Part shown: in pieces, positions 1-64,000 of the stretch
Layout of the letters: each line of letters opens with the position of its first letter
Position numbering within the stretch: position 1 is the stretch's first letter
Source of the DNA: Gammaproteobacteria bacterium
GTDB lineage: Bacteria; Pseudomonadota; Gammaproteobacteria; Enterobacterales; Psychrobiaceae
Reading direction: 5' to 3'
DNA length: 64,000 bases
Assembly (NCBI GenBank): GCA_013214945.1
Contig: JABSRT010000004.1
Location: 186,001-250,000 of the forward strand
Made by a program: the position numbers and the translations under genes
The notes under the pieces: generated by a model
The model's database searches: none
Told to the model about the DNA's origin: nothing
The model's input: the letters and a program-made list of their open reading frames with translations, nothing else

Positions 1-711
1 ACTGATGTTACCGGCATCTTTACTACTGACCCCCGCATTACCGATCAAGCCAGAGCCCTAACTGAAATCAGCTTTAACGAAGCGGCAGAGTTAGCAACAT
101 TTGGCGCTAAGGTTTTACACCCATCAACCCTTATTCCTGCGATGCGCAAAAATATTCCGGTGTTTGTCGGTTCGTCACGCGAACCTGATGCGGGCGGCAC
201 TATGGTGCGCAATCAAACTGAAAATAAGCCGGTTTACCGTGCGATAGCGCTGCGCCGTAATCAAACGTTGGTCACGGTGACCAGCATGGAAATGTTGCAA
301 GCACCGGGTTTTCTCGCGCGCGTATTTACTCTTTTAGCCAAGCATAACCTCAGTGTTGATCTGGTCACCACTTCTGAAATTAGTATTGCCTTAACGCTTG
401 ATAGTACCGGTAGTGATTCCAGTGGCCGAGCATTACTTAGTGATGAATTACTGGCTGAACTGAATCAGGTTTGTGAAGTGACGGTAGAAGAAAACTTAGC
501 GCTGGTGGCCTTAGTGGGCAATAAAATTGATCGGTGTGATGGTGTTGGCGCTCGCTTATTTAGCGCGCTAGGTGATGTTAACGTCCGTTTAATTTGTCAT
601 GGTGCTAGTCAGCATAATTTATGTTTTTTGGTTGCTGATGACGTGGCATCCGATGTCGTTAGTCGTTTACACGACCAAATGTTTACCCTTAACAATCAAG
701 GAGCGGCGTAA
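1..711 (+). CDS. lysC: Aspartokinase III, C-terminal part (5' truncated by window edge)
   Basis: Aspartokinase phosphorylates L-aspartate, the committed step toward lysine, threonine and methionine. The frame is open from base 1, so the gene starts outside the window; 236 residues are visible. The visible part opens with the end of the kinase domain, including the FGAKVLHP stretch conserved in aspartokinases. The ALRRNQTL stretch and two ACT-type regulatory domains follow, to the end. ITTSE/VTTSE-like and SHNLCFLV segments match E. coli LysC closely, which suggests the lysine-sensitive isozyme; lysine inhibition is inferred from the family. The stop codon overlaps the dapA start (TAATG), so translation of the two is probably coupled. 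An internal ATG at 142 is not the start, because the upstream residues are clearly homologous too. Confidence 0.93.
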   Translation, partial: TDVTGIFTTDPRITDQARALTEISFNEAAELATFGAKVLHPSTLIPAMRKNIPVFVGSSREPDAGGTMVRNQTENKPVYRAIALRRNQTLVTVTSMEMLQAPGFLARVFTLLAKHNLSVDLVTTSEISIALTLDSTGSDSSGRALLSDELLAELNQVCEVTVEENLALVALVGNKIDRCDGVGARLFSALGDVNVRLICHGASQHNLCFLVADDVASDVVSRLHDQMFTLNNQGAA

Positions 712-1601
712 TGCCTCGTTTCGATTTATCTCAGTACCCACTATGGACGGCACTCGTTACCCCATTTAATGGAAGTAGCGGTGTTGATTATAATGCGTTG
801 GCAGACTTGCTCGATCAACAAGCTGCCGCCGGTAATGGTATTTTATTACTTGGTAGTACGGGTGAAGGGCTGGCTTTAACCAATGACGAGCAGCAAGAGA
901 TTGTCCGCTTTGCTTGTAATCACAGCCCTGACGCGCCGTTAATGGTCGCTATTGGTGGTTATAACCTTGAGCATCAGCTGGGGTGGATTGAGTTTTGTAA
1001 CCAGCTGCCGATCGATAGCTATTTATTGGCCGCGCCGCTTTACGCTAAACCTGGCCCTAAAGGCCAAGAACAATGGTTCCGCGCTTTACTTGAGCGCAGT
1101 CAGTTTCCTTGCATGATCTATAACGTGCCTTCGCGCGCCGGTGTCGACTTGTCACTCGACGCGCTAGCAAACTTAGCTGACCATCCTAACTTTTGGTCAG
1201 TCAAAGAGGCCAGCGGCAGCGGTGTCACCTTTAATGATTTTAAACAAGCATTGCCTTCAATCGCTATTTTTAGTGGCGAAGACGCAATGTTAGCCGAATT
1301 TTCAGCGCTTGGTGCCGCAGGTTTAGTCTCAGTTTGTGCTAACGCTTGGCCGCAAGCGACCCGACTGTATGTTAATCAGTGTTTAGCAACCAACATGGTT
1401 GACGATTTGGCACTGTGGCAAGCATCAATTGCGCCATTATTTAGTGTCGCTAATCCGATCCCAGTAAAAATACTGATGCATCAGCAGCAGCTAATTAAAC
1501 ATCCTGATTTACGGATGCCGCTAACTCATCATGAGTTAACGCAGCATCAGGCCCTAATTGAGGCCAACACCAAAATTGAACAGTGGTTTTCACAGCAATA
1601 A
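711..1601 (+). CDS. dapA: 4-hydroxy-tetrahydrodipicolinate synthase
   Basis: DapA condenses pyruvate with aspartate semialdehyde in the DAP/lysine branch. The 296-residue protein is a single TIM barrel of usual length. The Schiff-base lysine is K165 in SVKEASG and the proton-relay tyrosine is Y137 in IYNVPSRAG. The substrate-loop GSTGEG is at 48-53. An AAGGAG ribosome binding site at 698-703 precedes the ATG, which overlaps the lysC stop by one base. It sits second in a lysC-dapA-dapD-lysA-like operon, which fits a biosynthetic role rather than sialic acid or sugar-acid aldolase activity of the same fold. Confidence 0.95.
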   Translation: MPRFDLSQYPLWTALVTPFNGSSGVDYNALADLLDQQAAAGNGILLLGSTGEGLALTNDEQQEIVRFACNHSPDAPLMVAIGGYNLEHQLGWIEFCNQLPIDSYLLAAPLYAKPGPKGQEQWFRALLERSQFPCMIYNVPSRAGVDLSLDALANLADHPNFWSVKEASGSGVTFNDFKQALPSIAIFSGEDAMLAEFSALGAAGLVSVCANAWPQATRLYVNQCLATNMVDDLALWQASIAPLFSVANPIPVKILMHQQQLIKHPDLRMPLTHHELTQHQALIEANTKIEQWFSQQ

Positions 1602-1620
1602 CATAAATAGGTTTATTACA

Positions 1621-2370
1621 ATGAATTGGCAACAAGTTTTTGAATTATTAGAAGTTGGTGAATTACGTGCGGCGACGCAAGACAGCGAAGGTAACTGGCA
1701 CGCAAATGTTGACGTTAAAAAAGCAATTTTAGAAGCTTTTAAAGCGGGTGAGAATATTAGCTTTGAAGGTCAGTATCAGGGTTTTGTCGATAAGCACAAT
1801 TTAGCACCGCGTCAATTTACCCCGCAAGATAAGGTGCGTCTAGTGCCGGGCGGCTCATCGGTTCGTCGTGGTAGCTATGTTGCGCCTGGCGTTATCATTA
1901 TGCCGCCAGCTTACATTAATGTTGGCGCTTATGTTGATAGCGGCACCATGATTGACTCGAATGCATTGGTTGGTTCATGTGCTCAAATTGGTAAAAATGT
2001 TCATATTTCTGCCGGCGTTCAAATTGGCGGCGTATTAGAGCCAATTGGTGCTAGCCCGGTTGTGGTTGAAGATAATGCATTTATTAGTGCTGGTTGTATC
2101 TTGGTTGAAGGCGTGGTTGTTAAAGAAGGTGCAGTATTAGCTCCGGGTGTCACCTTGTCGGCTTCGGTTCCTGTGTATGACTGTGTTAATGAAGTGATGT
2201 TAGCCAAAGGCCAGCCTATTCCACGTAATGCGATTGTTATTCCTGGCACGCGACCAATTCAAAGTGAATGGGCTAAGCAGCATGGCTTAACAATGTTTTG
2301 TCCAATTATCATTAAGTACCGTGATGGTCAGAGTGATGCGGCACTCGAACTGGAACAGGCGTTAAGATAA
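1621..2370 (+). CDS. dapD: 2,3,4,5-tetrahydropyridine-2,6-dicarboxylate N-succinyltransferase
   Basis: DapD transfers succinyl from succinyl-CoA to tetrahydrodipicolinate, so this organism uses the succinylase route to DAP. A left-handed beta-helix of hexapeptide repeats spans about residues 84-180. It includes the family hallmark GSCAQIGKNVH and GGVLEP, with D112 in TMID at the conserved acid position. I chose ATG 1621 rather than an in-frame upstream start at 1558, because that extension lies inside dapA and MNWQQVFELL begins the family-like N-terminus. At 249 residues it is shorter than E. coli DapD (about 274), having a reduced N-terminal helical part. Its stop overlaps the next start (TAATG). 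Confidence 0.92.
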   Translation: MNWQQVFELLEVGELRAATQDSEGNWHANVDVKKAILEAFKAGENISFEGQYQGFVDKHNLAPRQFTPQDKVRLVPGGSSVRRGSYVAPGVIIMPPAYINVGAYVDSGTMIDSNALVGSCAQIGKNVHISAGVQIGGVLEPIGASPVVVEDNAFISAGCILVEGVVVKEGAVLAPGVTLSASVPVYDCVNEVMLAKGQPIPRNAIVIPGTRPIQSEWAKQHGLTMFCPIIIKYRDGQSDAALELEQALR

Positions 2371-3572
2371 TGAGAGCGGTCACTGGCGAATTTCGCACTA
2401 AATTACAGACGTTCGCCGGCGAGCAAGCTGCGCCTTTTTTCGTCTACGACATTGACGCTTTAGCTAGCCATATTGCAAGTTTGAAAAACGAACAAATTAA
2501 GCTGTGGTTTGCGGTTAAAGCCAATCCGTTATCGCGCGTTATCCAAACGCTTGATGATAACGGCATGAACTTTGATGTCGCAAGTTTAGGTGAATTAGAG
2601 CAGGTATTGGCCCAAGGGGTTAGTGCACAGCGGATCTTAAATACTGGCCCTGCCAAATCACGTGCTCAGTTAACGCATTTTCTTGAGCGTGGGGTTAATA
2701 CTTATGTGGTTGAAAGCGTCAATCAGCTGGTATTGCTTAATCAATTGGCAGCAGCGGTTGAGTTTACGCCACAAGTATTACTGCGGGTTCAGCTACGTTT
2801 CGACGAAGGTGACAATAATCCCCTTGGTGGCAACAGCTTAACCCCTTTTGGTTTGGGCACCGATGAATGGTCTCAAATCGATTTAGCAGACTACCCTGAG
2901 CTTGATGTGGTTGGATTACATATCTTTCAATGGGGCAATATGCTCGATCCGTTAAAGTTAATCCGTTTATGGCAGCAAATGATTAAGCCATTAACCGATT
3001 TGGCTCAGCAATTGAAATTTGAGCTAAAAGTGTTGGATTTAGGTGGTGGACTTGGCATTCCTTATTGTGCCGACGAGCCATCGCTTGACTGGTCACAACT
3101 TGTGGCAGCATTAACCGAGATTAAACACAGCGCTGGTGTTAATGAACTGTGGCTTGAGCTTGGCCGCTTTGCGGTTGGTGAGTATGGTCATTACCTAACC
3201 AATGTGGTTGACCGAAAAACGAATTACCAGCAAGAGTTACTGGTTTTAGAAGGCGGCATTAATCATTTATTGCGCCCAGCAATTACCGAACAACCTTTTC
3301 CGGTGCAGCTGTTACGTTCATCAAAAGTTAAGCAACAGCCGTTTCACTTGCACGGCCCGCTGTGTACCAGTTTAGATAAGTTAGGTGAGCTTGATTTGCC
3401 GCAAGATGTTAAGGTTGATGACACGCTGATGTTCTCGCAATGTGGTGCCTATGGTTTCACTGAAGCGATGCCGTTTTTCTTGTGTCACGCGTTACCGGCA
3501 GAAGTGGTTTATCAGGGGGGGCAGTTTGAAATTATTCGTGCGTCCCAGCCGGCTTCATCGTATTTATGCTAA
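2370..3572 (+). CDS. LysA-like PLP-dependent decarboxylase (fold type III)
   Basis: This 400-residue alanine-racemase-fold decarboxylase is the last gene of the lysine/DAP operon, so meso-DAP to lysine is the obvious reaction. The PLP lysine is K50 in FAVKANP; the glycine-rich LDLGGGLGIPY and the C-terminal QCGAYGF motif are present. However, the substrate motif that reads CESGD in classical LysA is CTSLD here (C332-T333). The usual HIGSQ is replaced by HIFQW. This CTxxD variant recalls, from memory, decarboxylases acting on other amino acids or carrier-bound substrates, so specificity is uncertain and no gene symbol is given. A strong terminator follows seven bases after the stop. Confidence 0.82.
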   Translation: MRAVTGEFRTKLQTFAGEQAAPFFVYDIDALASHIASLKNEQIKLWFAVKANPLSRVIQTLDDNGMNFDVASLGELEQVLAQGVSAQRILNTGPAKSRAQLTHFLERGVNTYVVESVNQLVLLNQLAAAVEFTPQVLLRVQLRFDEGDNNPLGGNSLTPFGLGTDEWSQIDLADYPELDVVGLHIFQWGNMLDPLKLIRLWQQMIKPLTDLAQQLKFELKVLDLGGGLGIPYCADEPSLDWSQLVAALTEIKHSAGVNELWLELGRFAVGEYGHYLTNVVDRKTNYQQELLVLEGGINHLLRPAITEQPFPVQLLRSSKVKQQPFHLHGPLCTSLDKLGELDLPQDVKVDDTLMFSQCGAYGFTEAMPFFLCHALPAEVVYQGGQFEIIRASQPASSYLC

Positions 3573-3578
3573 GCCAGA

Positions 3579-3605
3579 CCAGCTCTTAGGAGCTGGTTTT
3601 TTGTT
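3579..3605 (+). terminator. Rho-independent terminator of the lysC-dapA-dapD operon
   Basis: A perfect 7-bp stem (CCAGCTC/GAGCTGG, 3579-3585 and 3590-3596) with a TTAG loop is followed by a T6-G-T4 tract. It lies directly after the stop of the LysA-like gene and separates it from the amidohydrolase gene. Confidence 0.9.
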
Positions 3606-3645
3606 TTAAACAATAAGTTAAGTTATTCATTGTAAGGTTTTGTTA

Positions 3646-4764
3646 ATGTCACAAATTATTTCGTCTGAAGTAGAAGTTACCCACATGGCTAATGGTCAGG
3701 CGATGACCGTGCCTGTTTATTCGATTAAAGGGCAGGGCAATGGCCCTAGTGTCTACATTCAGGCAAATATGCACGGCGCCGAAGTTCAAGGTAATGCGGT
3801 AATATTTCAGTTGTTAGAGCAATTAAAGCAGCTCGATTGTTACGGTGACATCACCTTGGTGCCGTTAGCTAATCCGATTGGCAGCAATCAAAAAAGTGGC
3901 GAGTTTACTTTAGGTCGATTTGATCCCATTACGGGTGATAACTGGAACCGCGGTTATCATTTTAATGCGCAACTACCGCAACAGTTTGCGCAGCAAAATC
4001 CAGATTTAAGCATGAGTGAAATCGTTAGTCAGTTCCGAGCACTGATTATTGCCGATCTTGAGCAGCAACGATTTAACAACCCATATGGTGTCACTACTGG
4101 GCGGTTCTTGTGCGCGAAGCTACAGCGCATGGCATTCGAGGCCGATATTGTGCTTGATTTACATACCGGGCCAATTTCTTCACGTCACCTTTATTGCCCC
4201 GAGTACACCAAAGATAGCGCAGTATTATTTGATATCCCGCATGTGTTATTTATTCCGCGTGATTTTGACGGTGCGCTCGACGAAGCTTGTTTTTGCCCGT
4301 GGTGGCAATTACAGCAGGCGTACAGCGATCAAGGTCGAGCAATCGAGGTTGCGGTCAAGGCCTTTACACTTGAGTTAGGTTCGCAAGAATGGTTATGTCT
4401 TGAGGAAGCCAAGCGAGATAGTCACAGTATTCTTAGCTACCTTAGTCATCATCGTGTGATAAAAAAAGGCAGTTTCGAGCCTACCGAAATGACTCGCTAT
4501 GGCTGTGATTTAAAAGACTATCGCACCGTTTATGCCAACAAAAGTGGTCTGGTTGAATACTTGGCGCCTTTAGGGCAACAGGTTAAAGCGGGCGAGCCGT
4601 TAGTGCGAACGCTTCGCATGGATCGTTACGACCAAGATGATGTGGTTGAGGTGACTCCAGCATTAGAAAACTGTATTCCGGTTTTACATTTTGCCTCGGC
4701 CAGCGTTAATCAGGGCACAGAAATTTATAAATTGTTGACCAATTATTTCACTTTATCGCGTTAA
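3646..4764 (+). CDS. Succinylglutamate desuccinylase/aspartoacylase family (M14) hydrolase
   Basis: This is a zinc-dependent amidohydrolase of the AstE/AspA family, 372 residues. Zinc ligands are visible as H43 and E46 in NMHGAEVQGN and H173 in LDLHTGP; the catalytic Glu is probably E243 in TLELGS. A C-terminal beta barrel (residues about 285-350) has the biotinyl-like shape of the family. The substrate is probably an N-acyl amino acid but cannot be read from sequence. I place the start at ATG 3646, because a TAAGG ribosome binding site at 3633-3637 is correctly spaced, rather than at TTG 3640. It follows the DAP operon but lies behind its terminator, so it is not clearly part of it. Confidence 0.85.
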   Translation: MSQIISSEVEVTHMANGQAMTVPVYSIKGQGNGPSVYIQANMHGAEVQGNAVIFQLLEQLKQLDCYGDITLVPLANPIGSNQKSGEFTLGRFDPITGDNWNRGYHFNAQLPQQFAQQNPDLSMSEIVSQFRALIIADLEQQRFNNPYGVTTGRFLCAKLQRMAFEADIVLDLHTGPISSRHLYCPEYTKDSAVLFDIPHVLFIPRDFDGALDEACFCPWWQLQQAYSDQGRAIEVAVKAFTLELGSQEWLCLEEAKRDSHSILSYLSHHRVIKKGSFEPTEMTRYGCDLKDYRTVYANKSGLVEYLAPLGQQVKAGEPLVRTLRMDRYDQDDVVEVTPALENCIPVLHFASASVNQGTEIYKLLTNYFTLSR

Positions 4765-4805
4765 GCCGTTAAGCTTGCGCCAATATAATTTTTGAGTGAA
4801 TAATT

Positions 4806-5099
4806 ATGGCTATTGGAAGTCGCAATAAAAAAGTAAAAGGCCCAGCGACAACACAACCCGCGTCTAAAGACCAGGTTGTTATTGTTGAAGTCAATGTTGA
4901 GCCGATTGAGCTGTACAAAATTCTAAAAATTGAGAATTTAGTGGAAGGCGGTGGCGAAGCTAAAGTCCGCATCGCCAATGGCGAAGTGTTGTTAAACGGC
5001 TTAATTGAAACACGTAAACGCAAAAAAGTGTATAACGGCGACGAAGTAGAATTTCTTGGTCAGGTACTTAAAGTGAGTGTCGTTATTCAAGAAAGCTAG
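4806..5099 (+). CDS. YbcJ-like S4-domain RNA-binding protein
   Basis: This 97-residue protein has a basic N-terminal tail of about 25 residues and then a single S4-like fold. The hallmark LVEGGGEAK and the following NG..ETRKRKK motif are present. The E. coli homologue YbcJ is a small RNA-binding protein of unclear physiological target. Forty-one bases separate it from the upstream hydrolase; co-transcription is possible but not shown. No terminator is visible directly after it. The next 180 bases contain the promoter and dyad of the DUF454 gene. Confidence 0.85.
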   Translation: MAIGSRNKKVKGPATTQPASKDQVVIVEVNVEPIELYKILKIENLVEGGGEAKVRIANGEVLLNGLIETRKRKKVYNGDEVEFLGQVLKVSVVIQES

Positions 5100-5147
5100 T
5101 CAAGATTACACGGCAAGAGCGTTTGAAATAAATGGACAAAATTTCAG

Positions 5148-5186
5148 AGATATTGGGGGGTGTTTGCGAAACATGCGCCAATATCT
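5148..5186. promoter_or_regulatory. 39-bp interrupted palindrome, candidate operator
   Basis: Outer arms AGATATTGG (5148-5156) and CCAATATCT (5178-5186) are perfect reverse complements. Inner arms TGTTT (5161-5165) and AAACA (5169-5173) are too, and both pairs share the same centre at 5167. The element lies just upstream of a perfect TATAAT (5191-5196) and covers the -35 region. That arrangement suits a repressor site for the DUF454 gene. The binding protein is unknown. Confidence 0.5.
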
Positions 5187-5196
5187 AGATTATAAT
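5168..5196 (+). promoter_or_regulatory. Candidate sigma70 promoter for the DUF454 gene
   Basis: A consensus -10 TATAAT is at 5191-5196. A weak -35 GAAACA at 5168-5173 stands 17 bases upstream, inside the 39-bp dyad. Transcription would start near 5203, leaving a leader of about 75 bases before the GTG start. Confidence 0.5.
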
Positions 5197-5279
5197 GCGC
5201 TTGCCAAGGTCAAGATAATTAGACTTGCAACTTGTTAAGCTTATCGTTAGCTTAGGTTTATGGCTATTAACCAAAGCGG

Positions 5280-5699
5280 GTGTCAGCAGTGGGAAGTTTT
5301 AAACGTTATAGTTTGATGACGATCGGGGTGATATCACTGATTTTAGGTGTTATTGGTATTGTCCTGCCCTTATTGCCAACCACGCCTTTTTTATTGCTGT
5401 CTGCCAGCTGTTTTGCCAAAAGTTCAGATAAATTTTACCAGTGGCTGATTAATCACCGTTGGTTTGGCTCGTATATTCAAAATTACCGCAGTGGTCGCGG
5501 TTTGCCACTAAAAGTGAAATGTACCACGATAGCGTTGTTGTGGCTGTCGATTGGTAGTTCGGTGATTTTCTTTGTTGATTTCTTCTGGGCTAAGCTACTG
5601 ATGATTGCTATCGCTTGTTGCGTTTCTTGTTACTTATTAACTCGGCCAACGCTGAAATCAACACCTGTGCAAGCCAAAGCTAAGCTATCTATCGAGTAA
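5280..5699 (+). CDS. YbaN-like DUF454 inner membrane protein
   Basis: This 139-residue small membrane protein has the DUF454 signature: a first membrane helix leading into VLPLLPTTPFLLL, then a CFAKSS segment, a cytoplasmic loop, and two more helices (about 80-97 and 100-118). Function of the family is unknown. The start is uncertain: GTG 5280 or GTG 5289 both give the usual length, and no strong ribosome binding site decides between them. The gene stands alone behind its own promoter and dyad. Its last codons, including the stop, are duplicated in a 16-bp tandem repeat. Confidence 0.82.
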   Translation: MSAVGSFKRYSLMTIGVISLILGVIGIVLPLLPTTPFLLLSASCFAKSSDKFYQWLINHRWFGSYIQNYRSGRGLPLKVKCTTIALLWLSIGSSVIFFVDFFWAKLLMIAIACCVSCYLLTRPTLKSTPVQAKAKLSIE

Positions 5700-5718
5700 G
5701 TTATCTATCGAGTAAGTT
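5687..5718 (+). repeat. 16-bp perfect tandem duplication over a stop codon
   Basis: ATCTATCGAGTAAGTT occurs twice head to tail (5687-5702 and 5703-5718). The first copy carries the final Ile-Glu codons and the TAA of the DUF454 gene. The second copy carries the last codons of a possible small gene on the other strand. Replication slippage is the simplest origin. Confidence 0.9.
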
Positions 5719-5853
5719 ATAAGATACTTTATTACTGGTCAGCTGGCAGACAGACTCTGAATTACAATGGTATTGGAAATATTCACCCAACAACACATAA
5801 TTCATCGCAATGATTAGTAATAACCCCACTACCAAATAGTAAATAAAATCCAT
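5701..5853 (-). CDS. Possible 50-aa single-pass membrane peptide
   Basis: An ATG at 5853 opens a 50-codon frame. Residues 4-22 form one convincing hydrophobic helix (IYYLVVGLLLIIAMNYVLL), followed by a polar tail with two cysteines (C31 and C36) and a basic end. An AAGGGA-like ribosome binding site lies about ten bases upstream. It fills the gap between the DUF454 gene and pilE on the same strand as the pil cluster. I do not recognise the family. The topology is typical of real small membrane proteins, but an accidental frame cannot be excluded. Confidence 0.4.
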   Translation of the reverse strand: MDFIYYLVVGLLLIIAMNYVLLGEYFQYHCNSESVCQLTSNKVSYNLLDR

Positions 5854-5982
5854 CTGTTCTATCCCTTACCAAAATATTAATCTTAGATTCAGTCTAGAAC
5901 ATAACTTTTATTTTACCATTTTGATTAGTTTTAACCGTGATAAATGATCATCTATTTAGGTGTAATAGTATTACTATTCGGC

Positions 5983-6405
5983 TTAATCTTGCCAGCTATT
6001 TTGAGTGCCCCATTTCCTTGCTCCAGTATGGCTTAGGGTTAAATCGCCATCGCCAGCTTGTGGCGAATCCGATTGTGCTGTAGCTTTTAATGAATAGCTT
6101 TGAGCCGCTGCACTGACAATGGTTAACACGTAATATTTACTCGTGCCGTCTCGTGGCACCTTGGTTGAAAGGGGAATTGAGCCACCAGCGGAGCTAAATT
6201 TAGCGCCGGCATAGCTATTATTTTCACTATAATAACGCTCCATCGCGCCAGCCAGTCCTTCTAAAGCAATTTTAGCTTGGGCACGATTGGTTTTAACGAC
6301 CGAGCTTTTATAATTTGGATAAACGATTGTGGATAAAATGCCAATTATTGCAATAACAATCAACAATTCAATTAAGGTGATTCCGTTTTGTCGGTTAGGT
6401 CGCAT
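5983..6405 (-). CDS. pilE: Type IV pilin-like protein PilE (minor pilin)
   Basis: This small prepilin has a short basic leader, a cleavage site after Gly in QNG/ITLIE, the conserved Glu at mature position 5, and the hydrophobic N-terminal helix that packs pilin cores. A globular domain with C-terminal beta strands follows. It is last in the fimT-pilV-pilW-pilX-pilY1-pilE cluster, the classical order. Two ATGs are adjacent (6408 and 6405). The AAGGA ribosome binding site lies only three bases from the first and six from the second, so 6405 is preferred. Only nine bases separate it from pilY1. Confidence 0.88.
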   Translation of the reverse strand: MRPNRQNGITLIELLIVIAIIGILSTIVYPNYKSSVVKTNRAQAKIALEGLAGAMERYYSENNSYAGAKFSSAGGSIPLSTKVPRDGTSKYYVLTIVSAAAQSYSLKATAQSDSPQAGDGDLTLSHTGARKWGTQNSWQD

Positions 6406-6417
6406 CATTAATCCTTA

Positions 6418-9400
6418 TTAATTATCTGTCCAGTAAATGGTGGTTGCATCAACAATTCCAAATTGCTGAATTTCTCTTCCAACTGCGATCATCTTTTTAC
6501 CGTGAATTTTTAAAATTACGGGTTCGGTCGGTAACGACGGGGTTTTTAGCTCTATCGATCTGTCATCTATAGAGCAATCAACGCCACTATCACTGCATGC
6601 TTGAGCTGAAGAGTCAGGTATGGTGTCGTCATACGCGGGAGAGCCATCAAAATAATTAACTCGATATAACCTTGATAAACCGGGCACTACAGTACAGGCG
6701 ATGGTTTGAGGTTTTGGTTCGAACGTCGTAAACCAAATTTCATTTTCAGCAGTCCGACTTGGTGCTAACACCTTTTCACCTTGATTGGCTTTTAATTCGA
6801 TATACCAACCATTTTTGGTGATTAAAACGCTGTGATCGATAGCGGTGAATACGTCGTTGCTGTCGTCACTGCTGGTTACGTTCATTAAGTTGAGCGGACT
6901 GTGCTGCAGACTATTGTAGCTTGATGGTACGGCCATCGGCGTTTTTATCAAATAGAAATTGTCTTCAATTGTGGTATTTAATGGGTGGGCCTGATAACCA
7001 GATCCTATCGCAACAGCCAAGGTCTCATCGTCGAACATTGAGAGATCAGGGGTATGATAAAAACGCCGATTGGTCGCCGCTGTGTCGCCATTGATATCAG
7101 CAAGTACTAACCCATCAATCAGTGTTGATGCACCATTGCCATTAGTAATATCAAAGCGCCATAACTGCCCGCCGGTATCGCCGACATACATTTGATCGGC
7201 CAAACCGTCGTCATCAAGGTCAATAACCTTAATGTCTGAAGCAAAGCTGTACAACATATCGCTTAGTCGTTCGGTCGCAAAACTATTGCTGGCGTCTCTA
7301 ATACTGCTACCACTAGCCCACCATAATCTGGCACCCGTTACTGCATCGACAATGTATATAGCGCGGCCCATAGAGTCAGCAGAGCGGATTAGTTTGTTGT
7401 CTTGCGCTTCGTCGTAACCCCCAGCAAAAATTAACACATCTTTAATGGTGCTGCCGATTTTTACTTTCGTTTTGATTGGCTTTGACCAGCTTTGGCCAAG
7501 CTCTTTAAAATTACCGTCACCACCGGTAATTTGCCACACCAACTTAGGTTCAGTTTGGCTGGTGATATCAAACGCATAATAACTGCGTCCGCCGCGGCGC
7601 ATGCCAACATAAAGGTATTTTTTACCATCGATAACTGAGCCGGTGATATTACCGTCTAGACCATAAACATGACCGCTGGTGGTATGCTCGCCGTTGGCCA
7701 TTAATGTTGCTTGCTTACCTAATAACTCTTGTGGAATAAAAGCCCATTTCTCTTTGCCATCACTGCTATCAATCGCATGGAGCATGCCTTGATTATCGCC
7801 AAAAAAAACTAAATTTTCAGCGGTTGAAGCGTCACTACCATAGGTGACAGTAAATGCAATGGAGTGGAGCGGGTCAAATAGTTGCAGGCGGCTATTTGTG
7901 CCAGCGGTGTTTAAACCACGGGTAAAATTAATGAGTTCTGTTAGCTCAGCAGTTGTTGCGTCAGCTGCTAAACCAAACATCGCCTTGGTTAAATTGCTAT
8001 TATTTGTTTCTACTAGGTTACTGGTGTTTGACAGTGTGCGACTGCTGCCAAGGTAGGTATATACTTTTCGACTGGTGCCTTCGAGGTTGCTTGCAACACC
8101 GCCATTCCCTACTTCGTCACCATCATCGAGGGTCGACCAAAAGCTTCTTGAGTCGGCGTTGAAATATCCCGTACTATCGTTGACCGCTAAGTTGCCAGCT
8201 GAATCAACTATTTTCCCTGAGTTATTTAACTCGTAACGTTTTAAATTACCATCCCATTGAGTCTGTTTGCTTGGTTTGAACAAGGAAAAGTACAATTCAT
8301 TATTATGAGTTAGTTTGTTGAAACTATTGACCGAGATCCCCGCTGCAGTAAAAGTTGTATTAACATCGAGAATATTGGCGAAAATAGTATTAAAAGTTGT
8401 TAGCAGCCCTGCTGATGTACTGGCTGTGTGGTAACCGCCACCGCCGTTGTTATCATTGGCGAGACTCTCAAGCCAGGTATCAGTGTGGTTAAAGCCGATA
8501 GTATAAAGTTTACCGCTGTTAGTCGCTGAGGTTATATCTGTGCGTAAATCACCGGTCCGAATAAAGCGTGCTATCGTAGTGCCACACCTATTGTCGCCAC
8601 TACCAGAGCAGGTGCCACCCGTTAAACTCTCAATCGCAGTTTCTTTTGGGTTATTACCTGTTGCCTGACCATCGGTCAGTAATATCACAAAGTTATTATC
8701 GGCCTGACAGGTCTCGGAGATTGGCGAAATATAGGTCGGGCTATTGACTCCCTCGTTGAGGATTTCTTCTGCGTAGCAGGTCTTTGAGTTCAGATCATAG
8801 CTATTACAAGTAGAAACCACCTTAGGAACACCATTGGTATATGAACCTGGGTGGGAGAGTCGGGCAAATCGTTTAGACCAAGACGAAGTATCGCCGCGTG
8901 ATAAGCCAATATCGACGGTTTCCCCCATAAGGTAGCGAACACCTTCATACAAGGCGTTGACAATTGGCGTTGAGCCAGCGGGGTGAATTAGATCTATTGT
9001 ATCAAGTATTGCCTCTCCAGCGGTCCTTTCTGGCATCGTGATGGCGGCTGTTTGGATAACGAGTTTTGGCGGGGTGCCAGCCCAGTCATATTGAGCATAA
9101 GCTTTTCTGGTGCCTTGGGTATGTCTTAACTTTATCACCATGCTGTTGCCACTAGCCCAATCGCTACGGGTGACTAATTCGGTAATGATTGACGTTATAT
9201 CAGGGGATGTGTATTGGGAGTTTAAGTTCCAAGTAGAAAAATTCCATACGACCGATGCCGTTGTTGATGTGCGGCCGCTAATATTATCATCAACCCTTGC
9301 AAATTTTACCGGATTAGCACTGTCTTGTGCTGTAATCTCGGCATTAGCAGTGCCCTCGTGGTAATCTTTTGCTGTCAGCACAAGGTGGGCAGCTGTGATA

Positions 9401-9885
9401 GCATGATCTTTGGGAATAGTAATGTTGTTAAACCGTAAACCTATTGTCTTGGCGTCTTTTATGGGCAGTGTCTCTTTATCTAAAGAAGAGACACTGCCCG
9501 AGCTTGACTCGACGGCATCATCGGTAAACTCAATCACACTGCGAGATAGCCCATTAATCGTGTGAGCCGCCACCGTTGTATTTAAATCACTGAACGGGTA
9601 AATAACAGTGCCACCATCCGTGTTAAATTGCATCATTGAAATATTCATGTTTTCTGAGGTGCTAATCAATGAGTGCAACGCGTCTTTCATCCGTTGTAAT
9701 CGAGAAAACCCACTCTCATCATGAGTCACCATTGAGCCTGAGCTATCAAGAATGAACAAAACGTTAGGTTTGGTGCCAGCAGAAAATAATACTTCGGTAT
9801 CGTCGGCGCTTGCCGGCAGCGATGACAATCCTGGCAGAAGTAATCCCAGAGCAAACATCCATATTTTATGTCGAAATTTGGTCAT
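6418..9885 (-). CDS. pilY1: PilY1-family type IV pilus tip/biogenesis protein
   Basis: This 1155-residue secreted protein has an N-terminal signal peptide (cleavage near ASA/DD, residue 27). A von Willebrand A domain follows, with its MIDAS motif DSSGS at 47-51. The C-terminal PilY1 beta-propeller (about 560-1100) contains a calcium loop DLDDDGLAD near residue 888. PilY1 proteins act in pilus extension, adhesion and surface sensing at the pilus tip. The vWA domain appears interrupted: residues about 120-280 look like a separate jelly-roll-type domain before the vWA fold resumes at STPIVNALYEGVRYL. It sits 12 bases after pilX. Several Cys pairs suggest disulfides in the periplasm or outside the cell. 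Confidence 0.92.
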   Translation of the reverse strand: MTKFRHKIWMFALGLLLPGLSSLPASADDTEVLFSAGTKPNVLFILDSSGSMVTHDESGFSRLQRMKDALHSLISTSENMNISMMQFNTDGGTVIYPFSDLNTTVAAHTINGLSRSVIEFTDDAVESSSGSVSSLDKETLPIKDAKTIGLRFNNITIPKDHAITAAHLVLTAKDYHEGTANAEITAQDSANPVKFARVDDNISGRTSTTASVVWNFSTWNLNSQYTSPDITSIITELVTRSDWASGNSMVIKLRHTQGTRKAYAQYDWAGTPPKLVIQTAAITMPERTAGEAILDTIDLIHPAGSTPIVNALYEGVRYLMGETVDIGLSRGDTSSWSKRFARLSHPGSYTNGVPKVVSTCNSYDLNSKTCYAEEILNEGVNSPTYISPISETCQADNNFVILLTDGQATGNNPKETAIESLTGGTCSGSGDNRCGTTIARFIRTGDLRTDITSATNSGKLYTIGFNHTDTWLESLANDNNGGGGYHTASTSAGLLTTFNTIFANILDVNTTFTAAGISVNSFNKLTHNNELYFSLFKPSKQTQWDGNLKRYELNNSGKIVDSAGNLAVNDSTGYFNADSRSFWSTLDDGDEVGNGGVASNLEGTSRKVYTYLGSSRTLSNTSNLVETNNSNLTKAMFGLAADATTAELTELINFTRGLNTAGTNSRLQLFDPLHSIAFTVTYGSDASTAENLVFFGDNQGMLHAIDSSDGKEKWAFIPQELLGKQATLMANGEHTTSGHVYGLDGNITGSVIDGKKYLYVGMRRGGRSYYAFDITSQTEPKLVWQITGGDGNFKELGQSWSKPIKTKVKIGSTIKDVLIFAGGYDEAQDNKLIRSADSMGRAIYIVDAVTGARLWWASGSSIRDASNSFATERLSDMLYSFASDIKVIDLDDDGLADQMYVGDTGGQLWRFDITNGNGASTLIDGLVLADINGDTAATNRRFYHTPDLSMFDDETLAVAIGSGYQAHPLNTTIEDNFYLIKTPMAVPSSYNSLQHSPLNLMNVTSSDDSNDVFTAIDHSVLITKNGWYIELKANQGEKVLAPSRTAENEIWFTTFEPKPQTIACTVVPGLSRLYRVNYFDGSPAYDDTIPDSSAQACSDSGVDCSIDDRSIELKTPSLPTEPVILKIHGKKMIAVGREIQQFGIVDATTIYWTDN

Positions 9886-9897
9886 TGTAGTGCTCCG

Positions 9898-10392
9898 TTA
9901 ATCGTATTGTAAGCCGAGTTCAATCCGGGTTGTTGCACCCGATGGCATGGTTGATTCACCAGTGACAATAAAGCGGTGGCCGGAAATGATGGTTGAACTT
10001 TCGTCGGCATCAATAGAGTTACCAATGGCTGTGGTCATGTTCGACAGGTAATTAACACTGGTTGATACATCGATAATATTGCCACTGGTGCGGCTTAAAC
10101 CGTTGCTAAATGAAATGGTGGTTGCTGGTGAACTTAAGGCGTCGGACAGCAGCTGAGAGTTGCCTGCTGTAACAGCGTTGCCTGTGACAAGGTTCATTAA
10201 CAGAGCTATGCCGCTTTCAGTGGCTTGAAACGTTTCATTTTGTTGTTGAATATTGGCCGCCATTTTTTGTTGTAGTGAAGCGCTAGTGATGCCTGATGCG
10301 GCAAGAATGGTAATAATGAGCAATACCACTAAACAAACGATAAGCGCAGCGCCTTGTTGTTTTTTGATTGTTGTTGGTTGTTTATTTAGCAT
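9898..10392 (-). CDS. pilX: Type IV pilus minor pilin PilX
   Basis: This 164-residue minor pilin has a basic leader and then the PilX N-terminal pattern QQGAALIVCLVVLLIITILAASG. Here the usual Phe-Thr-Leu-Ile-Glu is replaced by AALIV, as in PilX/GspK-type proteins. A helix rich in Gln and a small globular domain follow. It is predicted to join PilV, PilW, PilE and FimT in the priming complex for pilus assembly. It lies 3 bases after pilW and 12 bases before pilY1, indicating one transcript. Confidence 0.87.
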   Translation of the reverse strand: MLNKQPTTIKKQQGAALIVCLVVLLIITILAASGITSASLQQKMAANIQQQNETFQATESGIALLMNLVTGNAVTAGNSQLLSDALSSPATTISFSNGLSRTSGNIIDVSTSVNYLSNMTTAIGNSIDADESSTIISGHRFIVTGESTMPSGATTRIELGLQYD

Positions 10393-10395
10393 GAA

Positions 10396-11496
10396 TCACC
10401 TATTCCTGAGCACGGTACTGCTGGTGAATATTTGACGCAGCCGCTTGTCTTCACTGTGAGTGTTTACACTGGCAGTAGAGCCAGCATTGGTATTAGCACT
10501 AGTCACATCGAGCAGTTCATAGCTATTGGTATCGTAAGACTGCCTAACACTATCATTGCTGGTGAGCATTAATGCTATCTTTATCGTCGTGACATCAGCC
10601 CATGTGCCAACATCGCTTGCTTTAACAAAATCAATGTTACCGTTGGTGCTGCGCTCGCCATACAGAATTTGCATGCTCTCGACCCCTTCAACAATTTCTT
10701 GGCTGTTAAACTCGGCGGCGTCAAAGGTTTCATTGGCTTGATAGAGCGCATATATCGGCTCGCCACGACTATTGTCACGGCCAGTATCAGAAACAAAGTA
10801 GCTGATTGAGCTAAATTGATAGAGGCTGGCTTGGTCATCGTAAATGTTAGCAAGCTGTGGAACAGTGTTGCCATCAGTTCCTACAGCATGAACAATCAGT
10901 GTTTCTCCACTGGTAATGGTGACATTGGTGGCGGCAAACAAGTCGGCGTTGACACAGTCTGAGATTAATACCAGATCATTGTTTTGAACATACTCAGTAA
11001 CATCACCAGAAGTCGTTATGTTGGCATTATTTTGGGTTAAATTGCCGGTTAATGTGCCGTCGATCCGCGTGGCGCGTTTAATATTAATAATATCACTGCC
11101 CAGCTTTGGTGTACGGATCTCAAGGGTGCCACTAATATCGTATTGAGTTGTACTCCACCAACTGGTCGCTGGAGCTTCGTAACCTATTAGCTCATTACCT
11201 AACAAGCCGCCTGCTGGCGCGTTGACGGCATTAATATTTAGATTGACCCCCGCTGCGGTGGCGCAGCCGAGGTAACCAGTCATCCGTATCTCACGGGCGA
11301 GGTAATCAAGACTAAAGCGGCCACTTTCCTGTAAACGCGATAAAGAGTGCGCTAAGCGATCGGTTTGCTTAGCATTAAAAAAAGCAGAAAAGACACTGCC
11401 AATAACCACTGTACTAAGCGTTAGCGCAATCATTAATTCAATTAAACTGAATCCCTGTTGCAGCATACTATTCTGGTATTGGTGTTTTTTTGTCAT
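10396..11496 (-). CDS. pilW: Type IV pilus minor pilin PilW
   Basis: PilW is the largest minor pilin of the priming complex, 366 residues here. The prepilin site is QQG/FSLIELM with the conserved Glu, followed by a hydrophobic helix and the typical SGRFSLDYLAREIRMTGYLGC segment at about 42-62. The large beta-rich domain extends to the end. It starts 7 bases after pilV with an AGG ribosome binding site and is followed by pilX after 3 bases. Confidence 0.9.
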   Translation of the reverse strand: MTKKHQYQNSMLQQGFSLIELMIALTLSTVVIGSVFSAFFNAKQTDRLAHSLSRLQESGRFSLDYLAREIRMTGYLGCATAAGVNLNINAVNAPAGGLLGNELIGYEAPATSWWSTTQYDISGTLEIRTPKLGSDIINIKRATRIDGTLTGNLTQNNANITTSGDVTEYVQNNDLVLISDCVNADLFAATNVTITSGETLIVHAVGTDGNTVPQLANIYDDQASLYQFSSISYFVSDTGRDNSRGEPIYALYQANETFDAAEFNSQEIVEGVESMQILYGERSTNGNIDFVKASDVGTWADVTTIKIALMLTSNDSVRQSYDTNSYELLDVTSANTNAGSTASVNTHSEDKRLRQIFTSSTVLRNR

Positions 11497-11503
11497 TTTA
11501 AAC

Positions 11504-11986
11504 CTATATCGCGAGTCGGATGCTATAAGTGCTGGCCGTGGCAGCGTCAGCTTGCCAGCTAACTGAGATGGTATAAATACCAGCCGACTCAGTTACAGTG
11601 CCTTGGGCGCTGGGGATTAATTGTGTCATATTAGTCGTGGATTTTATTTTTTTGCTCCATTCATATTTATCAAGGCTCACAATCTGGGTCGGTGTACATG
11701 GCGAACAGCCTGGGTCACTGTAACTGGTGTTAGTATTGATACCATTGTAGGCTGATATTTGCGATTTATTACTGCGCATACGTTCGGCCATGTCTTGGCT
11801 TAATAAAACGGCTTGCGAGCGAAAATAGGCGTCACGATTATCTTTTATACTCATCAATTGCATGGCTGCAATGCCCAGCATTGCGACCGCTAAAATAGAG
11901 ACAGCAATGAGCACCTCAAGTAAGCTAAAACCCAATGAACGTAGTTGTCCCGTGGTAAATCTTGGTGAGGAATTTGCTAGCCGCAT
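11504..11986 (-). CDS. pilV: Type IV pilus modification/minor pilin PilV
   Basis: This 160-residue minor pilin has a prepilin site at RSLG/FSLLEVLIAVSILAVAMLGIAAMQ and the PilV-typical RSQAVLLSQDMAERMRSN helix. Its start overlaps the end of fimT by ten bases in another frame. The two are therefore translationally coupled. Cys-x-x-Cys near residue 95 (SDPGCSPC) is a likely disulfide. Confidence 0.88.
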   Translation of the reverse strand: MRLANSSPRFTTGQLRSLGFSLLEVLIAVSILAVAMLGIAAMQLMSIKDNRDAYFRSQAVLLSQDMAERMRSNKSQISAYNGINTNTSYSDPGCSPCTPTQIVSLDKYEWSKKIKSTTNMTQLIPSAQGTVTESAGIYTISVSWQADAATASTYSIRLAI

Positions 11987-12513
11987 GAGCTCTCTCCTGC
12001 AGAGGCTTTTCTTACTTGGCCGCTTATGTTCATAATAATGCCATGAACTGGAGCGTTTCGAGCGTCACAAATCATAATATTACCTGTTGATTGCGGTTTG
12101 CCACTGCTTAGGAATACAATTCTATTGTTATCAAACTGGTTAAATTTAAGCTTGATTCTGGTATTGTCGATTTGAATTTCTTTTAATAAAATATCGTCGC
12201 CGTCGACCTGGCCCATGGTGTTACCGTCGACAAAGACAATCAATTTAAAACCAGCAGTGGCATCGGAACAGTTTTTGCTGTCGGTAGATTTACACAAGGT
12301 AATGCGTTGACTATTTCTTTTGCTTGCTTGGCTACGTGCGTAGGCTGTTAAGCTGACGGTTTGATTGTAAGTAGTCGTTAATGAGTTATCGTTGGCCATG
12401 GTACTTATTGCAGGCATACCAATACCTAGTGCAATGCCCATAATGGCAATGGCGACTAACAGCTCTATTAGCGTGATTCCTGCTGTTTTAGCAAAATAGA
12501 TTTGTCGACTCAT
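11977..12513 (-). CDS. fimT: FimT/GspH-type pseudopilin, first gene of the minor pilin operon
   Basis: This 178-residue pseudopilin has the prepilin site KTAG/ITLIELLVAIAIMGIALGIGMP and a GspH/FimT globular domain. Cysteines near CKSTDSKNC and MICDARN, and a terminal SSCG, suggest disulfides. In relatives FimT/FimU sits first in this cluster and contributes to pilus priming and, in some species, DNA uptake. The gene is divergent from glnB across about 270 bases. The operon promoter must therefore lie in 12514-12780. Confidence 0.85.
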   Translation of the reverse strand: MSRQIYFAKTAGITLIELLVAIAIMGIALGIGMPAISTMANDNSLTTTYNQTVSLTAYARSQASKRNSQRITLCKSTDSKNCSDATAGFKLIVFVDGNTMGQVDGDDILLKEIQIDNTRIKLKFNQFDNNRIVFLSSGKPQSTGNIMICDARNAPVHGIIMNISGQVRKASAGESSCG

Positions 12514-12725
12514 GATAAACTCTGTTGCTCTAACAAAATCATATCAATACTGCTTAAAGATATGTCCCATGGCTTTATATCTTAATGAAAACCAATAAAA
12601 AACTACTGAAGTATTAAATGCGCTTAATCAACCATATTGTATGATAACTGAACGCCCCCCTAGAGGCGAGCTGTTTTATTGAGCGATTACTTTCGCACAG
12701 ATTGATAGATAAATTTGTAAGGTGT

Positions 12726-12753
12726 TTGAAAGTTGAAGTGTTACAATTATGCT
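12726..12753 (+). promoter_or_regulatory. Weak candidate promoter for glnB
   Basis: TTGAAA at 12726-12731 is followed after 16 bases by TATGCT at 12748-12753; an alternative -10, TACAAT, overlaps at 12742-12747. The glnB start is 28 bases further on, with AAGGCG as ribosome binding site. No clear NtrC site is seen. Confidence 0.3.
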
Positions 12754-12771
12754 CATTGAGTTAAATATTAA

Positions 12772-13119
<348 letters not shown>

Positions 13120-13151
13120 TACCATGTGCATTCAATAGATGATCATTATTT

Positions 13152-13175
13152 ACGGCGCTTGATGCGTCGTTTTTT
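13152..13175 (+). terminator. Terminator of glnB
   Basis: A seven-pair stem with one G-T pair (ACGGCGC/GCGTCGT, 13152-13158 and 13164-13170) with a TTGAT loop runs into a T-tract ending at 13175. It lies 32 bases after the glnB stop. Confidence 0.8.
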
Positions 13176-13239
13176 ATAGGTGGCGCTGATGTATTATATT
13201 AGGTTGATTTAATGGATAACTGGCAAGAAAAGGAATTCA

Positions 13240-13269
13240 AAGACACCAATAAATAATAGCTGGTGTCTT
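13240..13269 (-). terminator. Inverted repeat after the CheX-like gene, possible terminator
   Basis: Perfect 9-bp arms AAGACACCA (13240-13248) and TGGTGTCTT (13261-13269) enclose a 12-base loop. On the minus strand they fall 14 bases past the stop of the CheX-like gene. The following T-run is short, so termination efficiency is doubtful. Confidence 0.5.
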
Positions 13270-13282
13270 GGTCGTTATATTT

Positions 13283-13753
13283 TTACGGGGTTTTTGCAAA
13301 ACAAATTTCAATCACAGCTTTGCCGTGTTCAGCACTGAACGGGATCATAATCTTAGGGCCGTCAAACTGGTGGGTAATATTATGATCTTTACCAGAGACT
13401 ACAATTGGCGTTGCCATGTTAAAGTCATAGCCTTTTTGGCCTAACAGGTTTTTCGCGCCACCCGCTACCATGTTAGTTATTTCACCAACCATATCGGTCA
13501 CTTCTTCATTAAGCTTGCCTGGGTTTTCCCCGAGCATGCCTTGCATAATAGCCAAAGCAAGAGGTTCATCAAATGAAATTGACAATGAACCTTTAGTATT
13601 TGGACCGACCATACCTATTAAACCAGAAACATCACCGTGTGCTAATGAGCCTTTTTTCAACATTGGCTTGCCTGGTTTTAACTTGGTTGATGCCATTGTT
13701 TCTAGCACATTCATTAGCGAATCTAAGAATGGGTTAATAAATTCAGCGTTCAT
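13283..13753 (-). CDS. CheX-like chemotaxis phosphatase domain protein
   Basis: This 156-residue single-domain protein of the CheC/CheX/FliY superfamily carries one copy of the phosphatase motif, E91 and N94 in MVGEITNMVAGG. CheX-type enzymes dephosphorylate CheY-P or the receiver domains of other regulators. No chemotaxis, flagellar or receiver-domain gene is adjacent, so the partner is unknown. The start at 13753 has an AAAGGA box, but about 13 bases away, so initiation may be weak. The gene follows zur on the same strand after 34 bases. Confidence 0.78.
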   Translation of the reverse strand: MNAEFINPFLDSLMNVLETMASTKLKPGKPMLKKGSLAHGDVSGLIGMVGPNTKGSLSISFDEPLALAIMQGMLGENPGKLNEEVTDMVGEITNMVAGGAKNLLGQKGYDFNMATPIVVSGKDHNITHQFDGPKIMIPFSAEHGKAVIEICFAKTP

Positions 13754-13787
13754 ATCGAAATAAAATCCTTTAAATTATTATTGGCAA

Positions 13788-14255
13788 TCAATCGAGCCGA
13801 CATTGATGACAAAGTCCAAAAGCTTCTACTGTTTGGCTTTTTACTTCAAAATCATTCATTCTTGCTTGATCGTAAATTGATTGCAGTATTTGTTGAGAGT
13901 GAACTTCCTGAACATCATGACATTTTTCACAAATATATAACTGAAGTTGATGATCATCAGAAAAATCGTTGCAAGCAATAAATGCATTTTGAGATTCAAC
14001 ACGGTGAATGAAATGTTGTTCTAATAGAAAGTCTAAAGCCCGATATACTGTCGGGGGCTTAGCCGATGGATCTGTCGCACGAAGGCTATCTAATAAATCG
14101 TAAGCGCTAATTGCCCCGGCGTGTTCTAGCATCAAGTTTAATACCTTACGACGAGTTGCAGTAAAACGTGCACCTCGAACGTCGCATAGGGCTTGTGCTC
14201 TATTGAGTAATGTATTAGTCACTGATACCACTTTTTGTCTTTTCGTAATTCCCAA
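13788..14255 (-). CDS. zur: Zinc uptake regulator Zur (Fur family)
   Basis: This 155-residue Fur-family repressor matches Zur rather than Fur: it contains the Zur-typical AISAYDLLDSLR and AKPPTVYRALDFLLEQ recognition-helix region (about 48-80). Zinc-site cysteines are C95, C109/C112 (CEKC) and C149/C152 (CHQC). It is predicted to repress zinc uptake genes when zinc is ample. The start is uncertain: the longest frame begins at TTG 14255, with AAGG only a few bases before it, and GTG codons at residues 9 and 12 are alternatives. It is divergent from the AEC permease gene. No znu genes are nearby. Confidence 0.88.
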   Translation of the reverse strand: MGITKRQKVVSVTNTLLNRAQALCDVRGARFTATRRKVLNLMLEHAGAISAYDLLDSLRATDPSAKPPTVYRALDFLLEQHFIHRVESQNAFIACNDFSDDHQLQLYICEKCHDVQEVHSQQILQSIYDQARMNDFEVKSQTVEAFGLCHQCRLD

Positions 14256-14435
14256 TACCTTAACATCAAAAGTTGAGTTTGATAACTGTTTCTCTTAAAT
14301 ATGTTAGGTTTTTCGGCTGTTTAAGGCGCATACAGCTTGTTTTTAGTATTATTTATCTTTAATTTAGTGGCAGACATTAAACCGTGACTACAGCAAGGTA
14401 AGGTTTTATTTGTTGTCTTATCTTGTTGTGTTGAG

Positions 14436-14451
14436 CCAGATGAATATCTGG
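14436..14451. repeat. Short palindrome CCAGAT-GAAT-ATCTGG in the zur/AEC divergent region
   Basis: Perfect 6-bp arms around GAAT lie about 30-50 bases before the AEC permease start. It could be an operator for that gene. It does not match the Zur box consensus known from enterobacteria. Confidence 0.3.
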
Positions 14452-14483
14452 AATGTTATTTATTACTGAGCCGTTAAGCGGTG

Positions 14484-15422
14484 ATGAAAAGGACGATTGA
14501 ATTGAACCATATTACAGCGGCGCTATTACCAATATTTTTACTGATATTTATTGGTTATTTTTTTAGAAAAAACAAATTTCCCAATGATGGTTTTTGGCCC
14601 AGTGCTGACAAGCTGACCTATTATGTTTTAATGCCCTCATTATTGGTCTTTAAGCTGTCTCAGGCACAGTTAAATGCAATTGATGGCGCAAGTTTTGTGC
14701 TAACTGGCACCTTGGCTATTTGTATCGCGGCCCTAGGTTTAATCTTAATTAATAAAAAAATGGCTATGGCAGGCGCTTCTTTTACCTCGGTGATGCAAGG
14801 TGGGATCCGCTTTAATACTTATGTCTTTTTAGCCTTAAGTGCTTCTTTATTTGGTGATGAAGGCCTAATTTTATCTGCATTGCTAATTACAATTGCTATT
14901 CCATTACTCAATATAATTTGTATCACGGTATTTGCTATCTATGGCAATGATAATACTTTATCAATTAAAGGACTGGCCAAGTCAATTATTAGTAATCCGT
15001 TAATTGTTGCTTGTTTTATTGGCGCAATGGTCAATGTCACTGGCCTAAGTGTGCCACTATTTATTGATAAAACATTACAAATTTTGAGCTCAGCCGCCTT
15101 GCCGATGGGCTTGTTATCGGTAGGTGTCGGCCTCGAATTGCGCGGGTGGCAGCAGCGTAAAAATGAATTGTTGGTCGCGGCGGTTTTTAAGTTACTGTTG
15201 CTGCCATTAATAACCTTTGGCATTGGCGTTATCATGGGGCTAGATGCATTATCGTTAAGCGTAGTTGTTATCTTTGCGGCGATGCCAACGGCGCCATCGG
15301 CCTTTGTTTTGGCCCGACAGCTTGGTGGCGACGTTCGGTTAATGTCATCGATTATAACCGTTCAAACACTGCTTTCGCTGGTGACAATGGCGGCAGTTAT
15401 CGAACTGATTAGTTATTATTGA
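14484..15422 (+). CDS. AEC-family permease
   Basis: This is an auxin-efflux-carrier/AEC transporter of about 312 residues with roughly ten membrane helices. LLPIFLLIFIGYFFRK at the N-terminus and LMPSLLVFKLSQA are typical, as is the second half beginning at ISNPLIVACFIGA. Family members export or exchange organic acids such as malate; the substrate here is unknown. The start is ambiguous. ATG 14484 (or GTG 14481) lacks a ribosome binding site, whereas TTG 14502 has AAGGA (14489-14493) eight bases upstream and would begin at NHITAALLP. Confidence 0.83.
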   Translation: MKRTIELNHITAALLPIFLLIFIGYFFRKNKFPNDGFWPSADKLTYYVLMPSLLVFKLSQAQLNAIDGASFVLTGTLAICIAALGLILINKKMAMAGASFTSVMQGGIRFNTYVFLALSASLFGDEGLILSALLITIAIPLLNIICITVFAIYGNDNTLSIKGLAKSIISNPLIVACFIGAMVNVTGLSVPLFIDKTLQILSSAALPMGLLSVGVGLELRGWQQRKNELLVAAVFKLLLLPLITFGIGVIMGLDALSLSVVVIFAAMPTAPSAFVLARQLGGDVRLMSSIITVQTLLSLVTMAAVIELISYY

Positions 15423-15465
15423 AGGTCGTTATATTAGCAATCGCACTAACGTGTTATATATTTAA

Positions 15466-15486
15466 TTTACCTGCTATGTAGGTAAA
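15466..15486. terminator. Hairpin between convergent AEC and M14 genes
   Basis: Perfect arms TTTACCT (15466-15472) and AGGTAAA (15480-15486) enclose a seven-base loop, with short A/T runs on both sides. It may act weakly in both directions. Confidence 0.45.
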
Positions 15487-15495
15487 AAGATTAAT

Positions 15496-16425
15496 TTAAG
15501 CTAATTCTAATTGCTCAATAATGAAATTTAAACCACCAGTAATCGCGGCGACTTGGGCAGCAATACATTGCTGTTCATTAACTTGCGGGCTGTCGGGATA
15601 AACTTCGGTGGTGGTGTTATAGCGGCTGTTGCTAAACCCTGTACATAGCCCTAATGCCGCGGTGGCGTAATTAATGACTCCGATTTGACTAGTATCTACT
15701 CCAATGAGCTGGCCGTTGTGATCGGCCGGTGCAATGTGAGTTACTTTTTGTACTGCCGCGATAATCGCTTGCTGAAAGTCAGCGACCGGATTTTTGGTAT
15801 CGCCGACCAAATAAAAACCGTCAGGAATATTCCAATTAACGTGCTCGCTGCCATCTCTGGCGGCTAAAGCGGGCCTAAATTCACTATTGTCGGTGTTGGT
15901 GGTTTCGTGCAAATCGATATGGCTAATCAGATCGACATTAAGACTAGCAATATACTGCATAATCGCGGCGGCCTCTGGCGCTGGACTGTCAGTAATAAAT
16001 GAACGATTTGGATCAACTGCTTGTGGGTTCCAGCGATTAATCGTTTCATAACCCCAAGGACTCACACAGGGCGCAACGACAATATTAAAGTATTGAGCAT
16101 ATCGCGGGGCTGCCGTTTTAATAAAGCTAATAGCACCTAAAATACCGCTTGTTTCATAACCATGGACGCCACCAGTGACTAATATGGTCGGTTTATTGGC
16201 TTGCCAGTCACCGCTTTTAACGACAAATAGTGGATAGTCCCGCTCCTGATATGCCAGCGTGGCGTATTGAATTAACTCAAAATTATCTGGCAAGGTACTA
16301 AGCTTGGCTATTACATCGGCTTGATAAGACCGTTTAACCTTTTGGTTGCTCAACCAAGTTGCTTGGTGTTGCTGTTGCCATGGATTGCCAGAAGTACCAA
16401 TTGGGTAATTGGATGATTGTTTCAT
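15496..16425 (-). CDS. M14-family metallocarboxypeptidase
   Basis: This 309-residue soluble zinc peptidase of the M14 superfamily has zinc ligands H88 and E91 in GGVHGYETSG and H173 in HIDLHETTN. The substrate-binding DPNRSF is at 138-143, and a late Glu in TTTEVYPD (near 265) is the likely catalytic base. No signal peptide is visible, so it should be cytoplasmic. The peptide or amino-acid-conjugate substrate is not evident. It is monocistronic and convergent with the AEC gene. The region 16426-16537 downstream of the sensor kinase shows no clear terminator. Confidence 0.83.
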   Translation of the reverse strand: MKQSSNYPIGTSGNPWQQQHQATWLSNQKVKRSYQADVIAKLSTLPDNFELIQYATLAYQERDYPLFVVKSGDWQANKPTILVTGGVHGYETSGILGAISFIKTAAPRYAQYFNIVVAPCVSPWGYETINRWNPQAVDPNRSFITDSPAPEAAAIMQYIASLNVDLISHIDLHETTNTDNSEFRPALAARDGSEHVNWNIPDGFYLVGDTKNPVADFQQAIIAAVQKVTHIAPADHNGQLIGVDTSQIGVINYATAALGLCTGFSNSRYNTTTEVYPDSPQVNEQQCIAAQVAAITGGLNFIIEQLELA

Positions 16426-16537
16426 AAACCGACCTTAACGCTGCGAAGTTAAATATGAGTTTACACTAACCGCTGGTTTAATTGATTTTAATTAATTTTA
16501 GGAAATTATTAAGGGGCTTTGAGCTAAATGTTAAGTG

Positions 16538-18463
16538 TTAATTGTTTTTATAAATAGGTAAGTAAATGTCGAACTTACTGCCTTTACCGATAATTGAACT
16601 AACATCAATCCGGCCGTTATGATCATCAATAATCGATCGAACAATATGCAACCCAAGGCCCGTACCTTTACCGACTGGTTTAGTGGTAAAGAATGGATCG
16701 AAAATGTTTTTTAAATCAGCTGGGCTGATCCCTGAGCCATTATCTTCAAAACTAATATTTATTTCGTCTTGGACTATATTTGATTTAATTGAGATTTGAC
16801 CACTATTTTTAATCGCATGAGATGCATTAACCAGCATATTAATAAACACTTGGAGTAATTTCTGAGGGAAACCCATCACGTTAACTTCTGCATTGAGACA
16901 AGTAACAATTTTTACTTTATATTTTAGTTCATTGGCAACCAGCGTCAGGCTTTGCTTGATTAACTTATCAATACATATCGGCTCAGGGTTTTCACTATCA
17001 ACATGAGCATAATTACCTAAATCTTTGATAATTACATTGATCCTTGCTGTACCTTGCAATGATGCCGCAATTAAAGGCTCGATATCATTAACAATATAAT
17101 CTAAATCGTGTGCTTGATAGAAGGTCTTAGCTGGTCCATTTTGTTCAACGGTATTAACGAGCTTTATATATGCGGTGAGAGATTTAACATAGTCGGTCAG
17201 CACATTAAGGTTACTGTCAATATAGCCAACAGGGTTGTTTATTTCATGGGCAATGCCAGCTGACAATTGTCCAATTGACGCCAACTTTTCAGCATTAACC
17301 AGCTGTTGATTAAGGGCTGATAAGGCTTTTTGGCTATGCTTTCTTTCATTGATATCGCTGATTGTTAGTAAATAACTAACGGACTCTTTGAGCGTGATCT
17401 TTTGCCCTGAGAATTCTACGTAGGGATTTTTAAAGTCAGGTGCCAGTAACGACTCTTCCATGCTGGTTAATAGCGTTTGGCTATTAAACTGACCGTCTAG
17501 CGTCGCAAGCACCGGCAAGAAAATAGCAATATTTTGATTAATGATTTGATCCTTTCTCCTTGAAAACAACTTACTTGCTTGTGGGTTACACTCTTGTATT
17601 ACCCCTTGGCTGTTTAATAGTAATAATGAGCAAGGAATAGTATTCATTATGGTATTTATCTGCTGATTGATGTGGCTGACATTAAGCCGTTCTTGTTCTG
17701 CTTTTTGTTTTTCGATGGTTATTCGCTGGGTAAAAGATTGAATAGCAGCAGATAAGACAATAATTTCTGTCGGCGCATTGGTCTGCCTAAACTCGACACT
17801 TTTCGCGCCATCGTTAGACTGTTGGGCTACTGCGGTAATGTTTTCAATCGGCTTAACAATATATTTGCTAAACCCTGTAACAATCAAAACAATGAGGATA
17901 AGGTACAAAGAGATTATTATCCAAGTAAGGCTGGTTAAACGCCTGTTAACGCTTAATAACGTCTGATGTAAAAAAGTGTTTTCCTGTGATGCTTGGTTTG
18001 ATAATTTTTCAAATGTAGCGACATAATCGGTCGTTAAGATGTCGGACTGCGCGATAGTGGCCTGCCAAGTTTGATTATCTAACATCGACAGGTGTGCAAA
18101 AGAATTTATTATTAGCTCATTATCTTTGATAGTACTAATAAGCTGTCGTACTAACTTGTCGCTACTATTGTTTTTTTCTTGCACCTCAAGGGTCCGCAGT
18201 GTTTTTATCAGCTGGTCTGATTGCGCATTAATGCCCTGGGCTAAATAGGTTTGTTTCCCCGAAAAAAGCAGGTCTTGGGTGGTTAACCAAACTTGTGACA
18301 TGGTTGAAATGTGTTCAATGGTTTGCACCAAGAGTCGAGATTCAAAATGGGCACGCGATATGTCTTCTGCTTTTTGGTATTGACTCCATAGCGTTGAAAA
18401 AATGATCATTGCCGATAAAAGGGTTGAAACTGCTAATAACTGATTACAATTAGAAATCTTCAT
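16538..18463 (-). CDS. Orphan membrane sensor histidine kinase with PAS domain
   Basis: This 641-residue kinase has TM1 at about 8-26, a periplasmic helical sensor region of about 150 residues, and TM2 at about 179-198. HAMP (200-255) and PAS-like (265-370) regions follow, then HisKA with H406 in SAGIAHEINNPVGY and a full HATPase. N-box (MLVNASHAIK), DNGSGI, PFFTTKP and GTGLGL are all intact, so it should autophosphorylate. No response regulator is adjacent. It is the last gene of an apparent operon behind an outer-membrane barrel and a small periplasmic protein, separated from the latter by 41 bases. That suggests these supply or shape its periplasmic signal. Confidence 0.9.
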   Translation of the reverse strand: MKISNCNQLLAVSTLLSAMIIFSTLWSQYQKAEDISRAHFESRLLVQTIEHISTMSQVWLTTQDLLFSGKQTYLAQGINAQSDQLIKTLRTLEVQEKNNSSDKLVRQLISTIKDNELIINSFAHLSMLDNQTWQATIAQSDILTTDYVATFEKLSNQASQENTFLHQTLLSVNRRLTSLTWIIISLYLILIVLIVTGFSKYIVKPIENITAVAQQSNDGAKSVEFRQTNAPTEIIVLSAAIQSFTQRITIEKQKAEQERLNVSHINQQINTIMNTIPCSLLLLNSQGVIQECNPQASKLFSRRKDQIINQNIAIFLPVLATLDGQFNSQTLLTSMEESLLAPDFKNPYVEFSGQKITLKESVSYLLTISDINERKHSQKALSALNQQLVNAEKLASIGQLSAGIAHEINNPVGYIDSNLNVLTDYVKSLTAYIKLVNTVEQNGPAKTFYQAHDLDYIVNDIEPLIAASLQGTARINVIIKDLGNYAHVDSENPEPICIDKLIKQSLTLVANELKYKVKIVTCLNAEVNVMGFPQKLLQVFINMLVNASHAIKNSGQISIKSNIVQDEINISFEDNGSGISPADLKNIFDPFFTTKPVGKGTGLGLHIVRSIIDDHNGRIDVSSIIGKGSKFDIYLPIYKNN

Positions 18464-18504
18464 TATTTAATCGCCGTTTAAAAGAGAGTCCCGCAGAGGA
18501 GTCA

Positions 18505-19104
18505 CTACTGATTAAACCTTTTTAACTCTTCTCCCCACAATATATCGGTAATTAAAAGTGTTTTTAGTGCACTTCTAAGTACGACATTTGCTAGTTCAGG
18601 TGCGTCTTTAGCTTTATCGAGCAAGACCTTATTAGCAGTGACGCCATCATGACTGAGCAGTGTTTTTAGATCTTGAAAGTTTTTACCAATGAAGACGTTT
18701 TTAAAACGTTCATTCTCAATCATTTTTCTATTAGGGCTGCGGCAGCGTTGACAAGCAAAGCCTTTTATTTTTAAGTCCTTATCCATTGCCCATATTATTT
18801 CAACTAAGCCCCATTTACTTTGTTCTGATCTGACATGTATATAGCCTAATGCTTGGCTATTTTTCATCACCACATACAAGGTGTGTCTGCCTAATTCACT
18901 AAAGTGCAGATCATTACTAGGCAATGCGAGTTTTACTTGGTTGCGAGTATGGGCATCGACTGTTTTTACAATGGATAATTGATTGGTCTTTTGCGGATAC
19001 AGTTCTCTTATTTGGGCAACAGGATCGCGCAGCGAGCAGTATGCTTGGCCGTATGCCTGTGGCTGTAAAATAAAGAGCAGTATAAACAGTATAATTATTT
19101 TCAT
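18505..19104 (-). CDS. Uncharacterised secreted protein, possibly FMN-binding-like
   Basis: This 199-residue protein starts with a clear signal peptide (MKIIILFILLFILQPQAYG/QA) and is therefore periplasmic. The body has LGYIHVRSEQSKWGLVEIIWAMD followed by GFACQRCRSP and ENERFKNVFIGKNFQDL. This order of strands and a F..FIGK element recalls FMN_bind domains of Rnf/Nqr/NosR proteins. The Ser/Thr-Gly-Ala-Thr flavin-attachment motif is absent, so flavin binding is only a guess. The CQRC pair could bind a metal or form a disulfide. The gene sits one base after the barrel gene and 41 bases before the sensor kinase. Confidence 0.7.
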   Translation of the reverse strand: MKIIILFILLFILQPQAYGQAYCSLRDPVAQIRELYPQKTNQLSIVKTVDAHTRNQVKLALPSNDLHFSELGRHTLYVVMKNSQALGYIHVRSEQSKWGLVEIIWAMDKDLKIKGFACQRCRSPNRKMIENERFKNVFIGKNFQDLKTLLSHDGVTANKVLLDKAKDAPELANVVLRSALKTLLITDILWGEELKRFNQ

Positions 19105-19105
19105 A

Positions 19106-20101
19106 TCAATACCTATACCTTAATTGCAGCCTAACGAGGTTTTGCTTGTTGCCGGTTTCTGGTGAACTGAGTTGTCTACGGCTCGATAGGCTTAGTTCAA
19201 ATGCAGCATCAACTTGATAACTGATCCCGATGTTGATTAATTGATGGTTGTTACTGGGACCTTCGCGGTTGGTAAAAATATATTGTCCATAAACTTTTAA
19301 CTGGTTGTTGATCGATGTTTTGCTTAATTCAAAGAGACTATATTGCTCGTTGCGCCATTTTTGTTGCAAGCTATCATCTTTTCCAAGGGCTAGCTCTGCC
19401 AAAAAACCCCAGGTCTGCCAATAATATTGCCAATCAAGCGCTAGCCACTTTCTATGAATATTATCAATTTTTGCGTTTAAAAAAGATAAACCAATAACAG
19501 AGTCTAGGTGACTAAGTGAACCTATACGCCCGCTGAAAACATAAGAGTTATTAATTATTTTTGGCTGATCTTTGCCGCCCATCGTATAACTAATATTGTA
19601 TTCAAGCTTGGATAAAACTTTATTTAGGCCTAAACCCCAATCTAATTTTGTACCTAAGTTTTTGCCATGATAATAGTCAAGCAATCGGCCATTGGTATCG
19701 ATACTTTCCTCTAGGCCAAAGGGTAAAGTGAAATGACCGACCCGAATATTTGGCAGCCAACTGGGGCCAGCGGTGTAATTGAGGTGTGCTTCACGAACAA
19801 TAAATTTATGATCATCATTAGAGTCAAAGAGGAAAGGGTAGGGTGTTTGGTTTGATAGTTTAGTGAAATACAATTGGGCTACCGCATAGCCGATATCTGC
19901 ATGAGCAGAGCTAAATATTTTATGGCTGTCTAGTCCTAACGCATAAATACGACTGGTATTGCTGGTCGCTATGTTTGAATTTATACGTGCACTAGCGTCT
20001 AAACTAACCCTGAGGTTATCCGTAAGATCGCTATAACTCGGCACGGAAAATAGGATCAGTGTCGTCACCACTATGCTGGTTAAAACTCTTTTAAATATCA
20101 T
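19106..20101 (-). CDS. Outer-membrane beta-barrel (porin-like) protein
   Basis: This protein of 331 residues has a signal peptide ending near SVPSYS/DL. Alternating amphipathic strands run throughout and the terminal strand ends in LRYRY, the aromatic outer-membrane signature. The VGHFTLPFGLEESIDTN segment resembles phosphate-selective/OprP-like and other substrate-specific porins, but the family is not fixed. ATG 20101 is preferred over ATG 20119 because AGGA lies six bases before it. It is the first gene of an operon with a small periplasmic protein and an orphan kinase. A 19-bp palindrome lies 55-73 bases upstream. Confidence 0.78.
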   Translation of the reverse strand: MIFKRVLTSIVVTTLILFSVPSYSDLTDNLRVSLDASARINSNIATSNTSRIYALGLDSHKIFSSAHADIGYAVAQLYFTKLSNQTPYPFLFDSNDDHKFIVREAHLNYTAGPSWLPNIRVGHFTLPFGLEESIDTNGRLLDYYHGKNLGTKLDWGLGLNKVLSKLEYNISYTMGGKDQPKIINNSYVFSGRIGSLSHLDSVIGLSFLNAKIDNIHRKWLALDWQYYWQTWGFLAELALGKDDSLQQKWRNEQYSLFELSKTSINNQLKVYGQYIFTNREGPSNNHQLINIGISYQVDAAFELSLSSRRQLSSPETGNKQNLVRLQLRYRY

Positions 20102-20155
20102 GGCTATTCCTATCCCCATTAACGACGAGCATTGGTGTTTAAGCTGCTGTCGTGG

Positions 20156-20174
20156 TTAAGAGCGGTGCTCTTAA
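20156..20174. promoter_or_regulatory. 19-bp palindrome upstream of the barrel/kinase operon, candidate operator
   Basis: TTAAGAGC-GGT-GCTCTTAA has perfect 8-bp arms. It lies 55 bases upstream of the barrel start codon. On the minus strand a TATATT (20174-20179) abuts it, so a regulator bound here would cover the transcription start region. Confidence 0.45.
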
Positions 20175-20529
20175 ATATAACGATAAGTACTTGCTGTGTT
20201 TATCGCATTGCCTTTAATTATCGCTGTGTGTTTTTTATAAATGCAATTGATATACCACAGAGGGAATGTCCTTAATAATTAAGGTTGTATGTTTATTTTA
20301 GGCTGTGTTTTCGGATGTTTAATATTGTTAAATAGCGATCTATTCACGAAATGAAAATTGAAAATTGCAAAATGCAAAACTTAGTGCGAAAGAGTGACAA
20401 GTAAAACGAATGCTATTTGAGCCAGCAGCTGGTGGTTTATAGTTTTGTCCAAGTGGGTTAATCATTGAAACGTTAATGTTATCAAATTGATTTATGATTG
20501 TTATTACATCGCATAATTACCAATTCCCT

Positions 20530-20558
20530 TTGTGCCCAATCAGCCTTTCTATTACAAT
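20530..20558 (+). promoter_or_regulatory. Candidate sigma70 promoter of dusA
   Basis: TTGTGC (20530-20535), a 17-base spacer and TACAAT (20553-20558) give good spacing with a near-consensus -10. The dusA start is 57 bases beyond. Confidence 0.5.
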
Positions 20559-20615
20559 CAGCGCCATTAAAGCGCAGCGTCTGCTGTACCCGTTATCGTT
20601 ACCGAGTTTTATTTC

Positions 20616-21575
20616 ATGTATCAACACAAAATTTCTATTGCGCCAATGTTAGATTGGACTGATCGCCACTACCGTTATATGGCTCGTTTAATTTCAAAAA
20701 ATCAGCTGTTATATACCGAAATGGTGACCACTGGTGCGATTATTCACGGTAAGGGAGATTACCTGCGTTATAACGAGCAAGAGCACCCCATTGCATTGCA
20801 ATTAGGGGGCAGTAATCCAACTGATTTAGCCATTTGTGCTAAAAAGGCTCAAGATTATGGCTACGACGAAGTCAACATTAATGTTGGCTGTCCGTCGGAC
20901 CGGGTTCAAAATGGTAAATTTGGTGCCTGTTTAATGGCCGAGCCAGAGCTGGTGGCCCAAAGTGTTGAAGCTATGCGCGCTGTGGTTGATATTCCGATAA
21001 CCGTAAAGCACCGAATTGGCATTGACGAGCTAGACAGCTATCAATTTATGACCGACTTTGTTGGCACGGTTAGCGAGGCGGGCTGTAATTCATTTACGGT
21101 GCATGCGCGCAAGGCTTGGCTCAGTGGCTTAAGCCCTAAACAGAACCGTGAAATTCCGCCGCTTGATTACGAGCGAGTGCATCGCCTTAAGCGTGATTTT
21201 AGCCATTTGGATATTTCAATTAATGGCGGCATTACCAGTTTAGCGCAGGCACAAGAGCAGTTACAGCATGTCGACGGCGTAATGATTGGGCGCGAGGCGT
21301 ACCATAACCCTTATATGTTAGCCGAAGTTGATGCCTTGTTTTATCAGCAAGCGGGCGAGGTAATTACGCGTGAGCAAGTTGTTAGCCAAATGCTTGAATA
21401 CGTAGAACAGCACTTAAGCGCTGGTGGCAAACTTAACCATATAACCCGCCATATGTTAGGGATCTTTGTTAAGGTACCTGGCGCAAAAATGTGGCGTCGT
21501 CATTTAAGCGAAAATGCGCATAAACCTAACGCCGATACCAAAGTGATTGAGCAGGCTTTATCGTATATTGGTTAG
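20616..21575 (+). CDS. dusA: tRNA-dihydrouridine(20/20a) synthase DusA
   Basis: This FMN enzyme reduces uridines 20/20a in the tRNA D-loop using NADPH. The 319-residue protein has the TIM-barrel domain starting ISIAPMLDWTDRHYR. The catalytic Cys is C92 in NVGCPSDRVQNGKFGACL; the FMN-phosphate segment is ISINGGI near 200-206, with VDGVMIGRE. A helical RNA-binding domain follows (about 245-319). The DRVQNG.FGACLM string is specific for DusA within the family. It has its own promoter and no clear terminator downstream. Confidence 0.95.
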   Translation: MYQHKISIAPMLDWTDRHYRYMARLISKNQLLYTEMVTTGAIIHGKGDYLRYNEQEHPIALQLGGSNPTDLAICAKKAQDYGYDEVNINVGCPSDRVQNGKFGACLMAEPELVAQSVEAMRAVVDIPITVKHRIGIDELDSYQFMTDFVGTVSEAGCNSFTVHARKAWLSGLSPKQNREIPPLDYERVHRLKRDFSHLDISINGGITSLAQAQEQLQHVDGVMIGREAYHNPYMLAEVDALFYQQAGEVITREQVVSQMLEYVEQHLSAGGKLNHITRHMLGIFVKVPGAKMWRRHLSENAHKPNADTKVIEQALSYIG

Positions 21576-21602
21576 CGTTGGGCCGAAATATGATTTAACT
21601 AT

Positions 21603-21622
21603 TTAATTAACTAGTTGATTAA
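21603..21622. repeat. 20-bp near-perfect palindrome after dusA
   Basis: TTAATTAACT and AGTTGATTAA match as reverse complements in 9 of 10 positions with no spacer. It lies between dusA and the DUF2333 gene, about 75-95 bases before the latter's start, and could be an AT-rich operator. Confidence 0.35.
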
Positions 21623-21697
21623 TTGCTATGATAACGCTTTATTAATGAGATATTCTTTAGGCTAAGCAAGTTATAACGTCGTTTTTTTCGACATGAC

Positions 21698-22696
21698 ATG
21701 GAACTAAATATGATAAATGTAAATAAACGTACAATATTATTATCAATTCTTGGCATTACATTTTTGCTCTGGCTGGTAGGTGTTTGGTGGAGTCAGGAGC
21801 CTGATTATGTCGATGTTAGGGCGGTATCTGAGAGTCAAGCGCAGGCGCTTGGGGTTAAACCCGTCGTTGGTTTTGCCACCACTACTGCCGTTATTGAAGT
21901 GGCTAGAACTTTATTAGAAAAGCCCGGCGGATATTTAACCAATGATATTATCCCACCGTCGCTATTTTTAGATAATATGCCAGCATTTGAATTTGGAGCT
22001 TTACAACAAATTCGAGATATAACTCTGGTATTACGAAATGACTTTAGCCGCTCGCAATCGCAGTCGGTAGAAGATCCAGATCTGGTTAAAGCGCAGCCTA
22101 GTTTTAACTTTGATAATGGCCGCTGGATTTTACCCAGCACTGAAAGTGAATATAACAAAGGCTTGAAATCGCTTGAAGCTTACCGGTTGCGATTGGCTAC
22201 TCCAGCGTCCGACGCCCAGTTTTATGCCCGAGCTGACAATTTAACCCAGTGGTTGCAACAAGTTGAAAAGCGCCTAGGCAGCTTATCGCAACGCTTAAGT
22301 GCCAGTGTCGGTCAAGATCGCATTAATACTGACTTAGCAGGTGATAGCGCGGCACAACAGTCAACAAGAGCAGCTTCTCATCAACAAATTAAAACCAACT
22401 GGTGGCAGCTTGATGATGTTTTTTATCAAGCCCGTGGTGCGAGTTGGGCCTTGGTTTATTTTTTAAAAGCCATTGAAATCGATTTTAATGGGGTTTTAGA
22501 AAAGAAGAATGCATTGATCAGTTTGCGTCAAATTATTCGTGAACTAGAGCAAACGCAAGAAACTATTTGGAGCCCAATGATCTTAAATGGCAGTGGTTTT
22601 GGCATGGTTGCTAATCACTCACTTGTGATGGCAAATTATATTTCACGGGCCAATGCTGCTATTATCGATTTAAACAAGCTTTTAACTCAAGGATAA
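21698..22696 (+). CDS. DUF2333 family membrane-anchored protein
   Basis: This 332-residue protein has one N-terminal membrane helix (about 13-31, LLSILGITFLLWLVGVWW) and a large periplasmic domain. Recognisable DUF2333 elements include LEKPGGYLTNDIIPPSLFLDNMP. The family has no established function. Two starts are possible, ATG 21698 and ATG 21710; a weak GGA stands seven bases before the second. The next gene, an outer-membrane barrel, begins three bases after the stop. The two proteins may therefore work together in the envelope. Confidence 0.8.
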   Translation: MELNMINVNKRTILLSILGITFLLWLVGVWWSQEPDYVDVRAVSESQAQALGVKPVVGFATTTAVIEVARTLLEKPGGYLTNDIIPPSLFLDNMPAFEFGALQQIRDITLVLRNDFSRSQSQSVEDPDLVKAQPSFNFDNGRWILPSTESEYNKGLKSLEAYRLRLATPASDAQFYARADNLTQWLQQVEKRLGSLSQRLSASVGQDRINTDLAGDSAAQQSTRAASHQQIKTNWWQLDDVFYQARGASWALVYFLKAIEIDFNGVLEKKNALISLRQIIRELEQTQETIWSPMILNGSGFGMVANHSLVMANYISRANAAIIDLNKLLTQG

Positions 22697-22699
22697 TCA

Positions 22700-23449
22700 A
22701 TGTTTTATAATAAAATTGCACTGACTGGGCTAATGGCCGCGTCATTAACTTTACCCGTTTATGCAGATGTATTAGGTGCTACAGTTGGCGTGCAAGCATG
22801 GCAAAACAGTACCAACGGTGGTTTTGCAAACACGAGTGACCTTGTGACGTTCTCATTTGACGAAAATACGACAACCACTTTATACGCTAAGTTTGAACAT
22901 CCGTTGCCGCTAATCCCAAATGTTCGTTTACGTACAGGCACGTTAAAATCAGCTGGTACAACTAAGCTTGATGAGGCGTTTACTTTTGAAGGTGAAACCT
23001 ATGCGATTAATGCTGATTTAAGCACCAATCTAGATTTTACTAATACTGATATTACATTGTATTGGGAATTGCTCGACAATGATATCGTTGGCTTAGATTT
23101 TGGCATGACTGCTAAATATTTAAGCGGTGATTTTGAAGTGACCGATGGCACAAAATCAAGTGCCGAAGATGCCTCGTTATGGATCCCAATGGCTTATGTC
23201 GGTGCCAAAGTAGCTGTGCCATTAACGGGCGCATTTGTTTACGGCGATATCAATGTCGTATCTTACGATGGTAACTCAGTGCACGACTATGAAGTTGGCG
23301 TCGGTTATAGCTTCGTTGATAACTTAATAATCGATTTGTCAGTGACGGCCGGTTATCGTGAAGTATCAATTGAAATCAATGACGTTGACGATTTGTATGC
23401 CGATGTTCAATTTGATGGTTATTTCGTTGGCTTAGAAGCACATTTTTAA
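22700..23449 (+). CDS. TIGR04219-type outer membrane beta-barrel protein
   Basis: This 249-residue protein has a signal peptide (cleaved after VYA/D near residue 22). Beta-barrel strands follow to a terminal VGLEAHF with the C-terminal Phe of outer-membrane proteins. The early LGATVGVQAWQ and the repeated acidic strands fit the TIGR04219 family, whose role is unknown. Its start is three bases after the DUF2333 gene, so the two share a transcript that ends at the terminator at 23478-23505. Confidence 0.82.
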   Translation: MFYNKIALTGLMAASLTLPVYADVLGATVGVQAWQNSTNGGFANTSDLVTFSFDENTTTTLYAKFEHPLPLIPNVRLRTGTLKSAGTTKLDEAFTFEGETYAINADLSTNLDFTNTDITLYWELLDNDIVGLDFGMTAKYLSGDFEVTDGTKSSAEDASLWIPMAYVGAKVAVPLTGAFVYGDINVVSYDGNSVHDYEVGVGYSFVDNLIIDLSVTAGYREVSIEINDVDDLYADVQFDGYFVGLEAHF

Positions 23450-23477
23450 GAAAATGTCCTAAATTGATTAACCCGAT

Positions 23478-23505
23478 AAAAAGGAGCCAGATGGCTCCTT
23501 TTTTT
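23478..23505 (+). terminator. Terminator after the TIGR04219 barrel gene
   Basis: AAGGAGCC (23481-23488) pairs with GGCTCCTT (23493-23500) around AGAT, with flanking A-run and a T7 run (23499-23505). A strong, partly bidirectional Rho-independent terminator. Confidence 0.92.
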
Positions 23506-23680
23506 ATGCGCTAAATACGAATGATAATTAAGTGTGCGCTGTATGTGTGCCGCGGGATCCGCATGATTTTTATTTATACGATAAAGTTATAAAAAGTCAT
23601 TTTTTATTCTTTTGTGTTATCTATCTGACTCGTTATTATAGTTTCATTCGCAATGGGGCATCGTGTGTCAGGTAAAATAT

Positions 23681-25468
23681 ATGCTATTACAACAATTAAA
23701 TTCTTTAGGTAGTCCGCTGTCGCAACAGCAAATTACATCACTTCAGCAAGCTACAGCTAATATGTCGGCTACTGAGTTATCTTGGGTTAGCGGTTATCTT
23801 GCTGGTTTAGCACAAGGTGCTGGCAGCAATGCAGTGGCAGCGCCACCAGCTAGCAGCGCGGTATTAACCGTACTTTATGGTTCTCAAACCGGTAACGCAA
23901 AAGGCGTGGCAACTGCCGTTGCTAGCGCTGCAACCGCTAAAGGTTTGACCGTTAATTTGGTTTCAATGGCCGATTACAAGACCAAAGCGTTAAAGCAAGA
24001 AACACATATGCTGGTTATCGTTAGCACCAATGGTGAAGGCGAGCCGCCTGATGATGCCGAGCAATTACATAGCTTTTTGGCCAGCAAACGCGCGCCAAAA
24101 CTAGAGTCGCTTGAGTATGCCGTGTTGGGACTTGGCGATACAAGTTATGAGTTCTATTGCCAAACGGCGATTGATTTCGACCAGCGCTTAGCCGCGTTAG
24201 GTGCTCAAGCTATTATCGAGCGTCGCGATTGCGATGTTGATTATGAAGCTGACGTTGCTACCTGGCAAGAATATGCAATTGAGTTATTAAGCAAAAACTT
24301 GGCGACGGCTACTACAGCCGGTGGCGCAGCGCCAGTGGCTGCTATTGGTGCATCATCGCAGTACTCAAAGCAAAACCCATTGAGTGCAACCTTGCTAGCG
24401 AGTGCTAAAATCACCGCTCGTGGTGCTAATCGTGATGTTCGACATGTTGAAATTTCACTGGAAGACTCTGGTTTAACCTATCAGCCAGGCGATGCCTTGG
24501 GTGTGTGGTTTGATAATGATCCTGAGCTTGTCAAAGAACTGATTGAATTAGTCGGTTTAACCCCAGAGCACCAAGTGTCAGTGGGTGAGCAAACCATGTC
24601 ACTTGGTAAAGCGTTAATTGAGCATTTTGAATTAACTCAGCTGCATCCTGGTTTTGTTGAAAACTACGCTAAAGCATCAGAGCAAGCGCAGTTGCTTGAA
24701 TTGATTGGTGATAAAACGGCGCTGCGTGAATATATTGCAGACCGTCAGGTGATTGATGTTGTTCGTCAGTACCCAGCTAGCATTACTAGTGAGATGTTAT
24801 TTGCGGCGCTACGTAAGTTAACGCCACGGTTATACTCGATTGCCTCAAGCATGAGTGAAGTCGAAGAAGAAGTTCACCTGACTGTTGCTGTCGTAGAATA
24901 CGACGCTTTTGAGCAGCCACATCAGGGCGCAGCTTCAAGTTACTTAGCTCATCGTTTAGAAGAAGGCGCAGCGGTTCGTGTTTTTGTTGAGCATAACGAT
25001 AACTTCCGCCTGCCAAGCGACGACCTTGGTGTAATCATGATTGGTCCAGGGACCGGTATTGCTCCCTTTAGAGCGTTTTTACAGCAACGTGATAACGATC
25101 AATCGTCGGGTAAAAACTGGCTGTTTTTTGGTAATCAACATTTTACTGAAGACTTCCTGTACCAAACAGAACTGCAAGACTTTAAAAATCGCGGTGTCTT
25201 AAACAAAATTGATCTGGCTTTCTCGCGCGATCAAGAGCATAAAATATATGTTCAGGATCGAATCAAGCAACAAGGTGCTGAGCTGTTCGAATGGTTAGAA
25301 CAAGGCGCATCAGTTTATGTGTGTGGCGATGGCAGTAAAATGGCCAAAGATGTTCACCAAGCATTGCTTGAGGTTATCGAGCAACACGGTGCTAAATCAT
25401 CAGAGCAAGCACAAGAATACTTAGCGGATCTACGCAATAACAAACGTTACCAGAAGGATGTCTACTAA
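23681..25468 (+). CDS. cysJ: Sulfite reductase [NADPH] flavoprotein alpha subunit
   Basis: CysJ passes electrons from NADPH through FAD and FMN to CysI. The 595-residue protein has a flavodoxin domain with FMN loop LYGSQTGNA at 65-73 and a FAD domain with PRLYSIASS. The NADPH domain has [12 protein letters not shown] from about 454 and VYVCGD, and the C-terminal YQKDVY is typical. ATG 23681 is chosen because AGGT stands before it and [10 protein letters not shown] aligns with family N-termini; GTG 23663 would add six residues. The stop overlaps the cysI start (TAATG). Confidence 0.95.
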
Positions 25469-27174
25469 TGAGCGACGTAAAATTAGCAGCCAATGAATAT
25501 ATCAAAGCCGACAGCAACCTTCTGCGTGGTACGATTGTAGAAGGCTTAGAAAACCATATTACTGGTGCTTTGTATGCTGACGATACGCAACTATCAAAGT
25601 TCCACGGTTTTTATCAGCAAGATGACCGCGATTTACGTGCCGAGCGTAAGGCGCAAAAACTTGAGCCACTACATAGTTTCATGTTACGTGCTCGTGTGCC
25701 GGGTGGCGTATGTACCCCAGCACAATGGTTAGATATCGACGCGATAGCCGGTAAGCTAACGATGAATCAAAATATTCGTTTAACCACGCGTCAAACGTTT
25801 CAATACCACGGTATTTTAAAGCGTAACCTTAAGCCGCTTATTCAGGCGCTTGATTTATCATCGCTTGACTCAATTGCTGCTTGTGGTGATGTTAACCGTA
25901 ACGTGATGTGTAACCCTAACCCGGTTGAGTCAGAGCTACATCAAGAAACTTACGAATGGTCGAAGCAGTTATCAGAAAAATTACTGCCACGAACCAACGC
26001 TTATGCTGAAATCTGGCTTGACGGTGAAAAAGTTTCTGGCTTAGAAGAAGAGCCAATGTATGGCGAAACTTACTTACCACGTAAATTTAAAATTGCGGTT
26101 GCAGTGCCACCACATAACGACGTTGATGTTTACACTAACTGTCTTGGTTTTATTGCGATCAGTGAAAACGGTAAATTAATTGGGTTTAATGTCACCGTTG
26201 GTGGCGGCATGGGCGCAACGCATGGCGACAAAGAAACTTACCCACGTTTAGCCGATGAACTTGGTTTTATTAAGCTTGATGACACGATTGAAGTGGCTAA
26301 AGCGGTAATTACAGTCCAACGTGACTGGGGTAATCGAGTTGAACGTAAGTTAGCACGTATTAAGTACACTGTTCAAAAGCACGGTATTGATAAGTTTAGA
26401 GCAGAAGTTGCTAAGCGTTCTGGCGTTACTATTGAACCACCACGTGAAATTAAATTTACCACGCGTGGCGACCGTTTTGGCTGGGTTAAAGGTACCGATA
26501 ATAAGTGGCACCTGACGCTGTACATTGAATGTGGCCGGATTAAAGATGTGCCGGGCAAAGAAGTGCAAACTTGTTTCCGTGAAATCGCTAAAGTCCATAA
26601 AGGTGACTTTAGAATGACCTCGAACCAAAACATGATTGTGGCTAATGTTAACGAACAAGATAAAGCACAAATTGAAGGTATTGCGCGTAAGTATGGTGTG
26701 TTAGGCGAGCGTTTAACGCCGCTGCGTGAACACTCTATTGCTTGTGTATCTTTACCAACTTGTGCATTGGGCATGGCAGAAGCCGAGCGTTATTTCCCAG
26801 AGTTCACTGACAAAGTTGACGCGTTATTAACGAAGCATGGCATTGGCGACCAGCCAATTGTAATGCGCATGACCGGTTGTCCTAATGGTTGTGCTCGTCC
26901 ATACGCGGCTGAAATTGGTTTAGTTGGCAAGGGCCCTGGTCGTTACAACTTGTACCTAGGTGCAGCTTTTGATGGGACCCGTATTAGTAAAATGGTACGT
27001 GAAAACATCAACGAAAGTGAAATTATGGATGAGTTAGATGGTCGTTTTGAACGCTTTGCCGCCAATCGTGAGCAAGATGAAAACTTTGGTGATTTCTTGG
27101 TCCGTACCAAAGAAGTTAAAGCCGTAATTAGCAGTGCCAGAGACTTTCACGAGTACCTAGCCGAAGAAATTTAA
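25468..27174 (+). CDS. cysI: Sulfite reductase hemoprotein beta subunit
   Basis: CysI reduces sulfite to sulfide with six electrons at a siroheme coupled to a 4Fe-4S cluster. The four cluster/siroheme cysteines are C426 and C432 (CVSLPTC) and C471 and C475 (CPNGC). Their spacing is identical to the E. coli enzyme. Siroheme-pocket residues RLTTRQTFQ (near 107) are present. At 568 residues it is full length. Its start overlaps cysJ by one base, consistent with an alpha/beta complex. An 85-base spacer with a hairpin separates it from cysH. Confidence 0.97.
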
Positions 27175-27188
27175 CGCCAGCATTTATT

Positions 27189-27237
27189 CCAAGCGGTCTA
27201 CTACGATTGTGTTTAACTCATAATCTAGGCTGCTTGG
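27189..27237 (+). promoter_or_regulatory. Intercistronic RNA hairpin between cysI and cysH
   Basis: CCAAGCGGTCTA (27189-27200) can pair with TAGGCTGCTTGG (27226-27237) in a 12-pair stem with two G-U pairs and a 25-base loop. There is no T-run, so processing or mRNA stabilisation is likelier than termination. Confidence 0.45.
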
Positions 27238-27259
27238 CATTGTTTATTGAGGAATTTGC

Positions 27260-28036
27260 ATGACTATTACTTCTAGCGATAGCAACAAGCATACTGCTGA
27301 TGAGGCTGTCGATTTTTCCGCTTTACTTAATGCACCTAAAGAAACCCAGCAACAGGTATTAAAGCAAGTTAATCAACATTTGATTAACTTAAGCCCTGAA
27401 GAGCGGATTCAATGGGCCAGCGACAATTTACCTGGCACGCATGCATTGTCATCGAGTTTTGGTATTCAGTCGGCCTTGATGTTGCATCTGTTGACGGTTA
27501 AGCAGCCAGATATTCCGGTTATTTTGACCGATACTGGTTATTTGTTTGACGAAACTTATCAGTTTATTGATCAGTTGACCGAGCGATTAGGGCTTAACCT
27601 TAAAGTTTATCAAAGTAGCATGTCTACCGCGTGGCAATTGGCACGTTTTGGTAAAGAATGGGAAAAAGGTATTGAGGGGATCGAGTCGTATAATCGCCGC
27701 AATAAAGTTGAGCCAATGCAACGGGCCTTGACTGAAATTGGGGTGTCAGTATGGCACTCAGGACTTCGACGTGATCAGGCGGGTAGCCGCCAGTCACTGG
27801 AGGTATTAGAAATACGTGGCACTAGGTACAAATTTCTGCCAATTATTGACCTCAATAACAAGCAAGTATATCAATATTTAACTAAGCATGATCTGCCGTA
27901 CCACCCACTATGGGAGCAAGGTTATGTGTCGTTAGGAGATACTCACACCTCACGACCGCTTGAAGCTGGCATGAGTGAAGAAGACACGCGTTTTTTTGGT
28001 TTAAAACGAGAGTGTGGTCTTCATTTCGATATTTGA
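27260..28036 (+). CDS. cysH: Phosphoadenosine phosphosulfate (PAPS) reductase
   Basis: CysH reduces PAPS to sulfite and PAP with thioredoxin. The 258-residue protein has [15 protein letters not shown] (PP-loop-like) near 64-78, [12 protein letters not shown], and [13 protein letters not shown]. The catalytic Cys is C252 in the terminal ECGLH motif. The CC pairs that bind a 4Fe-4S cluster in APS reductases are absent, so PAPS is the substrate, matching the presence of cysC downstream. It completes the cysJIH operon and is followed by a terminator. Confidence 0.95.
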
Positions 28037-28152
28037 TTACTTTTAGTTTTGTTGTCGTTGATAAAGCAAGGATCTAAATAGGTTTTTTGTCTTATTGACC
28101 GCTCACCTAGGTCTGCACAATATTGATTGTGTCATTTGACTATCTTGAACAT

Positions 28153-28176
28153 AAAACTGCGCTGGTCGCAGTTTTT
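28153..28176 (+). terminator. Terminator after cysH
   Basis: AAAACTGCG (28153-28161) pairs with CGCAGTTTT (28167-28175) around CTGGT and ends in a T6 run. It lies 117 bases after the cysH stop and 84 before the HDOD gene. Confidence 0.85.
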
Positions 28177-28259
28177 TGCTTTTCAGGGCAAATATAAATT
28201 CCTCTGCTAGACTTTTTAAATATCACCTTAATTATTTTAAGGAAGCAAAGAGCTAAATT

Positions 28260-29108
28260 ATGTTCGATTCAAATGACTTTAATGACTTTATTGAGAATGC
28301 AGATGGTTTGTATAGCCTGCCAGACCTGTGTCTGCAGCTAAATTCACTGGTTAACGATGGCAAGAGTTCGGTCGGTGAAGTTGCACGTCTGGTTAGTATC
28401 GATCCGGCATTAACGGCCCGGGTATTAAAATTAGCCAATAGTGCGATTTACTTTAAACGGCGAGATATCACTACGATTGCCGAAGCAGTTGCTAATATTG
28501 GTACTGATGAGCTCAATAATATTGCTATTGCAACCTCGGCCGCTCAAATATTTAGAGACGCCGGAGGTGGTAAAATTGATTTACATGATTATTGGTATCA
28601 TAGCGTTGTGACTGCAGTGCTAGCAAAAGATATTTATTATCTCAGTAGTGGTAAAATAGACGGTAGCTTATTTGTCGCCGGTCTTTTACACAACATTGGA
28701 TTACTAGTAGTGCTAGAGCGATTGCCTTATTACAAGGTCGATTTACTCGAGGTTATTGGTGCTAGTCATTTGCCATGGCAATATGAAAAAAAAGAACTGG
28801 GTTTTTCTTTTGTTGAAGTGAGCAGTGCATTAATATCGCGTTGGAATATTTCTGAAAAATTAGCCACAATAATAAAAAACCAATATACACCATCGGAAGC
28901 AGTTGAATATGAGATGGAAACTTTAGTATTAAACAGTGCGATTATTGTTGCTGATTTTATACTAAAGCAAAAAACACCGGTCAGCAGTGAAGACTGTATT
29001 GATTTAGCGGTGAGCGAACAACTAGCACTAGACTATCGCCAGCTAGATGACATTATTAGTAACGTACGAGCGGCAGCGCCTGTAGTTGCTAAAATTTTTA
29101 ATAGCTGA
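28260..29108 (+). CDS. HDOD domain signal-transduction protein
   Basis: This 282-residue protein has a single HDOD domain (about 18-210) recognisable by SIDPALTARVLKLANSA, the IAEAVANIG helix and VAGLLHNIG. HDOD is an HD-fold relative whose metal ligands are usually degenerate; members act as regulatory scaffolds in motility, attachment and stress signalling. An HD-GYP response regulator starts 12 bases later, so the pair is probably co-expressed and functionally linked. Both lie between the two cys blocks without an evident link to sulfur metabolism. Confidence 0.85.
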   Translation: MFDSNDFNDFIENADGLYSLPDLCLQLNSLVNDGKSSVGEVARLVSIDPALTARVLKLANSAIYFKRRDITTIAEAVANIGTDELNNIAIATSAAQIFRDAGGGKIDLHDYWYHSVVTAVLAKDIYYLSSGKIDGSLFVAGLLHNIGLLVVLERLPYYKVDLLEVIGASHLPWQYEKKELGFSFVEVSSALISRWNISEKLATIIKNQYTPSEAVEYEMETLVLNSAIIVADFILKQKTPVSSEDCIDLAVSEQLALDYRQLDDIISNVRAAAPVVAKIFNS

Positions 29109-29120
29109 GGAAGGACGTTT

Positions 29121-30668
29121 ATGAATGACATGTTACTGTTTTCCGACCACGAGCCTGAAGCAGCTAATGAGCTAACGCTTAAGCCGTGGGATGTTTTGGT
29201 GGTTGACGATGAAGAAGATGTTCATGCTGTCACGACCTTGGCGTTGACATCTTTTGAATTTGACAATCGCCGGTTAAACTTACTGCATGCTTACAGTGCT
29301 AAAGAAGCTAAGCAAGTATTAAAAGACCACCCCAATATTGCGTTAGTGTTACTTGATGTCGTGATGGAAACCGATCAAGCAGGTTTAGAATTGGCGAGTT
29401 TTATCCGCCAAGATTTAAAAAACCATAAAGTTAGAATTGTGCTGCGTACAGGCCAGCCGGGCGAAGCCCCTGAGCATCAGGTTATACGTGATTTTGATAT
29501 CAATGATTATAAAAACAAAACAGAACTGACGTCGGTCAAACTCTACACCACATTGTACTCAAATTTACGTTCTTACCGCGACATAATCACGGTTATCGAA
29601 GGGAAACTAGCGTTAGAGCGACTGATTAAAGCATCTCGAGGTATATCTTCGCGTCAGGGAATTAAAGGATTTGTCCGTTTAACAGTTAAACAGCTAGAAG
29701 ATTTACTCAATTTTAATGACGATGAGCTTTATTGCTATGAGGCTGCGGTTTTCACTCGAGATATTGACGGTTTCAATGAGTTTTTATTTAAGAGTGGACA
29801 AAGCGCACCGAATAATCAGCAGCAAGTGTCGTTAGAATCTTTGCCTGATATTCAGCAAAGCTTAATTAATCAGGCCACAAGTACCGGCAGTAATGCCTAC
29901 CAAGATCAACATTTTGTGTTGTTCTGTAATAGTGGCGATTTGAGTGTGTTTTTTTACGGTAAAATAGGCCATGATTTAACAGAAACTGACCAACATATTT
30001 TAAATATTTTTACCGAAAATTTAACAGCGATAGCTGAAAATATAAGATTATACGAAGTCATCGACAGTAGCCAAAAAGAACTCATTTATCGGCTCGGTGA
30101 AGTGGTTGAATCGCGTTCAAATGAAACGGGTTATCATGTTAAACGTGTTGCTTATTATTCTGCGTTATTAGGGGAATTAATTGGCTTGCCGGAAGACGAA
30201 GTTACCCTTATTCATATCGCATCGCCGTTACATGACATTGGTAAAATAGCGATCCCTGATGCCATATTAAATAAACCTGCCAAGCTTGACCCTGACGAAT
30301 GGGAAATAATGAAAACCCATGCGCTCAAAGGCTTTAATGTTCTAAATGGCTCTGGTTTGGCTTTGCTTGATGTCTCGGCCACTATTGCTTTAACGCACCA
30401 CGAAAAATGGGACGGCTCTGGTTATCCCCGTGGATTGGCTCACGAGCACATTCATATTTACGGCCGTATTACCGCGATAGCCGATGTTTTTGACGCTTTA
30501 GGTAGTGACCGTTGTTATAAAGTAGCTTGGCCGCTAGAAAAAATTATTGAGTTATTTAAAGCCGAGCGCGGCAAGCACTTTGACCCGAGGTTAATTGACT
30601 TGCTTTTAGATAACCTTGACCGATTTTTAGAAATCCGCGATAATTTTACTGACGAATATAGCGCTTGA
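29121..30668 (+). CDS. Response regulator with DUF3369 and HD-GYP phosphodiesterase domains
   Basis: The 515-residue protein has an N-terminal receiver (about 23-150) with phospho-acceptor D79 in LVLLDVV and acidic D29/D30. A DUF3369 region (about 165-320) is followed by a C-terminal HD-GYP domain with H371-D372 in HDIGKIAIPD, HHEKWDGSGYP at 426-436 and the GYP signature at 434-436. All the key metal and signature residues I can see are present, so cyclic-di-GMP hydrolysis is likely. The cognate kinase is not adjacent; the two orphan kinase-like genes in this window are possible but unproven partners. Confidence 0.9.
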   Translation: MNDMLLFSDHEPEAANELTLKPWDVLVVDDEEDVHAVTTLALTSFEFDNRRLNLLHAYSAKEAKQVLKDHPNIALVLLDVVMETDQAGLELASFIRQDLKNHKVRIVLRTGQPGEAPEHQVIRDFDINDYKNKTELTSVKLYTTLYSNLRSYRDIITVIEGKLALERLIKASRGISSRQGIKGFVRLTVKQLEDLLNFNDDELYCYEAAVFTRDIDGFNEFLFKSGQSAPNNQQQVSLESLPDIQQSLINQATSTGSNAYQDQHFVLFCNSGDLSVFFYGKIGHDLTETDQHILNIFTENLTAIAENIRLYEVIDSSQKELIYRLGEVVESRSNETGYHVKRVAYYSALLGELIGLPEDEVTLIHIASPLHDIGKIAIPDAILNKPAKLDPDEWEIMKTHALKGFNVLNGSGLALLDVSATIALTHHEKWDGSGYPRGLAHEHIHIYGRITAIADVFDALGSDRCYKVAWPLEKIIELFKAERGKHFDPRLIDLLLDNLDRFLEIRDNFTDEYSA

Positions 30669-31054
30669 TTGTTACTTCCTCCCCGTACTTCGATTAGCGG
30701 ACGATTTATCGTTCGCTATTCAACCTCCGTTGTTCTGCATTTTTTGAAATACCTACCTTGGTTAAAATAAGTGAAATGTTTTTGTATATCTTTTACTCGT
30801 GTGGGTTTATTGTATTGTTTTAACAGGTTTTATTTTGCTAGTTATATCACCTAATTACGATCCGTTAACACTGTGTTTTATGGTTGAGCATGTTTTTATA
30901 TAACTAAAAGGAATAAAAATTAATTAACTATTATTTTATGGGATAAGGAGGAGGGAGTATATTGGCCTTAGTCAATCATAGTCATTGGATCTAGTTAACT
31001 AAGTTCCTTAATGACAGTGGCAACTTCATGGTCAAATTTTAGCGAGAGAGTACA
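30669..31054. other. 386-bp region upstream of cysD
   Basis: A hairpin, TAGCGGACG (30695-30703) with CGTTCGCTA (30710-30718), follows the HD-GYP gene without a T-run. A consensus-like AAGGAGG (30945-30951) has only a 10-codon TTG frame behind it. A 15-codon ATG frame (31011-31058) ends by ATGA overlap with the cysD start. The cysD promoter must lie here but I cannot place it with confidence. Confidence 0.5.
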
Positions 31055-31963
31055 ATGAGTCAAGCAACCCTTACCCACCTGCAGCAACTTGAAGCGGAAA
31101 GTATTCATATTATCCGTGAAGTCGCTGCTGAATTTGATAACCCAGTCATGCTTTACTCCGTTGGTAAAGACAGCGCAGTAATGCTGCATCTAGCACGCAA
31201 AGCCTTTGCTCCTGGCAAAATTCCTTTTCCATTACTCCATGTTGATACAACATGGAAGTTTCGTGAAATGATCGAGTTTCGTGACCAGCAAGCAAAAAAG
31301 CACGGCTTTGATTTATTAGTGCACATTAATCAAGATGGTATTGATATGGGAGGCGGTCCATTTACCCATGGTAGCGCCAAGCATACCGATATCATGAAAA
31401 CCGACGGTCTAAAACAAGCATTAAATAAATACGGTTTCGATGCTGCGTTTGGTGGCGCCCGTCGCGACGAAGAAAAATCTCGTGCTAAAGAGCGCATTTA
31501 TTCATTCCGCGATAAATTACACCGCTGGGATCCAAAAAATCAACGTCCCGAGTTATGGCATACCTATAATGGCCAGGTTAATAAAGGCGAAAGTATTCGT
31601 GTATTCCCGTTATCAAACTGGACCGAGCTTGATATCTGGCAGTACATTTATCAGGAAAATATCGATATTGTGCCATTGTATTTAGCTGCTGAGCGCCCGG
31701 TTGTGGAACGTAACGGCGTTAAAATTATGGTTGATGATGACCGGATGCCAATCGAAGAAGGTGAAGAAGTTAAATTTGAAATGGTCCGCTTTAGAACCTT
31801 GGGCTGTTATCCATTAACCGGTGCGGTTACATCAACGGCCAGTACCTTGCCTGAAATTATTGAAGAAATGTTATTGGCTCGCTCATCTGAACGAGAAGGG
31901 CGCGTAATTGATTCCGATTCATCGGGTTCGATGGAGCTTAAAAAGCGTCAGGGGTATTTTTAA
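31055..31963 (+). CDS. cysD: Sulfate adenylyltransferase small subunit
   Basis: CysD makes APS from sulfate and ATP, driven by the CysN GTPase. The 302-residue protein has the ATP-pyrophosphatase PP-loop YSVGKDS at 34-40, [10 protein letters not shown], the [15 protein letters not shown] signature and [11 protein letters not shown]. It is full length. It leads the cysD-cysN-permease-cysC-cysQ operon. The start has a GAGAG ribosome binding site, and a 15-codon frame overlaps it by ATGA. Confidence 0.96.
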
Positions 31964-32026
31964 TCCCCCCGCGATGAAATCGAACAGCGAATGCGTTTGC
32001 GTAGAACAATATTTTAGGAATTGATA

Positions 32027-33451
32027 ATGAATTCAGTAATAGAACAAGAAATTAAAGAAGTAGGCGTCGAAGCTTATTTAAACAAGCAGCAACATAAAAG
32101 CATGTTGCGTCTGTTAACTTGTGGCAGTGTTGATGATGGCAAAAGCACCTTAATCGGCCGTTTGTTACATGACAGCGCCCAAATTTATGAAGATCAGTTA
32201 GCGGCAATTAAAAAAGACAGCAAAAAAGTAGGCACTACTGGTGACGACATTGATTTGGCCTTATTGGTCGATGGCTTGCAAGCTGAACGTGAGCAAGGCA
32301 TTACCATTGATGTTGCTTATCGCTATTTTTCGACCGACAAACGCAAATTTATTATCGCTGATACTCCGGGCCATGAACAATACACCCGTAATATGGCAAC
32401 CGGTGCTTCAAACTGTGATTTGGCCGTTATCCTGATTGATGCGCGCTACGGTGTGCAGGTTCAAACACGTCGTCATAGCTTTATTGCCTCGTTATTAGGA
32501 ATTAAAAACTTTGTTGTAGCGGTTAATAAAATGGACTTGATCGATTTTAGTGAGCAAAAATATCACGAAATTCGTGAAGATTACTTAAGCTTTTCTGAAA
32601 AACTTGGTCCACGTAATATTAGCTTTGTCCCTTTGTCTGCGCTAAAGGGCGACAATGTGGTTAATGCGAGTACTAAGATGCCTTGGTACGAAGGTGAGCC
32701 GCTACTGTCTATCTTAGAGCACGTTAAGTTAGATAATACTGTCTTTAACGGCGGCGCACGTTTACCCGTTCAATATGTTAATCGACCTAACTTAGATTTC
32801 AGAGGTTTTTGTGGCACGCTCGCTGCTGGTACATTGGCGCCAGGCGATGTGATAACCGCTTTACCGTCAGGAAAAAGCAGTAAAATAAAGTCGATTGTTA
32901 CTTTTGAAGGTGAACTTGCACAGGCTATTACTGGCCAAGCAATTACCGTGACACTTGAAGATGAAATTGATGTTAGCCGTGGCGATTTGTTGGTGACTGG
33001 TACTTTGCCGTATTTGAGCGAAGGTGCCAAGGCCAAACTGGTTTGGATGGGCGAAACACCATTGGTTGAAAATCGCCAATATGATTTAAAAATTGCGAGC
33101 AAGAAAACCCAGGTAACTATTGCAGCGATCGAGCATCGAATTAATGTCAATACCTTGGTCGAAGAGTCATGTACTGAACTCAACTTAAACGAAGTTGCTA
33201 ACGTTGAACTAAATTTCGCTGAAAAGTTAAGCTTTGACCATTATGATGATGTTCGTGATACGGGTGGTTTTATCTTGATTGACCGTTTAACCAACGTCAC
33301 GGTTGCTGCAGGCATGATTTATCAAGCTGTAACAACGACAGCAATCGAAACCACTGAATTTAGTGAGTTTGAACTTGATTTTAATCGCTTGGTTCGTAAG
33401 CATTTTCCTCATTGGCAAGCACTAGATATTAGTGCGGGAAAGGGGCAGTAA
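32027..33451 (+). CDS. cysN: Sulfate adenylyltransferase GTPase subunit
   Basis: This EF-Tu-like GTPase couples GTP hydrolysis to APS formation with CysD. The 474-residue protein has G1 GSVDDGKST at 33-41, a switch segment ending [13 protein letters not shown]3 DTPGHEQY and G4 NKMD, then beta-barrel domains 2 and 3. ATG 32027 is chosen over TTG 32021 because AGGA lies eight bases before it. It is a stand-alone CysN, not the NodQ-like fusion with APS kinase, which fits the separate cysC downstream. The permease gene begins one base after its stop. Confidence 0.95.
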
Positions 33452-33452
33452 G

Positions 33453-35192
33453 ATGTTGTCAATGTCAGCAGGAGTTATATTGATGCTGGCAGTGCTGGTG
33501 ATCTTGTTAATTTCTAACAAGATCCGCCCAGCAATCTTATTTACCACTGCCATCGGCACCAGTTACTTGCTTGACTGGATAAGTCTTAAGCAAGTGATGG
33601 CAAACTTTACTAATCCGTCGTTGTTAACGTTAATTTTGTTATTGTTGGCTGCAGTGGCGATGGAAAAAACTGATTTATTGCAAGCTATTGGGCGACACCT
33701 TAATCAGAAAAATTTTGCTGTGGTGATCACAAAACTGGGCTTGTCAACGGCATTTTTGTCTTCGGTGACCAATAACTCAGCCGTGGTCGCTTCTCTTATT
33801 GGCGTGTTAAAACGTAACCAATACCATTCCCCCTCTAAGTTGTTATTGCCTTTGTCATATACCGCAATTTTAGGCGGTACACTGACGTTAATTGGTACCT
33901 CGACTAATTTGATCGTAAACAGCTTTGTGGTAGATGCAGGGCTAGAGCCGATTGGTTTTTTTGACTTTAGCCTGATAGGTTTGGCGGTGGTTGGCTGTGG
34001 TTTAGTGGTGATTGTGCTATTGAGTGCCAGATTGCCCGATCGCTGCGCCGAAGTTGATACTGAATTACCTTACTTACTCGAAGCGGTTATTAGTATTGAT
34101 TCGGTGATGGCAGGTAAAAGTGTTGAAGACAATCGTTTACGGGCATTACAGCGGCTGTATTTGGTTGAAATCGAACGTGATGGCCAACTAATAAAGCCGG
34201 TGTCACCACAAGAAATGTTACAAGTTGGTGACCGTTTAATGTTTGCTGGCGATACTCAAAGTTTGCATATTTTGCAAGAGATGGACGGACTAGAATGGTT
34301 TGCTAAGTCGCACCTTAAAGGGCAGGCATTAGTTGAAGTCATCATTAGCCACTCATCGGTTATCAATGGTAAAACATTAAAGGAAAGCTGCTTTCGCGAG
34401 CGTTTTGATGCCGCCGTTGTCGCAATACGTCGCGGCCACGACAAATTAAGTGGCGGCTTTGGCCAAATTAAATTACGCGCCGGTGATACCTTAATTTTGG
34501 TGCCGGGCAAGAAATTTCATCAAAATAGTGATATTTATCGCGAATTTGTGATGGTTAGTGAGTCTGATGTTAGTGCCAGACTCGATACCAAGCAATCGCG
34601 TGCTGTTGTGTTCGGCTTTTTAGCGACCTTAGCCCTGTCACTGGTTGATTTAGTTCCGTTAACTAAGGGTTTATTAGTACTGATCGTGGCTTTTGTGTTG
34701 TTTGGGGTGATAAGCCTTGAAGAATTAAAACGTCGCTTCCCTTTTGAATTAGTGGCGATTGTTGGGGCTGCGCTTGGTTTAGCTAATATCATGGTCGACA
34801 GCGGCGTGGCACAAATACTGGGCGATTTCTTGTTAACGGTGTTTAATGGTTGGGGCGTATTCGGGGCATTTGTCGCGGTTTACGTGTTTACCTTAGTCTT
34901 GACTGAGCTTATCACCAATAATGCGGCAGCAGCCTTGGCCTTTCCAATTGCCTATAGTTTGGCGATGAGTTATCAAGTCGATCCGCGGCCTTTTATTATG
35001 GCGGTAATATTTGGTGCTAGCGCGAGCTTTATTTCGCCCTATGGTTATCAAACGAACCTAATGGTTTATAGTGCCGGAAATTATCGGTTCCGTGATTACT
35101 TAAGCCTGGGCGTACCATTATCAATTGTATATTCTACCGTGGTAATTATTATGATCCCGTTAGTTTTCCCTTTTATTAAAGTAGCTTATTAG
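33453..35192 (+). CDS. SLC13/DASS-family permease with two TrkA-C domains (probable sulfate transporter)
   Basis: This transporter has 579 residues. About five membrane helices are followed by two RCK/TrkA_C-type cytoplasmic domains (about 205-270 and 290-355), then a second membrane half. [14 protein letters not shown] and GTSTNLIVN near 110-160 and [14 protein letters not shown] in the second half are the paired substrate and sodium-binding motifs of the family. Its place between cysN and cysC suggests sulfate uptake; that is inference, though related permeases occur here in Shewanella-type genomes. ATG 33453 follows AAGGGG. A GTG at 33432 inside cysN is rejected. Confidence 0.88.
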
Positions 35193-35202
35193 TGAGTATT
35201 GC

Positions 35203-35829
35203 ATGAGTAACTCTCCAACAACCAACGGCATTGATGATCCAAATGTGGTGTGGCATCAGCATCAGGTCAATAAATCACAGCGCAGCGAACAAAAAAGCCA
35301 GCGCCCTTGTTTATTGTGGTTTACCGGCTTAAGTGGCTCGGGAAAGTCAACGATTGCAGGCGCATTAGAGTCAGCATTATTTGCTCAGGGCCAACATACC
35401 TATTTGCTTGATGGTGATAATGTTCGCCATGGTTTATGTGGTGACCTTGGTTTTACCGACAGTGACCGAGTTGAAAACATTCGCCGAGTTGGTGAAGTAA
35501 GTAAATTGATGGTCGATGCCGGGTTAATCGTGCTAAGTGCGTTTATTTCACCGTTTAAAAGTGAGCGCCAAGTGGTGCGAGAATTGCTTGAACAGCATGA
35601 GTTTATTGAAGTTCATATGGCGACATCTTTAGCGACTTGTGAGTCTCGCGATCCGAAAGGTTTGTATCAAAAAGCTCGCTCTGGCGAAATAAAAAACTTC
35701 ACAGGTATTAGTTCAGAATATCAAGCGCCGGTTAATCCTGAAATCTTCATCGATACAGATAAGTTAAGCATCGCGCAATCAGTCGATGTATTAATGGACT
35801 ATCTACGGGCACAAGGGCATATAAAATGA
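35203..35829 (+). CDS. cysC: Adenylyl-sulfate kinase
   Basis: CysC phosphorylates APS to PAPS. The 208-residue protein has Walker [10 protein letters not shown] at 42-50, the [14 protein letters not shown] site at 68-78, NIRRVGEV, and the active-site serine S117 in SAFISPF. It provides the substrate of cysH. Its stop overlaps the cysQ start (ATGA). Confidence 0.96.
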
Positions 35830-36623
35830 AACTTGCATGGCAACAACCTTTATTAGAAATAGCGCGCCAAGCGGGCGACGCGATTATGGCTTATTACCAA
35901 AATGATGGCACTAAAACGTGGATTAAAGCCGATGATAGCCCATTAACTCAAGCAGACTTAGCTGCTCATAATGTCATTGTTGATGGCCTTGCGTTGTTAA
36001 CGCCTGATATTCCGGTGTTATCGGAAGAGTCGACTGAAATTTCATGGCAAGAACGCCAACCGTGGCAGCAATATTGGTTAGTCGATCCGCTTGATGGCAC
36101 TAAAGAATTTATTAAACAAAATGGTGAGTTCACGGTTAATATTGCATTGATCGAGGCTAACAAACCCGTGATGTCGGTTGTTTATGCACCGGCCTTAAAA
36201 AAGCTATATTATGCCAATATCGAACAGGGTTGTTTTTTACTTGAACCAGGACAGGAACAGATCAAACTGAGTTTAGATGTTAATGCTCAGGTTGAGTTAC
36301 CAATTCGAGTTGTCGGCAGCCGCTCTCATCCCAGTGAAGAAATGGCTCAGTTTAGTGGTCAGTTTGAGCAAGTTGATGTGATCCCGACCGGCAGTTCATT
36401 AAAGCTGTGTTTAGTCGCTCAAGGACTTGCTGATATTTATCCCCGCTTGGGTCCAACCATGGAGTGGGATACTGCTGCAGGGCAGTGCATCGCACAATGT
36501 GCTGGCGCTAAAGTAACCCAATTAGACGGTGCACCATTGCTTTATAATGCGAAGCAATCGCTTAAAAATACTTACTTTGTCGTTAGTCACCCCGCGCTAT
36601 CTTGGCAGGGCAACGTTAACTAA
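35826..36623 (+). CDS. cysQ: 3'(2'),5'-bisphosphate nucleotidase CysQ
   Basis: CysQ hydrolyses PAP, the toxic by-product of PAPS reduction, to AMP. The 265-residue inositol-monophosphatase-fold protein has metal ligands in LSEES (E67, E68), DPLDGTKEF (87-95) and the C-terminal EWDTAAG motif. It overlaps cysC by four bases and closes the sulfate operon. Its TAA overlaps the TAG of the convergent SRPBCC gene in the shared tetranucleotide CTAA. Confidence 0.95.
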
Positions 36624-37135
36624 TTTTCAACTTCGCGCTTGAGGTTAGCCAGGCCCAGTTCAAATGCTGGGCCGATTAACCAATCCATCGCTTGTGCTAA
36701 ATAAAAACCAATAATTGGTAATTGCACCTCGCCTTCTAAGGTCCACTCGATCCTAACCATCTGGCTGCTTAACACGATATAGTTGAGATGAGATATCGCC
36801 GGCATTTTGTTCTCACCAAACCATAGATTGTAAATAATTCCAGTGCTTGGCGAACTGGCGATAAAGCTCAGGCGACCGCCGCCACTGTCGTCAGTCCAAT
36901 GCTGACTAGCCCCCACGCCTGTTTGTTGGCTACCTAAGGTAACTTGAACCGATGGTTCAAGTTCAAGCCAAGGACTCCAGCGAGGCCACTGGTTTAAATC
37001 ACCGACTAATTGATGGACAGCTTGCGGGGTTGCTAGAATAGTTTGACTGCGCATTAGCCGATAATCTTGTGGCAGGAATAGGCCGGCAAACAAAATTAAT
37101 ACTGTAAACCACATGACAATTCGAAACACTTTCAT
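36620..37135 (-). CDS. SRPBCC/polyketide-cyclase-like membrane-anchored protein
   Basis: This protein of 171 residues has a membrane helix at about 4-21 and then a START/SRPBCC fold, seen from ILATPQAVHQLVGDLNQWPRWSPW to the C-terminal helix MDWLIGPAFELGLANLK. Such domains bind lipids or hydrophobic ligands; none is identified here. ATG 37135 is preferred over TTG 37141 because GGAG lies seven bases upstream. It is convergent with cysQ and shares four bases with it. Confidence 0.75.
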   Translation of the reverse strand: MKVFRIVMWFTVLILFAGLFLPQDYRLMRSQTILATPQAVHQLVGDLNQWPRWSPWLELEPSVQVTLGSQQTGVGASQHWTDDSGGGRLSFIASSPSTGIIYNLWFGENKMPAISHLNYIVLSSQMVRIEWTLEGEVQLPIIGFYLAQAMDWLIGPAFELGLANLKREVEN

Positions 37136-37331
37136 TAGCAAGCTCCATTGATATTGGGATCTTATTTAGTATAGACGAGCTAGATAAATTAACGTGCGCT
37201 ATGGTTAGGTGACTTGAGATATGGTTATGAAACTTGAAGTATGTTTATAAAGCAGAAGTATAGTCGTTGCCGCAGATGGGTACTTAGGGCTTTAATATTA
37301 ATTGAGCTTGTTGCAGTAGATGAAAGTAGGG

Positions 37332-37382
37332 CTGACATCATCAAAAAGCTGATGATGTCAGTTATTCGCTGTTAAGCGAATA
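37332..37382 (-). promoter_or_regulatory. Two adjacent hairpins at the 3' end of ppaC
   Basis: CTGACATCATCA (37332-37343) and TGATGATGTCAG (37350-37361) are perfect 12-bp arms. Immediately next, TATTCGCT (37363-37370) and AGCGAATA (37375-37382) are perfect 8-bp arms whose loop contains the ppaC stop codon. No T-run follows, so 3'-end protection or Rho-dependent termination is likelier than intrinsic termination. Confidence 0.6.
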
Positions 37383-38292
37383 CTTTTTCAAGTGGTGGCA
37401 CAATTTGTTTTTTACGACTTAACACACCGTCAAGCCAAACTTTACCGGCGACAGTTGCTTGGCCAAAAGCTTGCTCAGCGAGGGAATCATTGTCGCTAAC
37501 AACTAACAATTCTGAGCCTTCTTTCATGATGTCGGTTAACAATAACAACACGCTATGTTGACCTTCTTCTTGTTTTAATTTAGCGATTTCGGCTTCTAGA
37601 TCGGCTTTCATTTCGTCGAAAATTGCCAGATCGATTACTTCTAATTGGCCAATACCAATTTTGGTGCCGTTCATATTAAAGTTTTTAAAGTCACGCATCA
37701 CTAAATCACGCATCGGAGTATTTAATACCGCCGATTTTACTTTGAACATATCCATGCCCAATTCTTTAAAATCTTCAATGCCAGCAATGTCAGCTAACAC
37801 TTCAACACAACGAATATCTGCGGTAGTACAAGTTGGTGATTTAAAGATAACGGTATCGCTCAAAATAGCGCATAACATCATGCCCGCGATATCTTTTGGA
37901 ATATCCACTTTGTGGAAATCATACATCATCTTGATCACGGTATTACTACAACCTACCGGGCGGATCCAACACTCAAGCGGGGTATCTGATGTCAGATCAC
38001 CTAATTTATGATGGTCGATAATCCCCAAAATGGTCGCTTGAGCAATATCATCAGGCGCTAAGGCGATATCTGAATGATCGATAATATATAAGCTTTCACC
38101 CGCATAGCTTAGCTTTAGCTCTGGCACTGGGTAATTAAACTTATCTAAGATAAATTTAGTTTCCGGCGATAACTCACCTAAGCGTGCAGGGATTACGTCT
38201 TCACCGATTTGTGTTTTTAAATAGGCAAGCGCAATAGCGCCTACGATTGAATCTGAGTCAGGAACTTTGTGGCCTACAGCATAAACTGGCAT
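37372..38292 (-). CDS. ppaC: Manganese-dependent inorganic pyrophosphatase (DHH family)
   Basis: This family II pyrophosphatase drives biosynthetic reactions, APS formation among them, by removing pyrophosphate. The 306-residue protein has GHKVPDSDS at 7-15 (H8, D12, D14), D72 in IIDHSD and the DHH triad D93-H94-H95. The C-terminal DHHA2 domain carries the SRKKQ substrate motif near 291-295. No CBS insert is present. It lies downstream of fbp on the same strand with a hairpin-containing 171-base gap. Confidence 0.95.
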   Translation of the reverse strand: MPVYAVGHKVPDSDSIVGAIALAYLKTQIGEDVIPARLGELSPETKFILDKFNYPVPELKLSYAGESLYIIDHSDIALAPDDIAQATILGIIDHHKLGDLTSDTPLECWIRPVGCSNTVIKMMYDFHKVDIPKDIAGMMLCAILSDTVIFKSPTCTTADIRCVEVLADIAGIEDFKELGMDMFKVKSAVLNTPMRDLVMRDFKNFNMNGTKIGIGQLEVIDLAIFDEMKADLEAEIAKLKQEEGQHSVLLLLTDIMKEGSELLVVSDNDSLAEQAFGQATVAGKVWLDGVLSRKKQIVPPLEKVFA

Positions 38293-38365
38293 ATTTAACC
38301 TCTTGTTTGGTACCGTGCATTAAATTTGCCGGAATTGTGTATTGTTTTACTAGAATAACACATTG

Positions 38366-38401
38366 AGCTATTACCAATGCAATTAGCTATTGGTAATGGC
38401 T
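38366..38401 (-). promoter_or_regulatory. Hairpin between fbp and ppaC
   Basis: AGCTATTACCAAT (38366-38378) and ATTGGTAATGGCT (38389-38401) form a 13-pair stem with one wobble around a ten-base loop. It lies 63 bases past the fbp stop and 74 bases before ppaC, with no T-run. An intercistronic processing or attenuation element is possible. Confidence 0.45.
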
Positions 38402-38463
38402 GCTGTGTTGCTTATTTTGTGATACTAGACGTGATTGTTATGTGTGACAGCTATTTGTGATAA

Positions 38464-39432
38464 CTATTTATGATAATCAAGACAGGTATTAACTTCATTC
38501 TTTGAACCTAAAATAACCGCGACCCGTTGATGAATTTGGGTCGGTTCTATTTCCATAATCCGCTCGTAACCAGTAGATGACACGCCACCAGCTTGTTCCA
38601 CTAAAAAGCTCATTGGGTTAGCTTCATACATTAAACGTAATTTGTATGGCTTTTCTGGGTTTTTGGTATCAGTTGGGTAAGTAAATATGCCGCCACGGGT
38701 TAACACACGATGGACATCACCAACCATTGCGGCAATCCAACGCATGTTGAAGTTTTTATCACGCGTGCCAGTATCGCCAGCGAGTAAGTCTGCAATATAG
38801 TTTTGCATCGCTGGTTGCCAGAATCGCTGATTAGACATATTAATGGCAAATTCTTGGGTGTCTTCACTGATGCTCATTTGCTCGTTAGTCAGCAAAAACT
38901 CACCAATGGTATTATCAAGCGTGTATTGGCGAACGCCTTTACCTGTGGTTAAAACCAACTGGGTTGACGGACCGTATAAAACGTAACCGGCGGCTACTTG
39001 CTGATGGCCAGGTTGCAGAAACATTTCTTCGTTAGCACCGCTCATGCCTGCTGGCACTTCCATGATTGAAAAAATAGTACCAACTAAACTATTAATATCA
39101 ATGTTTGACGAGCCATCCAGAGGATCGAAACACACTAAATAACGACCGCCGTCATTACCTGCGACAATCGTGTCTTCTTCTTCAGAGGCAATAGCGCGCA
39201 CTAAATCAGACTCTAATAAGGTGTCTTTAATTAGCTGGTTAGATATAACATCTAACATTTTTTGGGTTTCACCTTGAATGTTTTCATCTAAGGTTGAACC
39301 TAAAATTCCGGCCAGTTCACCTTGATGAAGCCGAAAAGAAATTTCTTTGCACGAAGCCATTAAGGTATTAAGTAGCGAAATTAAATCTAAATCAACATTA
39401 TCTTTTTTTAGTACGGGCACAAAGCGTTGCAT
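38464..39432 (-). CDS. fbp: Fructose-1,6-bisphosphatase class I
   Basis: FBPase catalyses the gluconeogenic dephosphorylation of fructose-1,6-bisphosphate. The 322-residue protein has the metal-binding ASEEED (82-87) and [10 protein letters not shown] (103-112), and [12 protein letters not shown] near the C-terminus. It fits a glyoxylate/gluconeogenic lifestyle together with glcB nearby. A pair of 15-bp direct repeats lies just upstream of its start. Confidence 0.96.
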
Positions 39433-39443
39433 CTGGAGATCCC

Positions 39444-39476
39444 AAGTTATGTTAAAAAATTAAGTTATGTTAAAAA
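39444..39476. repeat. Direct repeat AAGTTATGTTAAAAA upstream of fbp
   Basis: Two identical 15-bp copies (39444-39458 and 39462-39476) are 18 bases apart start to start, 12-44 bases before the fbp start codon. They may be a slippage duplication or tandem regulator sites on the fbp leader. Confidence 0.7.
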
Positions 39477-39605
39477 CTGCCCATATAATAACACCATAAC
39501 GAGATTGTTTTTAGCGCAAGTTTTTAGTTAATGATAAATAAAACTATTGTTTGATTTACTTAATGCAGTATATTGAATTACTTAGAATTTATATGAGCTT
39601 AATTG

Positions 39606-41105
39606 ATGGGGAGCATTTTCGGTAATCATAGTTTAATTGGCCGACGTTTTATTGCATACACTGTTTTATTTAGTTCGTGTCTCGCCCTTATTTTCACTCT
39701 GCTTCAGGTGCAAGTTGGATATCAGCACGAGCTAGAAAAACACAAGTTAAACCAAGAGCTTATTAAGAATAGTTTGTTGCAAAGTTTAGCGCAAAGTGTC
39801 TGGACATTTGACGACGCGCAAATATATTCACTGCTGCAAGGCATGGTGAATATTCCGATGATTGAACGGGTATCACTTAGCCTGCCTGATAACGTCAAAT
39901 ATAACGTCGGTCAAATTCAATCAAGTCAAATTGAAGAATTGTACTTTAAGGTGACTTATGCTGAAAAAGTAAATAAAAATATCAAATTAGGGAATTTAAC
40001 TGTTTATTCCAGCATGGACGATACTTATCTTTATATACTCAAATATTCCGCGCTGATGCTTTTTCTTAACCTGACAAAAACCGGATTAGTGATTGGTTTT
40101 ATGTTTTTCTTGATAGATCGCTTAATTGGCCGCCATCTGTTTAAAATAAGTCGACACTTATATCATTTTAAAGATAGTAATCAAGCGATGCCATTGGTCT
40201 TAAACCGTCGTAATTTTGTTGAAAATGATGAATTAGAACTGGTGGTTAAAGCACTTAATAACATGCAAAAAAATATTGAATTTGAGCGTAACCGAGCCCA
40301 ACGAGAGGCGCAGCGCCGTGAATCATTGCAGCAACAGATTATTGATCAATCAGAACAGGTATTAACGCTGGAGCGTAATGTTGGCTTAGCGGAAATAGCA
40401 GGGACCTTGGCTGATGAACTAAAGCAACCGTTGCGCAAGATACGTGATTACTCACAATTGTGTGGAAAAATGTTGCAAGAATCGGTTGTTGTTCCCGGTG
40501 TCTTAGTCAATGTGATTGAAAAATTGAACGAGCAAGCAACCGTGGCGACAGATATTTTGGCACGATCACAAAATGTTTTAATCAATACCCAGCCAACGCT
40601 GCAGAGTATAGATATCAATCAAGTGCTCAGTTTGGTCGTAAAGTTAGTCGATTATAATCTCAAAGACGCACAAGTAATGTTGATTCACCACGATCAGCAT
40701 AATGAATTATGGGTCATGGCGGACCAGTTACAGTTAGAGCAAGTGCTGATCAATTTAATTCGCAATGCGATAGATGCATTAACCGAGCAGCCGCAAGGGA
40801 TCCGATTGATTGAAATTACCACTTGGAATGAGGGGGAAACTGTTTATCTTAAAGTTGAAGATAATGGCGCTGGTTTTAATGTCGATTCCGCCAGTGAACT
40901 GTTTAAGCCATTTTTTACCACCAAAGAGCAAAGCATTGGCATTGGTTTGAGTATTTCTCAAAACTTGATTGCGGCGATGAAAGGAACAATAAAAGCACGT
41001 AATCGACTTGAGCGTGGCGCTTGTTTCACTGTTTCTTTGCCACAATCGAGCAAGCTATTGTCTGAGCCCGTGAGTCTAAAGTCGAATTTATTGACGAGTA
41101 GTTAA
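39606..41105 (+). CDS. Histidine-kinase-like membrane protein with the phospho-acceptor His replaced by Asp
   Basis: This 499-residue protein has TM1 at about 14-34, a periplasmic sensor (35-145), TM2 at about 146-171, a HAMP-like and coiled-coil linker (175-255), then a HisKA-like helix and a HATPase. The H-box reads LADELKQPL where kinases have A-H-E-L-N-Q-P-L; the His position is D270 (codon GAT at 40413-40415). The ATPase looks intact: NLIRNAIDAL, EDNGAGF, PFFTTKEQ and GIGLSIS. It therefore probably cannot autophosphorylate in the usual way and may signal allosterically. ATG 39606 follows a TTG at 39603; neither has a strong ribosome binding site. No receiver gene is adjacent. Confidence 0.85.
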   Translation: MGSIFGNHSLIGRRFIAYTVLFSSCLALIFTLLQVQVGYQHELEKHKLNQELIKNSLLQSLAQSVWTFDDAQIYSLLQGMVNIPMIERVSLSLPDNVKYNVGQIQSSQIEELYFKVTYAEKVNKNIKLGNLTVYSSMDDTYLYILKYSALMLFLNLTKTGLVIGFMFFLIDRLIGRHLFKISRHLYHFKDSNQAMPLVLNRRNFVENDELELVVKALNNMQKNIEFERNRAQREAQRRESLQQQIIDQSEQVLTLERNVGLAEIAGTLADELKQPLRKIRDYSQLCGKMLQESVVVPGVLVNVIEKLNEQATVATDILARSQNVLINTQPTLQSIDINQVLSLVVKLVDYNLKDAQVMLIHHDQHNELWVMADQLQLEQVLINLIRNAIDALTEQPQGIRLIEITTWNEGETVYLKVEDNGAGFNVDSASELFKPFFTTKEQSIGIGLSISQNLIAAMKGTIKARNRLERGACFTVSLPQSSKLLSEPVSLKSNLLTSS

Positions 41106-41198
41106 TGAGCTGTTTAGCGCTTAGTCAGTCACATATTTTATGAAAATCGTTTAACTTCGGCTACAATAGCGGCATTATTTAGTCATAGAGCCATTATT

Positions 41199-42827
41199 TT
41201 GCCAAAATTTTTAACTAATATATTGATAGCTTGTACAATATTGATAACTGCCGGATGTTCAACAATAGGGCAAGATCAAACCAAGTTAACAACGCCAATG
41301 GCTAATCAATCACACCATGATGCTAAAATGGTCGGTGATTACAGCGAACAGAAAATCGTAGTTGCACCAGAATTGCCGCAAAAAATTACGCGAGTAACGA
41401 GTAAAAAATTAAGCCCACAGCAAGTTGATAATTTGTGGTTACGCGTTGCAATGCAGATGAACATGGACCAGCCAAGTAATAAGCAAATTACGGCTCAGCG
41501 TAAGTGGTATTTAAAGCATCCAAGTTACTTTAACCGAGTATCTAAGCGAGCTGAACCCTTTTTATATATGATTGTTGAGCAACTTGAACAACGCGGCATT
41601 CCGCTTGAGCTTGCGTTGTTACCCATTGTTGAAAGTGCGTTTGATCCCTTTGCATATTCACATGGTCGTGCGTCAGGCATGTGGCAAATTATTCCAGGAA
41701 CCGGCAAGCGGTTTGGTTTGGCCCAAAACTGGTGGTATGACGGCCGTCGTGATGTGCCAGCATCAACCAAAGCGGCTTTAGATTACTTGGAATATTTAAA
41801 TCGATTCTTTAAAGGAAATTGGCTGCATGCGATTGCTGCATATAACTCAGGCGAAGGTCGGGTTAATCGAGCAATCAAAAAGAATCGCAAAGCGGGCAAG
41901 CCAACCGATTTTTGGTCATTAGATCTACCAAAGGAAACTAAAGATTATGTGCCAAGATTATTGGCATTAGCGCAAATTCTAAAAGATCCAGCGCAATACA
42001 ATCTGCAATGGCCAACGATAGACAATCACGCTGTCGTCAGTCTAGTCGACACTAAGTCACAAATTGACCTGGCCTTTGCTGCCAAAATCTTAGATATGGA
42101 GCTTAACGACCTACACAAATTAAACCCGGGTATTAATCGTTGGGCAACCGCTCCTAATGGCCCGCATGTTTTGCTTATACCTAAAGATAAAGCACACCAT
42201 TTTAAGCAGCAACTTAATAAAACAGCCAAGTCTCAACGCGTAAATTGGGTTCGTTATAAAATTAAAGCCGGTGATAGTCTTGGTTTGATTGCACAAAATC
42301 ATCAAACCACGTTGGCGGCGATAAAAGATGTTAACCAGATTAAATCAAGTAACATTCGCGCTGGTAAGTATTTACTTATTCCGATTTCAGCCAATAAGCT
42401 AACTGACTACAAACTGACTTCTAATGCACGATTAGCCACTAAACAGGCTAAAAACAGAAGCGGCAACAAGTTAAGCCATGTGGTGAAAGCTGGCGATAAT
42501 TTTTGGGATTTGGGACGTAAATATAAAGTAAATCATCGTTCTATCGCTAAATGGAATGGCATGGCACCTAGAGATCCATTACGTTTGGGCCAAAAACTGG
42601 TGATTTGGACCAAGCAAGCGAGCAAGCGCAATAATAGTAGCAGTAGCGCCATTATGCGCAACATCACTTACAAGGTTCGCAGTGGCGATTCAATTGGGCT
42701 GATTGCACAAAAGTTTAGCTTAAAGATAGCCGACGTGATCCGTTGGAATTCTTTACAGAATAAAAAGTATTTACAACCGGGACAGAAGCTAAAGCTAAAG
42801 ATTGATGTGACTCGCACCAATTCATAG
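41199..42827 (+). CDS. mltD: Membrane-bound lytic murein transglycosylase D with three LysM repeats
   Basis: This lipoprotein cleaves peptidoglycan glycan strands. The signal peptide ends in lipobox ITAG/C20. A transglycosylase domain follows, with the catalytic Glu in LPIVESAFDP near residue 145 and the ASGMWQIIPGTGKRFGL and AYNSGEGRVNRAI motifs. Three LysM domains bind peptidoglycan, each with an AGDS/AGDN/SGDS core (about 350-395, 425-470 and 495-540). The gene starts with TTG at 41199: no ATG lies upstream of the lipobox, and AGAG stands eight bases before it. A 36-bp palindromic terminator follows. Confidence 0.92.
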   Translation: MPKFLTNILIACTILITAGCSTIGQDQTKLTTPMANQSHHDAKMVGDYSEQKIVVAPELPQKITRVTSKKLSPQQVDNLWLRVAMQMNMDQPSNKQITAQRKWYLKHPSYFNRVSKRAEPFLYMIVEQLEQRGIPLELALLPIVESAFDPFAYSHGRASGMWQIIPGTGKRFGLAQNWWYDGRRDVPASTKAALDYLEYLNRFFKGNWLHAIAAYNSGEGRVNRAIKKNRKAGKPTDFWSLDLPKETKDYVPRLLALAQILKDPAQYNLQWPTIDNHAVVSLVDTKSQIDLAFAAKILDMELNDLHKLNPGINRWATAPNGPHVLLIPKDKAHHFKQQLNKTAKSQRVNWVRYKIKAGDSLGLIAQNHQTTLAAIKDVNQIKSSNIRAGKYLLIPISANKLTDYKLTSNARLATKQAKNRSGNKLSHVVKAGDNFWDLGRKYKVNHRSIAKWNGMAPRDPLRLGQKLVIWTKQASKRNNSSSSAIMRNITYKVRSGDSIGLIAQKFSLKIADVIRWNSLQNKKYLQPGQKLKLKIDVTRTNS

Positions 42828-42885
42828 AGTATTAGACCAAAATAATAAATCAATACGGCTTGAGAAGTTGAGCTGAATACGATTG

Positions 42886-42921
42886 AAAAAGCCGCTAGCA
42901 GGATCCTGCTAGCGGCTTTTT
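42886..42921. terminator. Perfect 36-bp palindromic bidirectional terminator
   Basis: Eighteen-base arms meet at GGATCC with no mismatch. The outer ends are A5 and T5, so the structure works as a Rho-independent terminator in both directions, for mltD (+) and the SieB-like gene (-). Confidence 0.92.
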
Positions 42922-42928
42922 CGTTGGC

Positions 42929-43534
42929 TTAGGCATGGCGTTTTAACTGTGGTACCGGGGTTAAATAAGCTGGGCGTGCTGATTTTAAATAATGGATATC
43001 ATCATAACTTGGTTTGCCCTGAGGTAACTTTAAACGCTGCTTACTCAAATATGGGCGAGCGTTATGGGAAATCATTAACTCAATTTCGCTATTTCCTTGC
43101 TCGCCTTGGCGCGTTTGGCTGTAATAATCTATTGGCATTAAGATGCCTGAGCTGACCAAACTTTTGACATCGGATTCATCACTTGGCAACCATAAGGTGG
43201 TTTTACGCTGTAAAAAGAACTCGCGCAATACCGCACGTTCGCCACTGACTAGGGTTTTGATTCTATTTTCAATTTGCTCAACTTGTTGGCTCTCTAAACT
43301 GCTGGCTCTTAGTTGTTTCAGTCCCGAGCTAACAATATCAATCAACAGATAACTTGAGCTAACGATAAAAAATATTCCGACAAAATGGGCATAGTTGTCG
43401 ACCATATAGTTTAGTTTTAATATCGCACCGATATTTGTTGGTACGAACAGGATCAAGGCGCTAGCTATTGCCAGCCACAGCATACCGTGGAATAGGTAAT
43501 GAGACGGCTGTTTGATAGACTGATCTTTCCACAT
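42929..43534 (-). CDS. Superinfection-exclusion-B-like (SieB family) membrane protein
   Basis: This protein of 201 residues has two N-terminal membrane helices (about 15-35 and 48-68). A cytoplasmic domain contains SGERAVLREFFLQRKTTLWLP followed by a SSGIL motif. This layout and the E+VLREFF core fit the SieB family, named after a P22 protein that blocks growth of other phages. Chromosomal copies in marine gammaproteobacteria have no proven role. ATG 43534 has GGGG upstream and is preferred to GTG 43564. It is a single gene, not within a prophage that I can see. Confidence 0.72.
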   Translation of the reverse strand: MWKDQSIKQPSHYLFHGMLWLAIASALILFVPTNIGAILKLNYMVDNYAHFVGIFFIVSSSYLLIDIVSSGLKQLRASSLESQQVEQIENRIKTLVSGERAVLREFFLQRKTTLWLPSDESDVKSLVSSGILMPIDYYSQTRQGEQGNSEIELMISHNARPYLSKQRLKLPQGKPSYDDIHYLKSARPAYLTPVPQLKRHA

Positions 43535-44054
43535 AATAAACCCCAAATGACAAGAAATTGTCACGTAATTAAATTCTTATTCATAACAAGCAATATTTGT
43601 TCCTATTTTTAAGTTTGTAATAAATAAATGCTTAATTCATTATTTAACTGGTTGTTTTATGCATTGTTTTATTCGTTACTTATCGTGGTTAACTACACTA
43701 ATTTCAATTCCTTTATCTGATTTAGCCCGCTGAAAGCGGCAACTTTGTGCCTGAATCTTTCAGCAGTGAGCTTACTTGAGCGGCAAATTTTAATTTTAGT
43801 GATAGCGACGGCAGGTTCGCGGTCGGTAAATATGGTGAATGTTAAGTGTCTTTATCATTTTTTGTGTGAATGCCTATTATTGGTCAAACGAATGTATGAA
43901 AATATAAAATGCTTTATTTGTATTAAATAACAGATAGTTAAGGCTTTTATTTTGTTTTGTCTGGCATGGTTTGCCCGATGGGCGTTCATCGCTTTTTCAG
44001 CCAAGACAGGCTATTATTTTTAAATATTCATCACAATAAATTTTGAGGTTTTAC
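43535..44054. other. 520-bp AT-rich region between the SieB-like gene and glcB
   Basis: Contains one hairpin with perfect arms GCTGAAAG (43729-43736) and CTTTCAGC (43757-43764). The sequence is otherwise AT-rich with no gene I can support. Promoters of both divergent genes should lie here. A glcR/iclR-type operator is not recognisable by eye. Confidence 0.5.
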
Positions 44055-46217
44055 ATGACGCAGCGTATTAATGTCGGCGAACTCAATGTCGCACAGAGCT
44101 TATTTGATTTTGTTAATCACGAAGCATTACCGGGACTAGGACTGGACCAGAAAAATTTTTGGTTGGCTTTTTCTAAACTAGTAACGCAGTTAGCGCCGCG
44201 AAATGCGCAGTTATTAGCAAAGCGTGAACAATTACAGCATCAAATAGATCAATGGCATCAAGAAAATGACTATGATTTTACTGCGTACAAAGCCTTTTTA
44301 GAGCAAATTGGCTATTTGTTACCTCAAGCAGATGATTTTAAAATTACTACCAGCAATGTTGACCCTGAAATGGCGACAATGGCAGGACCACAATTAGTGG
44401 TGCCGGTGATGAATTCACGATTTGCACTTAATGCCGCCAATGCTCGTTGGGGCTCATTGTATGATGCGCTATATGGTACCGATGCTATTAGCGAAGCCGA
44501 TGGTGCTGAAAAGGGCACAGCTTATAATCCGGTACGTGGTAATAAAGTAATAGCGTTTGGGCGCCAATTGCTCGATACATCAGCCCCGCTGATTAATGCG
44601 AGCCATAAAGATGCGGTGAGTTATCAGATAATTGATGGTGGCTTAAGCGTTAAGCTGAACAACAATGAGCTAACCACTTTAGCTGAGCCAACGCAGTTGG
44701 TTGGTTTTAATGGTGACGCAGCAACGCCAACCGCTATTTTATTAAACAAAAACGGCTTGCACTTAGAAGTGGTGATTGACGCAACCAGCCAAATTGGCCA
44801 AACCGATAAAGCAGCGGTTAGTGACATTTTAGTCGAAGCGGCATTAACTACTATTATGGATTGCGAAGATTCAATTGCTGCTGTCGATGCAGCCGATAAA
44901 GTGACGGTATATCGTAACTGGCTTGGATTAATGAAAGGTGATTTAACCCAGGAGATGACCAAAGGCGGTCAAAGCTTTACCCGTACCTTAAATAGTGACC
45001 GTCACTATAACGATCCACAAGGCAATGACATTAGCCTTAAGGGCCGTAGTTTGATGTTTGTCCGTAATGTTGGCCACTTGATGACCAACGAAGCGATTAT
45101 AGATAATGCTGGCAACGAAGTGCCTGAAGGTATTTTAGATGCAATGATGACCTCATTAATTTCGTTGCATGATGTTCAGGGCAATGGCCGTTTTAGCAAT
45201 ACCACTACCGGCTCTATTTACATTGTTAAGCCGAAAATGCATGGCCCCGAAGAAGTGGCTTTTGCTAACGACTTATTTAATGCGGTTGAAGATATTTTAG
45301 GGGTGGCACGTTTTACGATTAAAATGGGCATTATGGATGAAGAGCGCAGAACCACGGTTAACCTAAAACAATGTATCGCTGCCGCAGCACAACGCGTCGT
45401 ATTTATTAATACTGGCTTTTTAGACCGTACTGGCGATGAAATCCATACGTCAATGGAAGCTGGGCCAATGATCCGCAAAGGCGAAATGAAAGCGGCTCCT
45501 TGGATTAGCGCGTACGAAAACTGGAATGTTGATACCGGACTTGCTTGTGGTCTTAGTGGCAAAGCGCAAATAGGTAAGGGCATGTGGGCGATACCGGATC
45601 AAATGGCTAATATGTTGGAGGTGAAAATTGCGCATCCCTTAGCGGGTGCTAATACCGCTTGGGTGCCTTCACCAACGGCAGCAGTATTACATGCACTGCA
45701 TTATCATCAGGTCGATGTTTTTGCGCAGCAGCAGCAATTAATGCAACGAGAAGTCGCCAATATTGATGATATATTGTCGATTCCGCTGGCGACTAATCCA
45801 AATTGGACCAGTCAAGAGATTGAGCAAGAGCTAGACAACAACGCGCAAGGTATTTTGGGTTATGTGGTGCGTTGGGTCGATGCTGGCATTGGCTGTTCAA
45901 AAGTACCAGACATTAACAATGTTGGCTTGATGGAAGATCGCGCAACCTTGCGAATATCTTCTCAGCATATGGCTAATTGGCTCCATCATGACATTTGCAG
46001 CAAAGAGCAAGTGCTGGCGTCGATGAAAAAGATGGCGCTAGTGGTGGATAAGCAAAACAGTGGTGACCCAACTTATCAAGCAATGGCTACTGATTTTGAA
46101 AACAATATTGCATTTCAAGCGGCTTGCGAATTAGTGTTTGAAGGACGAAAGCAGCCTAGCGGTTACACTGAACCCGTGTTGCATCGCTGCCGGATTCAAG
46201 CCAAAGCTGCACAGTAA
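44055..46217 (+). CDS. glcB: Malate synthase G
   Basis: Malate synthase G condenses glyoxylate with acetyl-CoA to malate. The 720-residue length and TIM-barrel insert pattern are those of the G isoform rather than the approximately 530-residue AceB. Visible motifs are [31 protein letters not shown] (glyoxylate-site Arg) and [14 protein letters not shown]. The C-terminal helical plug follows [28 protein letters not shown] 44055 has GAGG seven bases upstream; TTG 44043 is less likely. No aceA is adjacent, so glyoxylate may come from glycolate or from an isocitrate lyase elsewhere. Confidence 0.96.
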
Positions 46218-46233
46218 AAGCGGCGAGTAATCA

Positions 46234-46279
46234 CAATGAGATAGCCCGTGAAGTCAATGCCTCACGGGCTATGTCATTG
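46234..46279. terminator. Long hairpin between convergent glcB and def
   Basis: ATAGCCCGTGA (46241-46251) pairs perfectly with TCACGGGCTAT (46262-46272). Six further pairs (46234-46239 with 46274-46279) follow after one mismatch. The T-run is poor on the plus strand, but the stem strength and convergent position support termination on both strands. Confidence 0.7.
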
Positions 46280-46306
46280 TTGCAATAAAAAGTGGACATT
46301 GCGCAC

Positions 46307-46834
46307 TTAAGTGACAAACTGGCGGGCCCACTCGCTTTCGCTATACAAATCTTTAGTTGATTCAAGTCGATCAATAAAGGTTAAACCGTCAAGGTGGTCG
46401 AGTTCGTGTTGAAATATCCGGGCCACAAAACCACTGTAATGGCGGTTATGCGCTTGGCCATGACGGTCAAGGTAGCTAACTTCAATTTGATTATACCTTG
46501 GCACCAGTCCGCGTAAGGCCGGCACACTTAAGCAGCCTTCCCAATCTTTTTGCTGTTGCTCACCAACGCTGACTAGGCGGGGATTAATCATTACTGTCGG
46601 GCTCATTAAAGGCGCGTCAGGATAGCGAACATTGGGACGTGAACATACGACAAAGATCCGTTTACTGTGGTGGACCTGTGGGGCTGCAATGCCGACGCCA
46701 TCGAGCGCAACCACGGTGCTTAACAAGTCGTCGATTAGTTGTTGAATATCGTGATTCGCTATCTTGGTGACTGGTTGCGCTATTTGGCGTAAAACAGGGT
46801 CGCCTAATTTAGCAATAGGTAACTGATTTTGCAT
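46307..46834 (-). CDS. def: Peptide deformylase
   Basis: Def removes the N-formyl group from nascent proteins. The 175-residue form begins MQNQLPIAKLGDPVLRQ, aligning with family starts. Motif 1 GVGIAAPQ is at 46-53, motif 2 EGCLSVP has metal ligand C101, and motif 3 QHELDHLDG has H143, E144 and H147. A longer frame reaches TTG 46885, but its extra 17 residues are not family-like and lack a ribosome binding site. The usual partner fmt is not adjacent, so this may be a second deformylase. The gene is divergent from gph. Confidence 0.9.
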   Translation of the reverse strand: MQNQLPIAKLGDPVLRQIAQPVTKIANHDIQQLIDDLLSTVVALDGVGIAAPQVHHSKRIFVVCSRPNVRYPDAPLMSPTVMINPRLVSVGEQQQKDWEGCLSVPALRGLVPRYNQIEVSYLDRHGQAHNRHYSGFVARIFQHELDHLDGLTFIDRLESTKDLYSESEWARQFVT

Positions 46835-46909
46835 AAAAGTTCTGTCGTTAGCTGAGTGGTTTTTGACCATATCATCATTGCGCAAATTTTGTTACCACTA
46901 AAGTTAATG

Positions 46910-46937
46910 TGAACATTGGCAGTACAATTGATACTAT
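46910..46937 (+). promoter_or_regulatory. Weak candidate promoter of gph
   Basis: TGAACA (46910-46915), 16 bases, then TACTAT (46932-46937). The TTG start of gph is 36 bases further, with GAGGA as ribosome binding site. Confidence 0.35.
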
Positions 46938-46972
46938 AGCCACCATTAGATGATTTACCCGAGGATTACCCG

Positions 46973-47680
46973 TTGCAGTTTCAGGACAAACAAGTATTAC
47001 TATTTGATTTAGATGGCACTTTAGTTGATAGCGCGCCTGATTTAGCGCTGGCAATTAACGATATGTTAGGGCAGTTGGGACGTGAAACTTTCAGTGAGCA
47101 GACCATTCGTAATTGGGTTGGCAACGGCGCTCAAGTGTTAGTTCAGCGCGCATTAGCTGGCAATGCCGATAGTTCGATTAACGTCGAACCGCAAATGCTT
47201 GAATCGGCGTTAGCACTATTTTTGGCCAGTTACCGGGCCAATGTTTGTGTTACAACGGTCTTATATCCTGGGGTGCTAGAGACGCTAAAGTTACTCAAGT
47301 CACAAGGTTATCGTCTGGCTGTCATTACCAATAAACCTGAATGTTTTATTGCACCAATTCTTGAAGGTTTAGCAATTAATCATTACTTTGAACTGATTAT
47401 TGGTGGCGATACGTTAGCGAAACGTAAACCAGATCCGTTGCAGCTGCAGCATGCTTGTCAGCAGCTTAAAGTCAGCCATGAGCAATGTGTGATGGTCGGA
47501 GATTCTAAAAATGATATTTTGGCGGCTCAGGCGGCTAACATTCAATCGGTTGGCTTAACTTATGGTTATAACTACGGGGAAGATATTGCGTTATACCAGC
47601 CCGATTTAGTGCTGCAAGATTTTGCGCAATTAAGCGCTGCCCTACAATGCACTGCCGGAGCGCTCAATGGCCAAATTTAA
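46973..47680 (+). CDS. gph: Phosphoglycolate phosphatase (HAD family)
   Basis: This 235-residue HAD hydrolase has nucleophile D12 and general acid D14 in LFDLDGTLVDS, the Ser/Thr and Lys motifs ITNKPE and KPDPLQL, and the acidic VGDSKND. It is predicted to dephosphorylate 2-phosphoglycolate; other small phosphate substrates are possible in this family. The start codon is TTG 46973, supported by GAGGA eight bases upstream. Its last 14 bases overlap the DUF2956 gene in another frame. Confidence 0.86.
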   Translation: MQFQDKQVLLFDLDGTLVDSAPDLALAINDMLGQLGRETFSEQTIRNWVGNGAQVLVQRALAGNADSSINVEPQMLESALALFLASYRANVCVTTVLYPGVLETLKLLKSQGYRLAVITNKPECFIAPILEGLAINHYFELIIGGDTLAKRKPDPLQLQHACQQLKVSHEQCVMVGDSKNDILAAQAANIQSVGLTYGYNYGEDIALYQPDLVLQDFAQLSAALQCTAGALNGQI

Positions 47681-48002
47681 TAAAAAGCAGCCAGTGTCCG
47701 AAGAAGTTGTTAACGACGCACTGGGCATGGCTAAAGCGACCCAAAAGCCGGGCCAAACCAAAGAGCAAACGAAGTTAATTGCTCAAGGCATTCAAAAAGG
47801 TATTGAACAATATAAAAAGCAGCACAAAGTTAAAGTGCGTCAACAAGACAAACTGCGAAAGAAACGTCAAGAGCCCAGTGCTGAGGCTGTTGCTGAAGAA
47901 CCAATCGTTGTCTCCAACACAATTAGCTGGACGCCTTGGGTATTGCTGGGCTTATCTTGGCTTGGTTTTGCGCTAACTATTTGGCTTAAGCCCGGAGCAT
48001 AA
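47667..48002 (+). CDS. DUF2956 family small membrane protein
   Basis: This 111-residue protein has a highly charged N-terminal helix (KFNKKQPVSEEVVNDALGMAK, then GQTKEQTKLIAQGIQKGIEQYKKQ) and one C-terminal membrane helix (WTPWVLLGLSWLGFALTIWL, about 88-107). It is therefore tail-anchored. The DUF2956 family is restricted mainly to gammaproteobacteria such as Vibrio and Shewanella and has no known function. It overlaps gph by 14 bases and is followed three bases later by an EamA transporter, forming a gph-DUF2956-eamA unit. Confidence 0.83.
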   Translation: MAKFNKKQPVSEEVVNDALGMAKATQKPGQTKEQTKLIAQGIQKGIEQYKKQHKVKVRQQDKLRKKRQEPSAEAVAEEPIVVSNTISWTPWVLLGLSWLGFALTIWLKPGA

Positions 48003-48005
48003 TTA

Positions 48006-48887
48006 ATGTTGTGGATTTTCTTCACTTTATTCGCTGCATTTATGCAGTCTTGGCGTAATGCATTTCAGAGTTTTCTCAGTAAAGAAGTGAAAGTAGCAGG
48101 GGTTACACTGGCCCGGTTTATATGGGCTAGCCCATTGGCAGCGATCTACCTTGGCGCTTTATATTGGTGGCAGCCTGCGCAACTGCCAGACTTTAATGCC
48201 AAGTTTTTACTGTTTATTGGTGGCGCCTCGTTGGCGCAAATTCTTGCAACAGCGTTAATGGTCCGGTTATTTAAGCTCAACAACTTTGCGATTGGCGCTG
48301 GGCTGGCTAAAAGTGAAGCGATAGTCGCGGCGATTTTAGGCACGATATTTTTCGGTACATCATTAACTTTGCTTGGCTGGGGCGGGGTATTGGTCGGTGG
48401 TTTTGCGATATTATTGATGAGCAGTAATAAAGCTGGCGGCCTGCGAAGCTTGTCATGGCAAACGTTTTTACTTGGCGTTGCTTGTGGCACTGCGTTTGCG
48501 CTAACTTCGTTGTGGGTACGTGAAGCGAGTTTAACCCAAGACTTACCGGTGCTGCATCGTGCTGCTTGGGTTCTATTACTGGTTATTTCACTGCAAACGG
48601 TTATCTTATTGCTGTACTTAGCCGTTAAAGACCGCGCAACGATTCACGCATTATGGCAACGACCAAAGTTAACCGTATTAACGAGTGTTACTAGCTGCTT
48701 GGGTTCAATTGGTTGGTTTAGTGCAATGTCAATTCAAGCGGTGCCCTATGTCAAAACGCTAGGTCAGGTAGAGGTGTTTTTCATGATGCTTATCACGACC
48801 TTTTGGCTTAAAGAAAAGATCAAAATAAAAGACGGCATCGGTTTAATGCTCATTGCACTAGCAGCGACTATGGTGATGTGGACCTAA
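48006..48887 (+). CDS. EamA/DMT-family transporter
   Basis: This 293-residue membrane protein has about ten helices in two EamA repeats. The first is seen in LARFIWASPLAAIYL and the helix-rich GLAKSEAIVAAILGTIFFG. The second ends in YVKTLGQVEVFFMMLITTFWLKEKI. The family exports metabolites; the substrate is unknown. It starts three bases after the DUF2956 gene. Its TAA stop shares CTAA with the TAG of the convergent ybaM-like gene. Confidence 0.85.
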   Translation: MLWIFFTLFAAFMQSWRNAFQSFLSKEVKVAGVTLARFIWASPLAAIYLGALYWWQPAQLPDFNAKFLLFIGGASLAQILATALMVRLFKLNNFAIGAGLAKSEAIVAAILGTIFFGTSLTLLGWGGVLVGGFAILLMSSNKAGGLRSLSWQTFLLGVACGTAFALTSLWVREASLTQDLPVLHRAAWVLLLVISLQTVILLLYLAVKDRATIHALWQRPKLTVLTSVTSCLGSIGWFSAMSIQAVPYVKTLGQVEVFFMMLITTFWLKEKIKIKDGIGLMLIALAATMVMWT

Positions 48888-49075
48888 CTGTTGTTAGTAG
48901 CAACTTTACTCTTAAAGTCACTAAGCACTATTTCTAAGGCGGCGATGGCCAGTTGGTCATCGACCTGATTCGATTCAAGCAATTGGATTAAATCAACCGC
49001 TAGCTGGATATGCGGCGGCGCTTGTTCAAGTGTTGAAAGGTCAGTTTTGGCATGTTGGGTCATCGTGGTTCTCAT
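48884..49075 (-). CDS. YbaM/RsmS-like small protein (DUF2496)
   Basis: This small protein of 63 residues has a core, LEQAPPHIQLAVDLIQLLESNQVDDQLAIAALEIV, that matches E. coli YbaM, recently named RsmS, proposed to help ribosome maturation. In E. coli the gene also follows priC, and here the ATG 49075 lies one base after the priC stop; an alternative ATG is at 49063. Conserved synteny supports the assignment. The longer frame to 49111 lies inside priC and is rejected. Confidence 0.8.
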   Translation of the reverse strand: MRTTMTQHAKTDLSTLEQAPPHIQLAVDLIQLLESNQVDDQLAIAALEIVLSDFKSKVATNNS

Positions 49076-49076
49076 G

Positions 49077-49736
49077 TTATTTTTTATAGCGTGATACTTT
49101 ACCCGTTTCAAGCAGTTCTATTTTTTGCTCGATAAAGTAAATCGCTTTGCGACATTGACCGAGACGCTGATGCAATTTTAAAATTTCTTGCTGGCGTGCT
49201 AGTTTTTCTTTGATCGGACAAAGGGCTAATTGCTGTTCGAGCTGATTGATTTTTACTTCAAACTTTTGCTGATAGTCGTGATGCTTTGACAGCTCTTGGT
49301 AGAGCGAGACACTATTAGACATCACGTTTTTAGCCAGCCAATTAAAACTACTGCCTTGACGTTGCTGCTTTTTAATCGCCACTTTTTTACGCGTCGCTTT
49401 GTCTTGCTGGTAGGACGTATTACGTTGGTGTTGGCTGGTCAGCGCTTTGCGAATTGCCTGACATTGATCGACCAGTTTATTGCATTGATACTGTAATAAG
49501 CTAGTCGGTGATTTACTCAGGGCTAGTTTTCGAACGTCATCAAGTAATAAGAAGCTTTCGCTGACATAATCACTAAGGTACGGCGATCTCGATTTAAATA
49601 ATTTATCATTAAACAGTGGTCGATGAGCCAAGGTCGGAATTTTACTTTTTTGATCATAGCTCGCGGCTTGCTGGGCTAATTGCGTCAGCAGTTGATCGAT
49701 TTCTCCCAGCTGCTTAATCAAAACCAAGCATTCCAT
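49077..49736 (-). CDS. priC: Primosomal replication protein N'' (PriC-like)
   Basis: This 219-residue, strongly basic, helical protein is predicted to load DnaB at stalled forks in the PriA-independent restart pathway. The identity rests on the C-terminal helix LHQRLGQCRKAIYFIEQKIELLE, the FNDKLF and YVSESFLLLDD segments and the priC-ybaM gene order. PriC proteins diverge widely, so the call is less firm than for enzymes. It starts within the end of the TSUP permease gene (19-base overlap), implying coupled translation. Confidence 0.75.
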   Translation of the reverse strand: MECLVLIKQLGEIDQLLTQLAQQAASYDQKSKIPTLAHRPLFNDKLFKSRSPYLSDYVSESFLLLDDVRKLALSKSPTSLLQYQCNKLVDQCQAIRKALTSQHQRNTSYQQDKATRKKVAIKKQQRQGSSFNWLAKNVMSNSVSLYQELSKHHDYQQKFEVKINQLEQQLALCPIKEKLARQQEILKLHQRLGQCRKAIYFIEQKIELLETGKVSRYKK

Positions 49737-50494
49737 GCTAGTTTGGCACTGATCACCAAAACGACGATAATAAAGAGTGGTCTAATCAATTTACCACCAA
49801 ATTTGATCGCGGTCTGAGCACCAATATAGGCGCCGATCATCAAAAAACCACCCATCAACAAACCGAGTTCGTAATCAACTTGGCCCAAGATCATAAAGGT
49901 TACTAAGGCCGTGGCATTACTAACAAAATTCATGGTGCGGGCAACGCCGCTGCTGATTAATAAATCAAATTTGTGGAGGATTTGGGTTGAGACGGTCCAA
50001 AATGCGCCAGTGCCGGGACCGGCAAAACCATCATAAAATCCTAAAATTAACCCTTGTGCTCGCTGTTTAAACTTGAATTTAATACAGTTTTTATCTACTT
50101 TAGTATCAATTGTCTTGCCGGGCTGTTTAAACAAGGTATAGATAGCAGTGCTGATAATAATCAGTGGCAATATTTTTTCTAACCAAGCACCTGATACTAA
50201 GGAGACCGCAACAGCGCCTAATAAGGCGCCAATAAAGGTTGCAATAATACAAGGCAACCACATTTTTGGGTCAAATAATTTGTTACGGTAAAAGGTCAGA
50301 CTCGAGGTTGCAGTACCAAAAGTTGAAGCTAACTTATTGGTGCCCAATACCATGTGAACCGGCAAACCAGAACTTAGCAACGCAGGTACGGTTAATAACC
50401 CCCCGCCACCAACAATGGCGTCAATAAATCCCGCGACAAACGCCGCGCTGGCTAAAATGATTTCCCACGGGATATTTGCTAGTAACTCAAACAT
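49718..50494 (-). CDS. TSUP/TauE-family permease
   Basis: This 258-residue membrane protein has about eight helices. The family motifs are GFIDAIVGGGGLLTVPALL and GTNKLASTFGT in the first half, and the second-half repeat is LGFYDGFAGPGTGAFW. Members export sulfite or other sulfur or organic anions; the substrate is not given by sequence. It lies 26 bases after dinG and overlaps priC. The minus-strand unit is therefore dinG-TSUP-priC-ybaM. Confidence 0.88.
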   Translation of the reverse strand: MFELLANIPWEIILASAAFVAGFIDAIVGGGGLLTVPALLSSGLPVHMVLGTNKLASTFGTATSSLTFYRNKLFDPKMWLPCIIATFIGALLGAVAVSLVSGAWLEKILPLIIISTAIYTLFKQPGKTIDTKVDKNCIKFKFKQRAQGLILGFYDGFAGPGTGAFWTVSTQILHKFDLLISSGVARTMNFVSNATALVTFMILGQVDYELGLLMGGFLMIGAYIGAQTAIKFGGKLIRPLFIIVVLVISAKLAWNAWF

Positions 50495-50520
50495 TAAGAC
50501 ACTTATTTGGCATATTTAAT

Positions 50521-52596
50521 TTATGACTCGATGGTTAATTTGTAAGGGGGTAGTGAGTTAATGAGTGATTTGCCATAGCGTTTTGTCACTAACCGACGGT
50601 CTAGGATGGTAATGGTGCCTTGATCTTGTTCATTACGCAATAAGCGTCCGCAAGATTGAATTAATTTACGTGATGCATCCGGCACAGTTAAGATTAAAAA
50701 GGGATTGCCGTTTTTACTTTTAATATATTCGGCATGTGCTTGCTCAACAGGTGAGTTTGGCACTGCAAAAGGTAATTTGGTGATGATTAAATTCGTTAGG
50801 TAAGCACCCGGTAAATCAAGTCCTTCTGAAAAACTACTGGTCCCAAATAATATACTCGGCAGTTTATTGTCGCATTTATCTTTATGCAACGTTAGCAAGG
50901 CGTTGCGTGACGCTTCGCCCTGAACCAGCAATGACAGATTGTGTTGTTGGCGTAAGTCTTTGGCTACTTGATTCATTTGTCGATAAGATGAAAACAACAC
51001 TAGGGTGGCCATTTTGTCGACCACACGGCGTTTTATCTCACCGACTAGCTCGTCGCCAAATGCGCTATCACTGGGTTCCACGGCAATATTAGCGATAATT
51101 AATTCGCTATTATTTTGAAAATCAAAGGGCGATAATAATTTAATGTATTGGGTGCCATCATTGGTATTTAGACCCGCTGCTTTTCTAAAATTATCAAAAG
51201 AGTCCAGTGCTAATAAGGTGGCAGAGCATAAAATGGCGCCGTGGGCCTGACTCCATAATTTATCTTCGAGAAAGTAACCAACTTCAATTGGAGCTGCGCG
51301 GACAAAATATTCATTTTTGACGGGATCAGTTAATTCGATCCAGCGGACCATCGGCGCACTTTTAGCCGAACTTTTAAAGCTAAGCATTTGCCACAGTTTG
51401 GCTTGGTTTTCCATCCGGTTAAGGTTAGTGCCAATGTCGACAAGCAAGGGCTCTATTTGCCACGGGCTAATTTGGCCGTCTTTGTAGGCTTCTAAAATTA
51501 ACTGGTGGATTTTATTGAGCTGCTTTAGCCCTGATTTACTCGAATTTAAGGTGTTTTCAGCCAAAGTTAGCAATGAGTCGGGTAAAACACCGTGTTCAAA
51601 ACGATGACGACGCTCTTCGTTATTAAATAATTGGCTGTTGGCATTTAACCACTGAGCAATAAGTTTTAAATCACTGGCCAGTTCGTTACTGTGATCGGCC
51701 AGCTTCATTATTGGGCTAATCAGTTGCTGGGTTTTAACCACGGTTGATATTTTCTTGGTCATTAAATCGAGTTTTGATAACCACTCGATAGTCGACAATA
51801 ATGACGACGACGCGCTGGAAAAGCTGCGTGCTTGTTCGGGTAAATGGTGCGCCTCATCGATGACATAAAACATTGAATCGGGTTCGGGTAAAATAGTGCC
51901 ACCACCAAGCTCTAAATCGGCTAATAATAAACTGTGATTGACGATGATAACGTCGAGTTTGTCGATAATATCTCGGGCTTTGTGAAAAGGACATTGCCGA
52001 TGCGCCGCCAGCTGTTTGTTACAGCTAAATTTGTCACTGGCTATTTGCTGCCAAATTAAGTCGTTAATTGGGATTGGCCAGCTATCGCGTTCACCATCCC
52101 ATTTTTTATCAAGCCAGGCCTGCCATAATTTTTCAATCAACTTTAAGTCAGCTGCAGCTGGTTGTTGTGGCCAGAGCATCGCGGTGTCAGACGCTTTCGT
52201 ATCGGCAATGAGTTCTAGCTTGCTGGCACAAATATAGCGTTGACGGCCCTTGACCACACCAAAGGTGAAATTAAGTCGGCTATATTGGCGAAACATCGGT
52301 AAATCTTTGGTTAATAATTGTTCTTGCAGCGCTACGGTAGCGGTTGAAATACACAGTTTTTTACCGCTAGATAATGCCAGGGGGATTGCGCCTAACGAAT
52401 AGGCTAAGGACTTACCCGTGCCAGTACCTGCTTCGATTACCCCAATTCGGCGTTTTTTGTCGTACTCACCAGCCAAGGTTTTAGCGATTTCAGCGACCAT
52501 GTAATTTTGCTCTTTACGCGACACAAAGTTTGGAATTTCGTCACGAAAACTTTTAAAGCAAGCTTGAATTGTTTTTTTTACGTCGGCCGACAGCAT
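50521..52596 (-). CDS. dinG: ATP-dependent DNA helicase DinG
   Basis: DinG is an XPD-like 5'-3' helicase unwinding D- and R-loops. The protein has 691 residues: Walker A EAGTGTGKS at 55-63, DEAHHL box, and motif VI near QSCGRLLRNE. The Fe-S domain shows C123, C192 and C202. By my recollection of E. coli DinG (four Cys, with C-x4-C-x5-C in this stretch), the third Cys is Ala here (A197) and one residue is lost. Cluster binding is therefore doubtful. ATG 52596 (MLSADVKK) aligns with E. coli DinG; the upstream 14-residue extension is not family-like. Confidence 0.9.
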   Translation of the reverse strand: MLSADVKKTIQACFKSFRDEIPNFVSRKEQNYMVAEIAKTLAGEYDKKRRIGVIEAGTGTGKSLAYSLGAIPLALSSGKKLCISTATVALQEQLLTKDLPMFRQYSRLNFTFGVVKGRQRYICASKLELIADTKASDTAMLWPQQPAAADLKLIEKLWQAWLDKKWDGERDSWPIPINDLIWQQIASDKFSCNKQLAAHRQCPFHKARDIIDKLDVIIVNHSLLLADLELGGGTILPEPDSMFYVIDEAHHLPEQARSFSSASSSLLSTIEWLSKLDLMTKKISTVVKTQQLISPIMKLADHSNELASDLKLIAQWLNANSQLFNNEERRHRFEHGVLPDSLLTLAENTLNSSKSGLKQLNKIHQLILEAYKDGQISPWQIEPLLVDIGTNLNRMENQAKLWQMLSFKSSAKSAPMVRWIELTDPVKNEYFVRAAPIEVGYFLEDKLWSQAHGAILCSATLLALDSFDNFRKAAGLNTNDGTQYIKLLSPFDFQNNSELIIANIAVEPSDSAFGDELVGEIKRRVVDKMATLVLFSSYRQMNQVAKDLRQQHNLSLLVQGEASRNALLTLHKDKCDNKLPSILFGTSSFSEGLDLPGAYLTNLIITKLPFAVPNSPVEQAHAEYIKSKNGNPFLILTVPDASRKLIQSCGRLLRNEQDQGTITILDRRLVTKRYGKSLINSLPPYKLTIES

Positions 52597-53077
52597 GCAG
52601 ATACTTAATTTGAAGAGACAGACGCAGAAGCATAGCAATGATGCGGGACTAAAGCTATGAGTGCTATTGAGGAGTGAGCGCTGGACTCGATTAAATCGGG
52701 TTGATAGTCAAAGCCGTCAAGAATCAAAGCAGCTTTATTAATGGCTGTTGAAAATTAAGCGACAGCCTTCGCTGCTCAAATAACAAACGATCATGAGGCT
52801 GTTGTGGTTTTAATTTGACTCAGATGAATAATTTTAGCTAAAAACTATTATTGCGTATTGTTCTCGTTCGCGTTTACGTGTATTTTGTGGCTCTATAATT
52901 AAGATGATGAATATGTGGCAATTTAAGTGGTTGGTCAACACACATTAAGCCAAGTTTAAGTGCCGAGCGACACAGACTAATTAGCCGTCGCTTGATAATA
53001 ATATAGAACAATTTCCGCGGTGATTAATGACGCTAGTTCGACGTTGAGTATCGCAATAATAAATTTGGTTGGGAATT
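52597..53077. other. 481-bp region between dinG and the TonB2 operon
   Basis: Carries several short dyads (for example CGATT-A-AATCG at 52688-52698, and GGCTGT/ACAGCC arms at 52743-52748 and 52762-52767). No gene is evident. Iron control of the TonB operon would need a Fur box here. GATAATAATATA near 52993 is only a poor match. Confidence 0.5.
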
Positions 53078-53863
53078 ATGTCCAAGTTAAATCGAAAAAT
53101 AAATATTAGGCTCGCTGTGGCGAGTATTGCTGTGATGGTTACTTCAACGGTATCAGCAGCGCAAAGCCTTGAGCAGGTCCAACGAACTGACCGTACTATT
53201 ACGCAACGGTCACAAGCATCGCAGGTCAAGGTCGATAAATTATTTGATCAGACTCAGAATCTATTGAACGATTACCGCCAAGTGGTTAGCGAAACCGATG
53301 CTTTGCGTGCTTATAACGATTATGTAGCGGCATTAGTGGCCGATCAGCAGCTTAAATTAGCCGGTATTAACGCGGACATTGACGGCATCGATAAAACGCG
53401 CCAAGGTTTGGTGCCGTTAATGCTTAAGATGATTGATAGCATCGATGAATTTATCGCGTTGGACTTGCCGTTTGAACGTCAAGAGCGCAGCGATCGCATT
53501 AGTTACTTACGCCAGATGATGCTTGACTCTAATGTCAGCACCGCCGAAAAGTATCGCAAGGTGTTAGAAGCTTACCAGATTGAAATGGATGCCGGTCGTT
53601 TCTCGGTGGTCAGTCAAGGCAAGCAGCTAATCGACGGAGTGCAGCTGACAGTGAATAGCTTGCAAGTTGGCCGTATCGCCTTAATTGCCCAAACGCTCGA
53701 TAGCCAAAAAACCTGGTTATGGAACCGTCAACAAAAAGCGTGGCAAGTGCTTGATGATTCTTGGCGCCGACCAATCCGCGAAGCCATTTCTGTGGTACGT
53801 AAAGACAAATCTCCTGAATTAATTCTACTACCGATTGCTGTCGCGACGGAGACTCAACCATGA
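53078..53863 (+). CDS. DUF3450 periplasmic coiled-coil protein of the TonB2 operon
   Basis: This 261-residue protein has a signal peptide (cleaved after VSA/AQ, residue about 27), then a long helical, Gln- and Asp-rich region (30-130) likely to be coiled coil. The DUF3450 core includes RISYLRQMMLDSNVSTAEKYRKVLEAYQIE and WLWNRQQKAWQ. In Vibrio and Shewanella such proteins always precede the TtpC-ExbB2-ExbD2-TonB2 genes. A periplasmic accessory role is inferred from that. ATG 53078 is chosen over TTG 53069. It overlaps the next gene by ATGA. Confidence 0.85.
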   Translation: MSKLNRKINIRLAVASIAVMVTSTVSAAQSLEQVQRTDRTITQRSQASQVKVDKLFDQTQNLLNDYRQVVSETDALRAYNDYVAALVADQQLKLAGINADIDGIDKTRQGLVPLMLKMIDSIDEFIALDLPFERQERSDRISYLRQMMLDSNVSTAEKYRKVLEAYQIEMDAGRFSVVSQGKQLIDGVQLTVNSLQVGRIALIAQTLDSQKTWLWNRQQKAWQVLDDSWRRPIREAISVVRKDKSPELILLPIAVATETQP

Positions 53864-55206
53864 AAAATATAACGACATTTTTGATGCTGGCAGTGCTTGC
53901 CGTTACCTCATCTATGGCACAGGCCAACAGTGCATCGCAAACGTTAGAGCAACTATTGCAGCAAGTTAAGCGTGAGCGGGTATCTGAAGCTCGGATTGAT
54001 AAAAAACGTGAATCTGAATTCAGCGCCCAAAAAGCCGATAAACAAGCATTGCTTAGACGCGCCAAAAAACAACATTTGGCCGAGAAAGCGCGCGGTAAAA
54101 GCTTATTAGCCCAACATGCGGCGAACGAACGTCAGATGGTCCAACTTGAAGCTGATTTAGTCTCAGCACAAGGCGATCTAAAAGAAGCGTTTGGCGTGGT
54201 TCGTGGCGTCGCTGGTGATGCCGCTGGTATTATTGCCGACTCTGTTATTTCAGCCCAATATCCTGGCCGCGCCCAAGAGCTAGCCTCGATTGGCCAGCGT
54301 AAAGAATTGCCGACCTTAGTTGAGCTTGAAAACTTGTGGTTTGCGTTGCAAACGGAAATGACCGAATCGGCCAACAACAGCAAATTTAAAGTGACGGTCG
54401 CTGATGTAACAGGTAACTCTGCGTTGACCCAAGTTACTCGAATTGGTGCGTTTAATTTACTGGGCCAAGACAAATATTTGATCCGCCGTGGTGACGAAGT
54501 TGCCGAATTGGCACGTCAACCAGACAGCCATAATGTCGCGACTATTGCGCCATATTTAGCGGCAGGTTCTGGTTATCAGGCGCTGTACGTTGATACTACG
54601 CGTGGTGGTTTGCTCAATTTATTGACCGGACAAGCAACGCTTGAAGAGAAGTACTATCAAGGTGGCACGGTTGGTTATGTCATTACCGGGGTGTTGTTGG
54701 TGGGGTTATTGATTGCCATTGAGCGAATTATTACCTTAGGCCTGATTGGCGCCAAGGTTAAAAAACAACTGCGCAACCCAAGCCAGCCGGGTGATAATCC
54801 ACTGGGACGTATTTTGAATGTTTATCATAGTGCGACTGGCACGGCGGTTGAAACCTTAGAATTAAAACTCGACGAAGCGATCCTTAAAGAAATACCACGA
54901 ATTGAACGAGGTATTTCGGTGATTAAAGTCTTTGCTGCCATTGCACCGATGCTTGGCTTGCTTGGTACGGTAACCGGGATGATCGGCACCTTTCAGGCGA
55001 TCACCTTGTTTGGTACTGGTGACCCTAAAATGATGGCTGGCGGGATCTCTACTGCGCTGGTTACCACAGTACTTGGCTTGATTGCCGCTTTACCCTTAAT
55101 GCTGATCCATGCTGTGGTATCGGGACGTTCTAAATCATTGCTGCATATCATTGAAGAGCAAAGCGCTGGTTTAGTCGCGGCACACGCAGAGCGGGAGTCG
55201 CGTTAA
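53860..55206 (+). CDS. ttpC: TtpC-type MotA/TolQ/ExbB proton-channel protein
   Basis: This 448-residue protein has a signal peptide (residues 1-21, AQA/NS), a large periplasmic coiled-coil and globular region (22-265), then a MotA/TolQ/ExbB channel domain. The channel domain has a membrane helix at about 267-288 and two more in the GLLGTVTGMIGTF segment region and ALVTTVLGLIAALPLML. The extended N-terminus distinguishes TtpC from classical ExbB. In Vibrio it is essential for TonB2 function, which is known for that genus and inferred here. It is coupled to its neighbours by ATGA and TAATG overlaps. Confidence 0.9.
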   Translation: MKNITTFLMLAVLAVTSSMAQANSASQTLEQLLQQVKRERVSEARIDKKRESEFSAQKADKQALLRRAKKQHLAEKARGKSLLAQHAANERQMVQLEADLVSAQGDLKEAFGVVRGVAGDAAGIIADSVISAQYPGRAQELASIGQRKELPTLVELENLWFALQTEMTESANNSKFKVTVADVTGNSALTQVTRIGAFNLLGQDKYLIRRGDEVAELARQPDSHNVATIAPYLAAGSGYQALYVDTTRGGLLNLLTGQATLEEKYYQGGTVGYVITGVLLVGLLIAIERIITLGLIGAKVKKQLRNPSQPGDNPLGRILNVYHSATGTAVETLELKLDEAILKEIPRIERGISVIKVFAAIAPMLGLLGTVTGMIGTFQAITLFGTGDPKMMAGGISTALVTTVLGLIAALPLMLIHAVVSGRSKSLLHIIEEQSAGLVAAHAERESR

Positions 55207-55745
55207 TGACGTATTACCTGATGGGCCTGTGGGGATCTATCAGGGATTTCATGGCGACCGGCGGCGATGTCTTGCTGTTGGTGGCTATTACGTTGTTCCT
55301 GATGTGGAGCTTAATGCTCGAGCGTTATCTGTACTTACGGCTTGATTTTCCTAAAGAGATGCAACGCATTATTAGTGATTGGCAGGCCAGAGAAGACACG
55401 AGTTCTTGGTACGCTCAGCAGATCCGTCAAGCCTGGATATCTCAAGCTAATCAAAAACTAACTCGCGGCATGTTAATCATTAAAACCTTGGTTGCAATTT
55501 GTCCGATGATTGGTTTGCTTGGCACCGTGACTGGCATGATCAGTGTTTTTGAGGTCATGGCGACCACAGGTACTTCTAATGCCCGATTAATGGCGAGCGG
55601 GATCTCTATGGCGACCATGCCCACTATGGCCGGTATGGTCGCTGCCTTGTCTGGGGTGTTTTTTAACGCGCGTTTATCCGCACAAATTAAAGTCGCTAAA
55701 GAGCGGTTAGTGGACAGTTTGCCACATCATCAAAGAGAGAAATAG
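55206..55745 (+). CDS. exbB: ExbB-like proton-channel subunit of the TonB2 system
   Basis: This 179-residue short ExbB has a first membrane helix at about 18-37. The paired channel helices are in the region of ICPMIGLLGTVTGMISVFE and ATMPTMAGMVAALSGVFF. Together with ExbD it conducts protons to energise TonB. The start overlaps the ttpC stop by one base (TAATG), and exbD follows two bases after its stop. The operon thus encodes two ExbB-type proteins, the long TtpC and this one. Confidence 0.92.
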   Translation: MTYYLMGLWGSIRDFMATGGDVLLLVAITLFLMWSLMLERYLYLRLDFPKEMQRIISDWQAREDTSSWYAQQIRQAWISQANQKLTRGMLIIKTLVAICPMIGLLGTVTGMISVFEVMATTGTSNARLMASGISMATMPTMAGMVAALSGVFFNARLSAQIKVAKERLVDSLPHHQREK

Positions 55746-55747
55746 TT

Positions 55748-56149
55748 ATGGCCCGTAGACGTCACCAAGCCAGCGATGAAGTCGAAATTGATATGACACC
55801 GATGCTCGATATCGTGTTTATTATGCTGATCTTTTTTATAGTCACGACCTCTTTTGTTAAAGAATCAGGTTTTGATGTCAACAAACCACAGGCGCAACAG
55901 GCCACCAAAAAGAAATCGGCCAATATCTTTATCGCAATTGATAGTGCTGGCCGAGTTCATATGGAAAAGCGAGTGGTTGATATTAAACGGGTGCGCGCGA
56001 ATATCGAACGAATGTTAGCTGAATCGCCAGAAGCAGCCGTGATGATTCAGGCTGATATTGAGACTAAACACGGCATCGTGGTTCAGGTGATGGATCAAGT
56101 GAAAGCGGCCGGGGTCGACAAGCTGATGGTTGCGGCAGAGGAAGGGTAA
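55748..56149 (+). CDS. exbD: ExbD-like subunit of the TonB2 system
   Basis: This 133-residue protein has one membrane helix (about 20-38) beginning MTPMLDIVFIMLIFFIV. The proton-carrying aspartate is D21, equivalent to D25 of E. coli ExbD. The periplasmic domain runs from about 40 to the end (residues ANIFIAIDSAGRV). It is flanked by exbB two bases upstream and tonB with no spacer downstream. Confidence 0.94.
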   Translation: MARRRHQASDEVEIDMTPMLDIVFIMLIFFIVTTSFVKESGFDVNKPQAQQATKKKSANIFIAIDSAGRVHMEKRVVDIKRVRANIERMLAESPEAAVMIQADIETKHGIVVQVMDQVKAAGVDKLMVAAEEG

Positions 56150-56767
56150 ATGTTAAGAGCTAGTATTGCCATTTTACTTGGCGGCGCTGTTACCTTTGGC
56201 CTATTCGCTTTTATGGCATTTTTAGTTAACTCTGATGGCCAGCGGTTGCAAGCGGGCGCAAAGTCGGCGCCATTGGTGATCAATCAAGAGCAGCAAGAAA
56301 CCAAGGTCAAAAAAACCAACAGATTGAAACCAAAACCACCTGCGCTGCCAAATAAGCCACCGCCACCGATGCAGATAAAAAGCGAGACTAATCAAGCGCA
56401 GGTTAAATTAGCGCTTAATTTACAGGCGGTTAATATTCGACATGGCATTAGTGCGGGTCTTAGTGGTCCTGTTTTAGGCCAAGATGGCGATGCCACGCCG
56501 ATAGTGCGAATCGATCCGCGTTATCCGATGAAAGCGAGCAGGGCAGGTAAAGAAGGTTATGTTATTTTAAGTTTTTCGATTAATAAGCTCGGTGGCGTTG
56601 ACGATATTCAAGTGATTGAAGCCAAACCTAAGCGCTTGTTTAGCAAAGCGGCGCGACGGGCACTAAAACGTTGGAAATATAAACCTAAGATAGTCGACGG
56701 CCAGCCGCAAAAACAACTGGGTCAAACCGTGCGGCTCGATTTCGTACTCGAAAAGCGGGGATCGTAG
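56150..56767 (+). CDS. tonB: TonB2-type energy transducer
   Basis: This 205-residue TonB has an N-terminal membrane anchor (about 4-26), a short proline/lysine-rich spacer (KPKPPALPNKPPPPMQ near 60-76), and a C-terminal TonB domain. The domain begins RIDPRYPMKASRAGKEGYVILSFSI and ends RWKYKP...LDFVLEKR. The proline region is short compared with E. coli TonB, as is usual for TonB2 proteins. It transmits ExbB/ExbD energy to outer-membrane receptors, most often for iron. It starts immediately after exbD and ends immediately before the TPR gene. Confidence 0.93.
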   Translation: MLRASIAILLGGAVTFGLFAFMAFLVNSDGQRLQAGAKSAPLVINQEQQETKVKKTNRLKPKPPALPNKPPPPMQIKSETNQAQVKLALNLQAVNIRHGISAGLSGPVLGQDGDATPIVRIDPRYPMKASRAGKEGYVILSFSINKLGGVDDIQVIEAKPKRLFSKAARRALKRWKYKPKIVDGQPQKQLGQTVRLDFVLEKRGS

Positions 56768-58051
56768 ATGTTAAATATCCCAACTAAATTTGCAGCGTTA
56801 TTATTAACGTTAGTGATCAGTGGCATCATGTTGATGCCAGCTGCTAGTGCCAGTGAGCCATCAGCAGAAAAGAAACGTAAAAGCTATACCTTGTCGCAGC
56901 GTGTTGGTAAAAAGATGATCAAGGTGTACGACTTGTACGCGGCAGACAAGCTGACGTCTGCGATTAAACTCGCCTTGACAATTAAGGCTAAAAAACCCTA
57001 TGACCAAGCCTATCTTAATCGATTTTTAGGCAATATGTATGCGGGGCAGTCAGGTCAAGCTCGCAAAGCGATTAGCTATATAAAACGTGCTGTTAAGGCC
57101 GATATATTAAGTACTCAGGAACACGGTTCAGCGCTGCGGACCTTGGCTGATTTACAAATGCAACAATCGCATTATAAGTTGGCGATTAGCCGGTACCGAC
57201 AATGGCTTAAGTTTACCAAGGCTTCAGATCCACAGGTATGGCTGCGGATAGCGCAAGCGCATTTGGAATTAAAGCAATTTTCTCAGGTGATAGCCCCTGC
57301 CAATCGAGCTATTGCCACATTCTCTAAGCCGAATAAAAACCCATATTTGCTAAAGTTAGCGGCTTATTATCAACGTAAACAGTACCGTAATACCATTAAG
57401 GTCGCGGTAAAGTTAGTTGAGTTGTTTCCGCAGGAAAAGACCTACTGGTTGCAACTAGGTCAGTTTTATATGGTCAACGAGCAATATAAACACGCGTTGT
57501 CGACCATGCACCTTGCTTATCTTAAAGGCTTTGTGACCAGCGCGACTGAAATTAAGGTGTTAGCCCAATTATATCGCCAAAATAGTATTCCTCATCGCAG
57601 CGCGCTGTTGCTAGACAAATACATAAAATCAGGCTTAATTAAGCGCAATGAGTCAATGCTTAAGACGGTGGCAGTATCTTGGCATCAGGCCAAAGAGTTA
57701 AAGCGGGCCGCTGATTATTACGGTCAGGCTGCTGAGCTGGGCAATAATGGTGATATGTATTACAAACAAGGCATGTTAGCGTTTGAATTAGAGCGCTATG
57801 ATCAGGCTATTGCGGCGTTAACCCGCGCGATTAAAACGAATAACAACGCCAAGAGCAAGCCATTACACCAGCATGCTAATGCGTTGCTGACGATTGGTCA
57901 GGCTTATTTTTATAAGCTTAATTATCCGCGTGCCTATCGCAAGATGCAGCAAGCGATTAAGAGTGATAATGTCAGAGTGGTAAAACACGCAAAACTTTGG
58001 TTAAAGCACATTAAAGCGACGGCACTGGCGAACAAAGTGGCTTATCGTTAA
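56768..58051 (+). CDS. Secreted TPR protein closing the TonB2 operon
   Basis: This 427-residue, very lysine-rich protein has a signal peptide (cleaved near ASAS/EP, residue about 29) and TPR-like helical repeats over most of its length. Good examples are YLNRFLGNMYAGQSGQARKAISYI, VWLRIAQAHLELKQFSQVI and YKQGMLAFELERYDQAIAALTRAI. A periplasmic adaptor role for the TonB complex is inferred from position; in Vibrio and Shewanella a similar gene ends this operon. Its start follows the tonB stop directly. A weak terminator lies 46 bases beyond the stop. Confidence 0.85.
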   Translation: MLNIPTKFAALLLTLVISGIMLMPAASASEPSAEKKRKSYTLSQRVGKKMIKVYDLYAADKLTSAIKLALTIKAKKPYDQAYLNRFLGNMYAGQSGQARKAISYIKRAVKADILSTQEHGSALRTLADLQMQQSHYKLAISRYRQWLKFTKASDPQVWLRIAQAHLELKQFSQVIAPANRAIATFSKPNKNPYLLKLAAYYQRKQYRNTIKVAVKLVELFPQEKTYWLQLGQFYMVNEQYKHALSTMHLAYLKGFVTSATEIKVLAQLYRQNSIPHRSALLLDKYIKSGLIKRNESMLKTVAVSWHQAKELKRAADYYGQAAELGNNGDMYYKQGMLAFELERYDQAIAALTRAIKTNNNAKSKPLHQHANALLTIGQAYFYKLNYPRAYRKMQQAIKSDNVRVVKHAKLWLKHIKATALANKVAYR

Positions 58052-58097
58052 GCGATAAAATAGCGGCCATTACGCTTTATTTCACTAGATGTCTGTG

Positions 58098-58122
58098 CCC
58101 CGTTAATATCGGGGTTCTTTTC
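58098..58122 (+). terminator. Terminator of the TonB2 operon
   Basis: CCCCG (58098-58102) and CGGGG (58110-58114) flank a seven-base AT-rich loop, followed by TTCTTTTCT. The stem is short but GC-pure, and the position just after the TPR gene fits. Confidence 0.6.
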
Positions 58123-58177
58123 TGATCGCAGTTAGACTAAAATCTGGCACCATAAATCTTTGGAACTGAGACAGTTA

Positions 58178-60013
58178 ATGAAAAAACATTTAATGACGCT
58201 GATTCTTTGCAGTGGCTTATTAACCGGTTGTGATACCGGTTATCAATTAGCTCAGCAAGTAAATACCGCGCCATTGGCCAACAAATCAAGCGATGAGAAT
58301 ATTAATCTTGCGACCATCATGGCGCAGTTATTTGAAGCGCAGTTAGCCTTAAATCCGCTTGAAGCGGTGTTTATTGATGATTTTCGGTTTAATGCTCAAT
58401 TTGTTGATAATTTAAGTGATGATTACCTTAAGCAACGTCATGAGTTAAACCAGCGTTATTTGGCGCTGGCCAATAGCATTGATCGCACCAAGCTAACCCC
58501 CGCATCACAACTGAGTTTTGACAGCTTAAACTACGATTTACAAATGGCGTTGCAGGGTGAAACGTACCCTGAGCATTTTCTGCCTTTTACTCAGTTTAGG
58601 TCTTTGATCAATACGATGGCTCAATTGGGCTCCGGGCGTAGCGCCCAGCCTTTTAACACGGTTGAAAACTATCAACAATTTGCCCAGCGGCTGGAAGGTT
58701 ATGTTAAATGGTTCGCTAGCGCACAATCGCGGCTAAGCCAAGGCATGGCCAATAACGTGGTTTTACCGCGTGTATTGACGCTGCGCATATTGCCCCAGCT
58801 TAAAGCGCAGCTCGTAACCGATATAAAAGACAGTGTTTTTTATCAGCCGTTAATGATGTTTCCTGCCAGTTTCACCGCAGAGCAACAACAAGCGCTTATC
58901 AAACAATATAATGAGTTATTAACGCAGCGTTTGCTGCCAGCCTACCAAGGTTTATATGACTTTATTAATGATCAATACCTAGCCAAAACGCGTTCGACTC
59001 CAGGTTATTCTGGTTTGCCCAATGGTCGAGGCTGGTATCAGTTTAAAGCCAATCAACATACCACCACCGAAGTACCAGCGGAGCAAATTCATCAAGTGGG
59101 CTTGGCTGAGGTCAAACGAATTACGTTGGCAATGGATAAGGTCAGGCAAGAAATTGGTTTTAGCGGCAATCTTGCGCAGTTTTTTGAACATTTGAGTAAG
59201 CAGTCACAATATTATTTCACCGACAGCGAGCAGTTACTGCAAGCTTATGACCAAATCAAGCAGAGGATTGACCAAGTGCTGCCGCAGTTTTTCATCACTA
59301 TTCCCGCGAACGGTTATGTGATTAAGCCGGTTGAATCTTTTCGAGAGCACAGTGCTGCTGGGGCGTCTTATGCCGCGGGTTCGGTTGATGGCAGTCGATC
59401 TGGCACCTTTTATATTAATACCTCGAACCTTAAAGCACAGCCGAAATGGGCGATGATGACCCAAGCTTTACACGAAACAGCGCCTGGCCATCATTTACAA
59501 ATTTCGCAGCGCCAAGGGCTAACCGAGTTGCCAAAATTGCGCCGCTTTAGCCGTTATAGCGCGTATTCAGAAGGCTGGGCGTTATACAGCGAGCAGCTTG
59601 GACTTGAAATGGGCTTGTTAGATGATCCTTATCTGCGCTTTGGTCAGCTTAGCGATGAAATGTTACGGGCGATGGGCTTAGTGGTTGATACGGGCTTGCA
59701 TATTAAAGGTTGGACCCGCAAGCAGGCGATTGAGTATATGCTCAAGCATAGCGCAATGGCTCGTAGCACGGTTGTAGGGGAGGTTGAACGTTATATGGCG
59801 TTACCGGGTCAGGCATTATCGTATAAAGTGGGTCAGTTAAAAATTGTTGAACTACGCGCCTTGGCGCAAGCGCAGTTAGGCGACAAGTTTGAGCTTAAGC
59901 AATTTCACCAACAAATATTAAGCGATGGCGAGTTACCCTTAGCGATTTTAACCCAAAAGATAAATGCTTGGATAAGCGAGGTTAAACAGCGCAACGAACC
60001 AGCAGCTAACTAG
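58178..60013 (+). CDS. DUF885 family lipoprotein metallopeptidase
   Basis: This 611-residue lipoprotein has signal MKKHLMTLILCSGLLTG/CDTG. The DUF885 domain carries a zinc-type motif H432-E433-T-A-P-G-H438 and a downstream SAYSEGWALYSEQLG whose Glu is the likely third ligand. GSRSGTFYINTSNL precedes it. The family is thought to contain dipeptidases or carboxypeptidases acting on peptides in the envelope; no substrate is known here. ATG 58178 is preferred over TTG 58160, which would put six polar residues before the signal. It is monocistronic. Confidence 0.88.
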   Translation: MKKHLMTLILCSGLLTGCDTGYQLAQQVNTAPLANKSSDENINLATIMAQLFEAQLALNPLEAVFIDDFRFNAQFVDNLSDDYLKQRHELNQRYLALANSIDRTKLTPASQLSFDSLNYDLQMALQGETYPEHFLPFTQFRSLINTMAQLGSGRSAQPFNTVENYQQFAQRLEGYVKWFASAQSRLSQGMANNVVLPRVLTLRILPQLKAQLVTDIKDSVFYQPLMMFPASFTAEQQQALIKQYNELLTQRLLPAYQGLYDFINDQYLAKTRSTPGYSGLPNGRGWYQFKANQHTTTEVPAEQIHQVGLAEVKRITLAMDKVRQEIGFSGNLAQFFEHLSKQSQYYFTDSEQLLQAYDQIKQRIDQVLPQFFITIPANGYVIKPVESFREHSAAGASYAAGSVDGSRSGTFYINTSNLKAQPKWAMMTQALHETAPGHHLQISQRQGLTELPKLRRFSRYSAYSEGWALYSEQLGLEMGLLDDPYLRFGQLSDEMLRAMGLVVDTGLHIKGWTRKQAIEYMLKHSAMARSTVVGEVERYMALPGQALSYKVGQLKIVELRALAQAQLGDKFELKQFHQQILSDGELPLAILTQKINAWISEVKQRNEPAAN

Positions 60014-60251
60014 GTGAGTTTAAACAGATAGGCTTTGGTGGCCAGATCAAGCGCATTACAATTTAGATATCGAACCATATTACGTAAACTCGCGGTGAAT
60101 AGATTCATATACGGCTTACTTCACATGTCCGATATCGCGACTAAATCTTGGCGTTTTATTTTAAACGCTCTGGTCGCAACTAATGCGACTGGCTCTGTTC
60201 ATCTAACATGTAGCTTACTTATAATTCATTGAAAGTGTTGGTGTTTGATAA

Positions 60252-60315
60252 AGCAAGCTTGAGCAGCATGGATGCTGATCCAGAGCCCCCACGGATGGGT
60301 TTACGGCGACTTGCT
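60252..60315. repeat. REP-like three-armed palindromic element
   Basis: An outer stem AGCAAG (60252-60257)/CTTGCT (60310-60315) encloses two hairpins. One is CAGCAT-GG-ATGCTG (60264-60277). The other has arms AGCCC (60284-60288) and GGGTT (60297-60301) around GAGCCCCCACGGATGGGTTT. The GGATGG core and overall form resemble, from memory, dispersed intergenic palindromes of Shewanella, Vibrio and Pseudomonas genomes. Only one copy is in this window, so repetitiveness is not shown. Confidence 0.5.
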
Positions 60316-60380
60316 GTTCTAATGGCAACACTTTAGTACAACAGACCCAATGCGGTGCTACGCCAAAGCTTGTTTAACTG

Positions 60381-60389
60381 TGTTAGAAT
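60381..60389 (+). promoter_or_regulatory. Extended -10 promoter of dusC
   Basis: TGTTAGAAT is an extended -10 (TGn plus TAGAAT) with no good -35. Transcription would start near 60396, leaving a leader of about 22 bases to ATG 60418. Confidence 0.45.
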
Positions 60390-60417
60390 CGCGCTTTTTG
60401 CGCTGCGACACCAAATA

Positions 60418-61368
60418 ATGAAACTAACCTTGGCCCCACTAGAAGGGGTAATTGATCACCTAGTGCGTGACTTGCTCACTCAATTGGGTGGTTTTGATCT
60501 GTGTATCACCGAATTTTTACGAGTGACTCAATCACTACAGCCCGATCGGGTATTTCATCGTATTTGCCCTGAATTAGCGCAGGGCGGTACTACCCCTGCT
60601 GGGGTCCCTGTGCGGATGCAGCTGTTAGGGCAGTCGCCACAATATTTAAGCGAAAATGCCAATCGAGCGATTGACCTTGGCAGTCATGGCATCGATCTTA
60701 ATTTGGGTTGCCCGAGTAAAATAGTCAACAGCAACAAAGGCGGGGCTGTCTTGCTCAAAGAGCCTGAAACCATCTACCAGATTGTACGACAGATGCGCCA
60801 AGCTATTGCACCTGAACATATATTCTCGGTTAAAATTCGCCTCGGCTGGGACGATCCTAATCGGGTATTTGAAATTGCCGATGCGATTGAACAGGGCGGT
60901 GCTAACGAATTAACCATTCATGCCCGAACAAAAAGTGACGGCTATCGCGCCGACACCATCAAATGGCATATGATTGAACAAGTCAAACAGCGTCAACAAA
61001 TTAAAATTATCGCCAATGGTGAAATTTGGAACCTGCAAGACGCCATCGACTGTCGGCGTATTAGCCAATGTGACGATTTAATGGTTGGCCGTGGCGTGCT
61101 GGCGTTACCTAATTTAGGGGCTGTAATTAAAGAAAATGCTAGCCCGATGACCTATAGTCAATTATTAGAACTATTGTTAGCTTATTCTGCGTTCGAAATT
61201 GCGGGTGACAAGGGCGAATATTACTCCAATAGAATTAAGCAATGGATGGCTTATTTAAGACTGTATTACCCAGAAGTTAAGGTATTATTTAGTGAGTTAA
61301 GGGTGCTAAAGTCGGCACCACCGATCATTGAATTATTAAAGCGAGAAATGCGATTACACCAGCAATAA
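60418..61368 (+). CDS. dusC: tRNA-dihydrouridine(16) synthase DusC
   Basis: This 316-residue FMN enzyme reduces U16 in the tRNA D-loop. LAPLEGVIDHLVRDLL, DLCITEFLRV and FHRICPEL are DusC-typical. The catalytic Cys is C98 in LNLGCPSK, the active-site HARTKSDGYRA follows near 180, and IIANGEIWN marks the FMN-phosphate site. ATG 60418 matches E. coli DusC; the longer frame from 60355 adds 21 unsupported residues across the promoter. With dusA at 20.6 kb, two of the three usual Dus enzymes are in this window. Confidence 0.93.
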   Translation: MKLTLAPLEGVIDHLVRDLLTQLGGFDLCITEFLRVTQSLQPDRVFHRICPELAQGGTTPAGVPVRMQLLGQSPQYLSENANRAIDLGSHGIDLNLGCPSKIVNSNKGGAVLLKEPETIYQIVRQMRQAIAPEHIFSVKIRLGWDDPNRVFEIADAIEQGGANELTIHARTKSDGYRADTIKWHMIEQVKQRQQIKIIANGEIWNLQDAIDCRRISQCDDLMVGRGVLALPNLGAVIKENASPMTYSQLLELLLAYSAFEIAGDKGEYYSNRIKQWMAYLRLYYPEVKVLFSELRVLKSAPPIIELLKREMRLHQQ

Positions 61369-61414
61369 GGATCGAACATTAGCGTGTTCAGCGGTGCTAT
61401 TATATGGATGGTTT

Positions 61415-63910
61415 ATGGCAAAGATAGTGAGACGTAGGCGATTATATTGGATTTTAGCCAGTGTTATTTTAAGCTTGCTGCTTGGTTTCTGGCTAATTTT
61501 CACTTATCGTCTGGTGCTAATTAAGTCGACCGTTAATTATTTTGGACGCCAACATCAGCTCGAAATTATTTCACTGGCAGGATTACATTTTAGCGCTGGG
61601 CAAGTACAGCTGGCATCCTTGCACTTACGGCTGAAAAAATCACAACTTTTATTAAGCGATGTTTCATTAATATTAACCCCGGACTATTGGCCGCAAGCGA
61701 TAAATATAGCGCAGGCGCGAGTTACTCTCGATATTGACTCAATTGCTTGGTTACAGCGGCAGCAGTCAGCGAGCCCAAAGTCGTCAGGTTTGTTTGATTT
61801 TAGTCAGTTGCCAGCGCTCGAACTGGCGGAGCTGCAATTAGAATTAACTAATTTTCCAGCGCCGTGGCAAGACCCTGCCTTAAGCGATATCAAGCTAAAA
61901 AATATTACCCTAAAAAACACCAAACTAAGCGCTGGCAATCAACTCAAATTATCAGCCGCGCTGTGGCTTAATCAGCAACCAATATTTAAGCTTAACGGCT
62001 ATTATAACAAGCAAGGACTGGACGCTAGTATTACCGCCGACCTAGCCCAGTTGCTGCCTCTGGTTGGTACGAGAGAGCGCTATCGCCAACTACTGCCACC
62101 GCAAGCCCAGCTTAGAGGCCAAGCCAACGTTGAGTTAAATTGGTTGGTTGAGCAACCCAAACACATTCAAATTGCAACGACATTCGATGAGCTAAGCTTG
62201 GTAGCCGGTGAACTGTTAATGGCTCAAGGCATTACGGTAAGGGCGAACACATCACTGAATTGGGATGCTGGGCTGTTACTTAACCCGATCGATATTGAGC
62301 TTAAGCAAGAGCAGCCGTTAAACTTAAAGCAGGCTCAGTGTCAGCAATGGCTAGATTGGTTGGGCCAAACTGCTGACTGGTGTCAACAATTAGCGATAAG
62401 CGGTCAGTTATCAATCAGCTTGGCGCAAGCAGCGCAGTTACAGTTGCAGGTAGCGCCGTATAACCCGACTGACTGGCAGTTAACTAATGAAGCCGTTGCA
62501 CTCAATATCACTACCGCAGATACGCAACTGGCGTTAAATCTCAGCAATAGCCAGTTATCTGCGACACATATGAGCAGCAACTGGCAATTAAAGGGTCTTA
62601 GCAGTGCGGTTACGGGGATTAAGTCGGTTAAGGTCACAGCCGCGGGCATCTTGAGCAAACATGCGAAACTTACCTTGCAGGTTGAGCAGGCTAAAGTAAG
62701 CCTGTCTCGGGTTAAATTGGCCCAAGCTGAGGTTAAGCAGTTGCAACTGACTAGCAAAGTTCCATTTGAAGTGATCGTGGCTGATGGTGATATTTTATCT
62801 TTTAAGTCACGTTGGCACTCGTTTATTAGTGAGCTCGATTATCGCGACATTTCATTGCCGGTGATAAATTCTGATCATCGGTTAAACTTCTCGCCGAAAA
62901 AAATAACCATTGATTCTTGGTGGCGCAGCGATCAAATAACCCTAACCAGTCGTGATCATATTCATTTGAACGATTATCGGCCAACAGCCGTGGCGGGACG
63001 GTGGAAATTACCTCAGCAAGCGGTGCGACCTTTAGTTGCACTTAAACCAGCGTTAATCGAATTGTGGCCGCCCGAGTTAGTGTTAACGGCTAAAGTTGAT
63101 CAAATATTTAATTATCAAGGAAAGTTTAATCGAGGAATGTTACGTTTAAATGCTAATGTGCAAGGCCATTTAATGGTGGAGCAAGGTAGTTATCAAGAGC
63201 TATATCTGACTCAACTAGGCGCTAAGTGGCAATGTCAGTTTAAAGCTAATCGGCAATTTAGCGCCGATTGTGCCATCGATGTTACGTTGGCAGCGTTAGA
63301 TGTCGGATTAGCACTTTCTAACCTTGAACTTAAAGCAAAGCTTTCACAAAAAAATCAGCAAACTAAACTTGAGATCCTTAGCAGTGCCGGTGAATTATTA
63401 GGCGGGACATTAGATTTTGGCGAGATTGACTTGTCTAATCTCGATGAAATTGATGCCACGTTAACGCTAAAAAACATTTCATTAGCCGCCTTGGTTGAAT
63501 TGCAACAGCAGTCTGGCATTACTGTGACGGGTCGATTAAACGGCAAGCTACCAATGCGTATTGTCAATAACAAGGTCAGTATTAGCGGTGGGCGGTTAGC
63601 GAATGATGCCAGTGGTGGCGTGATTCAGATCAAAGATAATCAAGCGGTTAATCAGCTCAGGTTAAGCCAGCCACAGTTAGAATTTGTATGGGATGCGCTA
63701 GAAAATTTACATTATAGCGAATTAAGTAGTGATATCGATTATAAAGCTGATGGTTCGGCTATAATTAAAGTGGCTATTCGAGGGCGTAATCCAGCGTTCG
63801 AACGTTCGATAGAGTTTAATTACTCTCATCAAGAAAATATATTGCAACTGTTGCGTAGTTTAAGGATTGGTGATGAAATATCACAACAAATTGAGAAAAT
63901 TGCGCAGTAA
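61415..63910 (+). CDS. ydbH: YdbH-family intermembrane lipid-transport (AsmA-like) protein
   Basis: This protein of 831 residues has one N-terminal membrane anchor (about 9-34) and a long, beta-rich periplasmic body. The C-terminal third contains the family core GGTLDFGEIDLSNL, ISLAALVELQQQSGITVTGRLNGKLPM and an ISGGRLAND element. In E. coli YdbH bridges inner and outer membranes with the lipoprotein YnbE and moves phospholipids redundantly with TamB and YhdP. Here ATG 61415 follows GGATGG, preferred to GTG 61394. A ribosome binding site at the window end suggests a partner gene follows. Confidence 0.85.
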   Translation: MAKIVRRRRLYWILASVILSLLLGFWLIFTYRLVLIKSTVNYFGRQHQLEIISLAGLHFSAGQVQLASLHLRLKKSQLLLSDVSLILTPDYWPQAINIAQARVTLDIDSIAWLQRQQSASPKSSGLFDFSQLPALELAELQLELTNFPAPWQDPALSDIKLKNITLKNTKLSAGNQLKLSAALWLNQQPIFKLNGYYNKQGLDASITADLAQLLPLVGTRERYRQLLPPQAQLRGQANVELNWLVEQPKHIQIATTFDELSLVAGELLMAQGITVRANTSLNWDAGLLLNPIDIELKQEQPLNLKQAQCQQWLDWLGQTADWCQQLAISGQLSISLAQAAQLQLQVAPYNPTDWQLTNEAVALNITTADTQLALNLSNSQLSATHMSSNWQLKGLSSAVTGIKSVKVTAAGILSKHAKLTLQVEQAKVSLSRVKLAQAEVKQLQLTSKVPFEVIVADGDILSFKSRWHSFISELDYRDISLPVINSDHRLNFSPKKITIDSWWRSDQITLTSRDHIHLNDYRPTAVAGRWKLPQQAVRPLVALKPALIELWPPELVLTAKVDQIFNYQGKFNRGMLRLNANVQGHLMVEQGSYQELYLTQLGAKWQCQFKANRQFSADCAIDVTLAALDVGLALSNLELKAKLSQKNQQTKLEILSSAGELLGGTLDFGEIDLSNLDEIDATLTLKNISLAALVELQQQSGITVTGRLNGKLPMRIVNNKVSISGGRLANDASGGVIQIKDNQAVNQLRLSQPQLEFVWDALENLHYSELSSDIDYKADGSAIIKVAIRGRNPAFERSIEFNYSHQENILQLLRSLRIGDEISQQIEKIAQ

Positions 63911-63988
63911 TACTTGGCGACTGGTTGATTTAAAACGCTAGGCTGCTCTGATAAAGCAGCTTCTAGAATTAACGAGTAAAGCTGGTAT

Positions 63989-63997
63989 AAGGAGGAA
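63989..63997 (+). promoter_or_regulatory. Strong ribosome binding site for a gene starting beyond the window
   Basis: TAAGGAGGA close to the right edge is a near-perfect Shine-Dalgarno sequence. In E. coli ydbH is followed by ynbE and ydbL, so a ynbE-like lipoprotein gene is the likely owner. That cannot be seen here. Confidence 0.6.
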
Positions 63998-64000
63998 CAA

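Follow-up and report, generated by a model that had tools for sequence, protein, structure and literature searches.

Genes and Domains at the Locus

The stretch of DNA analyzed here (64,000 nucleotides, referred to as the window) carries a gene for a sensor protein of the histidine kinase type in which the position of the phospho-acceptor histidine is occupied by aspartate (table 1). The reading frame contains no internal stop codon, and an alternative in-frame TTG is located at 39603, just before the ATG. The gene is flanked by a divergent gene, which we take from its sequence to be fbp, and by a convergent chromosomal gene of the SieB family. A gene encoding an SLT domain and three LysM domains (MltD-like, 41199–42827, + strand) is located between the pseudokinase and the SieB-family gene; it is absent at that place in the related genomes G001–G006 and G008 (G007 is unreadable there).

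Table 1. Features of the pseudokinase locus (positions in the window).
Feature	Position	Strand	Evidence
CHASE5 sensor histidine pseudokinase, 499 aa	39606..41105	+	ORF, Pfam, orthologues
CHASE5 periplasmic sensor domain, aa 39–143	39720..40034	+	Pfam, E 1.6e-11
Degenerate dimerisation/phosphotransfer (DHp) region, aa 251–325, predicted two-helix hairpin	40356..40580	+	Model, absent HisKA match, Foldseek to histidine kinases
Asp270 codon GAT, at acceptor-His position of His-bearing orthologues	40413..40415	+	Sequence, alignment
HATPase_c (GHKL) ATP-binding domain, aa 373–480	40722..41045	+	Pfam, E 1.3e-21
N box NLIRNAIDAL	40752..40781	+	Alignment
G1 box DNGAG	40860..40874	+	Alignment
F box FKPFFTTK	40902..40925	+	Alignment
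G2 box GIGL	40938..40949	+	Alignment
Fructose-1,6-bisphosphatase-like gene (fbp), divergent neighbour marking the conserved site	38464..39432	-	Synteny
SieB-family (PF14163, super-infection exclusion) chromosomal gene, convergent conserved neighbour	42929..43564	-	Synteny, Pfam

The protein matches the CHASE5 family (PF17149, 44.5 bits, cut-off 27) and HATPase_c (77.5 bits, cut-off 26.4) with the N, G1, F, and G2 boxes all present. No Pfam match was found in it to HisKA (PF00512), even at E ≤ 1, or to a PAS domain. The H-box reads GTLADELKQPL, in agreement with the initial annotation, which had described the protein as a pseudokinase with Asp270 in the H-box, intact ATP-binding motifs and an intact reading frame. 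Residues 209–327 of the window protein contain no histidine at all, which rules out a shifted acceptor in the dimerisation helices. Both the acceptor histidine and the HisKA match expected of a functional HisKA sensor kinase are thus missing from the sequence. Another sensor kinase in the window (16541–18463, - strand) offers a useful contrast, as it keeps the histidine (AGIAHEINNPV) though its HisKA score of 16.4 bits is below the cut-off.

In an AlphaFold model of the window protein (mean pLDDT 75.2, pTM 0.41, used for local folds alone) a long helix (residues 209–291), a turn, and a second helix (residues 297–327) are predicted at the position of the DHp hairpin, followed by a GHKL-like alpha/beta domain. 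Of 339 Foldseek matches (E ≤ 0.001), the best 50 are all to kinases or proteins resembling kinases, including DivL (4q20) and the NifL–NifA complex (9qq6). The predicted fold is kinase-like.

Loss of the Acceptor Histidine Across the Genus

A first search for orthologues among 78 relatives found matches at E ≤ 1e-30 in 14 genomes, including that of the window. A profile of nine members was then compared with 394 genomes drawn from the order and returned a tight best group of 14 (E of 1e-133 or better, with the G001 sequence partial) that is separated by a gap from the next match at 7e-58. The group consists of the window's genus (G000, G001, and G004–G008), genus g13 (four genomes), and family f10 (three genomes). 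Nine genomes of the window's genus were sampled, and a readable H-box is present in seven of them; G003 yields no more than 111 C-terminal amino acids, next to the end of a contig, and the gene is missing from G002.

None of the seven readable genus orthologues has the acceptor histidine. The residue is Asp in the window protein, Gln in two relatives (G004 and G008), and Asn in four (G001, G005, G006, and G007). All seven orthologues beyond the genus (G020, G044, G063, G082, G097, G163, and G185, from two other families) keep the histidine in the motif LAHELNQPL and align with the window protein over its whole length at 31–33% identity. Their acceptor codon is CAT in six cases and CAC in one, making the single CAT-to-GAT change proposed in the initial annotation plausible. 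The outcome that would have refuted the annotation did not occur, as the readable genus orthologues lack the histidine. Among the seven, however, Asp is confined to the window genome, so the conserved feature is the absence of His and not the presence of Asp.

The absence of His in the genus is not a chance pattern: the histidine is present in 16 out of 16 kinase loci outside the family (L082–L097, from 30 loci returned out of the many more matches of the profile search) and, in the window's own genome, in five out of five kinase loci with an alignment across the box (nine of 35 other matches were fetched). A scan of the genome contigs returned no close orthologue, only 19 loci at 25% or less each over the full length. 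The genus-wide pattern rules out a strain-specific mutation or a sequencing slip. A new conserved phospho-acceptor Asp was likewise rejected, given N or Q at the same site in six relatives; Asp as an acceptor in the window protein alone would be chemically possible, and the relatives with N and Q argue against it. Other histidines occur in the DHp helices of most genus relatives, none of them common to all seven.

The remaining motifs are retained. The N, G1, F, and G2 boxes are kept in all seven genus orthologues, save for a His that replaces the first Asn of the N box in G004, and Glu271, directly after the acceptor site, is invariant in all 14 sequences. The reading frame is open to the stop codon in the window, G004, G005, G006, and G008 and open up to the contig edge in G007; stops flagged by the alignments in G008, G003, and G005 are terminal stops that the alignments overrun. 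The sequences have the kinase architecture of a bacterial pseudo-histidine kinase, with the loss of the acceptor histidine shared across species.

In a phylogenetic tree a single branch (support 97/96, 99% of 200 bootstrap trees) separates the His-less sequences from the others; calling the His-less group a clade presumes a root outside it, the root of the tree being a drawing aid. The tree is further limited by weak support for the His-bearing group (60/83), one very long outgroup row, and the partial G001 sequence. Codon parsimony requires four base changes if the ancestor of the genus had His and five if it did not (three topologies). Whether it was lost once or repeatedly, the histidine is gone from every readable copy in the genus.

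Loss of the Adjacent Response Regulator

The pseudokinase is located between the divergent fbp and the convergent SieB-family gene in G004, G005, G006, and G008. Synteny is one-sided in G007 (fbp side) and G003 (SieB side), and in G001 each side is found on a separate contig. In the complete genome G002 the fbp and SieB-family genes are approximately 415 bases apart (L066:5323–5736) and no remnant of the pseudokinase was identified in this interval by tblastn or in the list of open reading frames.

In all seven His-bearing orthologues a receiver gene follows next downstream on the same strand (one was scanned and the other six were judged by sequence). The scanned regulator carries Response_reg and GerE domains, which we take to be the make-up of FixJ. 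No receiver gene is present beside the genus copies where the downstream side is readable, and no orthologue of the regulator was found in the nine genus genomes (E ≤ 1e-20; three of the genomes are less than 90% complete). The single match of this search, 38% over the receiver of a 471 amino acid frame in the window's own genome, is not an orthologue. Overall, the adjacent response regulator was lost along with the acceptor histidine in the genus: the His-bearing CHASE5 kinases of the seven genomes have the histidine, a HisKA domain (in the two that were scanned), and a next-door regulator, whereas the window protein has none of the three. A nearby cognate regulator is not a strict feature of a functional HisKA sensor kinase, as orphan kinases exist. 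The locus contains no conserved neighbour that hints at a partner, such as the true kinase that the initial annotation proposed the protein might inhibit by dimerising or modulate allosterically.

Constraint on the Individual Domains

For the comparison of constraint, four spaced sequences were taken from the His-less and four from the His-bearing group. The mean identity between pairs is 41% in the His-less versus 42% in the His-bearing group for the ATPase domain, 36% versus 72% for the DHp region, and 53% versus 45% for the sensor; a second His-bearing set gave 45%, 72%, and 45% for the ATPase domain, DHp region, and sensor, respectively. The number of invariant columns (His-less versus His-bearing) is 11 versus 42 out of 75 in the DHp region, 34 versus 37 out of 146 in the ATPase domain, and 48 versus 38 out of 145 in the sensor. 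Fisher tests were set aside because they assume that columns are independent of one another and take no account of the tree. Nineteen positions of the ATPase domain are invariant in both groups, and 32 DHp positions that are invariant in the His-bearing group are not invariant in the genus. Near-equal identity in the ATPase domain, lower identity in the DHp region, and higher identity in the sensor together indicate that the phosphotransfer domain alone has lost much of its constraint. Between subclades of the genus, residues 1–145 are the best conserved part of the protein.

The His-less proteins diverge fast. The window protein is 39–49% identical to five genus relatives whose fbp products are 85–90% identical to its own. 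At an fbp identity of 84–86%, His-bearing pairs are 61–68% identical and His-less pairs 40–47%, by a rough yardstick in that the fbp of the compared groups is just 42–45% identical to that of the window. This divergence would fit a slow decay, in which a kinase made useless by the loss of its regulator drifts toward loss. The absence of the gene from G002 and the declining HisKA score would fit as well: two scanned His-bearing orthologues reach 39.9 and 43.7 bits, G008 reaches 28.8 and G005 16.7 (cut-off 26.9), and G004 (E ≤ 0.01) and the window protein give no match. Decay is nevertheless unlikely, as five complete copies remain open to the stop codon and the G007 copy to the contig edge, the ATPase and sensor domains are under constraint about equal to or above that of the His-bearing group, and the subclade with Asn at the acceptor site (G005–G007) has conserved its DHp region anew. 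In this subclade the DHp region is 93–100% identical, compared with 69–90% for the ATPase domain and 90–92% for the sensor, and dN is 0.05–0.13 with saturated synonymous sites (saturation of synonymous sites affects most pairs, and the dN/dS rate is therefore stated qualitatively alone). The combination of a re-conserved DHp region and low dN favors a newly acquired use over ongoing decay in G005–G007, the subclade in which this pattern was read. The earlier view that the gene is not in simple decay thus gains support.

A Kinase-Like Protein That May Signal by Contact

Because the histidine is lost, autophosphorylation of and phosphotransfer through an H-box histidine can be ruled out from the sequence of the window protein, which probably signals by protein contact rather than by phosphate transfer. 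Starting from the loss of the histidine and the regulator, the intact ATP boxes, the retained open frames, and the changed constraint, all read from sequence comparisons, we consider it fairly likely that a CHASE5 two-component kinase has become an orphan that signals as a nucleotide-bound contact pseudokinase. The ancestor would have been the sensor kinase of a pair formed by a CHASE5 kinase and a FixJ-like response regulator. In the genus, the partner regulator is gone and the acceptor histidine is replaced by D, Q, or N, and the protein would have been retained as a sensor that is anchored in the membrane and presumably dimeric. A signal from the periplasm would be read by the CHASE5 domain, adenine nucleotide would bind to the intact GHKL domain, and both together would determine how the DHp helices are arranged. 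The output of these helices may be a stoichiometric contact with a signaling protein, be it a true kinase, a receiver, or some other target, as in DivL or NifL. By analogy with these proteins, retention of the ATP boxes and the sensor suggests a conformational switch that is read through direct contact. The absence of the gene from the complete genome G002 and the fast divergence count against this explanation.

An alternative use of the intact ATPase domain would be in a heterodimer with a true histidine kinase, in which the domain would phosphorylate the histidine of the partner in trans and the protein's own DHp region would accept no phosphate. The near-equal number of invariant ATPase columns in the two groups and the invariance of Glu271, as though catalysis still mattered, are in line with such a role. 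We regard it as quite unlikely, given that the DHp helices needed for pairing diverge to 28–41% identity between the subclades of the genus, that the synteny comparison revealed no conserved partner kinase adjoining the pseudokinase, and that no CHASE5 partner common to the genus was found, other CHASE5 proteins being present in just two of the nine genus genomes. If it were true, the kinase of a two-component pair would have been repurposed in a single genus as a subunit dedicated to trans-activation, coupling a signal sensed in the periplasm by CHASE5 to another pathway.

The residue at position +4 after the acceptor matters for phosphatase activity. As a phosphatase-only or phospho-receiver-binding module, the protein would dephosphorylate or sequester a regulator that another kinase has phosphorylated. 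This reading is also quite unlikely, even though the Glu-x-x-Gln after the acceptor site is kept in the window protein and G004 and the histidine is described in one report as not essential for HisKA phosphatase activity (PMC12632262): the phosphatase role becomes less likely because the polar +4 residue is Gly, Val, or Ala in five of the seven genus orthologues, and the 32 DHp positions that have lost their invariance in the genus speak against a kept receiver-docking face.

Comparison with Known Pseudokinases

The contact pseudokinase that we favor has parallels in DivL and NifL. DivL, a pseudo-histidine kinase of Caulobacter, resembles the window protein in that its acceptor histidine is replaced while the N, G1, F, and G2 boxes are kept. 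However, the acceptor site of DivL is Tyr550 (Ala in one species) whereas that of the window's genus varies between D, N, and Q, and DivL combines PAS sensors with the receiver partner DivK and controls CckA, whereas the window protein is an orphan with a CHASE5 membrane sensor. Judged by sequence, the window protein is thus not a member of the DivL family proper, having D/Q/N in place of Tyr and CHASE5 in place of PAS. Conserved ATP boxes are no proof of tight nucleotide binding since DivL keeps the boxes and yet binds TNP-ATP weakly (PMC4211667). NifL of Azotobacter is likewise kinase-like, with a GHKL domain that is reported to bind ADP/ATP, and controls its partner by direct contact with no phosphotransfer (PMC11509896, PMC12540587). 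The NifL model TIGR02938 matches residues 315–476 of the window protein at 65.9 bits, far below its cut-off of 242.45, which places the protein outside NifL; NifL furthermore has PAS domains and the partner NifA, in contrast to the orphan membrane sensor in the window.

A ChrS pseudokinase from evolved Corynebacterium glutamicum is described as inactive and still able to modulate signaling via the paralogous kinase HrrS (PMC9491836). It differs from the window protein, as it is a frameshifted and truncated variant of an evolved strain with a lesion in the ATPase domain and not at the histidine, and heterodimerisation of the truncated form was not seen. The hybrid kinase CCNA_03265 of Caulobacter is reported to miss the conserved histidine of its kinase domain (PMC11481889), but unlike the window protein it has a receiver of its own, and its authors allow for a nearby histidine to serve. 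PhyP was dropped as a precedent, as it keeps the histidine and has a degenerate ATPase domain (PMC5898713). HisKA domains without the histidine are uncommon: in a sample of 76,471, a 2025 paper counts 722 (0.9%) that lack it (PMC12632262).

Bacterial pseudo-histidine kinases are an already recognized kind of protein, of which the CHASE5 group is a further member; no paper on this CHASE5 group was found in the open literature. The group has an unusually clear evolutionary record, as relatives preserve both the paired state with His and the orphan state without it. A lost histidine in a single sequence is indistinguishable from decay; here the paired state, the orphan state, and the domain-wise change of constraint can be read across related genera, providing a test case for the change from kinase to pseudokinase. 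A survey that relies on HisKA matches as its starting point would presumably miss such proteins because the DHp regions of the window protein, G004, and G005 are below the HisKA cut-off.

A divergent open reading frame of 116–119 amino acids is located upstream of the His-bearing kinase (L051:9047–9400, - strand; L077:1034–1384, - strand; L079:3019–3378, + strand). It is receiver-like by eye, the L051 copy having no Pfam match at E ≤ 0.01, and possibly represents a pseudo-receiver of the ancestral system.
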